Positions 1-64,000 of a stretch of DNA of 64,000 bases are shown here, piece by piece (within the stretch, counting starts at the first letter, position 1; every line of letters begins with the position of its first letter). The translations under genes were made by a program, and so were the position numbers. The notes under the pieces were generated by a model that saw only the letters and a list, made by a program, of their open reading frames with translations, searched no databases and was not told the origin of the DNA. Source of the stretch: Deltaproteobacteria bacterium GWA2_38_16 (GTDB taxonomy: Bacteria > Bdellovibrionota > JACOXK01 > 2-02-FULL-40-11); NCBI GenBank assembly GCA_001797335.1, contig MGPE01000008.1, positions 1 through 64,000 on the forward strand, read 5' to 3'.

Positions 1-671
1 CCATCTCCAAAAGCAACATCGGTGAGATGATCTATATTGTCTACTCTTCCGGTAGGAAGTCTCACGCCGGATTTTGTAGCAATGGTCCAAAGTTCTGTAT
101 TTAAGAGGCGATATTTTACGCCCAGTTCAATATCTCCCAATCCAATGGCATCCCAATTTTCAAACGGAGCATAGCCTTTACTGGAGGCATAGTCTTGAAC
201 AGATTGAAGCATGTTTTTGGCTGCTCCTCTGATTTCGGGACGTGAAGATGCCAAAGCATTGGGATCAGGGTTAAATTTTAAGTCAAATTTGCTTTGAGCA
301 GAAATAACGGGAACAATGGCTCCCACCGTTAAATCATTTGTAATTCCATATTCAATGGCGCCTCCTAACACTAAAGAAGAAATATTGAGGGAAGGAAGAA
401 ATTCTCCCAAAGAAGCAACACCGACAGGAGATTCCATTAAATTAGCCAAGTCATTACTTATTTTTCTAACTAAGGCAGAATCGGCTTTTTTCTCAAATTT
501 ATTGACCAAGCTTTTTTCTAATCCACTTTGGTCGAATTGAGTATTAAAACTAAAAGCATAAATGGGTTTTACTCGGGCTCTAAATCTTCCTGCGGGTAAT
601 GTTTGGCTCGTTTCAGCAAATACCGATGCTATAAATCCAAAAAAGATAAAGATGGTAAATAATTTTTTCAT
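1..671 (-). CDS. Outer-membrane beta-barrel protein, 3' end beyond window
   Basis: Partial gene that runs off the left edge. The visible ~223 residues begin with a signal peptide (MKKLFTIFIFFGFIASVFAE) and continue with alternating polar/hydrophobic stretches such as GAIEYGITNDLTVGAIVPV and LGDIELGVKYRLL. These are typical of transporter-like outer-membrane barrels of the phenol-degradation/MetA type. AAGGAG lies 7 bases before the ATG at 671; another ATG directly upstream at 674 is too close to it. The gene sits 46 bases downstream of the thioredoxin-like gene on the same strand and may be cotranscribed. A 7-bp inverted repeat (688-704) lies in the gap. Substrate unknown; it could equally be a structural barrel. 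Confidence 0.7.
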   Translation of the reverse strand, partial: MKKLFTIFIFFGFIASVFAETSQTLPAGRFRARVKPIYAFSFNTQFDQSGLEKSLVNKFEKKADSALVRKISNDLANLMESPVGVASLGEFLPSLNISSLVLGGAIEYGITNDLTVGAIVPVISAQSKFDLKFNPDPNALASSRPEIRGAAKNMLQSVQDYASSKGYAPFENWDAIGLGDIELGVKYRLLNTELWTIATKSGVRLPTGRVDNIDHLTDVAFGD

Positions 672-687
672 CATGTTTCTCCTTTTT

Positions 688-704
688 AAGCCTAACCTAG
701 GCTT
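688..704. repeat. Short inverted repeat upstream of the outer-membrane protein gene
   Basis: AAGCCTA, three bases, TAGGCTT: a perfect 7-bp stem just before the ribosome binding site of the outer-membrane protein gene. It has no T-tract in either direction, so it may be an mRNA processing hairpin or an operator rather than a terminator. Confidence 0.35.
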
Positions 705-720
705 TAGCGTTTCTGGCCCC

Positions 721-1230
721 TCAGCCAGCTTTAAACTCAGGTACATTATCACCCTGTTTAAGAATGTCAAAGGTGGGTTTTTGGGTTAATGAGGCAATTT
801 TTTGTGATAATTCCAAAAATTCATTTTTTAAAAATCCTACTCCGATAAATTGAATTTTTTTATCGGGGGTAATCAAAAAAATCGTGGGGACATTGGTCAA
901 GTGATATTGCTTGGAAACGGCATAATCAGCCGTGTCGCTGATCATGGGAAAAGTAATGCCGTACTGTTTAGAAAATTCTTTGGTTTCTGGATCTTGTCCA
1001 ATGCCAATGACTTGAAAGTTTTTTGAAGTATAGTGCTTATGAAGCTTTTCTAAAAAAGGATACGTAAATTGGCACGTAGGGCATGTTTTTTTATAAAAGG
1101 TTAAAAGAACAGGGCCCTTTTTTAATTCTTGAGAAAGTTCAAAATTTCCTAGCTTAAAATCAGGAGCACTCATACCAGGATTAAAATCAGTCATGGAGAA
1201 AAACATACTCAGATATTTTTTTAAAGACAA
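721..1230 (-). CDS. Thioredoxin-like (AhpC/TSA-Redoxin) protein
   Basis: Up to 169 residues with a thioredoxin fold of the peroxiredoxin/TlpA class. The sequence MSAPDFKLGNF opens the domain, and the redox motif CPTC sits in LLTFYKKTCPTCQFTYPF. The cis-proline region is LTNVPTIFLI. It probably reduces disulfides or peroxides. No signal peptide is evident, so a cytoplasmic location is likely. The longest frame starts at a TTG (1230) without a clear ribosome binding site. The ATG codons at 1206 or 1194 are plausible alternatives. The C-terminus ends GDNVPEFKAG, resembling the opening of a second redoxin domain, as though a following domain had been lost. Divergent from the dehydrogenase gene, about 30 bases away. 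Confidence 0.75.
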   Translation of the reverse strand: MSLKKYLSMFFSMTDFNPGMSAPDFKLGNFELSQELKKGPVLLTFYKKTCPTCQFTYPFLEKLHKHYTSKNFQVIGIGQDPETKEFSKQYGITFPMISDTADYAVSKQYHLTNVPTIFLITPDKKIQFIGVGFLKNEFLELSQKIASLTQKPTFDILKQGDNVPEFKAG

Positions 1231-1260
1231 GATTTTTTTCTTTTGTTATGGTTTTTCATC

Positions 1261-2283
1261 ATGAAAGCAGTGGTATTTCATCAGCACGGCGGGGCTGAAA
1301 ACTTAAAATACGAAGATGTTCAAGAACCCAAGCTTTTGGCGAATGATGTGTTGGTCAAAGTTAAAGCCTGTGCCATGAATCACTTGGACATTTGGGTAAG
1401 GGAAGGGTTGAGGCCCGTGTCTTTACCACATATTTTGGGCTCAGATATTTCTGGAGTGGTTGAAGCCGTTGGCAGCGATATTAAAGATGTAAAAACTGGA
1501 GGATCGGTTTTAGTTTCACCAGGGTTGAGTTGCGGTACCTGTGAAAAATGCCTTAGCGGGCAAGATAATTTGTGCCCAAGGTATACGATTATTGGAAAAG
1601 GAATATGGGGCGGGTATGCGCAGTATGTGAAAGTTCCCAGACAAAATCTTTTACCCTTTCCAAGAAAATTAAGTTTTGAAGAAGCGGCTTCGATGCCATT
1701 AACGTTTTTAACGGCTTGGCAAATGCTGGTGGTGAAGGCCAAAGTAAAGCCAGGTGACTGGGTGTTGGTCTTAGCCGCAGGCAGTGGAATTGGTGTGGCC
1801 TCTATTCAAATTGCCAAACTTTTTGGAGCCATAGTGATTGCAACGGCATCGCATGATTCTAAATTAAAAAAGGCCCAAGATCTGGGGGCTGATTTTACAA
1901 TTAACTACACAGAGAAAGATTTTTTTGAAGAAGTAAAAAAAATTACCCACGATCGTGGGGTAGACATTGTGGTGGAGCACACGGGGGCCGAAACGTGGGA
2001 AAAATCTGTTCGTTCTGCCAAATGGGGAGGAACCATTGTAACGTGCGGGGCGACGAGTGGAAATGAGGGAAAAACAGATTTAGCGCATGTGTATTTTCGC
2101 CAACTTCAGATTTTAGGATCTACCATGGGAACTAAAGGTTCTCTTTTTGAAATTATTCGTTTTATTGAACAGGGGAAACTGAAACCTGTAATTGATGAAG
2201 TGATCCCGCTCAAAGATGCCTGCAAGGGGCATGAAAAAATGTCTTCCCGCTCTCAGTTTGGCAAAATCGTCCTTGTTCCTTGA
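1261..2283 (+). CDS. Zinc-binding MDR-family dehydrogenase/quinone oxidoreductase
   Basis: 340 residues, normal length for the medium-chain dehydrogenase/reductase superfamily. GroES-like N-terminal domain with HILGSDISGVVEAVG; structural-zinc cysteines in CGTCEKCLSGQDNLC; nucleotide-binding loop AAGSGIGVASIQIAKLFGA around residue 180. It should catalyse NAD(P)H-dependent reduction or oxidation of an alcohol, aldehyde or enoyl substrate; which one cannot be read from sequence. The start MKAVVF at 1261 matches the family start, so an in-frame ATG 18 bases upstream is probably not used. The stop overlaps the next start (TGATG), implying translational coupling to the membrane protein gene. Confidence 0.85.
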   Translation: MKAVVFHQHGGAENLKYEDVQEPKLLANDVLVKVKACAMNHLDIWVREGLRPVSLPHILGSDISGVVEAVGSDIKDVKTGGSVLVSPGLSCGTCEKCLSGQDNLCPRYTIIGKGIWGGYAQYVKVPRQNLLPFPRKLSFEEAASMPLTFLTAWQMLVVKAKVKPGDWVLVLAAGSGIGVASIQIAKLFGAIVIATASHDSKLKKAQDLGADFTINYTEKDFFEEVKKITHDRGVDIVVEHTGAETWEKSVRSAKWGGTIVTCGATSGNEGKTDLAHVYFRQLQILGSTMGTKGSLFEIIRFIEQGKLKPVIDEVIPLKDACKGHEKMSSRSQFGKIVLVP

Positions 2284-3452
2284 TGAAGAAAAATTTAATT
2301 TATTTTTTTGTATTTATCGCGGCATCTATTTTTTATTTTTGGCATTATAGGCCCATTCACATTCATCCAGAAAGGGATGGCTATACCATGGGTGATTTTC
2401 AAATTCATTGGTATGGTGCTGAAAAAATAACTCAACTTCAAAATCCATATGCATTTCAAAACTATCAGGAATTTCGTGATACTTATTCTAATGCCCCTGT
2501 CTTTGCTTATGCCATTTCTCTACTGATGAATCCAAAGAAAGGTTTTGAATTTGCCATTAAAAGATGGGAGCACATGCATTATGTCTTTGTTATTTTGATT
2601 TTTGTTTTACTCTATTTCATTCTTAAAAAAAATTATCCTATGTTTTGTTCACGTAAGATTTTTTATCTCATTCCTTTGCTTTTTACTTTAAAATTTTTTA
2701 ATCGCACTCTTCATAATGGACAAATTGATATTTTTATTTTACTTCTTTTTTTAGGGGTTCTTTTTTTATTTTTACATAGGCAAAAATTTCTTTCCGGCGT
2801 TGTTCTTGGAATTGCACTTCTGATTAAAACACATATGATTCTTTATTTTTGTATTTATTTTTTATACAAAAGAGAATTTAAATTTATTTTAGGGATTATT
2901 CTTAGCTTTGTGGCCTTAAGCTTTCTTCCAGGGCTCACCTATGGGTTTGATCAAGCGCTCATTTGGATTCAACAATGGATATCTTTCTTAGTGATTCGAA
3001 GTCGGCATGATACGCTTTTTCTCAATGAAGAACAATCCATTGTGGGCCTATTTGAATACGTCCAAAACCTTATTTATCCCTATATCCCTGTACTCCATTA
3101 TATTTCAATGGCTTTGGGTTTAGTATATTTATTTATTTTTGATAAAAAACTAAGTGTTAAACTTTCCAATACAGAATCTTTTTTTATAGGTTTTAGTCTG
3201 TGTACGCTGGCTTCTTTAATTTTTCAAATGCATGTATTGAAAGGATATTTTTTATTTCAATTTATTCCTATTTTTGTTTGGCTTATGTATTTTTATCAGG
3301 GGGATATTCATTTTTTTAAATCTCCTAAAATAAGATATGGCTTTATCGCTCTTTGCCTCTTTACTCTCATTAACATTCCTCATGGTTTATTTTTATCTTC
3401 TGTAGCACTCAGTTTTCTTTATTTGCAATTGAGGTTCTCTCGTGTTGTTTAA
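2283..3452 (+). CDS. Multi-pass membrane protein, GT87/DUF2029-like glycosyltransferase
   Basis: About 389 residues, strongly hydrophobic with some nine or ten predicted membrane segments. The first loop carries GDFQIHWYGAEKITQLQNPY, which resembles the acidic D plus 'NPY' signature of GT87 (DUF2029) polyprenyl-phosphate-dependent mannosyltransferases. A later FFNRTLHNGQIDIFILLLF also fits the family. It would transfer a sugar from a lipid carrier on the outer face of the inner membrane. The ATG at 2283 overlaps the stop of the dehydrogenase gene; a TTG at 2280 is a less likely start. The 3' end overlaps the next gene by 11 bases. Family assignment is by motif resemblance only. Confidence 0.6.
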   Translation: MKKNLIYFFVFIAASIFYFWHYRPIHIHPERDGYTMGDFQIHWYGAEKITQLQNPYAFQNYQEFRDTYSNAPVFAYAISLLMNPKKGFEFAIKRWEHMHYVFVILIFVLLYFILKKNYPMFCSRKIFYLIPLLFTLKFFNRTLHNGQIDIFILLLFLGVLFLFLHRQKFLSGVVLGIALLIKTHMILYFCIYFLYKREFKFILGIILSFVALSFLPGLTYGFDQALIWIQQWISFLVIRSRHDTLFLNEEQSIVGLFEYVQNLIYPYIPVLHYISMALGLVYLFIFDKKLSVKLSNTESFFIGFSLCTLASLIFQMHVLKGYFLFQFIPIFVWLMYFYQGDIHFFKSPKIRYGFIALCLFTLINIPHGLFLSSVALSFLYLQLRFSRVV

Positions 3453-4068
3453 AGATAGAAAAGATGCAGGGCAAAAAATAGCTCAAAAGCTTTTAGAGTA
3501 TCAAGGGCAGCCAAATACATGGGTGTTGGGATTACCACGAGGAGGAGTAGTTGTGGCATCCGAAGTGGCTAAAGTTCTTCACCTTCCTTTAGATATTCTT
3601 GTGGTGCGAAAAATGGGGGCACCGCAGTGTCCAGAGTTTGCCATTGGAGCGGTCGATGAAAAAGGGCATGCGCTCTTTAATGAAGAAGCACTGGTAGATT
3701 TAGAGATTAGTGAAGCGTATAAAAAAGAAGTCTTAGAAAAAGAGAAAAAAGAAGCCCAGCATCGCTTAGAGCTCTATCGAAAAAATCGTCCTTCTTTAGA
3801 TTTAAAAAATAAAATTGTCATTCTGGTTGATGATGGGTTGGCTACGGGAGCAACCATGCGAGCAGCGGTTTATTCTGCCAAGGCGAAAAAAGCTAAAAAA
3901 ATAATTGTAGCTATTCCTGTTGCTGCGCAAAGTTCTTTAGAAAAATTAAAAGGGGAGGTCGATGAAATCATTTATTGCGAGGCTCCAGATTCCTTTGGAG
4001 CTGTGGGGAGCTTTTATGAGCACTTTGAGCAGACGACAGATGAAGAGGTGATGCAGTTATTGAAATAA
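3442..4068 (+). CDS. Phosphoribosyltransferase-family protein
   Basis: 208 residues. The PRPP-binding loop is VILVDDGLATGATMRAAV around residue 130. An N-terminal TWVLGLPRGGVVVASEVA and PLDILVVRKMGAP match the stand-alone phosphoribosyltransferase family often found near stress or dienelactone-hydrolase genes. The substrate base is unknown. The GTG start at 3442 is supported by TTGAGG seven bases upstream and overlaps the end of the GT87-like gene by 11 bases, so the two are probably cotranscribed. Cytoplasmic, with no extra domain. Confidence 0.8.
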   Translation: MLFKDRKDAGQKIAQKLLEYQGQPNTWVLGLPRGGVVVASEVAKVLHLPLDILVVRKMGAPQCPEFAIGAVDEKGHALFNEEALVDLEISEAYKKEVLEKEKKEAQHRLELYRKNRPSLDLKNKIVILVDDGLATGATMRAAVYSAKAKKAKKIIVAIPVAAQSSLEKLKGEVDEIIYCEAPDSFGAVGSFYEHFEQTTDEEVMQLLK

Positions 4069-4073
4069 TAGAT

Positions 4074-4202
4074 TCATTCTGCCCTTTTAAGTTTAAAAAG
4101 GTCATCTGGATTTGAGAAGGTATCTTCTCCTTCAATTTCAATATTGAAAGTAGGTGGAACACCAATAAACTCTATCACGGATTTCGACTCAAAAATAAGT
4201 TT
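4074..4202 (-). pseudogene. Remnant of an acyl carrier protein (C-terminal half)
   Basis: A 42-codon open stretch closed by TGA at 4074-4076 and preceded by an in-frame TGA at 4203-4205. It reads like the second half of an acyl carrier protein: FESKSVIEFIG resembles the phosphopantetheine region 'DSLSVIEFI', followed by TFNIEIEGEDTF and a C-terminal helix FKLKRAE. The serine is kept but the usual D-S-L is E-S-K. The N-terminal half is absent, because the space is taken by the 3' end of the neighbouring gene. No start codon with a ribosome binding site was found. Interpreted as a decayed fragment; the similarity is judged by eye. Confidence 0.4.
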
Positions 4203-4207
4203 TCATG

Positions 4208-5596
4208 TTAGTGTTTCTTTCCTTGAAAGAGATCGTTGGAATCTTGAATGACATGACGTCCCGTGCCATCTAGATGAATCCCTAATTTTATGGGTGTCTC
4301 AGGTTCAAAATGAAATTTGTTATGAAAAGAAAGAATAATAGCACGGCCATCTTTAAAATTTTTATACAATTGAGGCAATCCGAGTAATATTAAACTTAAT
4401 GTGTCTAAGGACGTCCAATCGTTAGAAGAAACATCTAGAGATACATTTTTTAAAGAGGCTCCTTCTTGGAATTCCAGTGAAACAAACCCCAAAGCTCCAA
4501 AGCTATCAGTTGTATGCTGACTTTCTTTGTCGATTTCATTTATATAGACATCTGCAATAAAAGTTCTATCTTTAACAGAAACTTCTACAAAATCTTTAAA
4601 GCTTACATTCTCCATATGAACTTGACTGCCTATGTAAGTTTTTGGAGGAAAAAGCCCTTTGTTGCGATGGAAAATTGCTAAAACAGAAGAAAAATGCGTG
4701 TTAGATATATAGGAATTCTCCCCCACTTTATTGATTCCATCAAGTTCTGAGTTAAGTATTATACTTTCTTTACCAATCGATGTTGCTCTCACAAAAGAAT
4801 TTAGAATAATAGCTCCTTGACCAATAGGGGAATGAATAATGTAACTTCCAATTCCTATAAATGCATCAGAAGCAACAGAAAGTGGGGGCTTGTACCTAAA
4901 AATATTCCCACCTCCATTGGGAAAAATCTCTCTGCTATACGCATCTGCTTTAGGGCTAATTTTAAATCCGAGTTCTTCAGCTCTTTGTCTTAATCGATAA
5001 ATAGCATCGATCTCATCTTGTGAAAGAGTGCGATATTGTCCCTGAAATTGTTCATTTTGAAGTGTTAACATCATTTGAAGAATGGAAATAAAGTCACTCA
5101 AGACATCATGTGATTCAGGAGAAAATGAATGTAATCTTTCATGGATGACCGCTAATGCTTGTTGTTTTAAATTAAGTTTTTTAAATAAAGATTCTTTAAA
5201 CCAGGTAATATTTCCTTGAGTGCATCCATAGGTAGCCACTTCTCCTGGAATGTCATCCTGTATAGTCATAGAATCATTGCAGGGGAGCTCTTCCGTATAG
5301 CGATATTCCACCTTATCTGAAAATATTTTTTTGTCCCAAAAAAATGTATTTTCATTAGCTAGAACTCCGTATCGCTCCAAAAGAGTTTGTATATGATGCA
5401 AATATACATTTAGTTCATTAGAAAAGGTCCACCTTTCTCCCACCTCAGGAGTATTAAATTTTTTTACAAAAGGATCTGCCAAAATTACTTCATTATCTCT
5501 TACAATCACCGATCCTCCACTTCCCACTTCTGTCCCCCCGGCGAGTGCAGCGCCTACATATAAAGTGAAAGCGAAAGTTAAAATAAATGTTTTCAT
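4208..5596 (-). CDS. Secreted protein with HExxH motif and a beta-helix-like region
   Basis: 462 residues with a clear signal peptide (TFAFTLYVGAALAGG). A glycine-rich start (GTEVGSGGSVIV) resembles secreted proteins of Bdellovibrio-like bacteria. Around residue 152 lies HERLH, an HExxH zinc pentapeptide, with a further histidine in SPESHD. From about residue 245 to 310, repeated short units (IGIGSYIIHSPIGQGAIILN, TSIGKESIILNSELD) look like a left-handed beta-helix. Function unknown; a periplasmic or extracellular metallopeptidase is possible. AAAGGAGG stands before the ATG. The start overlaps the end of the TIGR02147 regulator gene by 4 bases, so the two are translated together. Confidence 0.6.
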   Translation of the reverse strand: MKTFILTFAFTLYVGAALAGGTEVGSGGSVIVRDNEVILADPFVKKFNTPEVGERWTFSNELNVYLHHIQTLLERYGVLANENTFFWDKKIFSDKVEYRYTEELPCNDSMTIQDDIPGEVATYGCTQGNITWFKESLFKKLNLKQQALAVIHERLHSFSPESHDVLSDFISILQMMLTLQNEQFQGQYRTLSQDEIDAIYRLRQRAEELGFKISPKADAYSREIFPNGGGNIFRYKPPLSVASDAFIGIGSYIIHSPIGQGAIILNSFVRATSIGKESIILNSELDGINKVGENSYISNTHFSSVLAIFHRNKGLFPPKTYIGSQVHMENVSFKDFVEVSVKDRTFIADVYINEIDKESQHTTDSFGALGFVSLEFQEGASLKNVSLDVSSNDWTSLDTLSLILLGLPQLYKNFKDGRAIILSFHNKFHFEPETPIKLGIHLDGTGRHVIQDSNDLFQGKKH

Positions 5597-6426
5597 GCGT
5601 TTCCTCCTTTGGTTAATCTAAAACAGGTGAGTGCCACGTGATAAAGATGGTTTTTAGGACCTGTTCCTGTGGGACATGTCCCTAAGCTTTCGTTTAGAGA
5701 TTTTCTAAATTCGATAATTTTTTCTTTTACCATTTTAAATTCTTCTTCAGTCATGGCAATCGTTAAGCCCGAAGTCTCTCGGTGGTTCATGTCTTCATCG
5801 AGGGCTTCTTTGGCTTTATCCAACATTTGATAGTGAAAATGACGAATGGCTTTGGATCTCAACTCATCGCCAGAACTAATTTTAGGGGTGGTTTGATGTA
5901 ATTGATTATTTTTTCTTTCTAAAAATCCAAGTTTAATTAAAATTTCCAGTGCTTTTTTAATTTCAGTGGGTGTTAAATTGGCTTTGAGGCGACTATTAAT
6001 CCACTTAGGATCTTCTTTAAAATCAGAAAGTTCGACAAGTTCTCGAAGGGCTACTATGTACCATTTTGAAAAAAGATCAAATTTTTCAAACTCAATCTGT
6101 TTGGCAGAACTGGTTTTAGAAAGGTCTTTAAGCCTATTTCTATATTTGAGTTGCTCTTCACACGTATGCGCTTGGGTAAAGTAAACAAGGTTTTCAAAAA
6201 AATCTGCTTCTTTGGATTTTAATCCCAGCATGGTTGAAAAGGTGGGAATAGTTTTAGCAGATAAGTTTCTCTTTCCATCACACACGAGTTTAATATGGGC
6301 TTTAGATTTAATTTTTCCCTTTTGTGCGAGTTGAGCCAGACTCATTTTTTTAGAGTTTGAGTTTTTATGGGAAATAAAATCTTTGATGTATTTTCTGTAA
6401 TCTGTATATTCGTAAAGTGAATTCAT
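5593..6426 (-). CDS. TIGR02147-family regulator-like protein
   Basis: 277 residues. The N-terminus SLYEYTDYRKYIKDFISHKN, the segment MSLAQLAQKGKIKSKAHIKLVCDGKRNLS (helix-turn-helix-like) and the later FSKWYIVALRELVEL...FKEDPKWI match the TIGR02147 family, common in Fibrobacter and Bdellovibrio and believed to be DNA-binding regulators. The C-terminal third contains KIIEFRKSLNESLG, as in other members. It lies directly upstream of, and overlaps by 4 bases, the secreted HExxH protein gene, a frequent arrangement for this family. A TTGACT/TACATA promoter candidate (6438-6466) would give a leader of only about five bases. Confidence 0.75.
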   Translation of the reverse strand: MNSLYEYTDYRKYIKDFISHKNSNSKKMSLAQLAQKGKIKSKAHIKLVCDGKRNLSAKTIPTFSTMLGLKSKEADFFENLVYFTQAHTCEEQLKYRNRLKDLSKTSSAKQIEFEKFDLFSKWYIVALRELVELSDFKEDPKWINSRLKANLTPTEIKKALEILIKLGFLERKNNQLHQTTPKISSGDELRSKAIRHFHYQMLDKAKEALDEDMNHRETSGLTIAMTEEEFKMVKEKIIEFRKSLNESLGTCPTGTGPKNHLYHVALTCFRLTKGGNA

Positions 6427-6437
6427 AATGTGGGCTG

Positions 6438-6466
6438 TATGTAGCAGCGGGGAGGCGCTAAGTCAA
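6438..6466 (-). promoter_or_regulatory. Candidate sigma-70 promoter for the TIGR02147 operon
   Basis: On the minus strand TTGACT (6461-6466) and TACATA (6438-6443) are separated by 17 bases. Predicted transcription would begin near 6431, about five bases before the ATG at 6426. This would explain why no ribosome binding site is visible. Confidence 0.4.
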
Positions 6467-6486
6467 TAGGGCATCTAAAGATTTCA

Positions 6487-6500
6487 TTTACTTTTGTAAA
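6487..6500. repeat. Inverted repeat between divergent genes, possible operator
   Basis: TTTAC, four T, GTAAA: a small perfect palindrome midway between the TIGR02147 gene (leftward) and the arsenite transporter gene (rightward). Its position would suit a repressor site for either gene, but no consensus is recognised. Confidence 0.25.
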
Positions 6501-6527
6501 CGATTTTATGTGAAAGGAATTAGAGAT

Positions 6528-7622
6528 ATGCAAACCATTGTTCATGAAGAAAAAAAATTAAGTTTTTTTGAAAAATATTTAACGCTTTGGGTTGTGGGAT
6601 CGATTATTTTGGGAATTATATTGGGGAAAATTTACCCCCAAGCTGCTATTACTTTAGATAAAGTTTCTCTTTATCAAGTATCTTTGCCCATCTCACTGTG
6701 TCTTTTTTTTATGATGTATCCCATTATGGTCAAGATTGACTTTGCCCAAGTTATTCATGCCGGAAAGTCACTAAAACCTGTCCTTCTTACCTTGTTTATA
6801 AACTGGGGGATTAAACCCTTTACCATGTTTGCTATTGCCAGTTTATTTTTGGGAGGACTCTTTAAAGGAATGCTTCCAGGAGTGGAAATTATTAAAGGAG
6901 GTAGTGAGGTAGAATTATATAGATCTTATATTTCAGGGTGTATTTTACTGGGGATTGCTCCGTGTACGGCCATGGTGCTTATTTGGGGGCATCTGTCTAA
7001 AGGCAATGACGGGCACACGCTTATTATGGTCGCCATAAATTCCTTAATCATGTTATTTTTGTATGCACCTTTAGGAGGATGGCTTTTGGGAATCAATAAA
7101 ATGCCTATTCCTTGGCAAACCATTGTTTTATCTGTGCTGATTTACGTTGGATTGCCTTTGTTTTTTGGATATCACTCACGAAAATGGATCGTCAAAACGA
7201 GAGGTTTAAAATGGTTTGAAGAGAAATTTTTACATTTATTAACACCCATATCCATTGTGGCACTGCTTATTACGCTCGTACTTTTATTTTCATTCAAAGG
7301 AGAGCTCATTATCAATCAACCACAAATCATATTTTTAATTGCCATTCCACTCATTATACAAACGTGTTTTATATTTGCCCTCACCTATGTAATGGCAAAA
7401 TGGTTAAAGTTTTCTTATAGGGATGCTGCGCCTTCTGCTCTTATTGGAGCCAGCAATCATTTTGAAGTGGCCATTGCCACTTCAACCATTCTTTTCGGGT
7501 TATCTTCTGGGGCGTCTTTGGCAACAGTCGTTGGGGTGCTTATTGAAGTTCCTCTGATGCTTTTTTTAGTGAAAGTATGCTTAAAGACAAAGCATCATTT
7601 TGATAAAAAAGTTATCTCGTAA
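6528..7622 (+). CDS. acr3: ACR3-family arsenite efflux transporter
   Basis: 364 residues, about ten membrane segments, in the bile-acid/arsenite (BASS/ACR3) superfamily. The signature [16 protein letters not shown] contains the cysteine that is conserved in ACR3 arsenite pumps. The motif [16 protein letters not shown] near residue 310 is also diagnostic. It would export As(III) from the cytoplasm using the proton-motive force. The ATG at 6528 has AAAGGA ten bases upstream; an in-frame GTG at 6510 is a weaker start. No arsR or arsC was seen next to it, so it is either an orphan detoxification gene or part of a dispersed system. Confidence 0.88.
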
Positions 7623-7640
7623 AGCGTATTGAGTATCTGT

Positions 7641-7657
7641 ATGGCATTGTTATTGCT
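7641..7657 (+). promoter_or_regulatory. Candidate sigma-54 (-24/-12) promoter
   Basis: ATGGCATTGTTATTGCT carries TGGCA and TTGCT with the required spacing (GG to GC 12 bases). Transcription would start near 7668. That is just before the in-frame ATG at 7671 and 54 bases before the ATG at 7722 of the caspase-like protease gene. Confidence 0.5.
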
Positions 7658-7721
7658 TTGATTACGTTGTATGAAGGGCAGTGTGAATTTTTTAGCTCAT
7701 CATAAAGATATTGAGATACGA

Positions 7722-8534
7722 ATGTGCCAATTTGTGGCACTTTTGTATACGATTTTAACACTGTTTTCATCTGTGGGTTTTGCCAAAGAACCCGAAAAAA
7801 CCTACGCACTTTTGGTAAGAGGCAGTAATGAAGAGCGATTTAGGAATGATGAAAAATTGGCTTCCCAAGTGTTGATCGAAAAAGGAGTGCCCGAGTCTCA
7901 GATAACGGTTATAGGAACGGGATCCTCTTTAGAAGCTATTGAAACGGCAATTTCAGATATTGGGCAGAAAATTTCTCCAGATGGGCAGCTCTTCATTTAT
8001 TTAAATTCCCATGGAAGCAGAGATGGTTTTTTAGGGTTAAGCGGAGATGATTCTTATATGGTGTTTGACCAAAGTGACACGACCTTATCTTTTCCTACGC
8101 CCATTTCAGGGAGACTTCTGGATCGGTGGGTGAGTCACTCTATTTCTTCAACCGTAGAAATTATTCTTGTAGTTCAGGCGTGTAAAAGTGGAAATTTTAC
8201 ATCCACTTTTTTAAAGCCTAATAGAATGGTCATGACATCGGCAGCCAATAATAACAGTTCCTATGGATGCTATATTGAAGGAAAGCAGTGGTCCAGGTTT
8301 TCATATCAGTTTTTTTCAGCCTTAAAAGGGCAAAACCCTCAGGGAGAAAATATTCAGGCAGATATTGATCAAAATGGAATTGTGAGTTATAAGGAAGCCT
8401 ATCTTTGGGCCAAAGATAATGGGCCTTTAATTCCCCCAACAACGTTTGAAGAACTCATATTTGGGTATACCGATACCCCGCAATTTTCGGCCAGTGATAC
8501 TTCTATTGAAGAAGCGCTATTAGGCCATGAATGA
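7722..8534 (+). CDS. Secreted legumain/caspase-like (clan CD, C13-type) cysteine protease
   Basis: 270 residues from the ATG that opens a good signal peptide (MCQFVALLYTILTLFSSVGF). An ATG 51 bases upstream is in frame, but its extra residues are charged. The core matches clan CD peptidases: strand YALLVRGS, strand FIYLNSHGS with catalytic His97, and strand IILVVQACKSGNF with catalytic Cys154. Near the end DIDQNGIVSYKEAY looks like the calcium-binding or EF-hand-like segment seen in bacterial C13 proteins. It should cleave peptide bonds in the periplasm or outside the cell. A sigma-54-type promoter precedes it, and a small secreted protein gene follows. Confidence 0.75.
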   Translation: MCQFVALLYTILTLFSSVGFAKEPEKTYALLVRGSNEERFRNDEKLASQVLIEKGVPESQITVIGTGSSLEAIETAISDIGQKISPDGQLFIYLNSHGSRDGFLGLSGDDSYMVFDQSDTTLSFPTPISGRLLDRWVSHSISSTVEIILVVQACKSGNFTSTFLKPNRMVMTSAANNNSSYGCYIEGKQWSRFSYQFFSALKGQNPQGENIQADIDQNGIVSYKEAYLWAKDNGPLIPPTTFEELIFGYTDTPQFSASDTSIEEALLGHE

Positions 8535-8545
8535 AGGAGGATAGT

Positions 8546-8875
8546 ATGAAAAAAGTAATATTAACCATTGCCATGGTCGTAGGGTTTTTAACCCCAGTTT
8601 GGGCAGGCAATGAATTCTTTGATTTACCCCTTAATGTCCATGGGAAAAAAGCCAAAATAATTTATGACAAACTCTCTTTAAGAGACGATGTGGAACGCGT
8701 AGAATTATCTGCAGAGCAAATGGGAGAGCCTTTTCATACTTCTCGCTTAAGACTCAAAGAAAAAGAGATCATGTGTTTTCAAATACGTGATACAAAATCG
8801 AGAGTCCCGGATTATGATTGTATTGTTCACATCGATATCGATGTTTTACTTCAAATCTTAGGGTTGGAAGAGTAA
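8546..8875 (+). CDS. Small secreted protein of unknown function
   Basis: 109 residues from the ATG preceded by GGAGG (8537-8541), inside the overlap with the protease gene end. Signal peptide MKKVILTIAMVVGFLTPVWAG, then a compact charged domain with one cysteine pair candidate (IMCFQIRD and PDYDCIVHID). No family recognised. Its tight coupling to the clan CD protease suggests it is a partner, substrate or inhibitor; this is inference from position only. Confidence 0.6.
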   Translation: MKKVILTIAMVVGFLTPVWAGNEFFDLPLNVHGKKAKIIYDKLSLRDDVERVELSAEQMGEPFHTSRLRLKEKEIMCFQIRDTKSRVPDYDCIVHIDIDVLLQILGLEE

Positions 8876-8883
8876 GTTTATTC

Positions 8884-9429
8884 ATGTCTCTTTATTTTGT
8901 TACGGGGAATAAGAATAAATTTAAAGAGTTTCGGCTTGAATTACCTAAATTAAAACACCTGTATAAAGACCTACCTGAAATTCAAGATTTAAATGAAAAA
9001 AAAGTCTTAAAAGCAAAGCTTTTAGAAGCATTTAAATACCATCAAGGTCAATTTATTGTGGAAGATACATCTGTCTATTTAGACTGTCTTTATGGCCTGC
9101 CCGGTCCTTTTGCCAAATGGTTTATGACGGCGATTGATCATGAAAAACTATTTCATATTGTAAAAACCTTAGGTAATAATAAGGCTCAGGTAAAAACGCT
9201 GATTGGCTATGCTAAAAACAAGCATGAATTTCATTTCTTTGAGGGATCAATGACGGGACAAATTGTATTTCCCAAAGGGAAAAAAGGGTTTGGATGGGAT
9301 CCCATTTTTAAACCAGATGGGTTTTTAAAAACTTATGCCCAAATGACAAGGGCTGAAAAAATGTCCATGAGTATGCGTCGAAAAGCTTTGAATAAGCTAA
9401 AAACTTTTTTAGAAAAGCATGGATCATAA
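8884..9429 (+). CDS. rdgB: ITPase/HAM1-family non-canonical purine NTP pyrophosphatase
   Basis: 181 residues. It hydrolyses ITP, dITP and XTP to monophosphates to keep deaminated purines out of nucleic acids. Motifs: VTGNKNKFKEF (phosphate-binding loop) at residue 5, IVEDTSVYLDCLYGLPGPFA (metal site), KKGFGWDPIFKPDG. The GPFAKWF and KTYAQMTRAEK stretches are closer to the eukaryotic/archaeal ITPA subgroup than to E. coli RdgB. The usual C-terminal SHR base-recognition motif reads SMR here. Start at 8884 chosen because it opens directly into the conserved VTGN motif; 66 upstream in-frame bases overlap the preceding gene. Confidence 0.85.
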   Translation: MSLYFVTGNKNKFKEFRLELPKLKHLYKDLPEIQDLNEKKVLKAKLLEAFKYHQGQFIVEDTSVYLDCLYGLPGPFAKWFMTAIDHEKLFHIVKTLGNNKAQVKTLIGYAKNKHEFHFFEGSMTGQIVFPKGKKGFGWDPIFKPDGFLKTYAQMTRAEKMSMSMRRKALNKLKTFLEKHGS

Positions 9430-10009
9430 ATTCATTCATTTTCTTTCTTTATTTTCTTTAATTTATTTTGCTCCCATTCCGATTGTCATTATTTTTATTC
9501 ATAAAACGCTCCCTTTTTGGCAAAAATGGGGGACAAAATCCTATTACTTTTTTATTCTGTTATTTGCTTTGGCATTTATGGCTTTATTTGGCTTGGTTAC
9601 TCATTTTAAAGAACCTATTTTGTCGTGGAGAGTTTACGATCATCCGTTTTCGCTTTTGGGGATTTTTCCCTTGGTAGGTGGATTTATTTTGGGGATGATC
9701 AGCATTCGAACGCTTTCACTTCGGGTTCTTTTGGGGCTTCCAGAATTGACTCACACCCAAACGGAACTCGTGGTGCGGGGAATTTATCGATATTTGAGAC
9801 ATCCCCGATATTTAGAATTTATTTTGGAAGCCATGGGAGTAGCCATTTTATCTGGTCTTTGGATTAATTTTTTATTTTTACTATACTTTATTCTTGCTGT
9901 TTGGTTCATGGCTCATATCGAAGAACAAGAACTCCTGGAACGCTTTGGAAAATCCTATCTTGAATATAAGAAAAAGACCGGTGGTTTCATTCCTTTTTGT
10001 TCCTCTTGA
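9419..10009 (+). CDS. Isoprenylcysteine carboxyl methyltransferase (ICMT/PEMT)-like membrane protein
   Basis: 196 residues with about five membrane helices. The C-terminal cytosolic motif RGIYRYLRHPRYLEF followed by MAHIEEQELLERFGKSYLEY is the SAM-binding signature of the ICMT/PEMT/NnrU group of integral-membrane methyltransferases. The methyl acceptor is unknown; bacterial members act on lipids or small molecules. The ATG at 9419 lies inside the end of the ITPase gene (11-base overlap), which implies coupling. The gene ends at the -35 box of the pyrG promoter. Confidence 0.75.
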   Translation: MDHKFIHFLSLFSLIYFAPIPIVIIFIHKTLPFWQKWGTKSYYFFILLFALAFMALFGLVTHFKEPILSWRVYDHPFSLLGIFPLVGGFILGMISIRTLSLRVLLGLPELTHTQTELVVRGIYRYLRHPRYLEFILEAMGVAILSGLWINFLFLLYFILAVWFMAHIEEQELLERFGKSYLEYKKKTGGFIPFCSS

Positions 10010-10033
10010 CACAGTGAAAAATCAAGCTATACT
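10006..10033 (+). promoter_or_regulatory. Sigma-70 promoter of pyrG
   Basis: TTGACA (10006-10011), 16-base spacer, TATACT (10028-10033): a near-consensus vegetative promoter. It overlaps the stop codon of the preceding gene and lies about 50 bases before the pyrG start. Confidence 0.75.
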
Positions 10034-10067
10034 GTACTTCCATAAAGCACTCTTCCCTAAAAAATAA

Positions 10068-12587
<2,520 letters not shown>

Positions 12588-12591
<4 letters not shown>

Positions 12592-13559
12592 AGTCACTTT
12601 CTTCTTTAGAGGAAGCCAGACGTGTTCTTCGCGTAGAGGCCCAAGCTATTTTAAATCTTATTGAAACTATTGGGAGTAATTTTGAAAAAGCGGTGGATAT
12701 TTTACTTCAATGTAAGGGAAAAGTGGTGGTCAGCGGCATGGGAAAATCAGGCCAAATTTGTCGAAAAATTGCAGCAACCCTGGCTAGCACTGGGACCCCC
12801 GCATTTTTTCTTCATCCCGCTGAAGGGATTCATGGGGATTTAGGAATGTTGGCCAAAGAGGATGCCATTATTGCGATTTCTTACAGTGGAGAAACCGCAG
12901 AACTTTTACAAATTATTCCTTTAATGAAACGCCTGGGACTTCCTATTGTCGCATTGACGGGAAATCCAATATCTACCTTAGCCAAAGTGTCTGATGTGGT
13001 ATTGGATTTAAGTGTTAGAGAGGAAGCATGTCCCATGGGTCTAGCTCCCACGGCGAGTACTACAGCAACCTTGGCGCTGGGAGATGCACTGGCTGTGGCT
13101 CTTCTTCAAAAACGAGGGTTTAAGGAAGAAGATTTTGCCCTTCTTCATCCCGGTGGTAGTTTAGGAAGAAAATTGCTATTTAAAGTCAAAGACTTAATGA
13201 AAACCAAAAGTGCTGTTCCTTTGATTCGTTCTAGCAGTGATATGAGACAAGCCTTGGTTGAAATTACCTCTAAACATCTAGGCGTAACCGGAGTGATGAA
13301 TGAAGAAGGAAAATTGATTGGAATTATTACAGATGGGGACTTGAGGCGACATCTTAAAAAGGAAAATGATTTTTTTAACCAAAAACCAACCGAGATGATG
13401 ACTAAAAATCCAAAAACCATACACGAAGAGGAGCTGGCTTCTAAAGCCATGCACCTTATGGAAAAGCATTCTATTACCTCTTTGTTTATTACGGATGAAA
13501 GCGCCTATCCTATTGGAATTATTCATCTTCATGACCTAATTAAAGCCGGACTCGCGTAA
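12588..13559 (+). CDS. kdsD: Arabinose-5-phosphate isomerase (KdsD/KpsF/GutQ)
   Basis: 323 residues: SIS sugar-isomerase domain (residues ~35-170, VVVSGMGKSGQICRKIAATL, PAEGIHGDLGML, ISYSGETAELL) followed by two CBS domains (~200-320; GVTGVMNEEGKLIGIITDGD and the final SITSLFITDESAYPIGIIH). It converts ribulose 5-phosphate to arabinose 5-phosphate, the substrate of the KdsA encoded immediately upstream. Start overlaps the kdsA stop (ATGA). Last gene before a sigma-54-like promoter that opens the lpt-rpoN operon. Confidence 0.95.
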
Positions 13560-13569
13560 TTTTTTAAAG

Positions 13570-13586
13570 TTGGCATATTTTTTGCT
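13570..13586 (+). promoter_or_regulatory. Candidate sigma-54 promoter of the lptC/A-lptB-rpoN operon
   Basis: TTGGCATATTTTTTGCT matches the -24/-12 core (TTGGCA, TTGCT, GG to GC 12 bases). Transcription would start near 13597, 36 bases before the ATG. A sigma-70-like TTGACT-17-TAGCAT (13595-13623) overlaps downstream and could be a second promoter. Because the operon includes rpoN, the site would imply autoregulation. Confidence 0.45.
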
Positions 13587-13632
13587 TACATTCTTTGACT
13601 TCGCTCACCATTGGTGTTAGCATAAGACTATA

Positions 13633-14613
13633 ATGTTGAAGGCGAAGAAGGTATCAACTCTGGGATTGATCATCACGGCCATTATTGTAGCAGAAGCACT
13701 CATATTTATGCCTTCTTCCTCCATCAAGGAGTCCAATCCTTCGCAAACGGTACTTCCTGCATCGGATGCGAACTTAAGTATTGAGGGGTTTCACGCGGTG
13801 AATCTCAATCAGGAAGGTAGAAAAGAAACGATTGATGCAGAGGAAGCGGAACTATACCGGGAAAAAGGGTTTGCGCTCTTAAAAAAGGTGGAAGCACGTA
13901 TATTTGGTCAGGGGGACGACGTTATTCACATTAAAGGACAAGAAGGGAAATACTATTTAGATAAGAAAGATATTGAATTTTTTGGAGATATTATCGCAAC
14001 GTCTGAAAATCAGGGGTATCAATTGAAAACCAATACATTAAAATATTTAGATATGGAAAAACTCTTATCTACAGATGACCCTGTTTGGATTGCAGGTCCC
14101 AATCCCCATAATCCTTCCCTGGAAGTGACGGGTGTTGGATTAAGGGCAAATACCAAAACAGAACAATTTTCTATTTTAAAGGAGGTTCGAAGCCGAAAGC
14201 ATGATGTGGGAGCTCCCAGCATTGATATTGATTCAGATACCGTAGATGTTTATTCAAAAAAAAATGAAGCGCTATTTAAAGATAATGTGGTGGTGATTCA
14301 AAAAGAGATGAATTTATTTACGGATAATTTTTTAATTAATTATAACAGCCGCAATAAAGCCATTGATAAGGCAAAAGCCTATAATCAGGTTAAAATTGTT
14401 CAAGGAACCCGGATTGCGACCTGTCAAAAGGCGTTTCTGCTGAATCGAGAGCAAAAAATGGTATTAACGGGAAATCCAAAAGTGATTCAGGGGAATGATA
14501 CGGTAACTGGGAAAATTGTGATCTTTTTTATGGGGGAAAATAAAATTTTATTTGATGAAGCCGTGGGAGAAATAAAAGGGATTGGGGAAGAAAATATGAA
14601 GGATTTTAAATAA
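13633..14613 (+). CDS. lptC: LptC-LptA fusion: lipopolysaccharide export periplasmic protein
   Basis: 326 residues, about twice the size of LptC. One N-terminal membrane helix (STLGLIITAIIVAEALIF) anchors it. Residues ~45-185 have the LptC-like fold pattern (IEGFHAVNLNQEGRKETIDA through EVRSRKH). Residues ~195-315 resemble an OstA/LptA domain (ALFKDNVVVIQKEMNLFTDN, AKAYNQVKIVQGTRIATCQK, MVLTGNPKVIQGNDTVTGKI). It would form the periplasmic bridge that carries LPS from LptBFG. No separate lptA follows; lptB begins four bases later. No ribosome binding site is seen before the ATG. A fusion is the simplest reading; a long LptC with LptA-like repeats is the alternative. Confidence 0.8.
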   Translation: MLKAKKVSTLGLIITAIIVAEALIFMPSSSIKESNPSQTVLPASDANLSIEGFHAVNLNQEGRKETIDAEEAELYREKGFALLKKVEARIFGQGDDVIHIKGQEGKYYLDKKDIEFFGDIIATSENQGYQLKTNTLKYLDMEKLLSTDDPVWIAGPNPHNPSLEVTGVGLRANTKTEQFSILKEVRSRKHDVGAPSIDIDSDTVDVYSKKNEALFKDNVVVIQKEMNLFTDNFLINYNSRNKAIDKAKAYNQVKIVQGTRIATCQKAFLLNREQKMVLTGNPKVIQGNDTVTGKIVIFFMGENKILFDEAVGEIKGIGEENMKDFK

Positions 14614-14617
14614 ATTT

Positions 14618-15340
14618 ATGCACATACTTAAAATTCAAAATATTTATAAAAGTTTTAAAGATCGCAAAGTGGTCGATAATGTGAGCTTTGAAGTACATTC
14701 TGGACAAGTCGTAGGGCTTTTAGGTCCTAACGGAGCCGGGAAAACCACCTGTTTTTATATGGTAGTGGGAATTTTACAAGCTGATCATGGAGCGGTGATG
14801 TTTGATGAAACCCCTATTACGCAAATGCCCATGTATCGAAGGGCCAGAATGGGACTTAGTTATTTAGCACAAGAGCCTTCTATTTTTAGAAAACTCACTG
14901 TTCGAGATAATATTATGGCGGTTTTAGAGAATATGGATTTAAGTCGAGAAGATCGAGAATCTCGCCTGGAAGAGCTTTTAGAGGAACTCAATATTTCCCA
15001 TCTTGTGGATAGTTTTGCTTATCAGCTTTCAGGGGGAGAGCGAAGACGGGTAGAAGTGGCCAGATCTTTGGCGACCAGCCCTGCTTTTATGCTTTTAGAT
15101 GAACCGTTTGCAGGGATTGATCCTATTGCGGTGATTGAACTTCAAAAAATTATTAAACAACTTAAATCCCAAGGGATTGGCGTGTTAATTACCGACCACA
15201 ATGTGAGAGAGACCTTGGGAATTTGTGACTGGAGTTACCTTTTAAAAGACGGGCAGGTTCAGGAAAAAGGAACGGCCGAACAGCTCGTGAATAGTAAACT
15301 CGCTCGAGAAAGTTATCTCGGGGAAAATTTTAGACTTTAA
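14618..15340 (+). CDS. lptB: LPS export ABC transporter ATP-binding protein
   Basis: 240 residues. Cytoplasmic ATPase of the LptBFG complex. Walker A GLLGPNGAGKTT at residue ~32, signature LSGGERRRVEVARSLA, Walker B FMLLDEPFAGIDPIAV, switch histidine in ITDHNVRETL. The internal LAQEPSIFRKLTV is typical of LptB. Sits between the LptC-LptA fusion and rpoN, as in many proteobacteria. The membrane partners lptF and lptG are not in this window. Confidence 0.97.
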   Translation: MHILKIQNIYKSFKDRKVVDNVSFEVHSGQVVGLLGPNGAGKTTCFYMVVGILQADHGAVMFDETPITQMPMYRRARMGLSYLAQEPSIFRKLTVRDNIMAVLENMDLSREDRESRLEELLEELNISHLVDSFAYQLSGGERRRVEVARSLATSPAFMLLDEPFAGIDPIAVIELQKIIKQLKSQGIGVLITDHNVRETLGICDWSYLLKDGQVQEKGTAEQLVNSKLARESYLGENFRL

Positions 15341-15361
15341 ACTTTAGAAAGGAGGATGATC

Positions 15362-16786
15362 ATGGCTATTGGAATGAAACAATCGTTAAAGATGACTCAG
15401 TCTTTGGTCATGACACCCCAGCTTCAGCAGGCGATTAAACTCCTTCAACTGTCACGACTGGAATTAGAAAACCTGGTTACCCAAGAGATGACGGAAAATC
15501 CTATTTTGGAAGAAGCCCAGGAACATGAAGACAGTGAAATTCGGAAACAAAAAATGGAAGAAGATGCCAATGCTTCTAAAGATGCACCTGAAAAAATTGT
15601 AGAAGGAGAAGATAGTTTTGACTGGCAATCCTATGTAGAAAGCTATGCGCCCGTGGCTCCTACCCCTATGTTGAAGGGAGAGGAAATCACGACCTTTGAA
15701 AATATTTTTACAAAAACCACAAACCTCCATGATCATCTCATGTGGCAACTCCAAATGACGAAAGTAGAGAAAGATCAAGAAAGAATTGCCTCGCTCATTA
15801 TTGGTAATATTAATGATGATGGCTATTTGAATACCCCTTTAGAAGAACTGGCCGCCAAAGAGGGATTTACATTGGAAGAGGCCCAAAAAGTTTTAACAAT
15901 TATTCAAAGCTTTGATCCGGTGGGAGTGGGTTCCAGGGATTTAAAAGAATGTTTATTGGCTCAAGCCCGACAGCTTAATTTAAAGGGCAATGAAGTAGAA
16001 CTTATTATTAAAGATTATTTGCATCACTTAGAAAAGAAAAATTATGCAGCGATTGCCAAAGCCCTATCTTTACCCATGGATCAAGTCATTGAACTTTCAA
16101 AAATTATTTTTGAAATGGAACCTAAGCCTGGAAGATCTTTTTCAAGTGTCGATACGCATTATATTACGCCCGATGTGTATGTGTACAAGATGAATGGTCT
16201 GTATGTGATTTCTTTAAATGAAGATGGTCTCCCCAGACTTAAAATTAGTAACTTTTATAAAAATGCATTGCAGGGGAAAGAAGCTTCATCGCTTACCAAA
16301 GAGTATATTCAAGATAAGCTGAGATCTGCTGTGTGGCTTATCCGATCGATTCATCAACGACAAAGAACCATTTATAAAGTGACAGAAAGTATTGTGAAAC
16401 ATCAAACCGCATTTTTGGATAAAGGGTTAGACCATTTAAGACCCATGGTGTTAAAAGATGTAGCATCAGATATTGGCATGCATGAATCAACGGTGAGCCG
16501 TGTAACAACCAATAAATATGTACATACTCCTCAAGGCATTTTTGAACTCAAATTCTTTTTTAATAGCAGCATTGGAAGAGGGGGCGACTCAGATGTAGCC
16601 AGTGAAACGGTGAAAGATAAAATTAAAAAGATGGTTGAAGCAGAGGATGTAAAACATCCTCTTTCAGATCAGCAAATCGTAGAGATGTTACAAGCGCAAA
16701 ACATTACTATTGCTAGAAGAACTGTCGCAAAATATCGAGAAATGTTAAATATTCTTCCGTCGTCTAAACGGAAGAAATATTTTTAA
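15362..16786 (+). CDS. rpoN: RNA polymerase sigma-54 factor
   Basis: 474 residues. Region I is the glutamine-rich activator-contact segment (LKMTQSLVMTPQLQQAIKLL). A core-binding domain occupies roughly 100-300. Then a helix-turn-helix (KDVASDIGMHESTVSRVTTN) and the RpoN box IARRTVAKYREML near the end, which reads the -24 element. AAAGGAGG lies six bases before the ATG at 15362; another ATG at 15356 is too close. It directs RNA polymerase to -24/-12 promoters and needs an enhancer-binding ATPase, none of which is encoded here. Several such promoters occur in this window, including one before this operon. Confidence 0.97.
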   Translation: MAIGMKQSLKMTQSLVMTPQLQQAIKLLQLSRLELENLVTQEMTENPILEEAQEHEDSEIRKQKMEEDANASKDAPEKIVEGEDSFDWQSYVESYAPVAPTPMLKGEEITTFENIFTKTTNLHDHLMWQLQMTKVEKDQERIASLIIGNINDDGYLNTPLEELAAKEGFTLEEAQKVLTIIQSFDPVGVGSRDLKECLLAQARQLNLKGNEVELIIKDYLHHLEKKNYAAIAKALSLPMDQVIELSKIIFEMEPKPGRSFSSVDTHYITPDVYVYKMNGLYVISLNEDGLPRLKISNFYKNALQGKEASSLTKEYIQDKLRSAVWLIRSIHQRQRTIYKVTESIVKHQTAFLDKGLDHLRPMVLKDVASDIGMHESTVSRVTTNKYVHTPQGIFELKFFFNSSIGRGGDSDVASETVKDKIKKMVEAEDVKHPLSDQQIVEMLQAQNITIARRTVAKYREMLNILPSSKRKKYF

Positions 16787-16802
16787 TCATAAGGAGGCAT
16801 GT

Positions 16803-17204
16803 ATGGAAATTCATCTTACCTTTAGACATTTGGAAGCAACCGATGGTTTAAAAACGTATACGGAGGAAAAAGCAGAAAAACTTAAAAAATATTTAATTGA
16901 TCCAGTGAAGTTAAATATTGTTTTTTCAGTGGATCGGTTTGTGCATAAGGTGGATACCGTACTTTTTGAAAAAAATAAAATTTTTAAGGCTCAGGGAACA
17001 ACCAATGATATGTATTCATCCATTGATCAGGCCATGCACAATTTGGAGCAGCAGCTTAAGCGGCATAAAGAAAAAATGAAAAATCATAAAAATTATTTTA
17101 AAACGCCAGAAGCACTGCTGGAAGAGGCCAATTCTATCCAAGATGAACAACATCTATCGATTGAAAGAACCCGAAACCGCAGTCGGAGGAAAAAAGTCGC
17201 GTAA
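16803..17204 (+). CDS. hpf: Ribosome hibernation promoting factor (S30AE/YhbH)
   Basis: 133 residues, short-type HPF. Starts MEIHLTFRHLEATDGLKTYT, with FKAQGTTNDMYSSIDQAMHNLEQQLKRHKEKMK, the basic helix that binds the 30S subunit. It inactivates ribosomes in stationary phase. Strong AAGGAGG five bases before the start. A basic C-terminal tail (RTRNRSRRKK) extends beyond the fold. Classic position after rpoN. Confidence 0.93.
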   Translation: MEIHLTFRHLEATDGLKTYTEEKAEKLKKYLIDPVKLNIVFSVDRFVHKVDTVLFEKNKIFKAQGTTNDMYSSIDQAMHNLEQQLKRHKEKMKNHKNYFKTPEALLEEANSIQDEQHLSIERTRNRSRRKKVA

Positions 17205-18059
17205 ATGCGAATTGTCATTATTACCGGCATATCCGGATCTGGAAAAAGTACAGCACTGAAAGCGCTAGAAGATATTGGTTTTTTTTGCATGGACAATCTT
17301 CCCTTTGCGCTACTTCCAAAATTCTTAGAACTTTCTAAAAGTTCTCAAGAAGGAATTTCTAAAGTGGCCATGATGATGGATGTGCGATCGGGAGATGTGA
17401 GGGACACGCATTTTTCTGACGTCAAAAAGCTAAAAGACCAAGGGCATCAAATAGAAATCGTCTTTATGGAGGCGACAGAAGAGGTCGTATTGAAGCGATT
17501 TCAAGCCACACGCCGAAAGCATCCCTGGCCTGGGAAACTTTCTATTACGGAAGCTATTCAAGAAGAAAAGAAACTTTTTTTACCTATTAAAAAGATAGCC
17601 GATATTGTTATTGATACGTCGGACCTTAATATTCATCAATTAAGATCCTTTATTCATAAAACATTTAAGAAGGTAGATACAGATCAACCCATGCAGATTT
17701 TGCTCTACTCCTTTGGATATAATTATGGGATTCCGTCAGATGCCGATATTGTGATGGATGTTCGCTGTCTCCCTAATCCTTTTTTTGTGGATCGGCTAAA
17801 AGAATTAACGGGGGAAGATCCTCTGGTAGTGGAGTATATTTTATCTCATCAAGAAGCCCAGGAATTTTTACAAAAATTTTATAATTTATTAGATTATGTG
17901 ATCCCGCTCTATAAGAAAGAAGATAAGTCTTACTTAACCGTTGCTATTGGATGTACCGGTGGGCGTCATCGATCTGTGGTGATTACCAATAAAATTCAAG
18001 AGTATCTCTCCAAAAAGAATTTTTCCCTAGAAGTTAAACACCGCGATATAGGGAAGTAA
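17205..18059 (+). CDS. rapZ: RapZ/YvcJ nucleotide-binding protein
   Basis: 284 residues, full length. N-terminal P-loop ITGISGSGKSTALKALED, then FCMDNLPFALLPKF; C-terminal domain with YSFGYNYGIPSDADIVMDVRCLPNPF and AIGCTGGRHRSVV. In enterobacteria RapZ guides RNase E to the sRNA GlmZ and so controls glucosamine-6-phosphate synthesis; elsewhere the role is less clear. The ATG follows the hpf stop directly (TAAATG). End of the lpt-rpoN-hpf-rapZ operon. Confidence 0.93.
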   Translation: MRIVIITGISGSGKSTALKALEDIGFFCMDNLPFALLPKFLELSKSSQEGISKVAMMMDVRSGDVRDTHFSDVKKLKDQGHQIEIVFMEATEEVVLKRFQATRRKHPWPGKLSITEAIQEEKKLFLPIKKIADIVIDTSDLNIHQLRSFIHKTFKKVDTDQPMQILLYSFGYNYGIPSDADIVMDVRCLPNPFFVDRLKELTGEDPLVVEYILSHQEAQEFLQKFYNLLDYVIPLYKKEDKSYLTVAIGCTGGRHRSVVITNKIQEYLSKKNFSLEVKHRDIGK

Positions 18060-18068
18060 GATTTTTTC

Positions 18069-18097
18069 TTGACATCAATATCTCCTAAAGTTAGCTT
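18069..18097 (+). promoter_or_regulatory. Candidate sigma-70 promoter of metK
   Basis: TTGACA (18069-18074) with a poor -10 (TAGCTT, 18092-18097) at 17 bases. The -35 is perfect, the -10 weak. The 71-base gap before metK is too short for a typical SAM riboswitch plus expression platform, and none was seen. Confidence 0.4.
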
Positions 18098-18130
18098 TCT
18101 TAGATTATTGTAAAAAAGAGAGGAGAAATT

Positions 18131-19297
18131 ATGTCAAAACGACGCGTATTATTTACTTCAGAATCCGTAACCGAAGGCCATCCGGATAAACTATGCGATC
18201 AAATTTCAGATGCCGTATTAGATGCCTATTTGGCCCAAGATAAATCTTCACGAGTGGCTTGTGAAACCTTAGCTGCTACCGGAGTGGTCATGGTAGCCGG
18301 GGAAATTACCTCTAAAGCTTTTATTAATATTCCAGATGTGGTGAGACAAACTATTAAAGAAGTGGGCTATGCGGGTAGTGACATGGGATTTGATTGGGAA
18401 ACGTGTTCAGTGGTGACATCTGTAGGGAAACAATCTCCCGATATTTCTCAAGGAGTGACGGAAGGTGAAGGGCTTTATAAAGAACAAGGCGCCGGGGATC
18501 AAGGGCTCATGTTTGGTTATGCGTGCGATGAAACCGATGTTCAAATGCCGATGTCGATTCTCTATGCCCATCGCTTGGTAAAAGCGTTAAGTGATAAGCG
18601 TCGAAATGGAAAACTTCCTTTTTTAAGACCCGATGGAAAATCTCAAGTGACTGTGGAATATCAAGATGGCAAACCTTGTCGCATTGATACGGTCGTGGTT
18701 TCTTCTCAACATTCCCCAGATGTAAAATATGAGGTTTTAAAAGAAGGGATTCTTGAAGAAGTGGTGAAAAAAACCATCCCTTCTGAATATTTAGATTCTA
18801 AAACAAAGTTTTTTGTAAATCCCACCGGCCGATTCGTCGTGGGAGGACCGAAAGGGGATACAGGGCTTACCGGGAGAAAAATTATTGTAGATACCTATGG
18901 TGGACATGGTGGACATGGCGGAGGTGCTTTTTCTGGAAAAGATCCCTCTAAAGTAGACCGTTCGGCATGTTATATGGCACGTTATATTGCTAAAAATATT
19001 GTGGCTAGTGGTTTGGCAAATAGATGTTTGATTCAATTGGCCTATGCCATTGGGGTAGCCGATCCTGTATCCATTCATATCGACGATTATGGTACTGCAA
19101 AAGTTTCTTTAGCAAAATTAGAAGATGCCGTTAGAGAAATTTTTGATTTAAAACCCAAGGGGATTATTCGAACACTAGATTTACTGCGGCCAATCTATAA
19201 GAAAACAGCTTCTTTTGGCCATTTTGGGAGATTGGAGCCTGAATTTACATGGGAAAAAACAGACAAAGTAAAAGACCTGCAAAGGCTAGTGGGTTAA
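18131..19297 (+). CDS. metK: S-adenosylmethionine synthetase
   Basis: 388 residues. Makes SAM from methionine and ATP. Motifs: [20 protein letters not shown] at the N-terminus, [16 protein letters not shown] (ATP-binding hexapeptide), [20 protein letters not shown], and the glycine loop [20 protein letters not shown] lies before the ATG. Followed directly by ahcY, so synthesis of SAM and recycling of its product SAH are coexpressed. Confidence 0.97.
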
Positions 19298-19302
19298 AGC
19301 CG

Positions 19303-20559
19303 ATGAAATCTGATGTTAAAGATCTAGCACTGGCCGATCGTGGGAAACAAAAAATTGATTGGGCTGAAAAAGATATGCCGGTACTTCGATCTATTCGAAA
19401 AACTTTTTCAACCAAAAGACCTCTTTCCGGAATCAGAATAGCTGCGTGTCTTCATGTCACGGCAGAAACGGCTAATCTCATGCGAACCTTGAAAACAGGG
19501 GGAGCCGAAGTATATCTATGTGCTTCTAATCCCTTGAGCACGCAAGATGATGTGGCTGCGTCTTTAGCCAAGCATGATGAGATTTCTGTTTTTGCTATTA
19601 AAGGGGAAGACAAAGATACTTACTACAACCACATTCATTCAACCTTGGAAGTAAAGCCATCCGTTACAATGGATGATGGGGCAGATTTAGTATCGGTACT
19701 CCATACTCAAAAAATAAACTTCATTAAGGATATTATTGGAGGGACAGAAGAAACCACAACCGGAGTTATTCGCTTAAAAAGTATGGCAGATAAAAATGTA
19801 CTGCAATATCCTATTATTGCCGTGAACGATGCCTATACGAAACATTTTTTTGATAACCGTTATGGGACAGGCCAAAGTACCCTAGATGGGATTATCCGAG
19901 CGACGAATAAACTCATGGCAGGATCTGTATTTGTGGTGTGTGGATATGGATGGTGTGGAAAAGGTTTGGCTATGAGGGCTCGGGGTATGGGAGCCAGAGT
20001 GGTTGTGACAGAAATAAGCCCCTTAGCAGCATTAGAAGCCGTAATGGATGGATTTCAAGTACTCCCCATGAGTGAAGCCGCAGTGATTGGCGATGTTTTT
20101 TGTACGGTTACAGGGGATGTCAGTGTGATCCGAAAAGAGCATTTTGAACAGATGAAAGATGGAGCCATTGTCTCTAACTCTGGGCACTTTAATGTGGAAT
20201 TAGATTTAGAAGTACTTGCAAAAATGTCTAAGAACAAAAGGCAGCTTCGAGATTTTATTGAAGAATTTACGCTCTCGAATGGCAAAAAAATCTATGTATT
20301 GGCTGAAGGACGTTTGGTGAACCTGAGTGCGGCGGAAGGGCATCCGGCCAGTGTGATGGATATGAGTTTTGCCAATCAATCGTTATCAGTAGAATATTTA
20401 ATTTCCAATCGTCAAAAGTTAGAAAAGAAAGTGTATCGTGTTCCGGAAGCCATTGATCAAAATATTGCAAAACTTAAGTTAGAATCCATGGGCGTTCACA
20501 TTGATACCTTAACGGCTGCTCAAGAAAAATATCTAAATTCCTGGGAAATGGGAACATAA
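19303..20559 (+). CDS. ahcY: S-adenosylhomocysteine hydrolase
   Basis: 418 residues from ATG 19303. It hydrolyses SAH to adenosine and homocysteine with bound NAD. Visible: [20 protein letters not shown] at the start, [33 protein letters not shown] fold [20 protein letters not shown], and [12 protein letters not shown]. An in-frame ATG at 19249 would overlap metK by 49 bases and add 18 basic residues not usual in the family, so the later start is preferred. Confidence 0.96.
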
Positions 20560-20582
20560 TTCATTCGCTGTTCTATTCTCGT

Positions 20583-21902
20583 ATGCGTCTATTCATTATT
20601 TTTTGTATTTTATTTTTTAATTCTTCTTTAAATCTTTGCTGGGGCTATTCTTTTAAGCAAAAAGATTGTAGGGAATTATCTCTCTTGATCGAAAAGTCTC
20701 TTGCAACGCGATATAAAGAGGATGTTGAAAAAATAAATCAGGCTTTTTCTCACATCCAAAGAAACATTCCTGCTCTCGAAGATTTGATTGAACTTAAATA
20801 TCAACTGCAACAGTGGCGAAAAGGGTTGGGATTGATAAAGCTTCAAGAACCCATGCGTAAACTTAAAATGATTCCTATTAAACCTTCCAAATGGCCGTTT
20901 AAAAAATGGGCTCAAATTTCAGAGTTTTCAGAGTATGATTTTAAGGATGAGGGCGTGATGTTTCGAGGAGTTTTTTTAAAACCAGGAGACATGCTTCTTG
21001 CCAATTTACATACCCCAGGAGATTCCGTATATACCGTGGCGAGTGATCCCAGAGGATATTATTCTCATTATGCCTTATTTGCCATTCTGGAAGAAAATGG
21101 AAAACGTTTTCCTTCTGCGATTGAAATTCATGAACATGGAGTGAGAGCTGTCCCTTTAAGTATTTTTTTATCTCGCCAATTTACCACTTATACCGAAGTT
21201 TTTCGGTTTCACTCTGTTCCAAAAGGATGGGAACCTAAGATAAATGAAGAGTCCTATAAGCTGATTCATGAAACGAATGCCTATGATTTTTATAATTTAG
21301 AAGAGAGTGATCGTTATCTTTCCTGTGCAGGGGTGGGATCGTGTGTCTATAAGCGTATAGGTGTAGAGCCCATCTCTACGAAAAGTGGTTATTCTCAACA
21401 TGTCTTTCTCAATTTAAATGTACTTGGGTTATCCATGAAATCTCTTTTAACTCCCACGGATTATATGGTGGATTCTCGGGTAAAATATGTGGGAGTTTTT
21501 GATAATGATTATTTTTTAGAAAATGTAACAAGCGAGATTATTACCCGAAAGGTCAGACGTTTATTTTATACGATGGTTATTGAGCCCAATCAATTCCCTT
21601 GGCTTTTTAAATTTAATCGATGGGGAATTACTCAAATTAAAAATGGGACGTGGTTAGGATCTTTATTTTTATGGTTTGAAGGATTTAGTAGGGGAAATTT
21701 CCCTCATGGCCCTACGGATGCTATGGCACTTGTAGAAATTGTAGAATCTGAAACCCAAAAAGCCGTGGATAAAAGTAAACCTGAAATTGCTTTAGAAATT
21801 CCCAAAGGTCTTTTTTCTATTCACGATTTAGAAGAAAATCCAAAAGTCCAAGCCATCGCCGATAAAAACATCACCCCCATACAGGCGTGGTTTAGAAATT
21901 AA
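20583..21902 (+). CDS. Secreted YiiX/YebB-like (permuted NlpC/P60) cysteine hydrolase
   Basis: 439 residues with a signal peptide (LFIIFCILFFNSSLNLCWG). The region FLKPGDMLLANL, GYYSHYALFAIL (His162) and later RYLSCAGVGSCVYKRIG (Cys248) has the His-before-Cys order of circularly permuted NlpC/P60 hydrolases such as YiiX/YebB. These cleave amide bonds in cell wall or lipid substrates. The C-terminal 180 residues have no recognised domain. No ribosome binding site is visible. It lies 23 bases after ahcY and converges on the ankyrin-subtilase gene; probably periplasmic. Moderate certainty on the family. Confidence 0.6.
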   Translation: MRLFIIFCILFFNSSLNLCWGYSFKQKDCRELSLLIEKSLATRYKEDVEKINQAFSHIQRNIPALEDLIELKYQLQQWRKGLGLIKLQEPMRKLKMIPIKPSKWPFKKWAQISEFSEYDFKDEGVMFRGVFLKPGDMLLANLHTPGDSVYTVASDPRGYYSHYALFAILEENGKRFPSAIEIHEHGVRAVPLSIFLSRQFTTYTEVFRFHSVPKGWEPKINEESYKLIHETNAYDFYNLEESDRYLSCAGVGSCVYKRIGVEPISTKSGYSQHVFLNLNVLGLSMKSLLTPTDYMVDSRVKYVGVFDNDYFLENVTSEIITRKVRRLFYTMVIEPNQFPWLFKFNRWGITQIKNGTWLGSLFLWFEGFSRGNFPHGPTDAMALVEIVESETQKAVDKSKPEIALEIPKGLFSIHDLEENPKVQAIADKNITPIQAWFRN

Positions 21903-21906
21903 TACA

Positions 21907-24795
21907 CTATTCACAAGGGTTTTGGAAGGTGCCGTAAGAATGAAAGAGCCAATCTAGGCGATCTACCCAGCCTCTTTTATACGTACCGCCTCGGCTTTCA
22001 ATGCAAGAAGCAATTTTTTGTCGATCGGGATCTGAATAATGATCCCACTCCCAATTAATGGCATCTAGAGGGAAGCGTTGTAAATATTCGTGAGGTTCAT
22101 TCACATCGGCTCCTGTTTGAATCAGTTTTAGAATAATTTTAGCGGGCAAGTGGTCATCAATGGCCTTACAAAGGAGGGCACAGCCTTTAAAATTACCACT
22201 GGCTCCATGTTGAAATAATAAATCCAGAATGGTTTCTTCCTTGCTGGAAAAAGAATTTGAATAGGTTACCAAATAAGCTAAGGGTCTCTCATAGCAAGGA
22301 TTATCTTTCTTTTCGCCTATAATTATCTCTGGAAGATTAGGATTGGCTCCATTTTCGAGTAGGAATTTTATCAGTTCAATATTCCTATGTTGGATAGCCT
22401 TTGATAAAGGAGGAGAAGAATCCCAGTTTTTAAGGATGCCATTTAAAAAATTTTCACGAATGGTAGGTCTTAATTTTAAAAAAAGTGTTGTAAATTTTGT
22501 CTTATGTTCTTCATTCAGAGGATTACTTAAATAGTTATAAAAAGCCAAAGAGAAATCTGTATATGCACCTTGGGATTGGGCTATTACTCCTACCTCATCC
22601 TCTGTAAAATATTCATAGGAATCCAGGGGACCTCCCAATACTTCGATGGAAGTAGATTCAATCGCCTCGATACAACCTTTTTGGTCTACGGGTTGGGTTT
22701 TGCAGGCTGCAATCAATGCGGATTTTGGATCAAGAATTTTATCGTTATCGATAGAAGAAAGAAGAATATCTTTTACTTCTCCTGTTAGTAACTGAGGAGC
22801 AATCATCAAAACTTTGGCAGCCACATTGGCCGCCCAGGGTGAACTAAAAGAAGTCCCCGAAACTCCCCATTTTTCAAACGCTTCTTCTCCCTCATGTTTT
22901 CCTGCTTTAGCACCAATGAGTCCACTGCCATAGGCTTGAAGATCAATTAAATGTTTATCTTCAGGGGAAAAAGAACTGGTTGTATCACTATCCACATCAA
23001 TAGAGCCTACCGAAACGGTATTGGGGATAGCAATTCCAGAAGGATAATGAGGATGGTCTTTGGAGTCATTTCGGCCTATCCATAATAAACCAAAAGCTGA
23101 ATAGCCATTACCGGCCGCTTCAAAGAAGAGCGTATTAGGATTTCTTAAAATATTATCAATAATGGCTTTGGACTCACTCAAAATCATGCCATTGGCTCCC
23201 CAGCTAAAATTAGCAATTCTACATCCGCTGGCTTGAATAAATTCTCCCCATCGACTATGGACAGCGATCAGTTTTTCATTGTTGTAGGCAATATCGAGAG
23301 GAATCTTAACGGCTTTGATAAAAAGATGTTGAGTGCCTGAAAATAAAATACTGGATACTAAAGTTCCATGTCCTTCAATATCTCCTTTTTTATCCATGTC
23401 GTAGGGAAGGCGTCCTCCAAAAGCAAGATCAAGCCCCCATTCTTCTTTTTTGGTTTCTTTGGGTGAGAAGGGTTGAGAGGAATTAAAGGTAAACAGTCCT
23501 TTTTCAAGAAGGGCTTGCCTAAATTGTTCTAAAGTAAAAGTGAAAGCTTTGGGGGCTAGAGACTCTGGCGTGGTGACGGGTAATGGGTCGGAAGAATCCA
23601 AGGTATAGGGCAAATGACTTCGAATTAACGGATGATTATAATCAATCCCGCTATCCACGACGACAGCGCACTGAGAAGTTAAGGTGCCTGCCCAATGTTC
23701 TTTCATGATTTCATCAAAAGCAGTGGTGACCCATTTGGGGCCATCCGGTTCAAAAGCAGGTTTTTGGGCATGTGTGGAAAGAGGATCTTCTTTTTTGGGG
23801 GCAATAACAGCTTTTTTTCCAAAACACTGGCGACTATTCAGACACATTTGCAAGATTTGTTTGGTATTAGATTGAACGACAAAATAGAGATTTCCTTCAA
23901 AGTCATTTTCTTTATCTTTAAAAAGAAGTGTCATGTGATATTCGCTGATGGGAGTTCTTAAAAAATAGTCTCGGGTTAAGAGAACGCCTTGAAGAGCGCC
24001 TTTAGGATTAGAAAAGGCGATGACTACTTTTTGAGTAAAATTTTTGGGTTTAATGCTCCCTGGTGTTTGTGCATTTTCTAAAACGACCTGAGTTTGAGGA
24101 TGTCCTGCTTCCCAGGATTCAAAAGATTCACTGCGTGAACCATATAAAACTTTTAAAGTTCGTTCAAATAAGATAAAGGGGAGCTCTAAGGAGCCTTCTT
24201 CTGAAGTGGGCATCTTAAGATATGAAAATAAAAGATTTATTTTTGACTCTGTGTGTTCCTCATTTTTTTCATTAAGTTTTGGATTTTCTTTTAATAATTT
24301 TTCTTCTAGAAAACGATGGATTTCATCTTCTGATTTTGGGAGTCGTAAGCTATCATAGGTGATGACAATTGTATTTTTATGAAAAGAAAAGCTAGAGCCT
24401 CGAAACAGAGGGATCATATCTACCCAAAAACCTCGGAGTTCTTCAAATTGAATCGTAGGCCATTTTTCTTGAATTATGTGCCTGGAGGATTCGGGAAATT
24501 GATAATAGGCTTTGGCAAAAAGTTTTAAGATGGGGTCTTCATAAAGGCGATAATGGATGGATCCAGCATAATGTAAGGGTTGATGCCATTGGATTTTAAA
24601 TTCTTGTTGGATGGTTTCAAACATTTCTTCTTCTGTGAGTTCCTCTTCTTCTGATTTAAATGGATTTTCGTATTGCTCAAGTTTTTCAATTTCATCTAGA
24701 AAAATATTTACCTGATTTTTAGGTTTTGATTGAGCGTTTAGGAAAAGAGGGAAAAGGGTGAAAAGGAATAAAAGCAATAAACTACGTTTGTGCAT
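21907..24795 (-). CDS. Secreted subtilisin-like protease with C-terminal ankyrin repeats
   Basis: 962 residues. Signal peptide (SLLLLFLFTLFPLFLNAQS), an acidic ~350-residue N-terminal region, then a peptidase S8 domain. Catalytic triad: Asp381 (VVVDSGIDYNHP), His476 (DIEGHGTLV) and Ser649 (GVSGTSFSSPWAA), with the oxyanion asparagine in FEAAGNGYS. From about residue 790 come ankyrin-type repeats (PPLSKAIQHRNIELIKFLLE followed by NGANPNLP, LDLLFQHGASGNFKG, LIQTGADVNEP). AAGGATCC lies before the ATG. Ankyrins usually bind proteins, so this may be a targeted extracellular or periplasmic protease. It converges on the YiiX-like gene. Confidence 0.85.
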   Translation of the reverse strand: MHKRSLLLLFLFTLFPLFLNAQSKPKNQVNIFLDEIEKLEQYENPFKSEEEELTEEEMFETIQQEFKIQWHQPLHYAGSIHYRLYEDPILKLFAKAYYQFPESSRHIIQEKWPTIQFEELRGFWVDMIPLFRGSSFSFHKNTIVITYDSLRLPKSEDEIHRFLEEKLLKENPKLNEKNEEHTESKINLLFSYLKMPTSEEGSLELPFILFERTLKVLYGSRSESFESWEAGHPQTQVVLENAQTPGSIKPKNFTQKVVIAFSNPKGALQGVLLTRDYFLRTPISEYHMTLLFKDKENDFEGNLYFVVQSNTKQILQMCLNSRQCFGKKAVIAPKKEDPLSTHAQKPAFEPDGPKWVTTAFDEIMKEHWAGTLTSQCAVVVDSGIDYNHPLIRSHLPYTLDSSDPLPVTTPESLAPKAFTFTLEQFRQALLEKGLFTFNSSQPFSPKETKKEEWGLDLAFGGRLPYDMDKKGDIEGHGTLVSSILFSGTQHLFIKAVKIPLDIAYNNEKLIAVHSRWGEFIQASGCRIANFSWGANGMILSESKAIIDNILRNPNTLFFEAAGNGYSAFGLLWIGRNDSKDHPHYPSGIAIPNTVSVGSIDVDSDTTSSFSPEDKHLIDLQAYGSGLIGAKAGKHEGEEAFEKWGVSGTSFSSPWAANVAAKVLMIAPQLLTGEVKDILLSSIDNDKILDPKSALIAACKTQPVDQKGCIEAIESTSIEVLGGPLDSYEYFTEDEVGVIAQSQGAYTDFSLAFYNYLSNPLNEEHKTKFTTLFLKLRPTIRENFLNGILKNWDSSPPLSKAIQHRNIELIKFLLENGANPNLPEIIIGEKKDNPCYERPLAYLVTYSNSFSSKEETILDLLFQHGASGNFKGCALLCKAIDDHLPAKIILKLIQTGADVNEPHEYLQRFPLDAINWEWDHYSDPDRQKIASCIESRGGTYKRGWVDRLDWLFHSYGTFQNPCE

Positions 24796-24809
24796 TTTAG
24801 GATCCTTTA

Positions 24810-24836
24810 TTTATAGTGGAATGCCCCTAAAGTCAA
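24810..24836 (-). promoter_or_regulatory. Weak candidate promoter of the ankyrin-subtilase gene
   Basis: On the minus strand TTGACT (24831-24836) and TATAAA (24810-24815), but with a short 15-base spacer and only about ten bases of leader, overlapping the ribosome binding site. Confidence 0.25.
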
Positions 24837-24841
24837 TAGGG

Positions 24842-24859
24842 TGTTATCAGTCGATAACA
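24842..24859. repeat. Inverted repeat between divergent protease genes
   Basis: TGTTATC, four bases, GATAACA: perfect 7-bp arms in the 272-base gap between the two divergently transcribed subtilase genes. A candidate operator for coordinated control; no T-tract. Confidence 0.35.
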
Positions 24860-24898
24860 ATATTTTCAAAAATAAGAACTAAAATTGTAAAAAATACC

Positions 24899-24926
24899 TT
24901 GACGCGGTGGATTAATTTGATATGGT
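24899..24926 (+). promoter_or_regulatory. Candidate sigma-70 promoter of the tandem subtilase genes
   Basis: TTGACG (24899-24904), 16 bases, TATGGT (24921-24926). It leaves a leader of about 135 bases before the first tandem subtilase gene; that leader holds nothing I could recognise. Confidence 0.4.
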
Positions 24927-25067
24927 TGGCCTATCGTGGTTAGAAGTTTTCTAAAATTTAACAATCCAAACAATTTAAATAAGAAGGAGGTAGCCCCGCT
25001 CGAGATAAGCAAAGGCATTTATTTAACCTTTTAACAATATAATAAGGATTTTTTAGGAGGTATCGTT

Positions 25068-27293
25068 ATGAAGTCGGCTATGAAATTGAATGTGTTGTTC
25101 GGGGCAATATTCAGTGTTCTTTTAATAAACGTAGTTATTGTAAACCATGGCTTTAGTGCATCTAGCGGCAATCTCTATTTTAAGAATTCTATTATCGAAA
25201 CTGAGAAAATTTCTGCACTGGCCCAAGATTGGGCATCTCATGAAACGCTTGAGGCGACGATTCGTCCGGCTAAATCTTCCTCTTATTATATTGTTCAGTT
25301 TGAAGGAATTTCAGGTTCAGCTTTTAGAAAACAACTCCAAAAAATTTCAGATGTAAAACGATATGTTCCAGATAATGGATTTATTATTAAATTAAAAGGA
25401 ACAGCCTTAGATTTAGAGCGTTTAAATCATCTGCAATGGTATTCTCATTATGGCTCTTATCTTAAAGTTGAAAAAACGCTGTTAAATTTATCCAAAGATT
25501 CTCAGGTTACTTTAAATATTCACCTTTTTTCTGATGAGGACAGTGAACGGGTTCAAAAAGAAGTGTTGGCTCTTCCCATTCAAGTTCTTGAAACTTCTCG
25601 AACACTCATGAAGGCTCAAGCCCCTGGATCTGTGCTTTCTAAAATTGCGGCAGTGGAAGGAGTGGAGTGGATTCAAAAAGCCAAAGAACCCAAATTAGGA
25701 ATTATAAAGGTAGAAAATGTAGGGCAAGTGGAAGTTCAACGCAGAAATGATTTTGATCAATTCGATGGGTATGCAACTGGCAGTAAGGTGCTTAATGCCG
25801 ATGCTTTGTATTCAGCAGGAATTCGAGGACAATCTGAAAAAATTGCGATTACCGATACCGGACTAGATCGCGGAAGGCTTGATTCTTTACCTAGGGATTT
25901 AGCTGGGCGAGTAGATAAAACCTATTCTTTGGGACGTCCTTCTGTTGGACAATGGGATGATCCCGTAGGGCATGGGACCCATGTAGCAGGACTGGCTTTG
26001 GGAAATGGGGCTTTATCGCAAGGGGCGGTTCGGGGAGTTGCTTATGAGGCTAGACTCATTTTTCAATCTGTCTTCCGATGGATTTCTCAGCGTGGAAAAG
26101 TGGAAAAGGGAATGGTATTACCCACAGCCGTCGATAAATTATTTGAAATTTCGTATAACGATGGTGCTCGGGTGCATTCCAACAGTTGGCAATATGATAC
26201 GGGAGCGGGGCAGTATGATGTGCAATCTTCTTTAGTGGATGAATTTGTATGGAATCATCCAGATTTTGTCCCCGTATTTGCGGCCGGGAATAGTGGTATG
26301 GATTTAGATGGTGATGGCCTTATTGATCCCGCATCTATTGCGGTTCCTTCTACGGCTAAAAACTGTATTTCTGTGGGAGCTTCTGAAAATTTTATGCTTC
26401 GCGGAGGAATTCAAGCGCCGTGGAGTATTTTAGGAACCACAGGATCTGATTCTCCTGCCAGTATTTGGGGAGGGGAGCCCATTGCCAGTGATCTTCCCTC
26501 AGATAGTTTAAATGGGATTGCAGCCTTTAGTAGCCGTGGGCCAACGGAAGATGGCAGAATTAAACCCGATATTGTTGCACCTGGGACCAATAATCTTTCT
26601 TTAAAATCAAAGGCAGATGAAGTGGATGAAAATGAATCTTGGGGAACGTTTAACGACAACTATATATTTATGGGGGGAACCAGCATGTCGACCCCTCTCG
26701 TAGCTGGAGCAGTAGCCTTGGTGAGACAGTATTATGAACAAGTTGAAAAGAGAAATTTCATAAGTTCTGCCTTAGTAAAGGCAACGCTCATTAATGGAGC
26801 CCAAGATCTTTTTCCAGGACAATTTCAAAATTTTAAAGAAATTGAAACCACAAGACCTAATATGCAAGAGGGATTTGGCCGTGTAGATTTGGGAGCTTCG
26901 CTGCTTCCTTCTCTCCCACGGGTGAGAAGATCGATTGATGATACCCAAGGAGTAGGAGAAGGAGAAGAGAGAACCTATTCTTTAAAAGTGACGCATCCTC
27001 AAGAAGCCTTGAGAGTGACACTGGTCTATAGTGATTATCCTTCCAGTCCTTCTGTGGTACGAGCCTTGGTCAATGATTTAGATGTGACTATTCAAGACGC
27101 ATCTGGAAAAGTATTTTTCCCTAATGGGTTATCCGAAGCGGATAGATTAAATAACGTTGAAAATATAGATTTAGATACGGTAAGGGCAGGTACCTATACG
27201 GTACGTGTTCGAGGGGTTTCCGTCCCAGTTGGGCAAGAAAACTCTGGAAAACAGCCCTTTGCCTTGGTTATTTCAGGAGGTATTGAGCTTTAA
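25068..27293 (+). CDS. Secreted subtilisin-like serine protease (tandem copy 1)
   Basis: 741 residues. N-terminal signal/anchor helix (VLFGAIFSVLLINVVIV), a propeptide of ~200 residues (YYIVQFEG, later VEGVEWIQKAKEPKL), S8 catalytic domain with Asp263 (ITDTGLDRG), His302 (GHGTHVAG) and Ser539 (GGTSMSTPLVAGA), and a C-terminal jelly-roll domain (LRVTLVYSDYP, ALVNDLDVTI, GTYTVRVRG) like that of KP-43-type subtilases. An acidic loop DLDGDGLID looks like a calcium site. AGGAGGT precedes the ATG. The following gene is a paralogue in the same order, so a tandem duplication. Likely secreted and autoprocessed. Confidence 0.9.
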   Translation: MKSAMKLNVLFGAIFSVLLINVVIVNHGFSASSGNLYFKNSIIETEKISALAQDWASHETLEATIRPAKSSSYYIVQFEGISGSAFRKQLQKISDVKRYVPDNGFIIKLKGTALDLERLNHLQWYSHYGSYLKVEKTLLNLSKDSQVTLNIHLFSDEDSERVQKEVLALPIQVLETSRTLMKAQAPGSVLSKIAAVEGVEWIQKAKEPKLGIIKVENVGQVEVQRRNDFDQFDGYATGSKVLNADALYSAGIRGQSEKIAITDTGLDRGRLDSLPRDLAGRVDKTYSLGRPSVGQWDDPVGHGTHVAGLALGNGALSQGAVRGVAYEARLIFQSVFRWISQRGKVEKGMVLPTAVDKLFEISYNDGARVHSNSWQYDTGAGQYDVQSSLVDEFVWNHPDFVPVFAAGNSGMDLDGDGLIDPASIAVPSTAKNCISVGASENFMLRGGIQAPWSILGTTGSDSPASIWGGEPIASDLPSDSLNGIAAFSSRGPTEDGRIKPDIVAPGTNNLSLKSKADEVDENESWGTFNDNYIFMGGTSMSTPLVAGAVALVRQYYEQVEKRNFISSALVKATLINGAQDLFPGQFQNFKEIETTRPNMQEGFGRVDLGASLLPSLPRVRRSIDDTQGVGEGEERTYSLKVTHPQEALRVTLVYSDYPSSPSVVRALVNDLDVTIQDASGKVFFPNGLSEADRLNNVENIDLDTVRAGTYTVRVRGVSVPVGQENSGKQPFALVISGGIEL

Positions 27294-27352
27294 AATTACG
27301 AATTAAAAAATTAATGTAGTTTGCTTTTTCAACTTTGCCAAAGGAGTAAGCT

Positions 27353-29491
27353 ATGGTTAAGAAACTCTTAGCAGTAAAGATCCTTGTTGTGGCAGTTGTA
27401 GTAATAGCAGTACAGATCGTAGTTTTAGCAAATAATGAAGGTCTCCTCCTCTTTAAAGGTAAGGTCATCGATACCTCTAAAGAATCTCCAAAATCTCGAG
27501 CTTCTTTTTCTCCTCTATCTACAAAAAAAGTATATGTAGTTATTCAATTCAAAGGCTCTACGATAGAAGAGCAATCTAAAAAAGATATTCAAAAAATAGG
27601 GGGAGAGTTATTAAGTTATGTTCCCAATAATGCCTTCATCGCGCGTGCTCAAGAAAAACAAATTCCTCTTTTTTATACCGTGAAATCTGTTAAGTGGATT
27701 GGAGAATATGAGCCTACGTTAAAGATTGATCCAAAACTTTTGAAAAATGAAGCGGCCAGTGAGAATCAAAAAATAGATCTTCATATCCGACTCTTTTCAG
27801 GAGAAACGTCGGATGCTGTTCGTTCTATTGTTGAAGAAGTGGGTGGAACCATTCTTTATGAAAGAAAAGAAGTTATTAAAGCATCTGTCATTCGAAAAGC
27901 GATTGAAAAACTTTCTTTGGTGGAGGGAGTGGAATGGATTGAAGAAGCGAAAAAACCAAAGCTATTAAATATGGATGATTCAGAAGAACCTGGAGAAGTA
28001 GATCCTTATGAAAAACTGACTGGGTTTGAAAGTGGCAGTCGCGCCATTCAGGCTGACGTTGCTTATGAAGCCGGAATTTCTGGAAATGGACAAATTGTGG
28101 GAATGGCAGATACGGGGCTTGATTTAGGAAATGTGAATGGTCAGATGAGCTTAGATTTCCAAAATAAAGTAATTAAAGGATATTCTCTTGGCCTTTGGGC
28201 TGATAGTTGGGCAGATGAAATGGGGCATGGAACCCATGTGATGGGATCTATTTTAGGCAGTGGAGCCTATTCCAGAGGGATTGTCCGAGGAGTTGCCTAT
28301 GATGCCAAGGCGGTTGTTCAAGGACTCTTAGGGCCTTTTGGAGATTTAAATATTCCATCAGATTTGAATGATTTGTTTGAACCTGTGTATGATGATGGGG
28401 TTCGTGTTCATTCCAATAGCTGGGGGCATCCCGTAGCGAGCTATGATCAACTGGCCAGAAGTTTGGATCAATTCGTATGGAATCACCCAGATATGGTCAT
28501 AACGGTTGCAGGAGGAAATGATGGGATTGATAACGATAAAGATGGAGTGATTGATCTTTCTTCTTTGCTTTCTCCGGCGGTAGCGAAAAACTGTATTACC
28601 GTGGGTGCTTCTGAAAACTATGTTTTAGAAGGGGGCATTCAAAAAGCATGGGGGAAATTAAAAGGCGGAGAAGAAATTTGGGGTGCTGAACCCATTGCCA
28701 GTGATTTACCATCAGATAATCCCAATGGCATTGCTGCCTTTAGTTCCAGAGGTCCTACCTCTGATGGTCGTATCAAACCCGATGTGGTGGCTCCCGGAAC
28801 CAATGTATTATCCGCTAGATCTCATCATCCCAAGGCAGAAACTCTCTGGGGAGAATTTAGCCCAGATTATGTATGGTCTGGAGGGACCAGTATGGCCACT
28901 CCTCTTACAGCAGGAGCAGCAACATTGGTTCGTCAGTTTTATACAGATCAAGTGGGGCTTACATCTCCTTCGGCAGCGTTGATTAAAGCAACACTCATTA
29001 ACAGTGCGGATGATATTTATCCCGGTCAATTTGGGTTTTCTTCTGTCCTTGAAATTCCAACCCCAAGACCTAATGCTCATGAAGGGTGGGGAAGAGTCAA
29101 TATTGGAGAAGCCGTATCGCAAGGAACCAGATCTATCCAATATTGGGATGATGCCATGGGTGTTAAAAAGGGGATTACCAAAGAATATCGTGTAGCCGTA
29201 ACTGATCTTACCAAACCCTTGAGGGCAACATTGGTTTATACAGACTATCCGGCAACGACTTCTGCGGCTAAATCATTGGTAAATGATTTGGATCTCCAGG
29301 TCATTAGCAGCAGTGGTAGAAAATATTTTGCCAATGGAGAAACAACTCCAGATCGAACGAACAATGTGGAAGGAATTGACATTTTAAAACCAACCAAAGG
29401 TGAATATATTGTTCGAGTGGTGGGGTATAATATTCCCAAAGGGAAAAATGGTGCTCAACCATATGCACTTGTGATTTCTGGAGGATTCTAG
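27353..29491 (+). CDS. Secreted subtilisin-like serine protease (tandem copy 2)
   Basis: 712 residues, the same architecture as its upstream neighbour throughout: signal/anchor helix (VKILVVAVVVIAVQIVVLA), propeptide ending VEGVEWIEEAKKPKL, catalytic Asp253 (MADTGLDLG), His292 (GHGTHVMG), Ser513 (GGTSMATPLTAGA), and jelly-roll C-terminus ending YALVISGGF. Calcium-type loop DNDKDGVID. AAAGGAG lies before the ATG. Many blocks are identical between copies (GAEPIASDLPSD/GGEPIASDLPSD, AAFSSRGPT), but the propeptides diverge. That suggests an old duplication with different substrates or timing. Upstream of rluD by 15 bases. Confidence 0.9.
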   Translation: MVKKLLAVKILVVAVVVIAVQIVVLANNEGLLLFKGKVIDTSKESPKSRASFSPLSTKKVYVVIQFKGSTIEEQSKKDIQKIGGELLSYVPNNAFIARAQEKQIPLFYTVKSVKWIGEYEPTLKIDPKLLKNEAASENQKIDLHIRLFSGETSDAVRSIVEEVGGTILYERKEVIKASVIRKAIEKLSLVEGVEWIEEAKKPKLLNMDDSEEPGEVDPYEKLTGFESGSRAIQADVAYEAGISGNGQIVGMADTGLDLGNVNGQMSLDFQNKVIKGYSLGLWADSWADEMGHGTHVMGSILGSGAYSRGIVRGVAYDAKAVVQGLLGPFGDLNIPSDLNDLFEPVYDDGVRVHSNSWGHPVASYDQLARSLDQFVWNHPDMVITVAGGNDGIDNDKDGVIDLSSLLSPAVAKNCITVGASENYVLEGGIQKAWGKLKGGEEIWGAEPIASDLPSDNPNGIAAFSSRGPTSDGRIKPDVVAPGTNVLSARSHHPKAETLWGEFSPDYVWSGGTSMATPLTAGAATLVRQFYTDQVGLTSPSAALIKATLINSADDIYPGQFGFSSVLEIPTPRPNAHEGWGRVNIGEAVSQGTRSIQYWDDAMGVKKGITKEYRVAVTDLTKPLRATLVYTDYPATTSAAKSLVNDLDLQVISSSGRKYFANGETTPDRTNNVEGIDILKPTKGEYIVRVVGYNIPKGKNGAQPYALVISGGF

Positions 29492-29506
29492 TACTTCTTC
29501 TGGAAC

Positions 29507-30472
29507 GTGAGAACTGAGTTTTTAAAAGTGACCCAAGAAGAGGCTGGACAACGTTTGGATGCGTATCTCTTATCCAAGGGATATCTTCCGAGTCGCGCAC
29601 AAATTCAACGACTCATACAGGGAGAAAAAGTGCGCGTTAACGGTTTTCCCTCTAAATCCAGCTATCTGATCAAAGAAAAGGATACCATTACCGTTGAAAT
29701 TCCTGCGCCCACGGAAAGTGTGATGGTGGCACAGGATCTTCCTCTTCATGTTTATTATGAAGATGAAGATTTGATTGTCATTAATAAAGCAGCGGGAATG
29801 GTGGTGCATCCGGGAGCAGGGAATAAAGAGGGAACATTGGTGAATGCCCTTCTTCATCATTGTAAACATCTTTCGAGTATTGGGGCTGGAATTGGGGGGG
29901 TATTGCGGCCGGGGATTGTGCATCGACTGGATCGAGATACTTCTGGACTCATGGTGGTGGCCAAAACCGATCAAGCGCATCTATCGTTAAGCGATCAATT
30001 TAAAGAAAGAACTATCAGGCGGCATTATGAAACATTGGTGTATGGACGGATGGAAACGCCGCATGGAAGTTTTGATAGCCCGATTGGGAGGCATCCAACG
30101 CAACGAAAAAAAATGTCTTCACAATCAAAACGAGGAAAATCTGCGCTAACAGTATGGGAAGTGTTAAAAGCGTATGACCAGGTGAGTCTTATGAAAGCAA
30201 CTTTGGCGACGGGTCGAACACATCAAATTCGAGTACATTTTTCTGAGGGAGGACATCCCGTTCTTGGAGATGAAACCTATGGAGGAAAAAATCGGGTGAA
30301 GCATATTGTGGATCAGAAGTTAAAACACGCCATTGAACAACTTCCTTATTTACTCCTTCATGCCAAAACGATTGCATTCACACATCCCAAGACGCACGAA
30401 ATTTTATCTTTCGAAGCCCCTATCCCAGATTATTTTAAACATATTTTAGAGATATTAGATGATTCACAGTGA
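29507..30472 (+). CDS. rluD: RluA/RluD-family rRNA pseudouridine synthase
   Basis: 321 residues. N-terminal S4 RNA-binding domain (residues ~15-60, GQRLDAYLLSKGYLPSRAQI) and a pseudouridine synthase domain with the catalytic aspartate in RPGIVHRLDRDTSGLMVVAK. Other family motifs: HPVLGDETYGGK and LATGRTHQIRVHF. It isomerises uridines in 23S rRNA. The S4-plus-catalytic layout and length match RluD. GTG start at 29507, weak ribosome binding site. The 3' end overlaps pgeF by 14 bases. Confidence 0.88.
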   Translation: MRTEFLKVTQEEAGQRLDAYLLSKGYLPSRAQIQRLIQGEKVRVNGFPSKSSYLIKEKDTITVEIPAPTESVMVAQDLPLHVYYEDEDLIVINKAAGMVVHPGAGNKEGTLVNALLHHCKHLSSIGAGIGGVLRPGIVHRLDRDTSGLMVVAKTDQAHLSLSDQFKERTIRRHYETLVYGRMETPHGSFDSPIGRHPTQRKKMSSQSKRGKSALTVWEVLKAYDQVSLMKATLATGRTHQIRVHFSEGGHPVLGDETYGGKNRVKHIVDQKLKHAIEQLPYLLLHAKTIAFTHPKTHEILSFEAPIPDYFKHILEILDDSQ

Positions 30473-31127
30473 AATTTTAAAAACAATTTTGGGTATTGAT
30501 CATGGCTTTTTAACCAAATTAACGAGTCATGAACTTTCCCAACATCATATTTTTAAACTGTGTAGAGTAAAGCAAGTGCATGGAAGCAATGTAGTGAGCA
30601 TTGAAGATATAAAGAAGTTGGACCAGCATCAAACAGAAGAAGCAGATATTATTATTACTTCTCTGCCTCGTGTGGCTTTAACCATTGCCACAGCCGACTG
30701 TGTGCCCCTGCTTTTTTGTGATCCTATAAAAAAAGTGGTTGCTGCCAGTCATGCGGGTTGGCGAGGGACTGCCCAAAATGTGGCTCATGCGACTGTTCAA
30801 GCCTTAGTACACAAAAGAGGATGTGATACAAAAGAAGTGAGGGTGGCCATTGGGCCTTCTATTCAGAAATGCTGCTATGAAGTAGATCAAAAAGTGTACG
30901 ACGGTTTTTTAGTAAAAATTTTTTTTACGCCTATTCCAGGGAAAAAAGACCATTGGTTCTTTAGTCTTTCGGAGATGAATCAATATCAATTAATAGAAGC
31001 GGGTGTTTTGGAAAAAAATATTTGGCGGTCTTCGTTGTGTACGGCCTGTCGCCCAGACTTATTTTATTCTTACAGAAAAGAACCCGAAACGACCCACCGC
31101 CAATTTAGTTTTATCGCGTTAAAGTAA
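30459..31127 (+). CDS. pgeF: Laccase-domain (YfiH/PgeF) purine nucleoside phosphorylase-like protein
   Basis: 222 residues. Zinc/copper-ligand motifs VKQVHGSNVV, TIATADCVPLLF, AASHAGWRGTAQN and CCYEVDQKV belong to the YfiH family (once 'polyphenol oxidase'), which includes adenosine/inosine phosphorylases and the peptidoglycan-editing protein PgeF. The pairing with rluD is widely conserved (yfiI-yfiH). Ends CTACRPDLFYSYRKEP, as expected. It converges end-to-end with the cytochrome gene with no gap. Confidence 0.9.
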   Translation: MIHSEILKTILGIDHGFLTKLTSHELSQHHIFKLCRVKQVHGSNVVSIEDIKKLDQHQTEEADIIITSLPRVALTIATADCVPLLFCDPIKKVVAASHAGWRGTAQNVAHATVQALVHKRGCDTKEVRVAIGPSIQKCCYEVDQKVYDGFLVKIFFTPIPGKKDHWFFSLSEMNQYQLIEAGVLEKNIWRSSLCTACRPDLFYSYRKEPETTHRQFSFIALK

Positions 31128-31472
31128 TTATTTCTTTGCGTCTTCGTCTTTGAGGTAGCTCATTACAGCGTTAACTTCAGCATCTTTTAAACCCAGATTG
31201 GTCATGGGGATATTATTATATTTTTTAAGAAGTTCTTTGGCTGTGGCATCTGATTTGAGCATGGTATCGGGGCTTTTAATCATTTTTTTTATCCAGTCTG
31301 CTTTTCTGCGTTGAGTGATTCCTTTTAAATCTGGACCAATTCGATCTCCTTGCCCATAGCTATGGCAGGCAGCGCATTTGGTATTAAATACGTCTTTTCC
31401 CTCTACTTTTTGAGCAAAAGAATGAAACGGTATAAAAGATAAAGACATCATCAAAAACATTATTTTTTTCAT
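31128..31472 (-). CDS. Class I monohaem cytochrome c
   Basis: 114 residues. Signal peptide MKKIMFLMMSLSFIPFHSFAQ; haem-binding CAACHSYG at about residue 35; axial methionine in NNIPMTNLGL. C-terminal helix AEVNAVMSYLKDED. A soluble periplasmic electron carrier. AAAGGAGG lies seven bases before ATG 31472; an ATG two codons upstream would be too close. The ribosome binding site is the 3' arm of a perfect 5-bp hairpin (31480-31493), so translation may be modulated by structure. Confidence 0.88.
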   Translation of the reverse strand: MKKIMFLMMSLSFIPFHSFAQKVEGKDVFNTKCAACHSYGQGDRIGPDLKGITQRRKADWIKKMIKSPDTMLKSDATAKELLKKYNNIPMTNLGLKDAEVNAVMSYLKDEDAKK

Positions 31473-31479
31473 ACACATT

Positions 31480-31493
31480 CCTCCTTTGGGAGG
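31480..31493 (-). promoter_or_regulatory. Hairpin sequestering the cytochrome c ribosome binding site
   Basis: On the minus strand CCTCC, four bases, GGAGG: the second arm is the Shine-Dalgarno sequence. A perfect anti-SD/SD pair is seen directly; any regulatory effect is inferred. Confidence 0.35.
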
Positions 31494-31561
31494 ACTACCA
31501 CACAATAAAATTTCGATGCAAGCAGATTTAATATCTTTAAGAGATGTGCCGATAAGAGAGA

Positions 31562-32446
31562 ATGATGGAAAAAATTTATTATTTTTTTGAAAATTCTATT
31601 TGGGAAGAAAAGCATCCTCTGTGGCAAGAACCCCTCATTTGGATCGCCAGACTTATTTATTTGTTTATTCATGGGATGACCAAAAATAAACTTACTATTC
31701 GGGCCACAGCCTTGGCCTATACGACGCTTCTTTCCATTGTCCCGGTTATTGCTGTGATGCTTTCTTTCTTTAAAGCCTTTGGGGGAATGTCCAAAATTGA
31801 AGCACAAATTCGCCCCTTTATTTTAAATAATTTATCTACGGGATCCGGGGAGATTGTTCAAAAATATTTATTAACGTTTACAGAAAAACTTCATGCGGGC
31901 ACTTTAGGACTGGTTAGCTTTGCGTTACTACTGCTTACCGTTTTTGGATTATTGTCTACTATTGAAGGAGCTTTTAATGATATTTGGGGAGTTGAAAAAC
32001 CTAGAGCCTTGATTCACCGCTTTAATGCTTACTGGACGTTGATGACGATTGGGCCACTTTTTATGGCTTTTTCAGTAGGGGTGACCAGTTCTCTGCATGC
32101 CTATTCGTATCCGATTCAAATGTTTTTAAAAGTATTGCCCACTCTTTTAACCTGGATACTCTTTACGATGCTCTATGCCTTTATTCCCAATACCCATGTG
32201 CGATTTCGATCGGCTTTTTTGGGAGGGGTTTTGGCAGGGTCCGGCTGGCAATTTGCAAAATACGCATACACAATTTATGTTGCTAAGGCAGATACCTATA
32301 GTACCATTTATGGATCATTGGCCGCGCTGCCCATTTTTTTAGTGTGGCTCTATGTAACGTGGCTCATCGTTTTAATGGGAGCAGAAATTTCCTTTGCAGA
32401 CCAAAATATTAAAACCTATCGTGAAAAAAGAAGCTCTGCTTCTTAA
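31562..32446 (+). CDS. YihY/UPF0761 (BrkB-like) membrane protein
   Basis: 294 residues with six or so membrane helices. Typical family blocks: TIRATALAYTTLLSIVPVIAV, FGLLSTIEGAFNDIWGV, IPNTHVRFRSAFLGGVLAGSGWQFAKY and YSTIYGSLAALPIFLVWLYVTWLIVLMGAEI. Once annotated as ribonuclease BN, it is now considered an inner-membrane protein of unclear function. Shorter than the ~400-residue members because it lacks the C-terminal cytoplasmic domain. It overlaps the likely uvrC start by 26 bases. Confidence 0.88.
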   Translation: MMEKIYYFFENSIWEEKHPLWQEPLIWIARLIYLFIHGMTKNKLTIRATALAYTTLLSIVPVIAVMLSFFKAFGGMSKIEAQIRPFILNNLSTGSGEIVQKYLLTFTEKLHAGTLGLVSFALLLLTVFGLLSTIEGAFNDIWGVEKPRALIHRFNAYWTLMTIGPLFMAFSVGVTSSLHAYSYPIQMFLKVLPTLLTWILFTMLYAFIPNTHVRFRSAFLGGVLAGSGWQFAKYAYTIYVAKADTYSTIYGSLAALPIFLVWLYVTWLIVLMGAEISFADQNIKTYREKRSSAS

Positions 32447-34079
32447 AGTTAAAAAATCTCCTCTGAAACCAGGCGTTTATCTCATGAAAGAATCCAGTGG
32501 AAAAATTATTTACGTTGGAAAAGCCAAGAACTTAAGAAATCGTTTAAAATCTTATTTTTACACCAAAGATCACACTCCCAAAGTGGCTGTGATGGTGTCT
32601 CGGGTATCAGATCTTTCTTGGATTATAACTGATACCGAACTTGAAGCCTTAATGCTCGAAGGGACCCTCATTAAAAAATATCACCCTCGATATAATATTC
32701 ATTTAAGAGATGATAAAACCTATCCCTATTTACGAATTACCGTTCATGAACAGTGGCCCAAGTTAGAAGTCGTTCGGCGACCCAAACGAGATAAAGCGCT
32801 CTATTTTGGCCCTTATACTTCTGCCTATTCTATTCGAGAGACACTAAAGCTTTTAACAAAAATATTTCCTATTCGTGATTGCAGCGAATCAAAATTTTCA
32901 AATCGAACACGGCCTTGTTTAAGTTATGATATTGGGATTTGTACTGCTCCCTGTGTGAACATCATCTCAGAAGGTGCCTATCGAAAAATAGTGGATGATC
33001 TTATTTCTTTTTTAAAAGGGAAAAAGAAAGATCTTTTAAAAGCCTTAAGAAATCAGATGAAAGAGCTTTCTTCTCAAACGAAATATGAAGAAGCGGCTCA
33101 ATTAAGAGATCGTATTCAAGGGATAGAGCATTTGCTAGAGCAGCAAAAGGTGGTGAGTTTAAAATTAACCGATCAAGATGTGATTGGGTGGTGCAGGAAA
33201 GAAGAGGATATAGAAATAGCTCTTCTTTTTATTCGAGCTGGAAGACTTCTAGGCAAAAAAATATTTTCTTTTTCTCGTGTTACTCAACCTGAAGAAGATT
33301 TTTTAAGTTCCTTTATCTTGCAATATTATGAAATGGAATTTATTCCAGATGAAATCATTGTTCCTGTAACTTTGTCAGATCAAAAAATACTTCAGCATTT
33401 TCTTTTTCAACAACGTTCTAAAGCGGTAAAACTCATTTTTCCAAAATCAGGGGAGAAAAAAGCACTTTTAGCCATGGCTAATGAAAATGCCAAAGATCAT
33501 TTGAGACACGGGGGTGTGCAAAAAGAAGTTTCTATTTTAGAAGAACTCAAAACAAAGCTTCATTTGAAAAATGAACCTGATCGCATTGAGTGTTTTGATA
33601 TTTCCAATATTCAAGGAACCAATGCCGTAGGATCTCGAGTAACATTTATTCAGGGAAAGGCAGATAAAAATTTCTATCGGCGATATAAGATTAAAACGGT
33701 GGAAGGGCCCAATGACTATGCCATGATGAATGAAGTACTTTCGAGACGTTTCAAAAATAAAGACGAAGATACGTTTCCAGATCTTCTCATGGTGGATGGG
33801 GGGAGGGGGCAGCTTTCGATTGCCCTTCAAGTGTTAAAAGAATTAGAAATTGAGAATATAGATGTTATTGGATTGGCCAAAGAAAAAACAATTTCTTCGT
33901 TCCAGGGAAAACTCATTGAGAAACTCCAGGAAAGGGTTTATGTGCCTGGCCAGAAAAATCCTGTTATTTTTAAAGAAAACTCACCGGCATTGCATTTGTT
34001 GCAACGTCTTCGTGATGAAGCTCATCGTTTTGCCATCACTTACCACAAAAAACTCCGCTCCAAAACTGCCTTTGAGTAG
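32421..34079 (+). CDS. uvrC: Excinuclease ABC subunit C without the C-terminal HhH domain
   Basis: 552 residues from the GTG at 32421. Nucleotide excision repair nuclease. Order: GIY-YIG domain (PLKPGVYLMKESSGKIIYVG, residues 12-90), UVR domain (TKYEEAAQLRDRIQGIEHLL), then the RNase H-like second nuclease (IECFDISNIQGTNAVGSRV, LLMVDGGRGQLS). It ends KKLRSKTAFE, where other UvrC proteins go on into a tandem helix-hairpin-helix domain. That domain is missing; the codons after the stop look like a decayed remnant. An in-frame TTG (32394) is an alternative start deep in the yihY overlap. Confidence 0.9.
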   Translation: MKKEALLLKVKKSPLKPGVYLMKESSGKIIYVGKAKNLRNRLKSYFYTKDHTPKVAVMVSRVSDLSWIITDTELEALMLEGTLIKKYHPRYNIHLRDDKTYPYLRITVHEQWPKLEVVRRPKRDKALYFGPYTSAYSIRETLKLLTKIFPIRDCSESKFSNRTRPCLSYDIGICTAPCVNIISEGAYRKIVDDLISFLKGKKKDLLKALRNQMKELSSQTKYEEAAQLRDRIQGIEHLLEQQKVVSLKLTDQDVIGWCRKEEDIEIALLFIRAGRLLGKKIFSFSRVTQPEEDFLSSFILQYYEMEFIPDEIIVPVTLSDQKILQHFLFQQRSKAVKLIFPKSGEKKALLAMANENAKDHLRHGGVQKEVSILEELKTKLHLKNEPDRIECFDISNIQGTNAVGSRVTFIQGKADKNFYRRYKIKTVEGPNDYAMMNEVLSRRFKNKDEDTFPDLLMVDGGRGQLSIALQVLKELEIENIDVIGLAKEKTISSFQGKLIEKLQERVYVPGQKNPVIFKENSPALHLLQRLRDEAHRFAITYHKKLRSKTAFE

Positions 34080-34119
34080 GATTGAATTATAAGGGGGAGT
34101 GTAGTAGGGTGTCTAATAT

Positions 34120-34287
34120 ATGTTTGGAATTGGGATGGGAGAATTTATATTGATTTTAATTGTGGGGCTTTTGTTATTTGGAAGTCGGCTTCCAGAAGTA
34201 GCCTATAGTCTTGGGAAATTTGTTCGAAAAATCCAGCTCAGTTTACAAGACATTAAAAGTGATATAGAAGACGAGATTCGAAAATAA
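34120..34287 (+). CDS. Small TatA/TatB-family protein (55 residues)
   Basis: A short gene. It starts MFGIGMGEFILILIVGLLLF, one membrane helix, then the hinge FGSRLPEVAYSLGKFVRK and an amphipathic helix IQLSLQDIKSDIEDEIRK. The pattern (helix, G-S/T-x-x-L-P-E, amphipathic helix) is that of TatA/TatB pore or receptor subunits. The acidic, short C-terminus and position before tatA and tatC make a TatB-like role possible. GGGGGAG lies about 20 bases upstream, too far to be an ideal ribosome binding site. Confidence 0.75.
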   Translation: MFGIGMGEFILILIVGLLLFGSRLPEVAYSLGKFVRKIQLSLQDIKSDIEDEIRK

Positions 34288-34304
34288 GTTTTTTACCCCC
34301 TAAA

Positions 34305-34376
34305 GTCATCCTGAGCAAAGCGAAGGATCTTATATTTAAGAAAGAGATTCTTCGGGACTTTGTTCCTCAGAATGAC
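34305..34376. repeat. Dispersed palindromic repeat (72 bp)
   Basis: Begins GTCATCCTGAGCAAAGCGAA and ends TTCCTCAGAATGAC, with outer arms complementary at 10 of 11 positions and an inner AGATTC/GGATCT pair. Related to the other GTCATTCC/GGAATGAC elements in this window. It lies in the gap between the 55-residue Tat gene and tatA. Confidence 0.7.
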
Positions 34377-34396
34377 AAGTGGTAGAAAGGAAAACG

Positions 34397-34600
34397 ATGG
34401 AACATGCAACGCTTGCATTTATCGGTGGATTGGGATTACCAGAGCTTTTGGTAATTGGAACCATTGCTGTACTTCTTTTTGGAACCAAAAAACTTCCTGA
34501 ACTAGGAAGGGGATTGGCTCGCGGAGTGAAAGAATTTAAGGATGGTTTAAAAGATAGCTCAGAGTCCAGCGATAAAAAAGAAGATCCTAAAAAAGAATAG
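34397..34600 (+). CDS. tatA: Twin-arginine translocase subunit TatA
   Basis: 67 residues. Membrane helix and hinge LPELLVIGTIAVLLFGTKKL then PELGRGLARGVKEFKDGLKD: the canonical F-G-x-x-K-L-P-E-L-G motif. Acidic/lysine tail. Forms the pore for export of folded proteins. AAAGGA eight bases before the ATG supports 34397 over a GTG 18 bases upstream that lies within the repeat. Followed by tatC after another short palindrome. Confidence 0.93.
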   Translation: MEHATLAFIGGLGLPELLVIGTIAVLLFGTKKLPELGRGLARGVKEFKDGLKDSSESSDKKEDPKKE

Positions 34601-34625
34601 AGATTCCCGTTTTCACGGGAATGAC
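34601..34625. repeat. Short palindromic repeat between tatA and tatC
   Basis: ATTCCCG, six bases, CGGGAAT, followed by GAC; same family as the GTCATTCC elements. It begins right at the tatA stop and could act as an mRNA stabiliser or weak terminator. Confidence 0.65.
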
Positions 34626-34633
34626 AAAAAATA

Positions 34634-35389
34634 ATGAAACAGATGACCCTACTTGAGCATCTGGAAGAATTAAGACTTCGTCTCATCTGGAGTCTTGCGT
34701 TCTTTGGGTGTGGAATTGTTTTAGCGTTTAGCCAACGAACATTTTTTATGGAAGTGGTGGGATATCCTCATCGCTATGCCATGAAAAAACTGGGGCTAGC
34801 TTCTTCTCTCTATGTTTTTCGATATCAAGATAGTTTTATCTCCCAGTTTAAAGTGTGTTTAATGGCGGGATTTATCATCTCGTTTCCTTTTATTATCTAT
34901 CATGCTTTAAAGTTTATATCGGCAGGCCTTTTCCCCGAAGAGCGTAAAAAATTAGTATTTCTTTACCTTCCTTTTTTCTTGTTGTTATTTGTGAGTGGAT
35001 CGTTATTTTCTTATTTTTTATTAATTCCTTATGGGCTTCATTTTTTGGCTTTTTTTGGAAAAGAAGTGGGGCTTACTCCCATGATTAGTTTTTCAGAATA
35101 TGTATCTTTTTTTGTTATTTTGACGTTCATTACGGGACTTGTATTTGAATTGCCCTTAGTGATGGCCGTTTTAGTACGTATAGGGCTTTTAAGTTCTTTA
35201 GATTGGCGCCATAAAAGACGAGTGGCTATTTTAGTAATTTTTATCGTATCAGCCATGATTACTCCGACGCCAGATCCATTAACACAAACACTGTTAGCAG
35301 TTCCGCTTATTTTTCTTTATGAAATCGGATGTTGGTTATCGGTATTTATTGAGAAAGGTAATCTAAAACCAATTCTTCCTCATCCATGA
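34634..35389 (+). CDS. tatC: Twin-arginine translocase subunit TatC
   Basis: 251 residues, six membrane helices. N-terminal MTLLEHLEELRLRLIWSL is the signal-peptide-binding signature; also FPFIIYHALKFISAGLFPEER and a conserved AMITPTPDPLTQTLLAVP. It recognises twin-arginine signals and builds the translocase with TatA/B encoded upstream. Ends with a 4-base overlap with lgt. Confidence 0.95.
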   Translation: MKQMTLLEHLEELRLRLIWSLAFFGCGIVLAFSQRTFFMEVVGYPHRYAMKKLGLASSLYVFRYQDSFISQFKVCLMAGFIISFPFIIYHALKFISAGLFPEERKKLVFLYLPFFLLLFVSGSLFSYFLLIPYGLHFLAFFGKEVGLTPMISFSEYVSFFVILTFITGLVFELPLVMAVLVRIGLLSSLDWRHKRRVAILVIFIVSAMITPTPDPLTQTLLAVPLIFLYEIGCWLSVFIEKGNLKPILPHP

Positions 35390-36156
35390 TCTTGACGCAT
35401 CATATAAACCCCACTCTTTTACAGGTGGGCCTATTTCAAATCCGCTGGTATGGGCTCATGTATGTGATTGGATTTTTTGCTTCGTATATACTCATGCGTC
35501 GATTTTCACGAGAAGGCACCTTAAAACTTTCTTATCTTGAAATCGATTCTTTGCTTTTTTATGTATTTGTGGGGTTATTTTTAGGGGCCAGGATTTTTTA
35601 TGTTTTTGTCTATAATTTTAGTTTATATCGCCATCATCTTTTAGAAATTGTTGAAATTTGGAAAGGAGGACTTTCTTTTCATGGAGGTCTTTTGGGCATT
35701 GTTATCGCAGGCCTTGTCTTTAGTTATCGCTATAAAATTCCTTTTTGGAAGCTGGGAGATATCTTTGTAACCTGTGCTCCTATTGGATTGGGATTTGGAA
35801 GAATTGGGAATTTTATGAATGGGGAACTATTTGGGCGGGCCACCGATGGCCATTGGGGAGTTATCTTTCCAGAAGGAGGACCTTTTCCCAGACATCCTTC
35901 ACAGCTCTATGAGTCTTTATTTGAAGGTTTTTTTCTTTTTTGTTTGATGTGGTTTTTTAGAAAACGGGTAAAAACAGGACAGCTTTCAGCCTTATTTTTA
36001 ATTTTTTACGGGATTTTTCGTTTTTTTATAGAGTATTTTAGAGAGCCCGATGTTCAATTGGGTTTTGTTTTTCTGCATTTTTCAATGGGGCAGCTTCTGT
36101 GCATGTTGATGATGATAGCAGGGGGTGTCCTATATTGGCAAAGAGCGCGCGTTTAA
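35386..36156 (+). CDS. lgt: Prolipoprotein diacylglyceryl transferase
   Basis: 256 residues, seven membrane helices. Adds diacylglycerol to the lipobox cysteine of prelipoproteins. Signature GLGFGRIGNFMNGELFGRAT and PRHPSQLYES; N-terminal RWYGLMYVIGFFASYIL. Several lipoproteins of this window would be its substrates. The 3' end overlaps the convergent phospholipase-like gene by 119 bases. Confidence 0.95.
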   Translation: MILTHHINPTLLQVGLFQIRWYGLMYVIGFFASYILMRRFSREGTLKLSYLEIDSLLFYVFVGLFLGARIFYVFVYNFSLYRHHLLEIVEIWKGGLSFHGGLLGIVIAGLVFSYRYKIPFWKLGDIFVTCAPIGLGFGRIGNFMNGELFGRATDGHWGVIFPEGGPFPRHPSQLYESLFEGFFLFCLMWFFRKRVKTGQLSALFLIFYGIFRFFIEYFREPDVQLGFVFLHFSMGQLLCMLMMIAGGVLYWQRARV

Positions 36157-37009
36157 AACTTTCTTTAATGACGAATAATTTTGTCTCAATTTCTTTTTTG
36201 GTTTGATGTTTATGAGTTTTCTTTAACTGTTTTCGTAGTTTTTTGGCTTTCATTAGGGCTGCTTTTCCAGAAGGATCTATTCGATAGAATTTGGATTTTT
36301 TCCCATGATTTAAAAAATCAATCATGGCTGTTACCGCTAAAGAGTGAAACTCTTTAATGTCCTGAGGAGGTAATTTCCAAGTCGATTTTTTGGATACAGA
36401 AGAGACGAGCTTTCTCCAGGATTCGGAATGTTCAAGATGCATTAAGCTATTAAAAATAAATTTATTAGTTCGAAAAGAAAATAAGGTTCTCTTTAAAAGT
36501 CCTTTTAACAGTTCATCATGGGTAGATTTATGATAGGTTTTAGCCAAATGTTTGGCCATCTTCCAAAATTTTTTGTCTCTGGTGGCATCAAACCGTAATT
36601 CCCAATACACATGTTTTAAGGTTTTTGTCGGAAAAGAAGCTGTAATATGATAAGGCACAAAATAGTTATGAGAAATCGTGTCGGCTGCTAAGTGACTTAA
36701 ATATCCATATGCAAATGCTTTTTGTTTTCGAGTTTTGGCTTTTTCTAAAATATGTAGGCCCACATCCCAGTTGTGGCAGTTATAAAGGTAATCCACGGCA
36801 TCTTTTTTTAACGTAATATCTGCCGCGATGCAGCCATAGAGGAAATCATTTGGGAAGGTTCTTAAAAGTTCTTGCAAAGGGTGAATGAGCATGGGTAGAT
36901 TGTTGAGGATTTCAACTCCATAAGAAAGATGTGTAATAGGTCCCCAGGCCAGTGCCAGTGAGGGGGTTAGAAGAATCCAAGAAAATGTTAGCAAAAAAAC
37001 AACCATCAT
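36038..37009 (-). CDS. Zinc-dependent phospholipase C-like secreted protein
   Basis: 323 residues with a signal peptide (VVFLLTFSWILLTPSLALAWG). The mature N-terminus WGPITH, then CHNWDVG and FAYGYLSHLAADTISHNYFVPYH carry the histidines and aspartates of the zinc-dependent phospholipase C family (PF00882), in which the N-terminal Trp also binds zinc. The C-terminal third is lysine-rich and unrecognised. It would cleave phospholipid head groups in the periplasm or outside. Start at 37009 or the adjacent ATG 37006. The last 39 residues are encoded antisense to lgt, an unusually long convergent overlap. Confidence 0.7.
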   Translation of the reverse strand: MMVVFLLTFSWILLTPSLALAWGPITHLSYGVEILNNLPMLIHPLQELLRTFPNDFLYGCIAADITLKKDAVDYLYNCHNWDVGLHILEKAKTRKQKAFAYGYLSHLAADTISHNYFVPYHITASFPTKTLKHVYWELRFDATRDKKFWKMAKHLAKTYHKSTHDELLKGLLKRTLFSFRTNKFIFNSLMHLEHSESWRKLVSSVSKKSTWKLPPQDIKEFHSLAVTAMIDFLNHGKKSKFYRIDPSGKAALMKAKKLRKQLKKTHKHQTKKEIETKLFVIKESFKRALFANIGHPLLSSSTCTEAAPLKNAEKQNPIEHRAL

Positions 37010-37028
37010 TAATAAGGAATGTACCGCG

Positions 37029-37700
37029 ATGAAAGATGTCCTGCAAGCACTTCATCATCGATTAAATTATTATAAAGAGTTGGGGATTAAACATATTCCT
37101 AAAGTAAAAAAAGATATCATGAAAAAAAATAGTGCTCATGAAACATTAGAAGATATTCGTACTGATATCGGCGATTGTACTCGATGTAAACTCCATGCGG
37201 AACGAACCCATATTGTTTTTGGAGAAGGAAATCCAAAGGCAAAGCTCATGTTTATAGGAGAAGGACCAGGACATGATGAAGATATTACGGGTCGCCCTTT
37301 TGTGGGAAGAGCAGGGCAGCTTTTAACTAAAATTATTGAAGCCATGAAATTAAAAAGATCGGATGTCTATATTGCTAATATCGTTAAATGCCGTCCCCAG
37401 AATAACCGTGCGCCGGAAGCCGATGAAGTTGCTATCTGCGAAGGATTCTTGCATCGACAAATTGCTGTTATTAAACCCAAAGTTATTGTGTGTCTGGGGA
37501 GTGTGGCAGCACAAAATCTTTTAAAAACAGAAAAGAAAATTTCTGCATTAAGAGGGAACTGGATCTCGTTAAAGGAAACTCCTGTCATGCCAACGTATCA
37601 TCCCGCATTTTTGCTTCGAAATCCAAACATGAAGAAAGCCGTGTGGGAAGACATGAAAAAAGTAATGGAATTTTTTAAAAAAGAGGATAATAAGAAGTAG
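37029..37700 (+). CDS. Type 4/5-like uracil-DNA glycosylase
   Basis: 223 residues. Motif A GEGPGHDEDITGRPFVGRAG and motif B PTYHPAFLLRNP are those of the iron-sulfur family-4 uracil-DNA glycosylases. Cluster cysteines: CTRCKL near residue 49, KCRP, and a further one in ICLG-like VIVCLG. Removes uracil from DNA in base excision repair. The first ~30 residues (MKDVLQALHHRLNYYKELGI) are an extension seen in bacterial members. An operon with nfeD is likely (2-base gap). Confidence 0.9.
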   Translation: MKDVLQALHHRLNYYKELGIKHIPKVKKDIMKKNSAHETLEDIRTDIGDCTRCKLHAERTHIVFGEGNPKAKLMFIGEGPGHDEDITGRPFVGRAGQLLTKIIEAMKLKRSDVYIANIVKCRPQNNRAPEADEVAICEGFLHRQIAVIKPKVIVCLGSVAAQNLLKTEKKISALRGNWISLKETPVMPTYHPAFLLRNPNMKKAVWEDMKKVMEFFKKEDNKK

Positions 37701-37702
37701 CT

Positions 37703-38983
37703 ATGTGTAGAAAAATATTTTTTGGAATGATGTTTTTTTTGTTTTTGTGCTCACATAGCTTTGCCAGTCAAGTGGTTCATCTTAAAATTAAAAGCAGTAT
37801 TAATCCCGCAACCCAAAGTTATATTATTCGGGGAATCGAAAAGGCTACCGCCATTCATGCCCAAGTCCTGCTCGTAGAATTAGATACACCGGGTGGGTTA
37901 TTGACAGCTACTAGAACCATTGTGCAACGAATTTTAGATTCTGAAATTCCGGTGATTGTCTATGTTTCTCCGAGTGGAGCGCAAGCAGGATCTGCGGGGG
38001 TGATGATTACCTTATCCTCTCATATCGCAGCCATGGCTCCGGGAACTAATATTGGAGCCGCACATCCGGTGGGAGGCCAGGGACAAGATATTGAAGGCCA
38101 CATGGCAGAAAAGATAACCAATGATACTTCTGCGTGGGTGGAATCCATTGCCAAAGCGAGGAATCGCAATACAAAATGGGCCATTCAGGCTGTTCGAAAA
38201 TCTGTGTCGATCGATAATGAAGGGGCCTTAAAACTTAAAGTGATTGAATATGTAGCTTCCTCTGTGCAAGATCTTTTAAAAAAGATTCATAAAACCCAGG
38301 TAAAACTGAAAGAGACTTCAAAAACTCTAGATACCGAAAGTGCAGAGTTGATTCTTCTTGAATTTAATACCCAAGAAAAAATTATTGATACGCTCAGTAA
38401 CCCCAATATTGCTTATATTTTGATGATGGTTGGAATGGTGGGGCTTTATATTGAACTTTCTCATCCGGGAGTGATTTTCCCAGGGGTCATTGGAGCAATT
38501 TCTTTGATTTTAAGTTTTATTTGTCTCCAGGCGCTACCCATTAATTATGGAGGATTAGCGCTTATTCTCTTAGGGATTGCTCTTTTAATTGTTGAAATTT
38601 TTGTTCCGAGCTTTGGAGTATTAGGGATTGGGGGAATTGTGTCTCTTCTCTTAGGATCTATTTTTCTTATTGATCCTAGCGGAACGGATATTACGATTTC
38701 TTTAGGAGTTATTATCCCAACCGTTTTGTCTCTGGGGGGGATCATGCTTTTTATTGCGGTTTATGTGGTAAAAGCCTTAAGACGAAAGACAATCGTGGGG
38801 AGTGAATCATTTTCAGAAAAAGAAGGGATTGTGATACAGGATATTGAAGTAGGAAAAGAAGGGAAAGTGATGGTGGATGGGGATTATTGGAATGCGGTGA
38901 GTTTAGAGAATTTAAAAAAAGATGACAAAATTATTGTAAAGAGTGTAAATGGGATGGTTTTAACTGTAAAAAAGAAATCTTAA
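37703..38983 (+). CDS. NfeD-family membrane serine protease
   Basis: 426 residues. Signal peptide, then a ClpP-class (SDH/S49-like) protease domain: [17 protein letters not shown], catalytic serine in [15 protein letters not shown] near residue 95, with [17 protein letters not shown]. Then four membrane helices (residues ~235-350) and a C-terminal OB-fold NfeD domain ([20 protein letters not shown]). Its partner, the stomatin-like gene, follows after 16 bases, the usual nfeD-slipin pair involved in membrane protein quality control. Confidence 0.92.
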
Positions 38984-38999
38984 ACAGGAGGTAGAAAAC

Positions 39000-39752
39000 A
39001 TGTTTGGATTAGGATCAGCCGGTATTATTGTTTTTGTTGTCGGGGCATTTATTTTATCAGGACTTAGGATTCTGAATGAATATGAAAGAGGAGTGGTCTT
39101 TAGACTGGGTCGGTTGATTGCCACCAAGGGACCAGGGCTTATTTATTTAATTCCCATGGTTGATAAAATGATGAGAATTTCCCTCCGAGTGGTAACCATG
39201 GATGTGCCTCCACAAGATGTTATTACTAGAGATAACGTTTCTGTTAAAGTCAATGCCGTGGTTTATTTTAAAGTGTTTGAACCCGGAAAAGCCATTGTGG
39301 GAGTGGAAGATTATTTTTATGCAACCTCTCAATTGGCTCAAACAACACTTCGCTCGATTTTAGGGGAAATGGATTTAGATGATTTGTTATCGAGAAGAGA
39401 AAAAATTAATCTTCAACTTCAAGAAATTTTAGATAAACGTACGGATGCATGGGGAATTAAGATTTCAAGCGTTGAAGTAAAACATATTGATTTGCCCAAA
39501 GAAATGCAACGCGCCATGGCCAAACAAGCAGAAGCCGAGCGGGAAAAACGCGCCAAAATCATTTCGGCTGATGCAGAATTTCAAGCGTCTACAAAGCTTT
39601 CTGAAGCGGCTGAAGTCATTGCAAGGCATCCTATTGCGCTTCAGCTCAGATATCTTCAAACGCTTGCAGAAATGTCAACGGAGAAGAGCTCTACGATTGC
39701 TTTCCCAATTCCCATTGACATTATTTCTCATTTTTTACCGAAGAAGTCTTGA
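39000..39752 (+). CDS. Slipin/stomatin-family (SPFH) protein
   Basis: 250 residues. One N-terminal membrane helix ([18 protein letters not shown]), then the SPFH domain ([60 protein letters not shown]) and a coiled-coil tail ([20 protein letters not shown]). It forms membrane microdomain oligomers and is cut by the NfeD protease encoded upstream. AGGAGG precedes the ATG. The stop overlaps the queA TTG start by 4 bases. Confidence 0.95.
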
Positions 39753-40801
39753 AGTTAATAGAATTTGATTTTACCTACCCGCCTAATCTGGTAGCTCAGT
39801 ACCCGTCTGTCCAGCGAGGGAAATCACGGCTTCTTGTGGCTCATCGAAAAACCAAAGAACTTCATCATACGACCTTTGATCACATTGCCGATTTTTTAGA
39901 ACCAAACGACTGTTTGGTTCTAAACGATACGAAGGTTTTCCCTGCCAGACTTTTGGGAAAAAAAGAAACAGGAGGAAAAATAGAAATATTTTTGCTGCAT
40001 CAACTGTCACCCCCCGTAAAAAAGTCATTCCCCGGCTTGACCGGGGAATCCAATTTCTGGTTTTGTCTCCACAATAGTGTCTTAAAAAAAGGCCAAAAAA
40101 TTCTTTTTCAAGATTCTCAAAACAAGAGCGTGGCAACAATTCAAGAGATTTTAGGAAAAGAGCAAATGATTGTAAGATTTGAATGCGAAACTTCTTTTAG
40201 TGATTTTTTAAAGTACTATGGGCATATTCCTCTGCCTCCTTATATTGAGCGGCCGGATGAAGTTTTAGATAGTGATCGGTATCAAACTCTTTTTGCCAAA
40301 AATTCTGGTGCCGTAGCGGCTCCCACTGCTGGATTGCACTGGACCGAAGAGCTTTTAAATGGGGTCAAGAAAAAAGGAATTGAAATCGCTCCCCTTACGC
40401 TTCACGTAGGAGCGGGGACTTTTCTTCCTATTCGAGTAGATGAAATTCAAGATCATAAAATGCATTCTGAATATGTTGAAATTTCAAAAACATCATCAGA
40501 AAAAATAAACGAAGCAAAAAGAGTGGTAGCTATTGGTACGACCACCGTTCGGGCTCTTGAATCTTTAGTCCAAGAGGGAAAAATAATTTCTGGATCTAGA
40601 TGGACGGATTTATTTATTTATCCTGGGTATGAATTTCAAGGTGTGGACGTTCTTCAAACCAATTTTCACCAACCCAAATCGTCGCTTTTAGTGATGATCT
40701 CTGCTTTTGCGGGTCGAGACTTTATTTTTCGATGCTATGAAGAAGCCATTCAGAAAAACTACCAACTCTTTAGCTATGGCGATACTATGTTGATTCTATG
40801 A
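39749..40801 (+). CDS. queA: S-adenosylmethionine:tRNA ribosyltransferase-isomerase with repeat insertion
   Basis: 350 residues. Forms epoxyqueuosine on tRNA from SAM. Family blocks: [88 protein letters not shown], ending [10 protein letters not shown]. Starts at TTG 39749. Residues ~86-102 ([16 protein letters not shown]) are not in other QueA proteins and are encoded by a dispersed palindromic repeat (40006-40052) inserted in frame at a surface-loop position. The reading frame stays open, so the enzyme is probably functional. Confidence 0.93.
40006..40052. repeat. Dispersed palindromic repeat inside queA
   Basis: A full element GTCATTCCCCGGCTTGACCG... (40024-40052; arms GATTCCCCGG-type, complementary) preceded by a partial copy GTCACCCCCCG (40006-40016). 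It is read in frame as part of QueA. Confidence 0.8.
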
Positions 40802-40901
40802 TGAAAAATGATTTAATAGAATCTGGGAAAAAGTTAATATTTATTCGTAAAAGATTTATGATCCTTGCTCAAAAATAAGCTGGGTGATATACGCGTGATC
40901 T

Positions 40902-41249
40902 ATGCCAAAAGCTATACCCAGTACTATAAAGGATGCGATTTCAGTTTTATCGACTATAGGTTCTAAAAAAGAAGCTCAAAGCTTAGCTAAGATTTTAGTA
41001 AAAGAAAAATTGGCAGCTTGTGTTCAGATTGTGTCAGATCTGGAATCTCATTATTTTTGGCAGGGAAAATTAAAACAAGATAAAGAGTTTTTACTCATTA
41101 TTAAAACCCGAAAAATTTTATTTTCTAAACTTGTAAAAACCATTCAAAAAAATCACCCTTATGAAGTTCCCCAAATTGTGGCTTTTCCCATTGTGGGATC
41201 AACAACCTCTTACTTCCAATGGATGAGCGAATGCATGCGTTCCAAATAA
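40902..41249 (+). CDS. cutA: CutA-family divalent-cation tolerance protein
   Basis: 115 residues. Trimeric ferredoxin-like fold: ISVLSTIGSKKEAQSLAKIL, KLAACVQIVSDLESHYFWQG, EFLLIIKTRK, HPYEVPQIVAFPI. The conserved copper-ligand cysteine is in LAACV. The C-terminal codons overlap the tgt start. Function in bacteria unclear; linked to metal tolerance. The 100-base gap before it holds only an unlikely 25-codon frame. Confidence 0.92.
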   Translation: MPKAIPSTIKDAISVLSTIGSKKEAQSLAKILVKEKLAACVQIVSDLESHYFWQGKLKQDKEFLLIIKTRKILFSKLVKTIQKNHPYEVPQIVAFPIVGSTTSYFQWMSECMRSK

Positions 41250-42337
41250 ATTCAACAGATGGTAAGGCACGATGTGGAGTTTTAAAAACGCCTCATGGTG
41301 AGATTGAAACTCCAGTCTTTATGCCTGTAGGAACACAAGCTACCGTTAAAACCATGGCTCCTCGTGATTTAGAAGAAATAGGGGCTTCTATTATTTTAAG
41401 CAATACGTATCATCTCATGCTTCGACCTGGAACAGAGGTAATCCAAAAAATGGGAGGGCTTCACTCCTTTATGGGATGGAAGCGCCCCATTTTAACCGAT
41501 AGTGGGGGATACCAAGTATTTAGTTTATCTCAATTTACAACAGTGAAAGAAGAGGGGGTTCTTTTTCAATCTCCTGTCGATGGTCAAAAAATTTTATTGA
41601 CGCCTGAAACATCTATCCAAGCACAAGAAGCCCTAGGAGCAGACATCATCATGTGTTTTGATGAATGTCCCCCATTCCCAGCGACAGAAAAACAAATTCA
41701 AACTTCTTTGGAATTGTCTCTAAGATGGGCCAAAAGATCTCAAAAAGCCCAAATCCGAACGAATCAAACACTCTTTGGAATTATTCAAGGAGGTGTTTTT
41801 ATTTCTTTACGAAAACAATCTTTGGAAAGAATGGAAGCAATGGATTTTAAAGGGTATGCACTGGGAGGCTTAAGCGTAGGGGAAGATAAAAAGTATATGA
41901 TGGAGGTGGTTTCTGAAATAGCTGGGATGATGCCCAACCAAAAACCCAGGTATTTAATGGGAGTGGGGACACCGGAAGATCTTTTAGAATGTGTGTATCA
42001 AGGAATCGATATGTTTGATTGTGTGATGCCCACCAAAAATGGGCGAAATGGGGGACTTTTTACTTCATTTGGAACTATTAATATTGTTAACAGTCGATAC
42101 AAAGATGACCCACTGCCTATTGATCCCCAATGTACCTGCTATACCTGTCAGAATTTTTCTAGGAGTTATTTGCGTCATTTACAGATGACAGGAGAGCTCT
42201 TGGGGGGGCGATTAAATACTTTACACAATCTTTCTTTTTATGTTAACTTCATGCGACAAATTCGGCAAAGTATTCGAGAAAAACAATTAGAAACTTTCCG
42301 AAAAGAATTTTACAGTAAAAGGAGTGAAATAGAATGA
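41231..42337 (+). CDS. tgt: tRNA-guanine transglycosylase
   Basis: 368 residues from ATG 41231. It exchanges guanine-34 of tRNA for preQ1. Motifs: MPVGTQATVKTMAPRDLEEI, ILSNTYHLMLRPG, ILTDSGGYQVFSL (catalytic Asp region), GIIQGGVF, YALGGLSVGE, MFDCVMPTKNGRNG (second catalytic Asp), zinc site CTCYTCQNFSRSYLRHL. An ATG at 41219 would add four residues. Start of tgt-yajC-secD-secF-recJ, a common tgt-sec linkage. With queA and the queD-folE2-queC cluster it shows queuosine synthesis. Confidence 0.96.
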   Translation: MHAFQINSTDGKARCGVLKTPHGEIETPVFMPVGTQATVKTMAPRDLEEIGASIILSNTYHLMLRPGTEVIQKMGGLHSFMGWKRPILTDSGGYQVFSLSQFTTVKEEGVLFQSPVDGQKILLTPETSIQAQEALGADIIMCFDECPPFPATEKQIQTSLELSLRWAKRSQKAQIRTNQTLFGIIQGGVFISLRKQSLERMEAMDFKGYALGGLSVGEDKKYMMEVVSEIAGMMPNQKPRYLMGVGTPEDLLECVYQGIDMFDCVMPTKNGRNGGLFTSFGTINIVNSRYKDDPLPIDPQCTCYTCQNFSRSYLRHLQMTGELLGGRLNTLHNLSFYVNFMRQIRQSIREKQLETFRKEFYSKRSEIE

Positions 42338-42624
42338 AGACACAACCCGGAGGTGGGCTTTTAGAAATGGCTCTGCCATTAGTGCTCATGGTATTGGTAT
42401 TTTATTTTTTACTGATTCGTCCTCAGAGCAAACGTACCAAAGAACATCAATCATTGTTAAAAAGTTTAAAACGTGGGGATGAGGTTGTTACCGCTGCAGG
42501 AATTTATGGAACCATTCATGGACTCACCGATACGGTTGTAACGTTAGAAGTGGATAACGATGTTAAAATTAAAATCGATCGTATTCAAATTGCACGTGTA
42601 AGTAAAGGGCCTACGTCTTCATGA
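42334..42624 (+). CDS. yajC: Preprotein translocase accessory subunit YajC
   Basis: 96 residues. One membrane helix (ALPLVLMVLVFYFLLIRPQS) followed by the conserved RTKEHQSLLKSLKRGDEVVTAAGIYG-type cytosolic domain. Associates with SecDF. AAAAGGAG before the ATG; overlaps tgt and secD by 4 bases each. Confidence 0.95.
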   Translation: MKTQPGGGLLEMALPLVLMVLVFYFLLIRPQSKRTKEHQSLLKSLKRGDEVVTAAGIYGTIHGLTDTVVTLEVDNDVKIKIDRIQIARVSKGPTSS

Positions 42625-44333
42625 GTCGAAAGTGGTGGACTAAATTTGCCTTTGTGTGTGTTTTAGTGCTCCTTTCTATAGCAGGAATTGTGGGTTCTGT
42701 TTATGATATCCAAAAATTGCCTTCCTGGATTCGAGTTATTCTTCCAGATCAAAAATTAAAATTAGGATTAGATCTTCAGGGTGGGCTTCACATTGTGATG
42801 GGGATTGATCCTCAAAAAGTGTTAAATGAAGGAGCTGATCTTTTAGCCCAAGATCTTAAAGAAGATTTATTGAAAGTAAGCCCTGGTATTCAAGTAACCC
42901 GAGAAAAGGGAAATGCCGATATTCGAGTTCAATTTTCAAATACAGAAGATGTAAAAGAAATTCGGAAAAAAATTAGAAGTCGCTATGGAATATTTGAATT
43001 TGTTAAACAAGGTCCCAATGAACTGATTTTGGGTTTTTCAACTCAAGAAAAAAATTATCGAATTAAAAGAGCCATTGATCAATCTATTGAAGCCATTCGA
43101 AATCGTATTGATGAGTTAGGGGTTTCTGAACCGTCGATTCAATCAGAAGGGACAGATCGCATTGTGGTGCAGCTCCCCGGTGTACAAGATACAGAACGTG
43201 CGAAAGATATTATTGGCCGAACCGCAAAATTAGAATTTAAATTAGTCGATACAACTAAAAGTCCGGCAGAACTTTTAGCTTTAGTAGCTCAAATTGAAAA
43301 AGAAAAAAATATTCAATATGTGGCAGGTGCTGGAGCAAAGTTTTCAACGTATTTAGCGCAAATCAATGAAGCCATATCGGGAAAAATTCCAGCGGATGAT
43401 GAAATTGCATTCCAAAGACAAATAGATCCTCAAACTCAAAAAGTAACGTGGATTCCTTATTTACTAAAGAAAAAGGCGGATGTGACGGGGGATTATATTA
43501 GAGATGCTAGAGTAGGGCGGGATCAGCAGACCAATGAACCTCTTGTGTTATTTCAACTCAATGCCAATGGAACAAAACCGTTTGCTGAACTGACGGAAAA
43601 AAATGTTGGTGGATTTTTAGCGATTGTTTTGGATGGTATTGTTCATTCCGCGCCGCAGATAAAAAGTAAAATTCCAAATGGCGAGGGCCAAATTACTTTA
43701 GGTGCTGGTGATGATGTAAATAAAATGTTTAAAGAGGCTCAAGATACGGCATTGGTGTTAAGAGCGGGAGCTCTACCGACGACCATTGAACTTTTAGAAG
43801 AAAGAACCGTTGGGCCATCTCTCGGGGCAGATTCCATTGAGTCAGGGAAAAAAGCGATTCTCATTGGAACGCTGGCCATTATTCTTTTTATGATTTTTTA
43901 TTATAAATTATCGGGAATTATAGCAGCCGTTGCACTTTTATTAAACTTTCCTTTTATTTTATCTATTATGGCGGCTTTTGGGGCTACCCTTACGTTACCG
44001 GGATTAGCAGGATTGATCTTAACGGTTGGGATGGCGGTGGATGCAAACGTTTTAATTTTTGAGCGAATTCGAGAAGAAATTAGACTTAATAAAACACCTC
44101 GTACTTCGATTGAGATGGGATTTGAAAAAGCATGGGGAACGATTTTTGATGCCAACGTGACAACCCTTGTTACTGCTTTGGCCTTATTTGCGGAAGGAAC
44201 AGGGCCTATTAAAGGATTTGCCGTGACACTTTCTATTGGAATTTGTTGTAGTGTCTTTACGGCTGTCTATATATCAAGGCTTTGTTTTGAATTTTTACTG
44301 GATAAAATAAATATTTCGAAAGTGAGTATTTAA
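42621..44333 (+). CDS. secD: Protein translocase subunit SecD
   Basis: 570 residues. N-terminal helix, large periplasmic domain (LKLGLDLQGGLHIVMGIDP, ELGVSEPSIQSEGTDRIVVQ), then five helices with VGPSLGADSIESGKKAILIG and TVGMAVDANVLIFERIREE. Uses the proton gradient to pull secreted proteins through the membrane. The abundance of secreted proteases here would depend on it. Start overlaps yajC (ATGA); secF follows immediately. Confidence 0.97.
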   Translation: MSRKWWTKFAFVCVLVLLSIAGIVGSVYDIQKLPSWIRVILPDQKLKLGLDLQGGLHIVMGIDPQKVLNEGADLLAQDLKEDLLKVSPGIQVTREKGNADIRVQFSNTEDVKEIRKKIRSRYGIFEFVKQGPNELILGFSTQEKNYRIKRAIDQSIEAIRNRIDELGVSEPSIQSEGTDRIVVQLPGVQDTERAKDIIGRTAKLEFKLVDTTKSPAELLALVAQIEKEKNIQYVAGAGAKFSTYLAQINEAISGKIPADDEIAFQRQIDPQTQKVTWIPYLLKKKADVTGDYIRDARVGRDQQTNEPLVLFQLNANGTKPFAELTEKNVGGFLAIVLDGIVHSAPQIKSKIPNGEGQITLGAGDDVNKMFKEAQDTALVLRAGALPTTIELLEERTVGPSLGADSIESGKKAILIGTLAIILFMIFYYKLSGIIAAVALLLNFPFILSIMAAFGATLTLPGLAGLILTVGMAVDANVLIFERIREEIRLNKTPRTSIEMGFEKAWGTIFDANVTTLVTALALFAEGTGPIKGFAVTLSIGICCSVFTAVYISRLCFEFLLDKINISKVSI

Positions 44334-45242
44334 ATGGAAATTTTTAATCCACATGCCAATTTTGATTTTATTGGGAAGAAAAATGTGTTTATTGCATTTT
44401 CTATTTTTTTAGTCATAGGATCTTTAATTTCTATTTTTAAACCGGGCTTAAAATTTGGGATCGATTTTTCGGGAGGGACAGAAGTTCAAATTCAATTTAA
44501 TAAATCCATTGATTCCGCTGAGGTGAGAAAAATTTTAAATGACAGTGGATTTAAAGATAGTTCCGTTCAGCATTTGGGGGTGGCAGGTTCTCAAGAATTT
44601 TTAATTCGGCTGGAACAGACTTCTGGGAATTTAAAATCATTACAGGATGATGTGGCTAAAACTTTTACAAAATCTCAAGGAGAAGGAAGTTTTAATATTA
44701 AAAAAATTGAAATGGTGGGACCTCGCGTGGGTGCAGATCTCAAACGACGAGGAGCCTGGGCCCTATTTTATTCTTTAATTGGAATTTTAATTTATGTGGC
44801 GCTTCGATTTGATTATCGATTTGCTCCAGGAGGAGTAGTGGCACTGCTTCATGATGCCATTATCCCCTTGGGGGTGTTTGCGGTTTTAGGAAAGAAATTT
44901 GATTTAACCATTTTAGCGGCTATTTTAACCATTATTGGGTATTCGATTAATGACACGATTGTGATCTTTGATCGTATCCGAGAACTCATGAAAACGTATC
45001 CTGGGATGGATATTGTAGCTATTGTAAATAAAAGTGTTAATGAGACGATGAGTCGAACAATTTTAACATCGTTAACGGTATTTATTTCACTTCTGGCTAT
45101 TTTCTTTTTCGGGGGAGAAGTGATTCACGATTTTGCATTTGCCATGCTTATTGGAGTGATTGTGGGCACCTATTCTACCATTTTTATTGCGAGCCCTATT
45201 TTCTTATTCTTGTATCACCGCGCCGAAAAGAAAAAAGCATAA
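44334..45242 (+). CDS. secF: Protein translocase subunit SecF
   Basis: 302 residues, six helices. KPGLKFGIDFSGGTEVQIQF, VGPRVGADLKRRGAWALFYS, IGYSINDTIVIFDRIRELMK and SRTILTSLTVFISLLAIFFFGGEVIHDFAFA are characteristic. Works with SecD. Its ATG directly follows the secD stop. Confidence 0.97.
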   Translation: MEIFNPHANFDFIGKKNVFIAFSIFLVIGSLISIFKPGLKFGIDFSGGTEVQIQFNKSIDSAEVRKILNDSGFKDSSVQHLGVAGSQEFLIRLEQTSGNLKSLQDDVAKTFTKSQGEGSFNIKKIEMVGPRVGADLKRRGAWALFYSLIGILIYVALRFDYRFAPGGVVALLHDAIIPLGVFAVLGKKFDLTILAAILTIIGYSINDTIVIFDRIRELMKTYPGMDIVAIVNKSVNETMSRTILTSLTVFISLLAIFFFGGEVIHDFAFAMLIGVIVGTYSTIFIASPIFLFLYHRAEKKKA

Positions 45243-45251
45243 CTAAATTCT

Positions 45252-46955
45252 ATGAAAAAAGAGTGGGTCATTTATAAACCTAATCCAGAGCTTATTTCAT
45301 TTTTTTGCCGAGGACTTAAAATTTCAAAGATATTAGCAACGCTGCTGGTGAACCGAGGCATTCAAGAACTCTCAGATGCCTCTCAATTTTTATCTGGAGA
45401 CCTTTCAGATCTTCCATCCCCATTTTTGATGAAAGATATGAAAAAAGCTGTGGATCGTCTTATTCATGCTATCCACCATCATGAATCTATTTTTATTTAT
45501 GGGGATTATGATGTGGATGGTGTGACGGCAACTTCTAATTTAATAAATTTTTTCCGAGAATTAGGTGTGAGAGCTAATTATCACATTCCTCATCGAATTA
45601 AAGAAGGCTATGGGTTGCATGTCGAAGCCCTAAAACATATTAAAGCTCAGGGTGGCCAAGTTGTGATTACAGCAGACTGTGGAATTTCTAATGTTAAAGA
45701 AGCACTGGCTGCTTCTGAATTAGGTATCGATCTTATCATTTCTGATCATCACATTATTCCTCCCAAACTTCCAGATGCTCATGCCGTCTTAAATCCTTTA
45801 AGGGAAGATTCTGATTTTCCAGATCTCACTCTTTCGGGTGTTGGGGTGGCTTTTAACTTGATGATGGCCTTAAGATCTACACTTCGTGATCAAGGATATT
45901 TTGAAAATAAAAAAGAGCCTAATCTTAGAAATTATTTAGATTTGGTTGCTTTAGGAACCATCGCCGATATGGTGCCGCTCAGAGCTTCGAACCATCTCTT
46001 GGTGAAAGAAGGATTAAAAGTATTATCTCAAAAGAAAAGAGCCGGGATTAAAGCCCTTTTAGAAGTATCAGCAATTTCTAAAGAAACAGTAGGTACTTAT
46101 GAGGTGGCATTTCAATTAGCTCCCCGCCTCAATGCAGGGGGACGGCTTTCTTCTGCAGAACTGGGGGTAAAGCTTTTAACGACTTCTGATTATATAGAGG
46201 CATTGGAATATGCACAAAAGTTAGATTCGGAAAATAAGGAGCGACGTTTTTTACAAGAAGAAACTTTAAATCAAGCCATCTCCATTATTGAAAAAAATCA
46301 CTTTCAAGAAAGAAAATCGATTGTTCTTTCTTCTCCTACTTGGCATGCGGGGGTGATTGGGATTGTCGCTTCAAAATTGATAGAAAAATATTATCGTCCC
46401 ACCTGTTTAATTGCCGAAAAAGACGGGCTGGGAAAAGGCTCTTGTCGCAGTATTGAAAAACTTCATTTGGTAGAAGCGTTGAAAGCCTGTGGAGATGTGT
46501 TTGAAACGGTGGGAGGGCATAAAGCGGCTGCAGGATTTTCTATCCAAACCAAAAAAATTTCTGAGTTAAGAGATCAATTTGAAGCTGTCGTTTCGCGCAC
46601 TTTAAAAAAAGAAGATTTTATCCCCAAAGTGTTTATAGATATGGAACTTAATTTTAACGATATTGGGCAACCCCTTTTGGATGATATTGAAAAGCTTTCT
46701 CCTTTTGGCATGGGGAACCCAGAACCTTTATTTATGGCTCAGTCTTTTAAAGTTCAACGATCCAATATTGTGGGGCAAAAACATTTAAAACTGTATCTTG
46801 AGGGGGAGCAGCAGGTGTATGAGGCTATTGGATTTGGAATGTCTCAATACCAGGCAGATGCCTTTAAGATGAAATCCATTCTCTTTGGGGTGACGCTGAA
46901 TGAATGGCAGGGGAATAGGTCGCTCCAGCTAAAGCTTAAAGAACTTCAATTTTAA
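45252..46955 (+). CDS. recJ: Single-stranded-DNA-specific exonuclease RecJ
   Basis: 567 residues. DHH phosphoesterase domain: IFIYGDYDVDGVTATSNLI (motif I), ITADCGISN, LIISDHHIIPPKLPDA (DHH), ALGTIADMVPL. DHHA1 domain with GGHKAAAGFSIQ and a C-terminal OB domain (PFGMGNPEPLFMAQSF, HLKLYL). A 5'-3' exonuclease in mismatch and recombination repair. Last gene of the tgt-sec operon; a promoter for the next gene follows it. Confidence 0.96.
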   Translation: MKKEWVIYKPNPELISFFCRGLKISKILATLLVNRGIQELSDASQFLSGDLSDLPSPFLMKDMKKAVDRLIHAIHHHESIFIYGDYDVDGVTATSNLINFFRELGVRANYHIPHRIKEGYGLHVEALKHIKAQGGQVVITADCGISNVKEALAASELGIDLIISDHHIIPPKLPDAHAVLNPLREDSDFPDLTLSGVGVAFNLMMALRSTLRDQGYFENKKEPNLRNYLDLVALGTIADMVPLRASNHLLVKEGLKVLSQKKRAGIKALLEVSAISKETVGTYEVAFQLAPRLNAGGRLSSAELGVKLLTTSDYIEALEYAQKLDSENKERRFLQEETLNQAISIIEKNHFQERKSIVLSSPTWHAGVIGIVASKLIEKYYRPTCLIAEKDGLGKGSCRSIEKLHLVEALKACGDVFETVGGHKAAAGFSIQTKKISELRDQFEAVVSRTLKKEDFIPKVFIDMELNFNDIGQPLLDDIEKLSPFGMGNPEPLFMAQSFKVQRSNIVGQKHLKLYLEGEQQVYEAIGFGMSQYQADAFKMKSILFGVTLNEWQGNRSLQLKLKELQF

Positions 46956-46974
46956 CGCGGTGCATAAAAAGGCC

Positions 46975-47002
46975 TTGACTTTATGATGCGGCGTGTTAAA
47001 TT
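46975..47002 (+). promoter_or_regulatory. Candidate sigma-70 promoter of the phasin-like gene
   Basis: TTGACT (46975-46980), 16 bases, TAAATT (46997-47002). Downstream, ATCAGC and GCTGAT (47015-47031) form a small hairpin or operator in the leader. Confidence 0.45.
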
Positions 47003-47052
47003 ATACCCATATCGATCAGCATAAAGCTGATTGTCAAAAAAAGGAGTAAAAT

Positions 47053-47463
47053 ATGTCTCGATTAGAAGTAGATGTAAAATCTATTCAAAAATTAATTCGT
47101 TCGAGGGTAACTAAAGCTCAAAAAACACTGACTGACTTTGAAGGTCAGGCTGAAAAAGTAGTGAAAGAGTGGGTAAATAAAGGGCTTAAGTCTCAAACTG
47201 AAGGCAGAAAACAAGTTGAAAAATTGGTTCAAGATGTTCGTGAAACAGTAGAATCTTCAGATTTGATTAAGAACTTTAGAAAAACCAATGTCTATCATCT
47301 TGCACTTCAGGCTAAAGATGAACTCGAAAAACGAGTGGCTGATACGCAAGAAAAGGTGTTTGAGTTTTTGAATGTTCCCACCAAGGAAGATTTAGATCGA
47401 CTGAGTAAAAAAGTAGATGAAATCGGCCGAAAACTGAAGTCTAACGGTAGAGCTAGAAAATAA
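47053..47463 (+). CDS. Phasin-like coiled-coil protein
   Basis: 136 residues, almost entirely helical and charged, without cysteine or a signal peptide. A heptad-rich body (VTKAQKTLTDFEGQAEKVVK) and the end VPTKEDLDRLSKKVDEIGRK resemble polyhydroxyalkanoate granule-associated (PhaF/PhaI-type) and related 'poly granule' proteins. AAGGAG lies before the ATG. It has its own promoter. No PHA synthase is visible in the window, so a granule role is unproven; a nucleoid or scaffold role is also possible. Confidence 0.5.
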   Translation: MSRLEVDVKSIQKLIRSRVTKAQKTLTDFEGQAEKVVKEWVNKGLKSQTEGRKQVEKLVQDVRETVESSDLIKNFRKTNVYHLALQAKDELEKRVADTQEKVFEFLNVPTKEDLDRLSKKVDEIGRKLKSNGRARK

Positions 47464-47475
47464 AAAGTCTCATAC

Positions 47476-47518
47476 TTGAAAAGCACATAGGCTGATGATA
47501 TACATTGTCAGCCTATGT
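47476..47518 (+). promoter_or_regulatory. Promoter and overlapping operator of the queD operon
   Basis: TTGAAA (47476-47481), 17 bases, TATACA (47499-47504). An inverted repeat ACATAGGCTGA / TCAGCCTATGT (11-bp perfect arms, 47485-47495 and 47508-47518) brackets the -10 box and includes the queD ATG (47515). The predicted start near 47511 would give an almost leaderless mRNA. It does not resemble a preQ1 riboswitch; a repressor operator fits better. Confidence 0.5.
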
Positions 47519-47916
47519 ACGATGTTATTATTAAAGATCATTTCTCTGCAGCCCATCAATTAAGAGATTGTGGAGGTATTTGTGAGAACCTTCACGGTCA
47601 TAATTGGGGGGTAGAAATTATCGTTTCCTCTCAAAAACTAGATAGCATTGGAACGGTTGTTGATTTTAAGATTGTTCAGGATAAAACCAAAGAAATTTTA
47701 GATGTTTTTGATCACCAGCTTTTAAATACCATTCCTCCATTTACGGATATTAATCCCTCTGCTGAAAATATTGCGCGCGTCTGTTTTGACCAGCTCAAAG
47801 AAAAGCTTTCCTCCTATCCCATTCTGGTTAAAAAAGTAATCATTTGGGAAACAGATCACTGCGGTGCGAGTTTTTATGAAAGCAGTCATCCCCGCGGAAG
47901 CGGGGATCCATTATGA
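47515..47916 (+). CDS. queD: 6-carboxytetrahydropterin synthase
   Basis: 133 residues. Second step of preQ0 synthesis. KDHFSAAHQLRDCGGICENL then HGHNWGVEI carry the zinc histidines and catalytic cysteine region; TVVDFKIVQDKTKEILDVFD and DHQLLNTIPPF complete the fold; WETDHCGASFYE is the usual end. The last ten residues (SSHPRGSGDP, L) are encoded by a dispersed palindrome that also supplies the stop and abuts the folE2 start. No ribosome binding site; the start lies in an operator-like repeat. Confidence 0.93.
   Translation: MYDVIIKDHFSAAHQLRDCGGICENLHGHNWGVEIIVSSQKLDSIGTVVDFKIVQDKTKEILDVFDHQLLNTIPPFTDINPSAENIARVCFDQLKEKLSSYPILVKKVIIWETDHCGASFYESSHPRGSGDPL
47885..47910. repeat. Dispersed palindromic repeat at the queD/folE2 junction
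   Basis: GTCATCCCCGCGGAAGCGGG followed by GATCCA; stem CCCCGC/GCGGGG. Translated as the QueD tail; the folE2 ATG starts three bases after it. Confidence 0.8.
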
Positions 47917-48686
47917 TAGATGTTCAAAATAGTCCAGATACCCGAGGGATTCCTCTTCAGCATGTGGGTGTGAGAGACATTCGATATCCCATTAAGGTAT
48001 TAGATAAAGTAAACGAATTTCAGCATACCATTGGTTCTTTTAATCTCTATGTGCATTTGACAGCGGATTTTAAGGGAACCCATATGAGTCGTTTTATCGA
48101 AATTTTAAATCACTATCGACATGAAATTGATATTAATAATTTAGATCAAATTTTAGAGGAGATGAAAAAGAAATTAAATTCTGAAGCAGCTCATATTGAC
48201 GTGACTTTTCCTTATTTTATTAAAAAAAGTGCTCCTGTGTCTAAAGCAGAAAGTTTGATGGAATACCGATGTAAATTTTGTGGAACGCACAAAAATGACT
48301 CCAAAGACTTTACCGTAACCGTAGAAGTTCCTGTGACAACACTGTGTCCCTGCTCAAAAGAAATTAGTGACAGGGGAGCACATAATCAACGTTCTTTGGT
48401 TAAAGTGAATGTCCGATACAAAAAATTTGTGTGGCTAGAAGATGTGATTCGATTGGTAGAAGATTCTGCCAGTTGTGAACTGTATCCCCTCTTAAAACGA
48501 GTTGATGAAAAAGCGGTGACAGAAAAAGCTTATGATAATCCTCGGTTTGCCGAAGATGTGGCCAGAGAGGTGGCCTTAAAACTCGACGATTGGTCTGAAA
48601 TTAGTTGGTACACGGTCGAGTGTGAAAATTTTGAATCGATCCATGGGCATAATGCCTACGCCTATCTAAAAAAACAAAAGTCATGA
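47913..48686 (+). CDS. folE2: GTP cyclohydrolase FolE2 (type IB)
   Basis: 257 residues. Makes dihydroneopterin triphosphate from GTP, here feeding preQ0 synthesis by QueD and QueC. Signature TTLCPCSKEISDRGAHNQRS with the metal cysteine; YRCKFCGTHKNDSKDF; ENFESIHGHNAYAYL at the end. The zinc-independent FolE2 type is often used when zinc is scarce. The start overlaps the queD stop and the end overlaps queC by 4 bases. Confidence 0.95.
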   Translation: MIDVQNSPDTRGIPLQHVGVRDIRYPIKVLDKVNEFQHTIGSFNLYVHLTADFKGTHMSRFIEILNHYRHEIDINNLDQILEEMKKKLNSEAAHIDVTFPYFIKKSAPVSKAESLMEYRCKFCGTHKNDSKDFTVTVEVPVTTLCPCSKEISDRGAHNQRSLVKVNVRYKKFVWLEDVIRLVEDSASCELYPLLKRVDEKAVTEKAYDNPRFAEDVAREVALKLDDWSEISWYTVECENFESIHGHNAYAYLKKQKS

Positions 48687-49396
48687 TGAAAAGTATTATT
48701 TTATTATCGGGAGGCTTAGACTCCACGGTTAATTTTTGTAAAGCTCTTCGTGAAAGCCAAGTGATCTGTGCATTAACTTTTGATTATGGGCAACGAGCGT
48801 CTTCCAATGAGGTGATGGCTTCGCAAAAAATATGTGCTCACTATAAAGTGCCTCATCAGGTTATTCGTTTGGATTGGCTTAAACACATTACTCATACAGC
48901 CTTAGTGAATGAGGAGAAAGAATTACCCAAACTAAACTCTTCACAATTGGATGATTTTGAAAAAACGACCAAAAGTGCTGAGAGCGTGTGGGTGCCCAAT
49001 CGTAATGGGGTTTTTATTTCCATTGCAGCCAGTTTTGCTGAGAGTTTAAAGGCCGATCAGGTAGTGGTTGGATTTAACGCCGAAGAAGCAGTGACTTTTC
49101 CCGACAATAGTGCTGATTTTATAAAAAGGATAAATAGCGCTTTAGAATTATCAACTTTGTCACATCCAAAGATCGTATGCTATACACAGAATTTAAATAA
49201 ACGGGAGATTGTTCAATTGGGACAAGAATTGAAAGCCCCTTTTGATCTTATGTGGAGTTGTTACAGGGCAGGTAAAGCCATGTGTGGTACCTGTGAGTCC
49301 TGTATGAGATTTTATAGGGCCATCTCTTTGTCATCCCCCGACTTGATCGGGGGATCCATTCTTCTAGATTCCCCGGTCAAGCCGGGGAATGACTAA
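48683..49396 (+). CDS. queC: 7-cyano-7-deazaguanine (preQ0) synthase
   Basis: 237 residues. ATP-dependent preQ0 formation. N-terminal PP-loop ILLSGGLDSTVNFCKAL; WVPNRNGVFISIAASFAESL; zinc cysteines in WSCYRAGKAMCGTCESCM. The usual last helix is replaced, from about residue 216, by 22 residues read from two back-to-back palindromic repeats, ending PVKPGND. queE is not in this cluster, so the CDG synthase step must be encoded elsewhere. Confidence 0.94.
   Translation: MMKSIILLSGGLDSTVNFCKALRESQVICALTFDYGQRASSNEVMASQKICAHYKVPHQVIRLDWLKHITHTALVNEEKELPKLNSSQLDDFEKTTKSAESVWVPNRNGVFISIAASFAESLKADQVVVGFNAEEAVTFPDNSADFIKRINSALELSTLSHPKIVCYTQNLNKREIVQLGQELKAPFDLMWSCYRAGKAMCGTCESCMRFYRAISLSSPDLIGGSILLDSPVKPGND
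49330..49393. repeat. Pair of dispersed palindromic repeats forming the queC 3' end
   Basis: First element GTCATCCCCCGACTTGATCG (then GGGGATCC), second element GATTCCCCGGTCAAGCCGGG (then GAATGAC), in opposite orientation and so making a 64-bp composite inverted repeat. The queC stop codon follows directly. Confidence 0.8.
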
Positions 49397-49406
49397 ATGG
49401 AGTATT

Positions 49407-49970
49407 ATGAAATCATTAGAAATAAAATTTATAGACTCTGTCATTAAATATGACGGCACACAGCTTCAACCTCTGTGGATCTATAAGAATTATGATCTTT
49501 GTGGAGATGCACTGGTGAGTTTTATCGGTCCTGCAGAAGTGACGCTCCAGCATATGGTTGATCAAGAAGATGTGAAGGAAAATCGTCCTATTTATTCTGA
49601 ATCCATGGTTCACTTTATTGCAGAATTTTTTGATTTGGATTTAGAAAAAACTGTATATCGTCAACGATTGCTGGTGGCTATCATGAAAGAAATTTTAGAA
49701 CAAAAACTGGGGAAAGTACTTATACGTCGGGGAGATGATATTTATGATGAAGATGCAAAACTCTCTGTCTCTATTGCAACCTTATCGGGCATTTCTACAC
49801 TGATTCACACGGGGATAAATATTTCTAGCCACAATACACCTGTTAAAACAAAAGGATTAATAAGTGATTATAATCTTGATCCAACTGCATTTTCCAAAGA
49901 AGTTTTAGGGGCGTTTAAAAATGAATTAGAAAGTAGCTGGCTCGCTCGTTGTAAAGTGAGATCTGTTTAG
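49407..49970 (+). CDS. DUF366-family protein in the queuosine cluster
   Basis: 187 residues. IKFIDSVIKYDGTQLQPLWI, GDALVSFIGPAEVTLQHMVD and RRGDDIYDEDAKLSVSIATL agree with the uncharacterised DUF366 family. Conserved acidic, His and Arg residues (MVDQEDV, IRRGDDIYDED) suggest an enzyme acting on a nucleotide or metal. ATG 49407 has GGAG six bases upstream; an in-frame start at 49389 lies in the repeat and would overlap queC. Its place at the end of queD-folE2-queC suggests a role in deazaguanine or tRNA metabolism; this is inference. Confidence 0.7.
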   Translation: MKSLEIKFIDSVIKYDGTQLQPLWIYKNYDLCGDALVSFIGPAEVTLQHMVDQEDVKENRPIYSESMVHFIAEFFDLDLEKTVYRQRLLVAIMKEILEQKLGKVLIRRGDDIYDEDAKLSVSIATLSGISTLIHTGINISSHNTPVKTKGLISDYNLDPTAFSKEVLGAFKNELESSWLARCKVRSV

Positions 49971-49979
49971 GCTTGAGAG

Positions 49980-50738
49980 TCAGTCATTCCCCGACTTGAT
50001 CGGGGAATCCATGTATTTTTGGACGAGGGTGGTAATAAGCGTTACAATATTGGTACGGGCATCTGCTTTTTGAGGGGGAGCATCTTTTTCTTCTGAGGCT
50101 ACTTCCAGAAATTTTTCAATATAAAAATCATTAAATCCACCTTCTTCAAATGTCCATTCATGAGTGTCTTCTTTTTCTTTCCATTTTCCTTCGATGTTAT
50201 AAAAATGATCAAAATGGATAAAGAAATGAGCATAAATCGTATCAATGCTATTTTCTAAAGCGGCCATGTTTTTTTCTTTAAGTGCCGTTTTAAGAGCTTC
50301 TTGTTGTTCTTGAGTGAGAAGTGTTTCAGAAGTAAAAAAGTCTAAAATTTCTTTTAAAAAATGGGGTGTTTCTAGAATTTCGATTAAAGCGTTGTGGATT
50401 TCATCGGCTCTGTATTTTAAAGCAAGAGTATAGAGAATTTTTCCTACGATATCTTCTTTCCCGCCTTTTAAATAGGGTTTTAAGTGTTTCCAGTCGTAAT
50501 GAAGTTTAAGCACTTTAGAAAAGGCACCTAAAAAGAAGGTATTTTCGTAGGCTGTTTCGGAATCTTTGAGATATTGAATGGCACGAGATAATCCTGTGTG
50601 ATCGAAAAGTTCTAGTTCCATAAACCGTTCCAACGTGTCATCACCGTGTTCTTGGGGAGAACTTGGAGTGGGTTTTTGATTGCTACATCCCATAAGTGTG
50701 ATCAAGGTTAACAGGAATAAAATAAAATATTTTTTCAT
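49980..50738 (-). CDS. Lipoprotein of unknown function (third gene of the metalloprotease operon)
   Basis: 252 residues. Lipobox LITLMGCSNQ predicts lipid attachment at Cys18. The body is helical and acidic, with phenylalanine/tyrosine-rich segments (IYAHFFIHFDHFYNIEGKWK). No family recognised. The last ten residues (YMDSPIKSGN, D) are encoded by a dispersed palindrome (49983-50011). It lies four bases after the 1014-residue metalloprotease gene and probably works with it. Confidence 0.65.
   Translation of the reverse strand: MKKYFILFLLTLITLMGCSNQKPTPSSPQEHGDDTLERFMELELFDHTGLSRAIQYLKDSETAYENTFFLGAFSKVLKLHYDWKHLKPYLKGGKEDIVGKILYTLALKYRADEIHNALIEILETPHFLKEILDFFTSETLLTQEQQEALKTALKEKNMAALENSIDTIYAHFFIHFDHFYNIEGKWKEKEDTHEWTFEEGGFNDFYIEKFLEVASEEKDAPPQKADARTNIVTLITTLVQKYMDSPIKSGND
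49983..50011. repeat. Dispersed palindromic repeat at the end of a lipoprotein gene
   Basis: GTCATTCCCCGACTTGATCG followed by GGGAATCCA, arms GATTCCCCGA/TCGGGGAATC. Lies between two convergent genes and codes for the last residues of the leftward one. Confidence 0.8.
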
Positions 50739-50742
50739 CTCT

Positions 50743-53700
50743 TTAATCCTCTATATTTAAAACTCTACTTTTATAGAGTAATTGCAAAAGTCTAATTTTT
50801 TCTTTGAGGCCACCCATCATTTTTTTAGTCATATTGAGGTTTTGGATAGCTGCGCCTTTGGTTTCCAATTCTTTATTTCTCAGATTTGCAATATTTTCTT
50901 GTCTTTTTTCCAAGCCAGCCAAAATATCACTGGTTGTTAAATGTGCGAAAGGATCTGGAATAAATGCCTGAAGGGCATCTTTGCTTTCAACATCTAAGGC
51001 TGAAAGATCTTCAATCGGGAGGGCTTTGACTTTTTCTTCAATTTTTAAAATCTTAGTCAGTGCTTCTAATTGCTGAAGCAGGAGTAGGGAAATTGACTTT
51101 TTGGTCAGAATTTCTAAAGCCCGTTTTTTAGGAAAAAGCGTGATGGGTTCTACAAATTGAGCTTTAATACTTTTTAGGGTTTCTGGATCTAACGTAGAAA
51201 GATCTTCTCCTGAAAACTCTTCGAGTTTTTCCATAATTACGCTAATTTTTAGAGATTCTTCCTGAAGAGTGTTATAAACGCCCAAATCTGTATTCATCAG
51301 TTGCATATAGTCTGCATGGGTTTTAATGAGTTCATGAATAAGTAAAGCCCCAGGAGTGCCATCTAAAATTAAATGAGCATTTTTCTTAGCAGAAATGATG
51401 ACGGCTCTTTCTTCATCAACAAAGTATTCAAGAGTATTGGTTTGGGCTTTAATCCTACTTAAATTTTCTTTTGTGAGCGGGATTTCATCTATTTTAAAAA
51501 AGTCAATAATGTCATGAGAAGAAAATGTTCCTGACCGTAGATTATCTTCTCCGGGAACATTATTTAAGAGTTGATAGAGTGCATAAAAACTAATGAAGGA
51601 TTCTGAAGTGATACTGGCCTGTGCAAAAAGATTAAGCATGGGGATTTGAAATTCAAAAAGATCAAAGTAATTGGCTCTTTGAACATTCCATAGAGGAATT
51701 CCCACATGACGGGTGGTGAGAGATAAGGTAGCCAAGACTTTATCTAAGAGAGTTCCCCGAATCAAAATTTCGTGGTTGCCCATGTAGGGATGGAGCATGT
51801 CTTTATAAGGACGAGATTTGTCTAGTAATACTTTTCTAAAAAATTTAAAGGAAATGAGGGTGGCTTGATGAAGGTCTTTAATTGTGTTTCCTTGTTCTTT
51901 GAGAGATAAAGGTTCGCCTTTGATATCCATACCCGTATTTCGGATATGCATTTCATAATCTAAAAATTCACGAAGGGGCAAAAAGTACCGTTGGAGTAAG
52001 TACTGGAGATATCGGTCATTGGAACCGTCAGTATTTTTAAAATGGAGCCTTTTTCCTCGATTATTTCTTTTCTCATAGTCTTTCCAATAGTGAGTAGATA
52101 AATAGGTAGCAATTTCTAAAGCAGTCGTACCTTGGTCCCAATGATTACACAAAGGATCTGTGTGAGTATCTTCATCTGTGCAATAGAGGTAATTTTCTAC
52201 AATATCAAATTCCCCGGTGAAAGCGAAAGTCAGTGCGGCTTTATCATAGGGGCCAGGTTTTTCTTCTTCCGTGTCTTCTGGGGAAAGATAATCCATGGCA
52301 GAAGAGGTTTTGGATTTTTCAGATATAAAATGAGCTTTATCAACGGATCCTTTAAAATTATGTCTCAATCCTAAATTATGTCCCAATTCATGAACCAAAC
52401 TATCGGCAATCAATCTTTGAAAAATATCTTGGGATGTTAGGCCGTCTTTATACCATTCTTGAGGAGCTTTTTCTTCTGCGGGGTAATAGCATCGCCCAGT
52501 CAGATGGGTAAAACGATACAGCGCTCCTTTAAAAGAATGAGTATCGGTAGCTTGTGATAGAAAGTTTTTGTAAGAATAAGGAGAACTAATGACATCTTTT
52601 TGAATATCAAATGAGTTTTCATGAGATTCAAGACCAGAAAATTCAGATGTCTTTTTGGGGGTATTTTCTTTATCCCTTTCTATGTTTTCTAGGATGTCTT
52701 GAACTTCTTGTTTAAAGTTTCCGGCATAAATAAAGGCCGTAGCATTAACAATTTCCCCGGTGAAAGGATCCCAATGGAAAGGTCCATATCCTAAAAGACG
52801 ATTTTGAACGGGATCATCCAGCCAGGCAATAAAGTTATACCGAAGATCTCCTAATTCTTGCTCTCCCGTATTATCTCGAATTTCAAGAATGGGTTTTATG
52901 ACATTCCAATGTTCAAAAACTCGTTTGACCAGAGGCTTATAAGCGTCTGGAAAATTCTTAGTGAAGTAATAAATAATCTTTCGGGTGGGATCCCAGTGAG
53001 TGGCATAGTCTTCTTCAATGGGATTATTCCATTGATCTAGTTTTTTGAGGGTGGTTTTATAAAGTCCTACTTTATTTTGTAAGCCTTTAGAATATTTAAT
53101 GGGTTTAAAAGAAGGGTTTGTTTTTTTCTTTAAAAAGCTAAATTTAAGTTCAGTGGTAAAGGTATCTGCCCCTGATATGTCTCCACATTCTTCTCTTTCT
53201 CTGGCTGTGCGATAGGTTTTTAAAACATTCATGTTGAGAGAATCTGAATCTTGTTTTAGGTCGAGTAAATCAGAGCTGATTTCAGAAATGCAACCATAGG
53301 TTTCATAGAGTTGTAACATTAGAAAATCAGAAGGGATAATTTTAACTTTGGCAAAATTAATGTTGGCATATTTTCGTTCTTTCCAGGAGTGTTCGGTATC
53401 AATTTCAGCTTCGATATGGGTTACTTCATCATCACTATTTTTTTGGCGTTCAATATCTACATGCTTTTCAATAGGAAAAGAAAAGAGGGGCTCTTTTAAA
53501 GAATCATTTTCTTGATACCTGGGATCTACCAAGTATCCCGTTAAGGAATTTTGGGAGATAGACCATCGCATGAGGGATGTCCCAAAAGATTGATCTCCAA
53601 TAAATGAAGCAGAGGCTTCAGGCGAAGCACCCACCACAGTGACATTGTAATAGTAGTCATCGGTAGTAAACGAAGCTTTTTCAACTCGCTGGATTTCCGG

Positions 53701-53787
53701 TAGCACGTGTTTAATGGGGCGTTCTTTGGCACATCCCATCATGATTAAAACCAGCAAGAATAAAAGAGATAATTTTTTAAAATACAT
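50743..53787 (-). CDS. Large metzincin-type zinc metalloprotease lipoprotein
   Basis: 1014 residues. Lipobox LIMMGCAKER (Cys19). Catalytic motif HELGHNLGLRHNFKGS at residue 466 (HExxHxxGxxH) with a downstream Met-turn candidate SAMDYLSPED, as in the DUF5117/DUF4953 zinc-dependent metalloproteases. The N-terminal 400 residues are beta-rich (TDDYYYNVTVVGASPEASAS); the C-terminal 250 are coiled-coil-like. TAGGAG precedes the ATG, which lies 11 bases inside the end of the barrel-protein gene. Probably surface- or periplasm-anchored degradative enzyme, expressed from a sigma-54-type promoter with its two neighbours. Confidence 0.8.
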   Translation of the reverse strand: MYFKKLSLLFLLVLIMMGCAKERPIKHVLPEIQRVEKASFTTDDYYYNVTVVGASPEASASFIGDQSFGTSLMRWSISQNSLTGYLVDPRYQENDSLKEPLFSFPIEKHVDIERQKNSDDEVTHIEAEIDTEHSWKERKYANINFAKVKIIPSDFLMLQLYETYGCISEISSDLLDLKQDSDSLNMNVLKTYRTAREREECGDISGADTFTTELKFSFLKKKTNPSFKPIKYSKGLQNKVGLYKTTLKKLDQWNNPIEEDYATHWDPTRKIIYYFTKNFPDAYKPLVKRVFEHWNVIKPILEIRDNTGEQELGDLRYNFIAWLDDPVQNRLLGYGPFHWDPFTGEIVNATAFIYAGNFKQEVQDILENIERDKENTPKKTSEFSGLESHENSFDIQKDVISSPYSYKNFLSQATDTHSFKGALYRFTHLTGRCYYPAEEKAPQEWYKDGLTSQDIFQRLIADSLVHELGHNLGLRHNFKGSVDKAHFISEKSKTSSAMDYLSPEDTEEEKPGPYDKAALTFAFTGEFDIVENYLYCTDEDTHTDPLCNHWDQGTTALEIATYLSTHYWKDYEKRNNRGKRLHFKNTDGSNDRYLQYLLQRYFLPLREFLDYEMHIRNTGMDIKGEPLSLKEQGNTIKDLHQATLISFKFFRKVLLDKSRPYKDMLHPYMGNHEILIRGTLLDKVLATLSLTTRHVGIPLWNVQRANYFDLFEFQIPMLNLFAQASITSESFISFYALYQLLNNVPGEDNLRSGTFSSHDIIDFFKIDEIPLTKENLSRIKAQTNTLEYFVDEERAVIISAKKNAHLILDGTPGALLIHELIKTHADYMQLMNTDLGVYNTLQEESLKISVIMEKLEEFSGEDLSTLDPETLKSIKAQFVEPITLFPKKRALEILTKKSISLLLLQQLEALTKILKIEEKVKALPIEDLSALDVESKDALQAFIPDPFAHLTTSDILAGLEKRQENIANLRNKELETKGAAIQNLNMTKKMMGGLKEKIRLLQLLYKSRVLNIED

Positions 53788-54544
53788 AATTAACTCCTAA
53801 AAAAAGTTCACTTCCCTCGGCATCAAACAAAGCCAAATTTAATTCCTTTCCATTGTTTCTGTATTGCCTTCCTCCCGTTGAAAGTCCAAAAGAAGCCTCT
53901 ACTTTGGGAAGAAGGATATAGTCTATTTCTTGAATAAAAGAATACGTAGCTTTGGGGGTAGTATTATAGGTGGCAAAATTTAAAAGACTTAAAGCGGTAT
54001 TGAGATAGAGTATTTCTGAAAGTGCATAACCCAGGGTTAAGGTGTTGGTTATCCCATAGTTGAGGTTTGAAGCCTCATCTTTAGCCGTAATGAATCGATG
54101 AAGAAAATAACTTCCAGAGAGTTCATAGCCAAAATTCCATTTTAAATAATTTTTGGAAAGAGCAGTTCCTGTTTTAAAAGCCATGATTTCACTTTTGTCT
54201 TGGCTACTTTTTGATGTAGGAAGAAAAATTCTCATGAATCCATGTGCCGCGATCTCTGTTTGGGGATGAATGTAGAGATTAGAGCGATACGTTTCTAGAA
54301 CCATATCTTTAAAAAGAAGTTTTGCTTCTCCAGTAAATTCTTTAACAATTCCTAAGGACAAAGAACTTTTTAAATCTTCTGCCCAATGATACCCCCCCTT
54401 GAACGCTAAATCTGTGTAAACATGAGCATGATTTTTATTAACACCTGAAGCCAATGTATTGGAGGCTAAAAACTCTTGAGCAAAACAAAAAGAGGTTAAA
54501 AAGAGGCTTAATGTCATGACTAGAGTTAAGAAAAACACCTTCAT
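53777..54544 (-). CDS. Outer-membrane beta-barrel-like protein
   Basis: 255 residues from ATG 54544. Signal peptide FFLTLVMTLSLFLTSFCFAQ, then amphipathic strands with aromatic girdles (LTLGYALSEILYLNTALSLL), ending LFLGVNYVF with the terminal phenylalanine expected of barrels inserted by BamA. No known family. It opens a leftward operon with the metalloprotease and a lipoprotein. The sigma-54 site at 54558-54574 would start transcription near 54547, only three bases before the ATG; no ribosome binding site is present. A TTG at 54562 is a less likely start. Confidence 0.65.
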   Translation of the reverse strand: MKVFFLTLVMTLSLFLTSFCFAQEFLASNTLASGVNKNHAHVYTDLAFKGGYHWAEDLKSSLSLGIVKEFTGEAKLLFKDMVLETYRSNLYIHPQTEIAAHGFMRIFLPTSKSSQDKSEIMAFKTGTALSKNYLKWNFGYELSGSYFLHRFITAKDEASNLNYGITNTLTLGYALSEILYLNTALSLLNFATYNTTPKATYSFIQEIDYILLPKVEASFGLSTGGRQYRNNGKELNLALFDAEGSELFLGVNYVF

Positions 54545-54557
54545 GTTTTTATAATAT

Positions 54558-54574
54558 TGCAAGCCCTATGCCAG
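54558..54574 (-). promoter_or_regulatory. Sigma-54-type promoter, leftward half of a divergent pair
   Basis: Minus strand CTGGCATAGGGCTTGCA, matching the -24/-12 consensus core exactly, part of the 20-bp arm 54556-54575. Drives the barrel protein-metalloprotease-lipoprotein operon. Confidence 0.65.
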
Positions 54575-54737
54575 AGGATTTTTCTTGTTTTTATTGATGT
54601 TTTTTAGTTTGAAATACAAAAACTTCGTCGGTTGTTGCCGTAAATTGTCAGCTGATAGCTTAAAATGGGATCTTAAGAAATTTTGGGTTAGGTCCTTAAC
54701 TTCTTGAAATGAAATCACAAAAAGTCAAAACACTTCT

Positions 54738-54757
54738 TCTGGCATAGGGCTTGCAAT
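54738..54757 (+). promoter_or_regulatory. Sigma-54-type promoter, rightward half of a divergent pair
   Basis: TCTGGCATAGGGCTTGCAAT, identical over 20 bases to the opposite-strand arm at 54556-54575. Start predicted near 54766, leaving a 14-base leader with TAGGAG before the lipoprotein ATG. The 162 bases between the arms could hold shared enhancer sites; none was recognised. Confidence 0.7.
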
Positions 54758-54779
54758 TACTACACAGTAGGAGACACAT

Positions 54780-55601
54780 ATGAAAATAAATGCGCTTATT
54801 TTTTCTTTTCTCGTTTTAGGTATCTTAACCAGTGGATGTGGCAAAAGTTCAGAAGGCTTAGATCAAATCATCAATGCAAATAATCCCAACATTTCTGGTC
54901 AGAATCAGCCTGCTTTGGCTTTAACCCATGTGGCTTCTTTCGAAGGAAAAGCAGAGATTTTAACTATTTCGGATATTGTGGAAAAAGAAAAATTTTATGT
55001 GGAAAAACAAAAAATGGCATCAGAACTTCATCAATTAGAAAGTGATATTCAAACTATTTCTCAAAAAATAGAAGCCATCAAATCTGCCAATCCAGGAATT
55101 TTTGGAACCATTGTGAAGAAAATTCAAGATGTTTTAGGAATTGAAAAGAGTGAAGAACTTACAACGTTGGAATCGGAAAAAGAAAAATTGGTTAAAAGCT
55201 ATGAAGAAAAATCAAAAGCTTTTGCTGCTTTTAAAGAAAAACATGTGGCTTCTCTCATGTCTACTTTAAAGCTGTCTATTTATCAAAATGACGAGACCAA
55301 GGCATTTCATGGGACATTGACACTGGTGGATCATGAACAAGAACACATTATTTCTGTAGACGATATGATCTATGATTCTCAATCAGAAGCACTGTCTTTT
55401 TCATTTGTCTATAACAATAAGGATAATAAGCGGTATTCTTTTAAAAGCGATGAAGATCAAAAATCTCAAGATATTCTTAAAGATCAAAGTGTCATTGAGA
55501 TTACGCTTCGAGGAGACGTTGAAGTATCTGATAAAAACTCTATGGAACTTTTAAATGTAGGTCAGTTTAGCTTATCTCGAAAAATTCCATTGGTGCCGTA
55601 A
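54780..55601 (+). CDS. Lipoprotein, paralogue of the next gene
   Basis: 273 residues. Lipobox GILTSGCGKS. A central coiled coil (ELHQLESDIQTISQKIEAIK) and a C-terminal beta-rich domain. The last 100 residues match the lipoprotein encoded 200 bases downstream in pattern (LSFSFVYNN and VIEITLRGDVEVSDKN, against LSFSFKTGE and VILSGNIEISSKD), so the two are paralogues. No known family. It is transcribed away from the metalloprotease operon by the mirror-image sigma-54 promoter and has TAGGAG seven bases before the ATG. Confidence 0.7.
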   Translation: MKINALIFSFLVLGILTSGCGKSSEGLDQIINANNPNISGQNQPALALTHVASFEGKAEILTISDIVEKEKFYVEKQKMASELHQLESDIQTISQKIEAIKSANPGIFGTIVKKIQDVLGIEKSEELTTLESEKEKLVKSYEEKSKAFAAFKEKHVASLMSTLKLSIYQNDETKAFHGTLTLVDHEQEHIISVDDMIYDSQSEALSFSFVYNNKDNKRYSFKSDEDQKSQDILKDQSVIEITLRGDVEVSDKNSMELLNVGQFSLSRKIPLVP

Positions 55602-55704
55602 ATGGTCACTCGCATAAAAAATGAGCACTTATTTAAGGATTCTTTTTAGGAGTAAATTTAATGCAACTTATTGAAAATACAGGTGAAATTAAAAAAGTTT
55701 TGAA

Positions 55705-55721
55705 CTGGCATAAGGGTTGCA
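55705..55721 (+). promoter_or_regulatory. Sigma-54-type promoter of the second paralogous lipoprotein
   Basis: CTGGCATAAGGGTTGCA, core match and only two changes from the divergent pair at 54558/54738. Start predicted near 55732. A hairpin (CTGGACA, three bases, TGTCCAG; 55739-55755) would sit at the 5' end of the mRNA. Confidence 0.65.
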
Positions 55722-55738
55722 ACCTATGCCATCTGACT

Positions 55739-55755
55739 CTGGACATGGTGTCCAG
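55739..55755 (+). promoter_or_regulatory. Leader hairpin of the second lipoprotein mRNA
   Basis: Perfect 7-bp stem with a three-base loop, starting about eight bases after the predicted transcription start and ending 40 bases before the ATG. Could protect the 5' end or be an operator. Confidence 0.4.
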
Positions 55756-55794
55756 GGCGATAGAACGTTAGTTGCACGTACAAGGAGGTATGTT

Positions 55795-56631
55795 ATGCGA
55801 CGCTTAATTACAGTATTTGCTTTGATTGCCGCTTTATTTGTCCTGATGGGATGCGGTATGGGAAGCAAAGGAAATCAAGAACCAACCCCTAAAATTGGAA
55901 CTCAGGTTGTTCCAGAGCCAGTATCTTATAAAGCCCCTGCCGATGGTTTATACAAGGATGGTAACGGTGAAATTTTAGTGGCTGGCAAAACATTGACCGA
56001 CAAGGAAGGTCTTCTTGTTCAAATTTCTGAGTTTGAAAAGAAACTTGAAGGAATTTCTGCTGAAGATACAACGGCTAAAGAAGAAATTAATAAAGGAATG
56101 GATGCTAAGAAAGTTGAATTAGAAAGCTTAGTTGCTTTTCATTTAACCTCTATGAGCTTTTCCATTTCTCATGATGAAAATAATCAGTATCACATTGCTG
56201 ACTTAGCCATTGAAACAAAAGAAGATAAAGATGTGCCTGTGTTGGGTGAAGATGGACAGCCTAAGAAAAAAGAAAACAGCGAAGAAATTATGACAAAGAA
56301 AGAACACTATTTTGGAGATCTTAACAAAATTACTTTAAGTGATGTAGTTAGCTTTGATCCCGAAGTGGGTCTTTCTTTTTCTTTCAAAACTGGCGAAGGA
56401 GAAAGTGAACTTCTTTATACCTTTAAAGGTATAACATCTGAAGAAATGGTAGAGAAAGAAGACAGAAACTTTAATCGAGTCATTTTGTCTGGAAATATTG
56501 AAATTTCTTCGAAAGATGAAATTAAACAGTATGGAAAATGGTCAGTTTCTCAAGAAATTGAAATTCCTGCTGAGAAACCAGCCGAAGAAGCTCCTGCTGT
56601 TCCTCAAGAAGATACAGAAGCTGGAAAATAA
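55795..56631 (+). CDS. Lipoprotein, paralogue of the previous gene
   Basis: 278 residues from the ATG preceded by AAGGAGG. Lipobox FVLMGCGMGS; proline/glutamate-rich linker; short coiled coil (LLVQISEFEKKLEGISAEDT); beta-rich C-terminal domain (SMSFSISHDENNQYHIADLA) and an acidic tail (PAEEAPAVPQEDTEAGK). Upstream in-frame codons (from 55717) overlap the promoter and are not used. Same domain ends as its neighbour and nearly the same promoter, pointing to duplication of a whole promoter-gene unit. A strong terminator follows. Confidence 0.72.
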   Translation: MRRLITVFALIAALFVLMGCGMGSKGNQEPTPKIGTQVVPEPVSYKAPADGLYKDGNGEILVAGKTLTDKEGLLVQISEFEKKLEGISAEDTTAKEEINKGMDAKKVELESLVAFHLTSMSFSISHDENNQYHIADLAIETKEDKDVPVLGEDGQPKKKENSEEIMTKKEHYFGDLNKITLSDVVSFDPEVGLSFSFKTGEGESELLYTFKGITSEEMVEKEDRNFNRVILSGNIEISSKDEIKQYGKWSVSQEIEIPAEKPAEEAPAVPQEDTEAGK

Positions 56632-56650
56632 GTTACTCTGATATTCTTAA

Positions 56651-56695
56651 AAAAACAGGTCACCTTAAAAAAAGGTGACCTGTTTTTGTTTTTTT
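56651..56695 (+). terminator. Rho-independent terminator after the second lipoprotein gene
   Basis: A perfect 16-bp stem (56651-56666 with 5672-type partner 56672-56687), five-A loop and a T-rich run (GTTTTTTTAT) after it. Core AACAGGTCACC/GGTGACCTGTT. The A-rich left flank could make it work leftward too, but no leftward gene ends here. Confidence 0.9.
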
Positions 56696-56714
56696 ATGCT
56701 ATAGTAAATATAAC

Positions 56715-58061
56715 GTGAAAAAAGTATTTGTGTTGGATACAAACGTTTTACTCTATGATTCTCAAGCCATCTTTAAATTTCATGATAATCATGTTGTTAT
56801 TTGCCTCACAGTTTTAGAAGAAATCGATAAATTTAAAAGAGATTCCGACGAAAATGGCCGTAATGCGCGCCAATTCTCGAGATACTTGGATGGATTTCGA
56901 AAAAAGGGAAAACTGTCTCAAGGAGTTCCTATCAGTAAGGCAGGGGGGCTGCTCATTGTTGATTTGGCTGAGGAAGAACGAAAGAAATTTTTAACCCGTG
57001 CCAATATTACCAATGTTAATGACGATATTATTTTAGAAACAGCATTAAGACTTACTAAGAAAAGTAAGCAAAAAGTTACTTTCTTAACCAAAGATACAAA
57101 CTTAAGAGTCCGAGCAGATGTTTTGGGGATTCAGGCTAAAGATTATGAGCCGGATCGTGTAGATATTGAAGAGCTATATTCTGGGATTACAGAAATTTCT
57201 GTAACGGGAAGCCTTATTGATCAATTTTTTCAAGAACGAAAAGCAAAGCTCAATGGTGAAATTAAAAAAGGTAATCCTAACCAATTTGTTATTTTAAAAG
57301 ATAAAAACAATGGTTCTCATACGGCCGTTGGACGGTATGATGTTAAGCAAGAAAGTCTGGTTCCTTTACTGAAACGCCAAGAGGGTGTGTGGGGAATTTT
57401 CCCCAAAAATCTAGAACAAAGTTTTGCGTTAGATTTGTTATTAAATGATAATATAAAACTGGTTTCTCTCGTCGGAAAAGCAGGCACAGGAAAAACGCTA
57501 TTGGCTCTTGCAGCTGGGCTTTTAAAAACCATTGATGAGGGACAATATCAAAAACTATTGGTATCTCGACCCATTTTCCCGATGGGAAAAGATATTGGCT
57601 ATTTACCCGGAGATATCGAAGAAAAATTAAATCCTTGGATGCAGCCTATTTTTGATAATGTAGAATTTTTATTGGGCAATACGGCCTATGCAACGACAAA
57701 AGATCAAGGCCGGCGATCAGCCAGTCGAGGATGTTTAGAGCTTATTAATCAAGGGATGCTCAATATTGAACCTTTGACCTATATTCGAGGAAGATCCATC
57801 CCCAATCAATACATGATTGTCGATGAAGCGCAAAATTTAACGCCTCATGAAATTAAAACCATTATTACTCGTGTTGGGCAAAACACAAAAGTTGTTTTAA
57901 CGGGAGATTGTTATCAAATCGATCATCCGTATATTGATTCTTCCAGTAATGGTTTAACCTACGTGGTGGAACGCTTTAAACATGAGCCTATTGCAGGGCA
58001 TGTGACATTGGTTAAAGGAGAGCGTTCTGCTCTAGCAGAATTAGCCGCCAATCTATTATAA
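56715..58061 (+). CDS. PIN-PhoH ATPase (YlaK-like)
   Basis: 448 residues. N-terminal PIN ribonuclease domain (KVFVLDTNVLLYDSQAIFKF, VLEEIDKFKRD, catalytic acids) and C-terminal PhoH-type P-loop ATPase (SLVGKAGTGKTLLALAAGLL, Walker B NQYMIVDEAQNLTPHEIKTI, VVLTGDCYQID). PIN-PhoH proteins are unwinding RNases, often toxin-antitoxin-related in actinobacteria but housekeeping elsewhere. GTG start 14 bases after the last promoter-like AT stretch; no ribosome binding site. Converges on a small gene at 58087. Confidence 0.93.
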   Translation: MKKVFVLDTNVLLYDSQAIFKFHDNHVVICLTVLEEIDKFKRDSDENGRNARQFSRYLDGFRKKGKLSQGVPISKAGGLLIVDLAEEERKKFLTRANITNVNDDIILETALRLTKKSKQKVTFLTKDTNLRVRADVLGIQAKDYEPDRVDIEELYSGITEISVTGSLIDQFFQERKAKLNGEIKKGNPNQFVILKDKNNGSHTAVGRYDVKQESLVPLLKRQEGVWGIFPKNLEQSFALDLLLNDNIKLVSLVGKAGTGKTLLALAAGLLKTIDEGQYQKLLVSRPIFPMGKDIGYLPGDIEEKLNPWMQPIFDNVEFLLGNTAYATTKDQGRRSASRGCLELINQGMLNIEPLTYIRGRSIPNQYMIVDEAQNLTPHEIKTIITRVGQNTKVVLTGDCYQIDHPYIDSSSNGLTYVVERFKHEPIAGHVTLVKGERSALAELAANLL

Positions 58062-58086
58062 CCCTATAACTGAAACTTATAATTTT

Positions 58087-58371
58087 TTATTGTACAGATG
58101 GTAAATTGAAGGCAGCCACAGCTCCGCCTTTTTTGTGAGTGTCAGCAAGATCCTGAAGTTCTTTGGTTAAAGCTCTCATCGAAATAACATCCATGAGATC
58201 CTCTCCCCATAAGGCAATGGAAAGAGAAAAAGGGTCTTTTTTAACGGCTTCGTAATATTCAATGAGTTGTTCTAGTAATTCTGTTTTAGATAAAAGGAAT
58301 AATTTTTGCTTGGGCATTTTCATGTATTTGTTTTTTTTATATTCGTTCATGGAAATAACGTTGTTTGACAT
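58087..58371 (-). CDS. Small cytoplasmic protein under a sigma-54-type promoter
   Basis: 94 residues, charged N-terminus (MNEYKKNKYMKMPKQKLFLL), helical middle (SKTELLEQLIEYYEAVKKDP) and no membrane segment or signal peptide. Family unknown. AAAGGA about ten bases before the ATG. The gene has the best -24/-12 match of the window 50 bases upstream, so it is probably expressed under a specific signal. It lies opposite a PilZ protein gene. Confidence 0.6.
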   Translation of the reverse strand: MSNNVISMNEYKKNKYMKMPKQKLFLLSKTELLEQLIEYYEAVKKDPFSLSIALWGEDLMDVISMRALTKELQDLADTHKKGGAVAAFNLPSVQ

Positions 58372-58678
58372 AGTGAATAAGTCCTTTTTATGTTTAGGGG
58401 AGAACCAAGTCGAAAGAAGGTTGGAGCAACTTTTGTGCCAGACTAAAAAGAAGGCATATTATTTTATAAGTACTTGATTTTATTTAATAATTTAAAATTC
58501 CCCCTTTTTACTAGTGATGGTGAAATGTTGTTTAAAAAACAAGCACTGACAAACACTTAAACAAAAGGGTTGCATTCATAAAAGCCGATATGGTAAATTC
58601 CTTCCAAGCACTTTTTTATCGTGAAAAAGTGTAGTAGTTGCGGTAATCTTTAAGCAGTATTGGTAGAGGAGATAGGCG
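58372..58678. other. 307-base divergent intergenic region
   Basis: Holds the leftward sigma-54 site (58425-58441), a palindrome TTGTTT-AAA-AAACAA (58528-58542) that could be an activator site, a weak rightward TTGCAT-18-TAAATT (58570-58599), and an 8-bp hairpin CACTTTTT/AAAAAGTG (58609-58631) before the PilZ gene. No gene seen. Confidence 0.5.
58425..58441 (-). promoter_or_regulatory. Sigma-54-type promoter of the small 94-residue protein
   Basis: Minus strand CTGGCACAAAAGTTGCT: matches the consensus YTGGCAC-N5-TTGCW at every core base including the C after GGCA. Start predicted near 58414, leader of 43 bases. Confidence 0.7.
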
Positions 58679-59041
58679 ATGGTATCGCAAGTCAGTACCA
58701 ATATCTTGAAGTACACGCAAGACCCGACGACAGAAGGCTCAAAAGGGGTCGTTGTGAATGCGGCGTTTAACGACTTTGATGAGTTCTTGATGTCTTACAC
58801 CAGTGATATTCCGGGTGGCGGACTTTTTCTTCAAACCAATCAAGTATTACCTTTAGGTTCGAAAGTCAGACTTTATTTTACCTTAAAGTCGAGTCGAATT
58901 CCTATTTTGGAAGGGTATGGAGAAGTAGTCTCTCATCAACGAGAAGATCAAGAAAGTGTCGGGGGGATGGTAGTAAAGTTTTTTAATCTTCATGAGAAGA
59001 GCAAGCAATTACTCTCGAGACTTGTAGAAAACTTTTTATAA
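58679..59041 (+). CDS. PilZ-domain protein, myxobacterial (TIGR02266) type
   Basis: 120 residues. The core SDIPGGGLFLQTNQVLPLGS, VRLYFTLKSSRIPILEGYGE and VGGMVVKFFNL follow the TIGR02266 PilZ pattern, in which the N-terminal RxxxR of cyclic-di-GMP binders is absent. It may be a non-binding adaptor in motility or adhesion signalling. GGAG lies before the ATG. Stand-alone, between the divergent small gene and the histidine kinase. Confidence 0.8.
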   Translation: MVSQVSTNILKYTQDPTTEGSKGVVVNAAFNDFDEFLMSYTSDIPGGGLFLQTNQVLPLGSKVRLYFTLKSSRIPILEGYGEVVSHQREDQESVGGMVVKFFNLHEKSKQLLSRLVENFL

Positions 59042-59167
59042 AACTACCATTTCATTGGTAAATCGGGTTTGTGAGAGGATTTTTTTAACATCCTTCAGAT
59101 GAAAGGTGGAGGTGTATCTGCATTTTCCCTTGAAAAACCGTATTGATTTCGATACCCTACAACTCTT

Positions 59168-61935
<2,768 letters not shown>

Positions 61936-62069
61936 TTATTTTTTAATCACACCTTGCTTATTTTCTATACATTGATTAAATCTCTTTTAATTTCAATAGG
62001 TTAGTTGTGTATGATCAATGTGCGGGCAAGAATTGTTTAATAAAGAATCAAATACGGTAAATCCACACT

Positions 62070-62097
62070 GTCATCCCCGCGAAAGCGGGGATCTAGA
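62070..62097. repeat. Dispersed palindromic repeat in the eno-downstream gap
   Basis: GTCATCCCCGCGAAAGCGGG followed by GATCTAGA; stem CCCCGC/GCGGGG with a loop GAAA. Same family as the queD element. The rest of the 299-base gap is AT-rich, with a candidate promoter further on. Confidence 0.8.
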
Positions 62098-62112
62098 AAG
62101 TTCTTGAAGTTA

Positions 62113-62174
62113 TTGACAAAAGCATTTTTTTAGCATAAAAGAGCCTACCTTTGAAAGATGGCATGGCTTTTGCG
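62113..62174 (+). promoter_or_regulatory. Two overlapping promoter candidates of the outer-membrane protein
   Basis: A sigma-70-like TTGACA (62113-62118) with CATAAA at 15 bases, and a -24/-12 core ATGGCATGGCTTTTGCG (62158-62174) predicting a start near 62185. The latter also forms a near-perfect hairpin (TGGCATGGC, TTTT, GCGATGCCA), so it might instead be a leader structure of the sigma-70 transcript. Confidence 0.4.
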
Positions 62175-62234
62175 ATGCCACACATAAACCACCCCTCAAC
62201 ACGTGTTTTAAAGGGAAAATAGGAGGAAAAAGTA

Positions 62235-63149
62235 ATGAAAAAGTATGTGGTATTTAGTTTCTTAATGATTGTGGGCTTAGTAAGCTCCTCAGTGTATGCT
62301 TTGCATCCTGGATCTACAACGTCTAAGGAGCAACCAGTGGCTCCTCAAGCAAGTGCTCCAGTAGCTACTTCTCAAGCTGCTGTTCCCGAGGTTAAAAGTC
62401 CTTGGTCTGGCTCTGTTAAAATTGAAATGGAAAGATCTACGGATAAAAAACCTTTAGCAGCATTAAAAAATAGAACCAGCGTAACTTTAGGAAGAACATT
62501 GTTTGATGATGTAAGTGTAAACTTAGCTATTCTTTTAGATAATAAGTTTACAGCAGATACTGCTAAACAGGGAGTTAATCGATACTTTACGACAAAAGAT
62601 CCATTGTTGTATGTCAGTAAAGGCAAGGTAGCAGAAGTTCTAGGGATAAATATCTCAGCAGCGCCTTTCCAAGTTTGGTTACCCATCACAGAAAATAGCA
62701 GACGTAATGGTGATGAAAGAAATCCCCATAATGGGATTTATCGTTCTGCAATTCTTTTAACAAAAGATATTGGAGCGTGGTCATTGGCTTCTTTAAATCG
62801 TGTTTCTTATTTTAATTATCGGAGACAATTTTCTGCAGATGGTTCAGAAAATGCTCGTTTTGGGATGCTCAATGAGTTAGCTGCTTCTTATAAATTATCG
62901 GAAGTTGTGGCTTTATCTTCTGTGGTTGATTTTGTAAGTGTTGAAAGTCGAGATCTTGGAAAGACAGCACTGGATTCTACCTTAGAATGGTCACCTTCTC
63001 TAGATTTAACGCCGGCACAGAATTTGGAAGTTTCTTTAGGAGTCACATTAACAGCTCCTAATAAAACTCCTCGTCGATATTGGGAAAGTGCTGAGTCTCG
63101 AATTGCTAATACGAGCAGTGGATTAGTAGTCAGTTATAAATTCCTTTAA
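62235..63149 (+). CDS. Outer-membrane beta-barrel-like protein with Ala/Pro-rich linker
   Basis: 304 residues. Signal peptide (VFSFLMIVGLVSSSVYALHP), a short alanine/proline linker (PVAPQASAPVATSQAAVPEV), then a barrel-like region of alternating strands (VSVNLAILLDN, LNRVSYFNYRRQFS, NLEVSLGVTLTAPN) ending LVVSYKFL. No family recognised. AGGAGG precedes the ATG. A palindromic repeat and a strong terminator follow. A likely highly expressed envelope protein. Confidence 0.65.
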   Translation: MKKYVVFSFLMIVGLVSSSVYALHPGSTTSKEQPVAPQASAPVATSQAAVPEVKSPWSGSVKIEMERSTDKKPLAALKNRTSVTLGRTLFDDVSVNLAILLDNKFTADTAKQGVNRYFTTKDPLLYVSKGKVAEVLGINISAAPFQVWLPITENSRRNGDERNPHNGIYRSAILLTKDIGAWSLASLNRVSYFNYRRQFSADGSENARFGMLNELAASYKLSEVVALSSVVDFVSVESRDLGKTALDSTLEWSPSLDLTPAQNLEVSLGVTLTAPNKTPRRYWESAESRIANTSSGLVVSYKFL

Positions 63150-63157
63150 AAAAAGGT

Positions 63158-63183
63158 GTCATCCTGCACTTGATGCGGGATCT
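63158..63183. repeat. Dispersed palindromic repeat after the outer-membrane protein gene
   Basis: GTCATCCTGCACTTGATGCG followed by GGATCT; stem CCTGCA...TGCGGG with mismatches. It begins eight bases after the stop and precedes the terminator. Confidence 0.7.
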
Positions 63184-63186
63184 AAG

Positions 63187-63223
63187 AAAAAGCCGTTTCT
63201 CAAGTGACAGAAACGGCTTTTTT
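63187..63223 (+). terminator. Rho-independent terminator of the outer-membrane protein gene
   Basis: Stem AAAAAGCCGTTTCT/AGAAACGGCTTTTT (14 bp), loop of eight bases, then T-rich sequence. The downstream epimerase ORF's longest frame starts inside it, so its real start is later. Confidence 0.9.
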
Positions 63224-63248
63224 GTTTATGATGTGTGTGATGAAGCAT

Positions 63249-63644
63249 ATGAAAAAAATAGATCATATTGGTATTGCGGTGTCTAATTTAAGTGCTGCGA
63301 TAAAGACCTATGAACTTTTGGGTTTTAAAATAGAACATAGGGAAGAAGTCACAGATATGAACGTCCGAGTGGCCTTTTTACCCATTGGAGATACTCGATT
63401 TGAACTTTTAGAACCTTTCTCAAAAGATTCTGTAGTGGCAAAATTTATTGAAAAAAGAGGTGAGGGTATTCATCATATTTGTATTGAAGTGAAAGACATT
63501 CAAAAAGCATTACAAGACTTAAAAGATAAAAATATTAATTTAGTATATGACGTTCCCAAAAAAGGGGCCAATAATACCCTTATTTCTTTTATCCACCCTA
63601 AATCGAGCCATGGACTTTTAATTGAGTTATGTCAGAAATGTTAG
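63249..63644 (+). CDS. mce: Methylmalonyl-CoA epimerase (glyoxalase fold)
   Basis: 131 residues. Two vicinal-oxygen-chelate modules: MKKIDHIGIAVSNLSAAIKT opens the first, with metal ligands in DHIGI, FELLEPF, HHICIEV and GLLIELC. Interconverts (R)- and (S)-methylmalonyl-CoA in propionate metabolism. The ATG at 63249 fits the family start; an ATG nine bases upstream is possible. No mutase gene is in the window, so the pathway assignment rests on sequence alone. Confidence 0.85.
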   Translation: MKKIDHIGIAVSNLSAAIKTYELLGFKIEHREEVTDMNVRVAFLPIGDTRFELLEPFSKDSVVAKFIEKRGEGIHHICIEVKDIQKALQDLKDKNINLVYDVPKKGANNTLISFIHPKSSHGLLIELCQKC

Positions 63645-63679
63645 CATCTGAACCTTTTTGAACAGCCTGACAAAAATAG

Positions 63680-64000
63680 CTAGTTTTGTTGAATATATTT
63701 AGTGATCAGCTTTTTGTCTTGAGTAGAGAGATTTACAAATTTTAACCCAGACCCGGCACGGGGTTGTGTAGTAGTGGTATTTGAAAAAATAATATCACTT
63801 TGTACACAAATCAGTCTTGAAGATTTTGGAAGTGTAAATTTTAAAATAGAACGATCTTTGCACGAAGGACTTTCTATTTTCTTTTCTAGAAAAATGCCCC
63901 CTTCACTAATGTCTGTAGCTTTATATAAGAAATAATAATCACCTTTTTCTTCTCTAACCCAAATATTGACAGGAACTCTTCGAAAAATACGCCGATCCGA
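63680..64000 (-). CDS. PilZ-domain protein, 5' end beyond window
   Basis: Partial: 106 residues up to the TAG at 63680. The visible part opens SDRRIFRRVPVNIWVREEKG, with the RRxxRR-type arginines, then KATDISEGGIFLEKKIESPS, the D/NxSxxG motif: both cyclic-di-GMP-binding motifs of PilZ are present. Ends KKLITKYIQQN. Unlike the PilZ protein at 58.7 kb, this one keeps the ligand motif. Converges on the epimerase gene. Confidence 0.8.
   Translation of the reverse strand, partial: SDRRIFRRVPVNIWVREEKGDYYFLYKATDISEGGIFLEKKIESPSCKDRSILKFTLPKSSRLICVQSDIIFSNTTTTQPRAGSGLKFVNLSTQDKKLITKYIQQN

Follow-up and report, generated by a model that had tools for sequence, protein, structure and literature searches.

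What is the role of two exact copies of a 20-base sequence (TCTGGCATAGGGCTTGCAAT) that stand in inverted orientation between a leftward operon and a rightward lipoprotein gene, and does their mirror-image identity carry any meaning? The copies lie in the genome of Deltaproteobacteria bacterium GWA2_38_16 (G000), within a window of 64,000 nucleotides (contig MGPE01000008.1, positions 1 to 64,000), which is the whole stretch of DNA analysed. A preliminary description had placed exact inverted copies at 54556-54575 (minus strand) and 54738-54757 (plus strand), spaced by 162 bases, and all of these particulars proved correct. Its claim of a complete -24/-12 core in both copies also stands, TGGCATA-N4-TTGCA being present in each. 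The features that surround the pair are as follows.

49980-50738, minus strand: lipoprotein, third gene of the left operon
50743-53787, minus strand: Met-zincin metalloprotease lipoprotein (DUF4953), second gene of the left operon
53777-54544, minus strand: predicted outer-membrane protein (OMP) bearing a signal peptide; its gene opens the left operon and has its stop codon at 53777-53779
54556-54575, minus strand: putative left sigma-54 promoter (20-base copy), core TGGCATAGGGCTTGCA at 54573-54558, predicted +1 at 54547
54576-54737, no strand: 162-bp gap, without a supported activator site
54738-54757, plus strand: putative right sigma-54 promoter (identical copy), core at 54740-54755, predicted +1 at 54766
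54780-55601, plus strand: lipoprotein 1, the right-hand gene
55795-56631, plus strand: lipoprotein 2

The best explanation, to which a probability of about 0.75 is assigned, is a divergent pair of sigma-54 promoters belonging to a regulon of ~75 sites that mostly serve exported proteins. The left promoter would drive the OMP/Met-zincin protease/lipoprotein operon leftward and the right promoter the lipoprotein gene rightward, and sigma-54 RNA polymerase would sit poised at both cores, with melting of the DNA left to an enhancer-binding protein. The left mRNA would begin ~3 nt before the AUG, being leaderless and devoid of a Shine-Dalgarno sequence, and the right mRNA would carry a 14-nt leader with AGGAG; the identity of the two promoters would have arisen by local copying. 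The anatomy is that of an ordinary divergent sigma-54 pair, and what raises its interest is that it illustrates both leader classes.

The reading of the left and right sites as genuine back-to-back sigma-54 promoters is well supported, since the genome encodes one rpoN together with enhancer-binding proteins, seven of them complete and two further ones divergent, contains 77 matches to TGGCAYN5TTGCW versus 1 for a reversed-pattern control, and has relatives in which such sites lie upstream of the OMP gene. The core in both copies conforms to the -24/-12 consensus with the standard GG/GC spacing (10 bases between). Sequence statistics thus show the predicted sites as a class, and the other genomes of the family contain 42-77 such sites; 75 of the 77 were analysed through their surrounding stretches, those at positions 7642 and 13571 of the window being left out. 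The sole sigma-54 gene found in the genome and two further nearby sites are located in the window as follows.

15356-16786, plus strand: rpoN, with AID, core-binding and DNA-binding domains all present
55706-55721, plus strand: third putative sigma-54 site (TGGCATAAGGGTTGCA), upstream of lipoprotein 2, with a 63-nt leader
58425-58440, minus strand: fourth nearby putative sigma-54 site, upstream of a small ORF (58087-58371)

The preliminary description was thus right to see RpoN-type promoters that diverge towards an operon for exported proteins on one side and a lipoprotein gene on the other, although the operon opens with the OMP and not with the protease, whose gene overlaps the OMP gene by 11 bases. 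The OMP has no Pfam, NCBIfam or PDB match and no relatives in phage records, and its homologues are present across the phylum; in several families they are preceded by sigma-54-like sites, and in relatives the Met-zincin protease gene often follows. A search of a wider contig collection with the protease gave no match, and no Rfam family matched in the region. Lipoprotein 1 is an orphan, without relatives among 58 other genomes and with weak similarity to lipoprotein 2. The latter and its homologues share related cores (TGGCATNNGGGTTGCA), and sigma-54-like sites lie upstream of the homologues in G001, G004 and G005. There the leaders are 60 nt long and contain a conserved AACGT stretch as well as a hairpin that matches the one in the lipoprotein 2 leader (window 55732-55794), some of the changes being paired; it is possible that this segment is a regulatory leader. 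An OMP paralogue is also encoded in the window (gene matched at 62733-63044), with a near-consensus sigma-54 site (TGGCATGGCTTTTGCG) at about 62159-62174 and a predicted leader of 50 nt to the ATG.

The preliminary description further proposed that one activator, bound within the 162-bp gap, could switch both promoters together. The gap is of a size that suits an enhancer site serving both directions, several of the enhancer-binding proteins encoded in the genome have Fis-type HTH domains, and divergent sigma-54 pairs recur in the family, one of them (L084:2073-2342 and L274:1201-1471, flanked on either side by orthologous genes for large exported proteins) being kept between G000 and G001, with gaps of 238 and 239 bp respectively. 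However, the sequence of the gap lends the proposal no support: a palindromic candidate near 54641-54662 is well placed, yet 59% of shuffles reach the best palindrome of the gap, and no upstream motif common to the gap and the other sigma-54 promoters emerged from dyad and 8-mer enrichment over the 75 sites, which returned A/T runs and a single dispersed cassette that is absent from the gap. When the region was aligned with relatives, as the preliminary description had suggested, the divergent sigma-54 arrangement was found again in the sister genus G003, but little of the gap aligns beyond the promoter, the G003 region consisting partly of masked bases. A shared activator site in these 162 bases is therefore regarded as rather unlikely.

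The features that distinguish the two halves of the preferred divergent pair lie downstream of the cores. The distance from the C of the GC to the ATG (taken as the first suitable ATG) is 15 nt on the left and 26 nt on the right, and this difference behind the same core is what predicts a leaderless left mRNA and a right mRNA with a 14-nt AGGAG leader. If +1 is assumed to lie 12 nt downstream of the C in the -12 element GC, an assumption in which a shift of a few nucleotides would alter the exact leader length, transcription from the left promoter would start at 54547 and give the OMP ATG a 3-nt leader, and that from the right promoter would start at 54766, ahead of AGGAG (54769-54773) and the ATG at 54780. 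Only AATATTATAAAAACATG separates the left core from the AUG start, with no Shine-Dalgarno sequence, and the left promoter occupies the very position where a ribosome-binding site would be needed, a point that had previously been missed. Identical promoters are accordingly paired here with both predicted leader classes: the OMP/protease operon would have the short one, of 3 nt, and the lipoprotein gene the longer one, of 14 nt and with a Shine-Dalgarno sequence.

The OMP gene of G003 retains the 3-nt predicted leader, whereas the homologues in most other families have leaders of 15-50 nt, so that the short leader is not conserved across the phylum. These longer leaders might suggest that the left site makes no leaderless mRNA at all, the OMP gene being transcribed from elsewhere or its true start codon lying further in, with the site playing some other part, such as that of a roadblock; in Salmonella, ChIP has located many sigma-54 sites at unusual positions (PMC3844500). 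Against this alternative, which appears improbable, stand the good signal peptide that begins at the first ATG of the OMP, the retention of the short spacing in G003, and the recurrence of the same core-ATG spacing, which 25 genes of this genome share and which four other genomes show as well.

That recurrence, and with it the leaderless reading of the left mRNA, is best judged from the distribution of predicted leaders behind sigma-54 sites. In G000, 25 genes have leaders of 1-7 nt, none of 8-10 nt and 29 of 11-35 nt. A Shine-Dalgarno sequence is found in 2 of the 25 short-leader genes versus 26 of the 29 with longer leaders, a contrast that is partly forced, as such a motif would not fit into a very short leader; independent evidence for the split comes from the short-leader peak together with the thin 8-10 interval. 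The same split is seen in the sister genera G003 and G001 (17 and 15 genes in the short class; 3 and 2 at 8-10 nt), and in each of these genomes the short class is larger than a uniform distribution would give (p = 5e-10 for G000, 7e-7 for G003 and 7e-4 for G001), statistics that show the predicted spacing classes. A cluster at 2-6 nt occurs likewise in G006, of the same class, and in G042, of another family; no short-leader case occurred among the ten G002 sites examined. By similarity of its PhoH, G000 is itself Bdellovibrionota-like, the best matches being Bdellovibrionota-like MAGs at ~60% identity; in the loci of these MAGs, and in those of Desulfuromonadia and Myxococcota, sigma-54 sites are too few for an outgroup test of the leaders. 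On balance, we lean slightly towards the view that Bdellovibrionota maintain a standing class of sigma-54 promoters set against the start codon, which would yield activator-dependent leaderless mRNAs for exported proteins, and in which a shift of the core by ~10 bases would switch a gene between leaderless and Shine-Dalgarno translation. Among genes in the window and at the other G000 loci sampled that have neither a Shine-Dalgarno sequence nor a sigma-54-like site, TANNNT starting at -15 is in excess (12 vs 2.7 per position). This excess hints that sigma-70 serves some leaderless genes with a comparable 3-nt leader, and leaderless expression may therefore extend beyond sigma-54.

The mirror-image identity of the pair calls for a separate explanation. 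Among the 75 analysed sites, 7 identical 20-base pairs were seen versus 0.01 expected from position frequencies; the other 6 have CCCC-type flanks and lie almost all inside the single dispersed cassette. Identity by chance is thus unlikely for the present pair, even within the set of predicted sigma-54 sites. No third copy of TCTGGCATAGGGCTTGCAAT with up to 3 mismatches occurs in the window (0.02 expected by shuffling) or across the whole 2.0 Mb genome, and no longer perfect inverted repeat surrounds the copies, the identity of the arms falling to 81% when they are stretched to 37 nt. In G003, where the OMP gene again lies opposite a lipoprotein gene with two sigma-54 sites in the gap, the cores differ (TGGCATTGCTCTTGCA vs TGGCATACCCCTTGCA), so that identity is not needed for the divergent arrangement. 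Contrary to the significance first attached to it, the mirror-image identity, as judged from these comparisons, is a local feature, and its most likely origin is that one promoter was recently copied or converted locally, not that a mirror structure is required. The idea that the copies delimit an invertible or mobile segment, their likeness to promoters being incidental, is suggested by exact 20-bp inverted repeats bracketing 162 bp, but it is very improbable, given the lack of any further genomic copy of TCTGGCATAGGGCTTGCAAT, the non-identical copies in G003 that both keep a sigma-54 core, and the fact that inversion between the repeats would alter neither promoter.

The genes behind the sites are rich in exported products: signal-peptide proteins or lipoproteins are encoded by 42 of the 52 genes behind sites versus 71 of the 162 other genes sampled (p = 3e-6), a comparison made with a crude predictor and with genes that themselves lie near sigma-54 sites. 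The dispersed cassette is ~70 bp long and comprises a terminator-like hairpin (GGACGGTTTTCCGTCC), a T run and a palindrome (TTTGAGCTCAAA), followed at a constant distance by a CCCCTGGCAC-type sigma-54 promoter, which often precedes a small ORF. There are 14 genomic copies of the hairpin, most of them joined to a CCCCTGGCAC-type promoter, and the cassette sites are L058:5322, L060:4763, L066:1947, L070:2003, L077:1930(-), L078:2021, L081:2024, L086:1993(-), L088:1988 and L091:2021.

The predicted promoters resemble known sigma-54 (RpoN) -24/-12 promoters in their consensus core, in the 10 bases between GG and GC, and in the accompanying rpoN and enhancer-binding proteins; they differ from the usual ones in that about one third of the sites lie near enough to an ATG for a predicted leader of 1-7 nt, and in a regulon rich in exported proteins. 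The attack-phase regulon of Bdellovibrio bacteriovorus (PMC3627812), in the same phylum, likewise joins an alternative sigma factor to surface proteins and proteases, but that factor is FliA (sigma-28) instead of sigma-54, and leader classes are not discussed in the parts of that report consulted. In the leaderless mRNAs of Deinococcus-Thermus (PMC12340547), as at the left promoter, a promoter element lies a few bases before the ORF with no Shine-Dalgarno sequence; there, however, it is a -10 element of sigma-70 type adjoining the ORF, whereas the promoter here would be of sigma-54 type and require an activator. The leaderless mRNAs of Campylobacter jejuni (PMC3847290) and Bradyrhizobium japonicum (PMC4842269) also have an ATG start and lack a Shine-Dalgarno sequence, but they are tied to sigma-70-type -10 motifs, sigma-54 promoters being reported separately; according to the Bradyrhizobium study, specific promoters have not been described for leaderless genes (PMC4842269). 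Elsewhere, sigma-54 promoters and leaderless genes have been treated apart (PMC3616915, PMC5243855), and the open-access papers searched nowhere describe sigma-54 leaderless genes as a regular class, whether for exported proteins or in general. Leaderless mRNAs are usually linked to sigma-70-type promoters; a sigma-54 class, if true, would connect leaderless translation with genes under activator control and tight switching, which here encode outer-membrane proteins, lipoproteins and proteases of a phylum known to include predators, and the present pair, with a single promoter sequence and two predicted leader types, would constitute a natural matched test.
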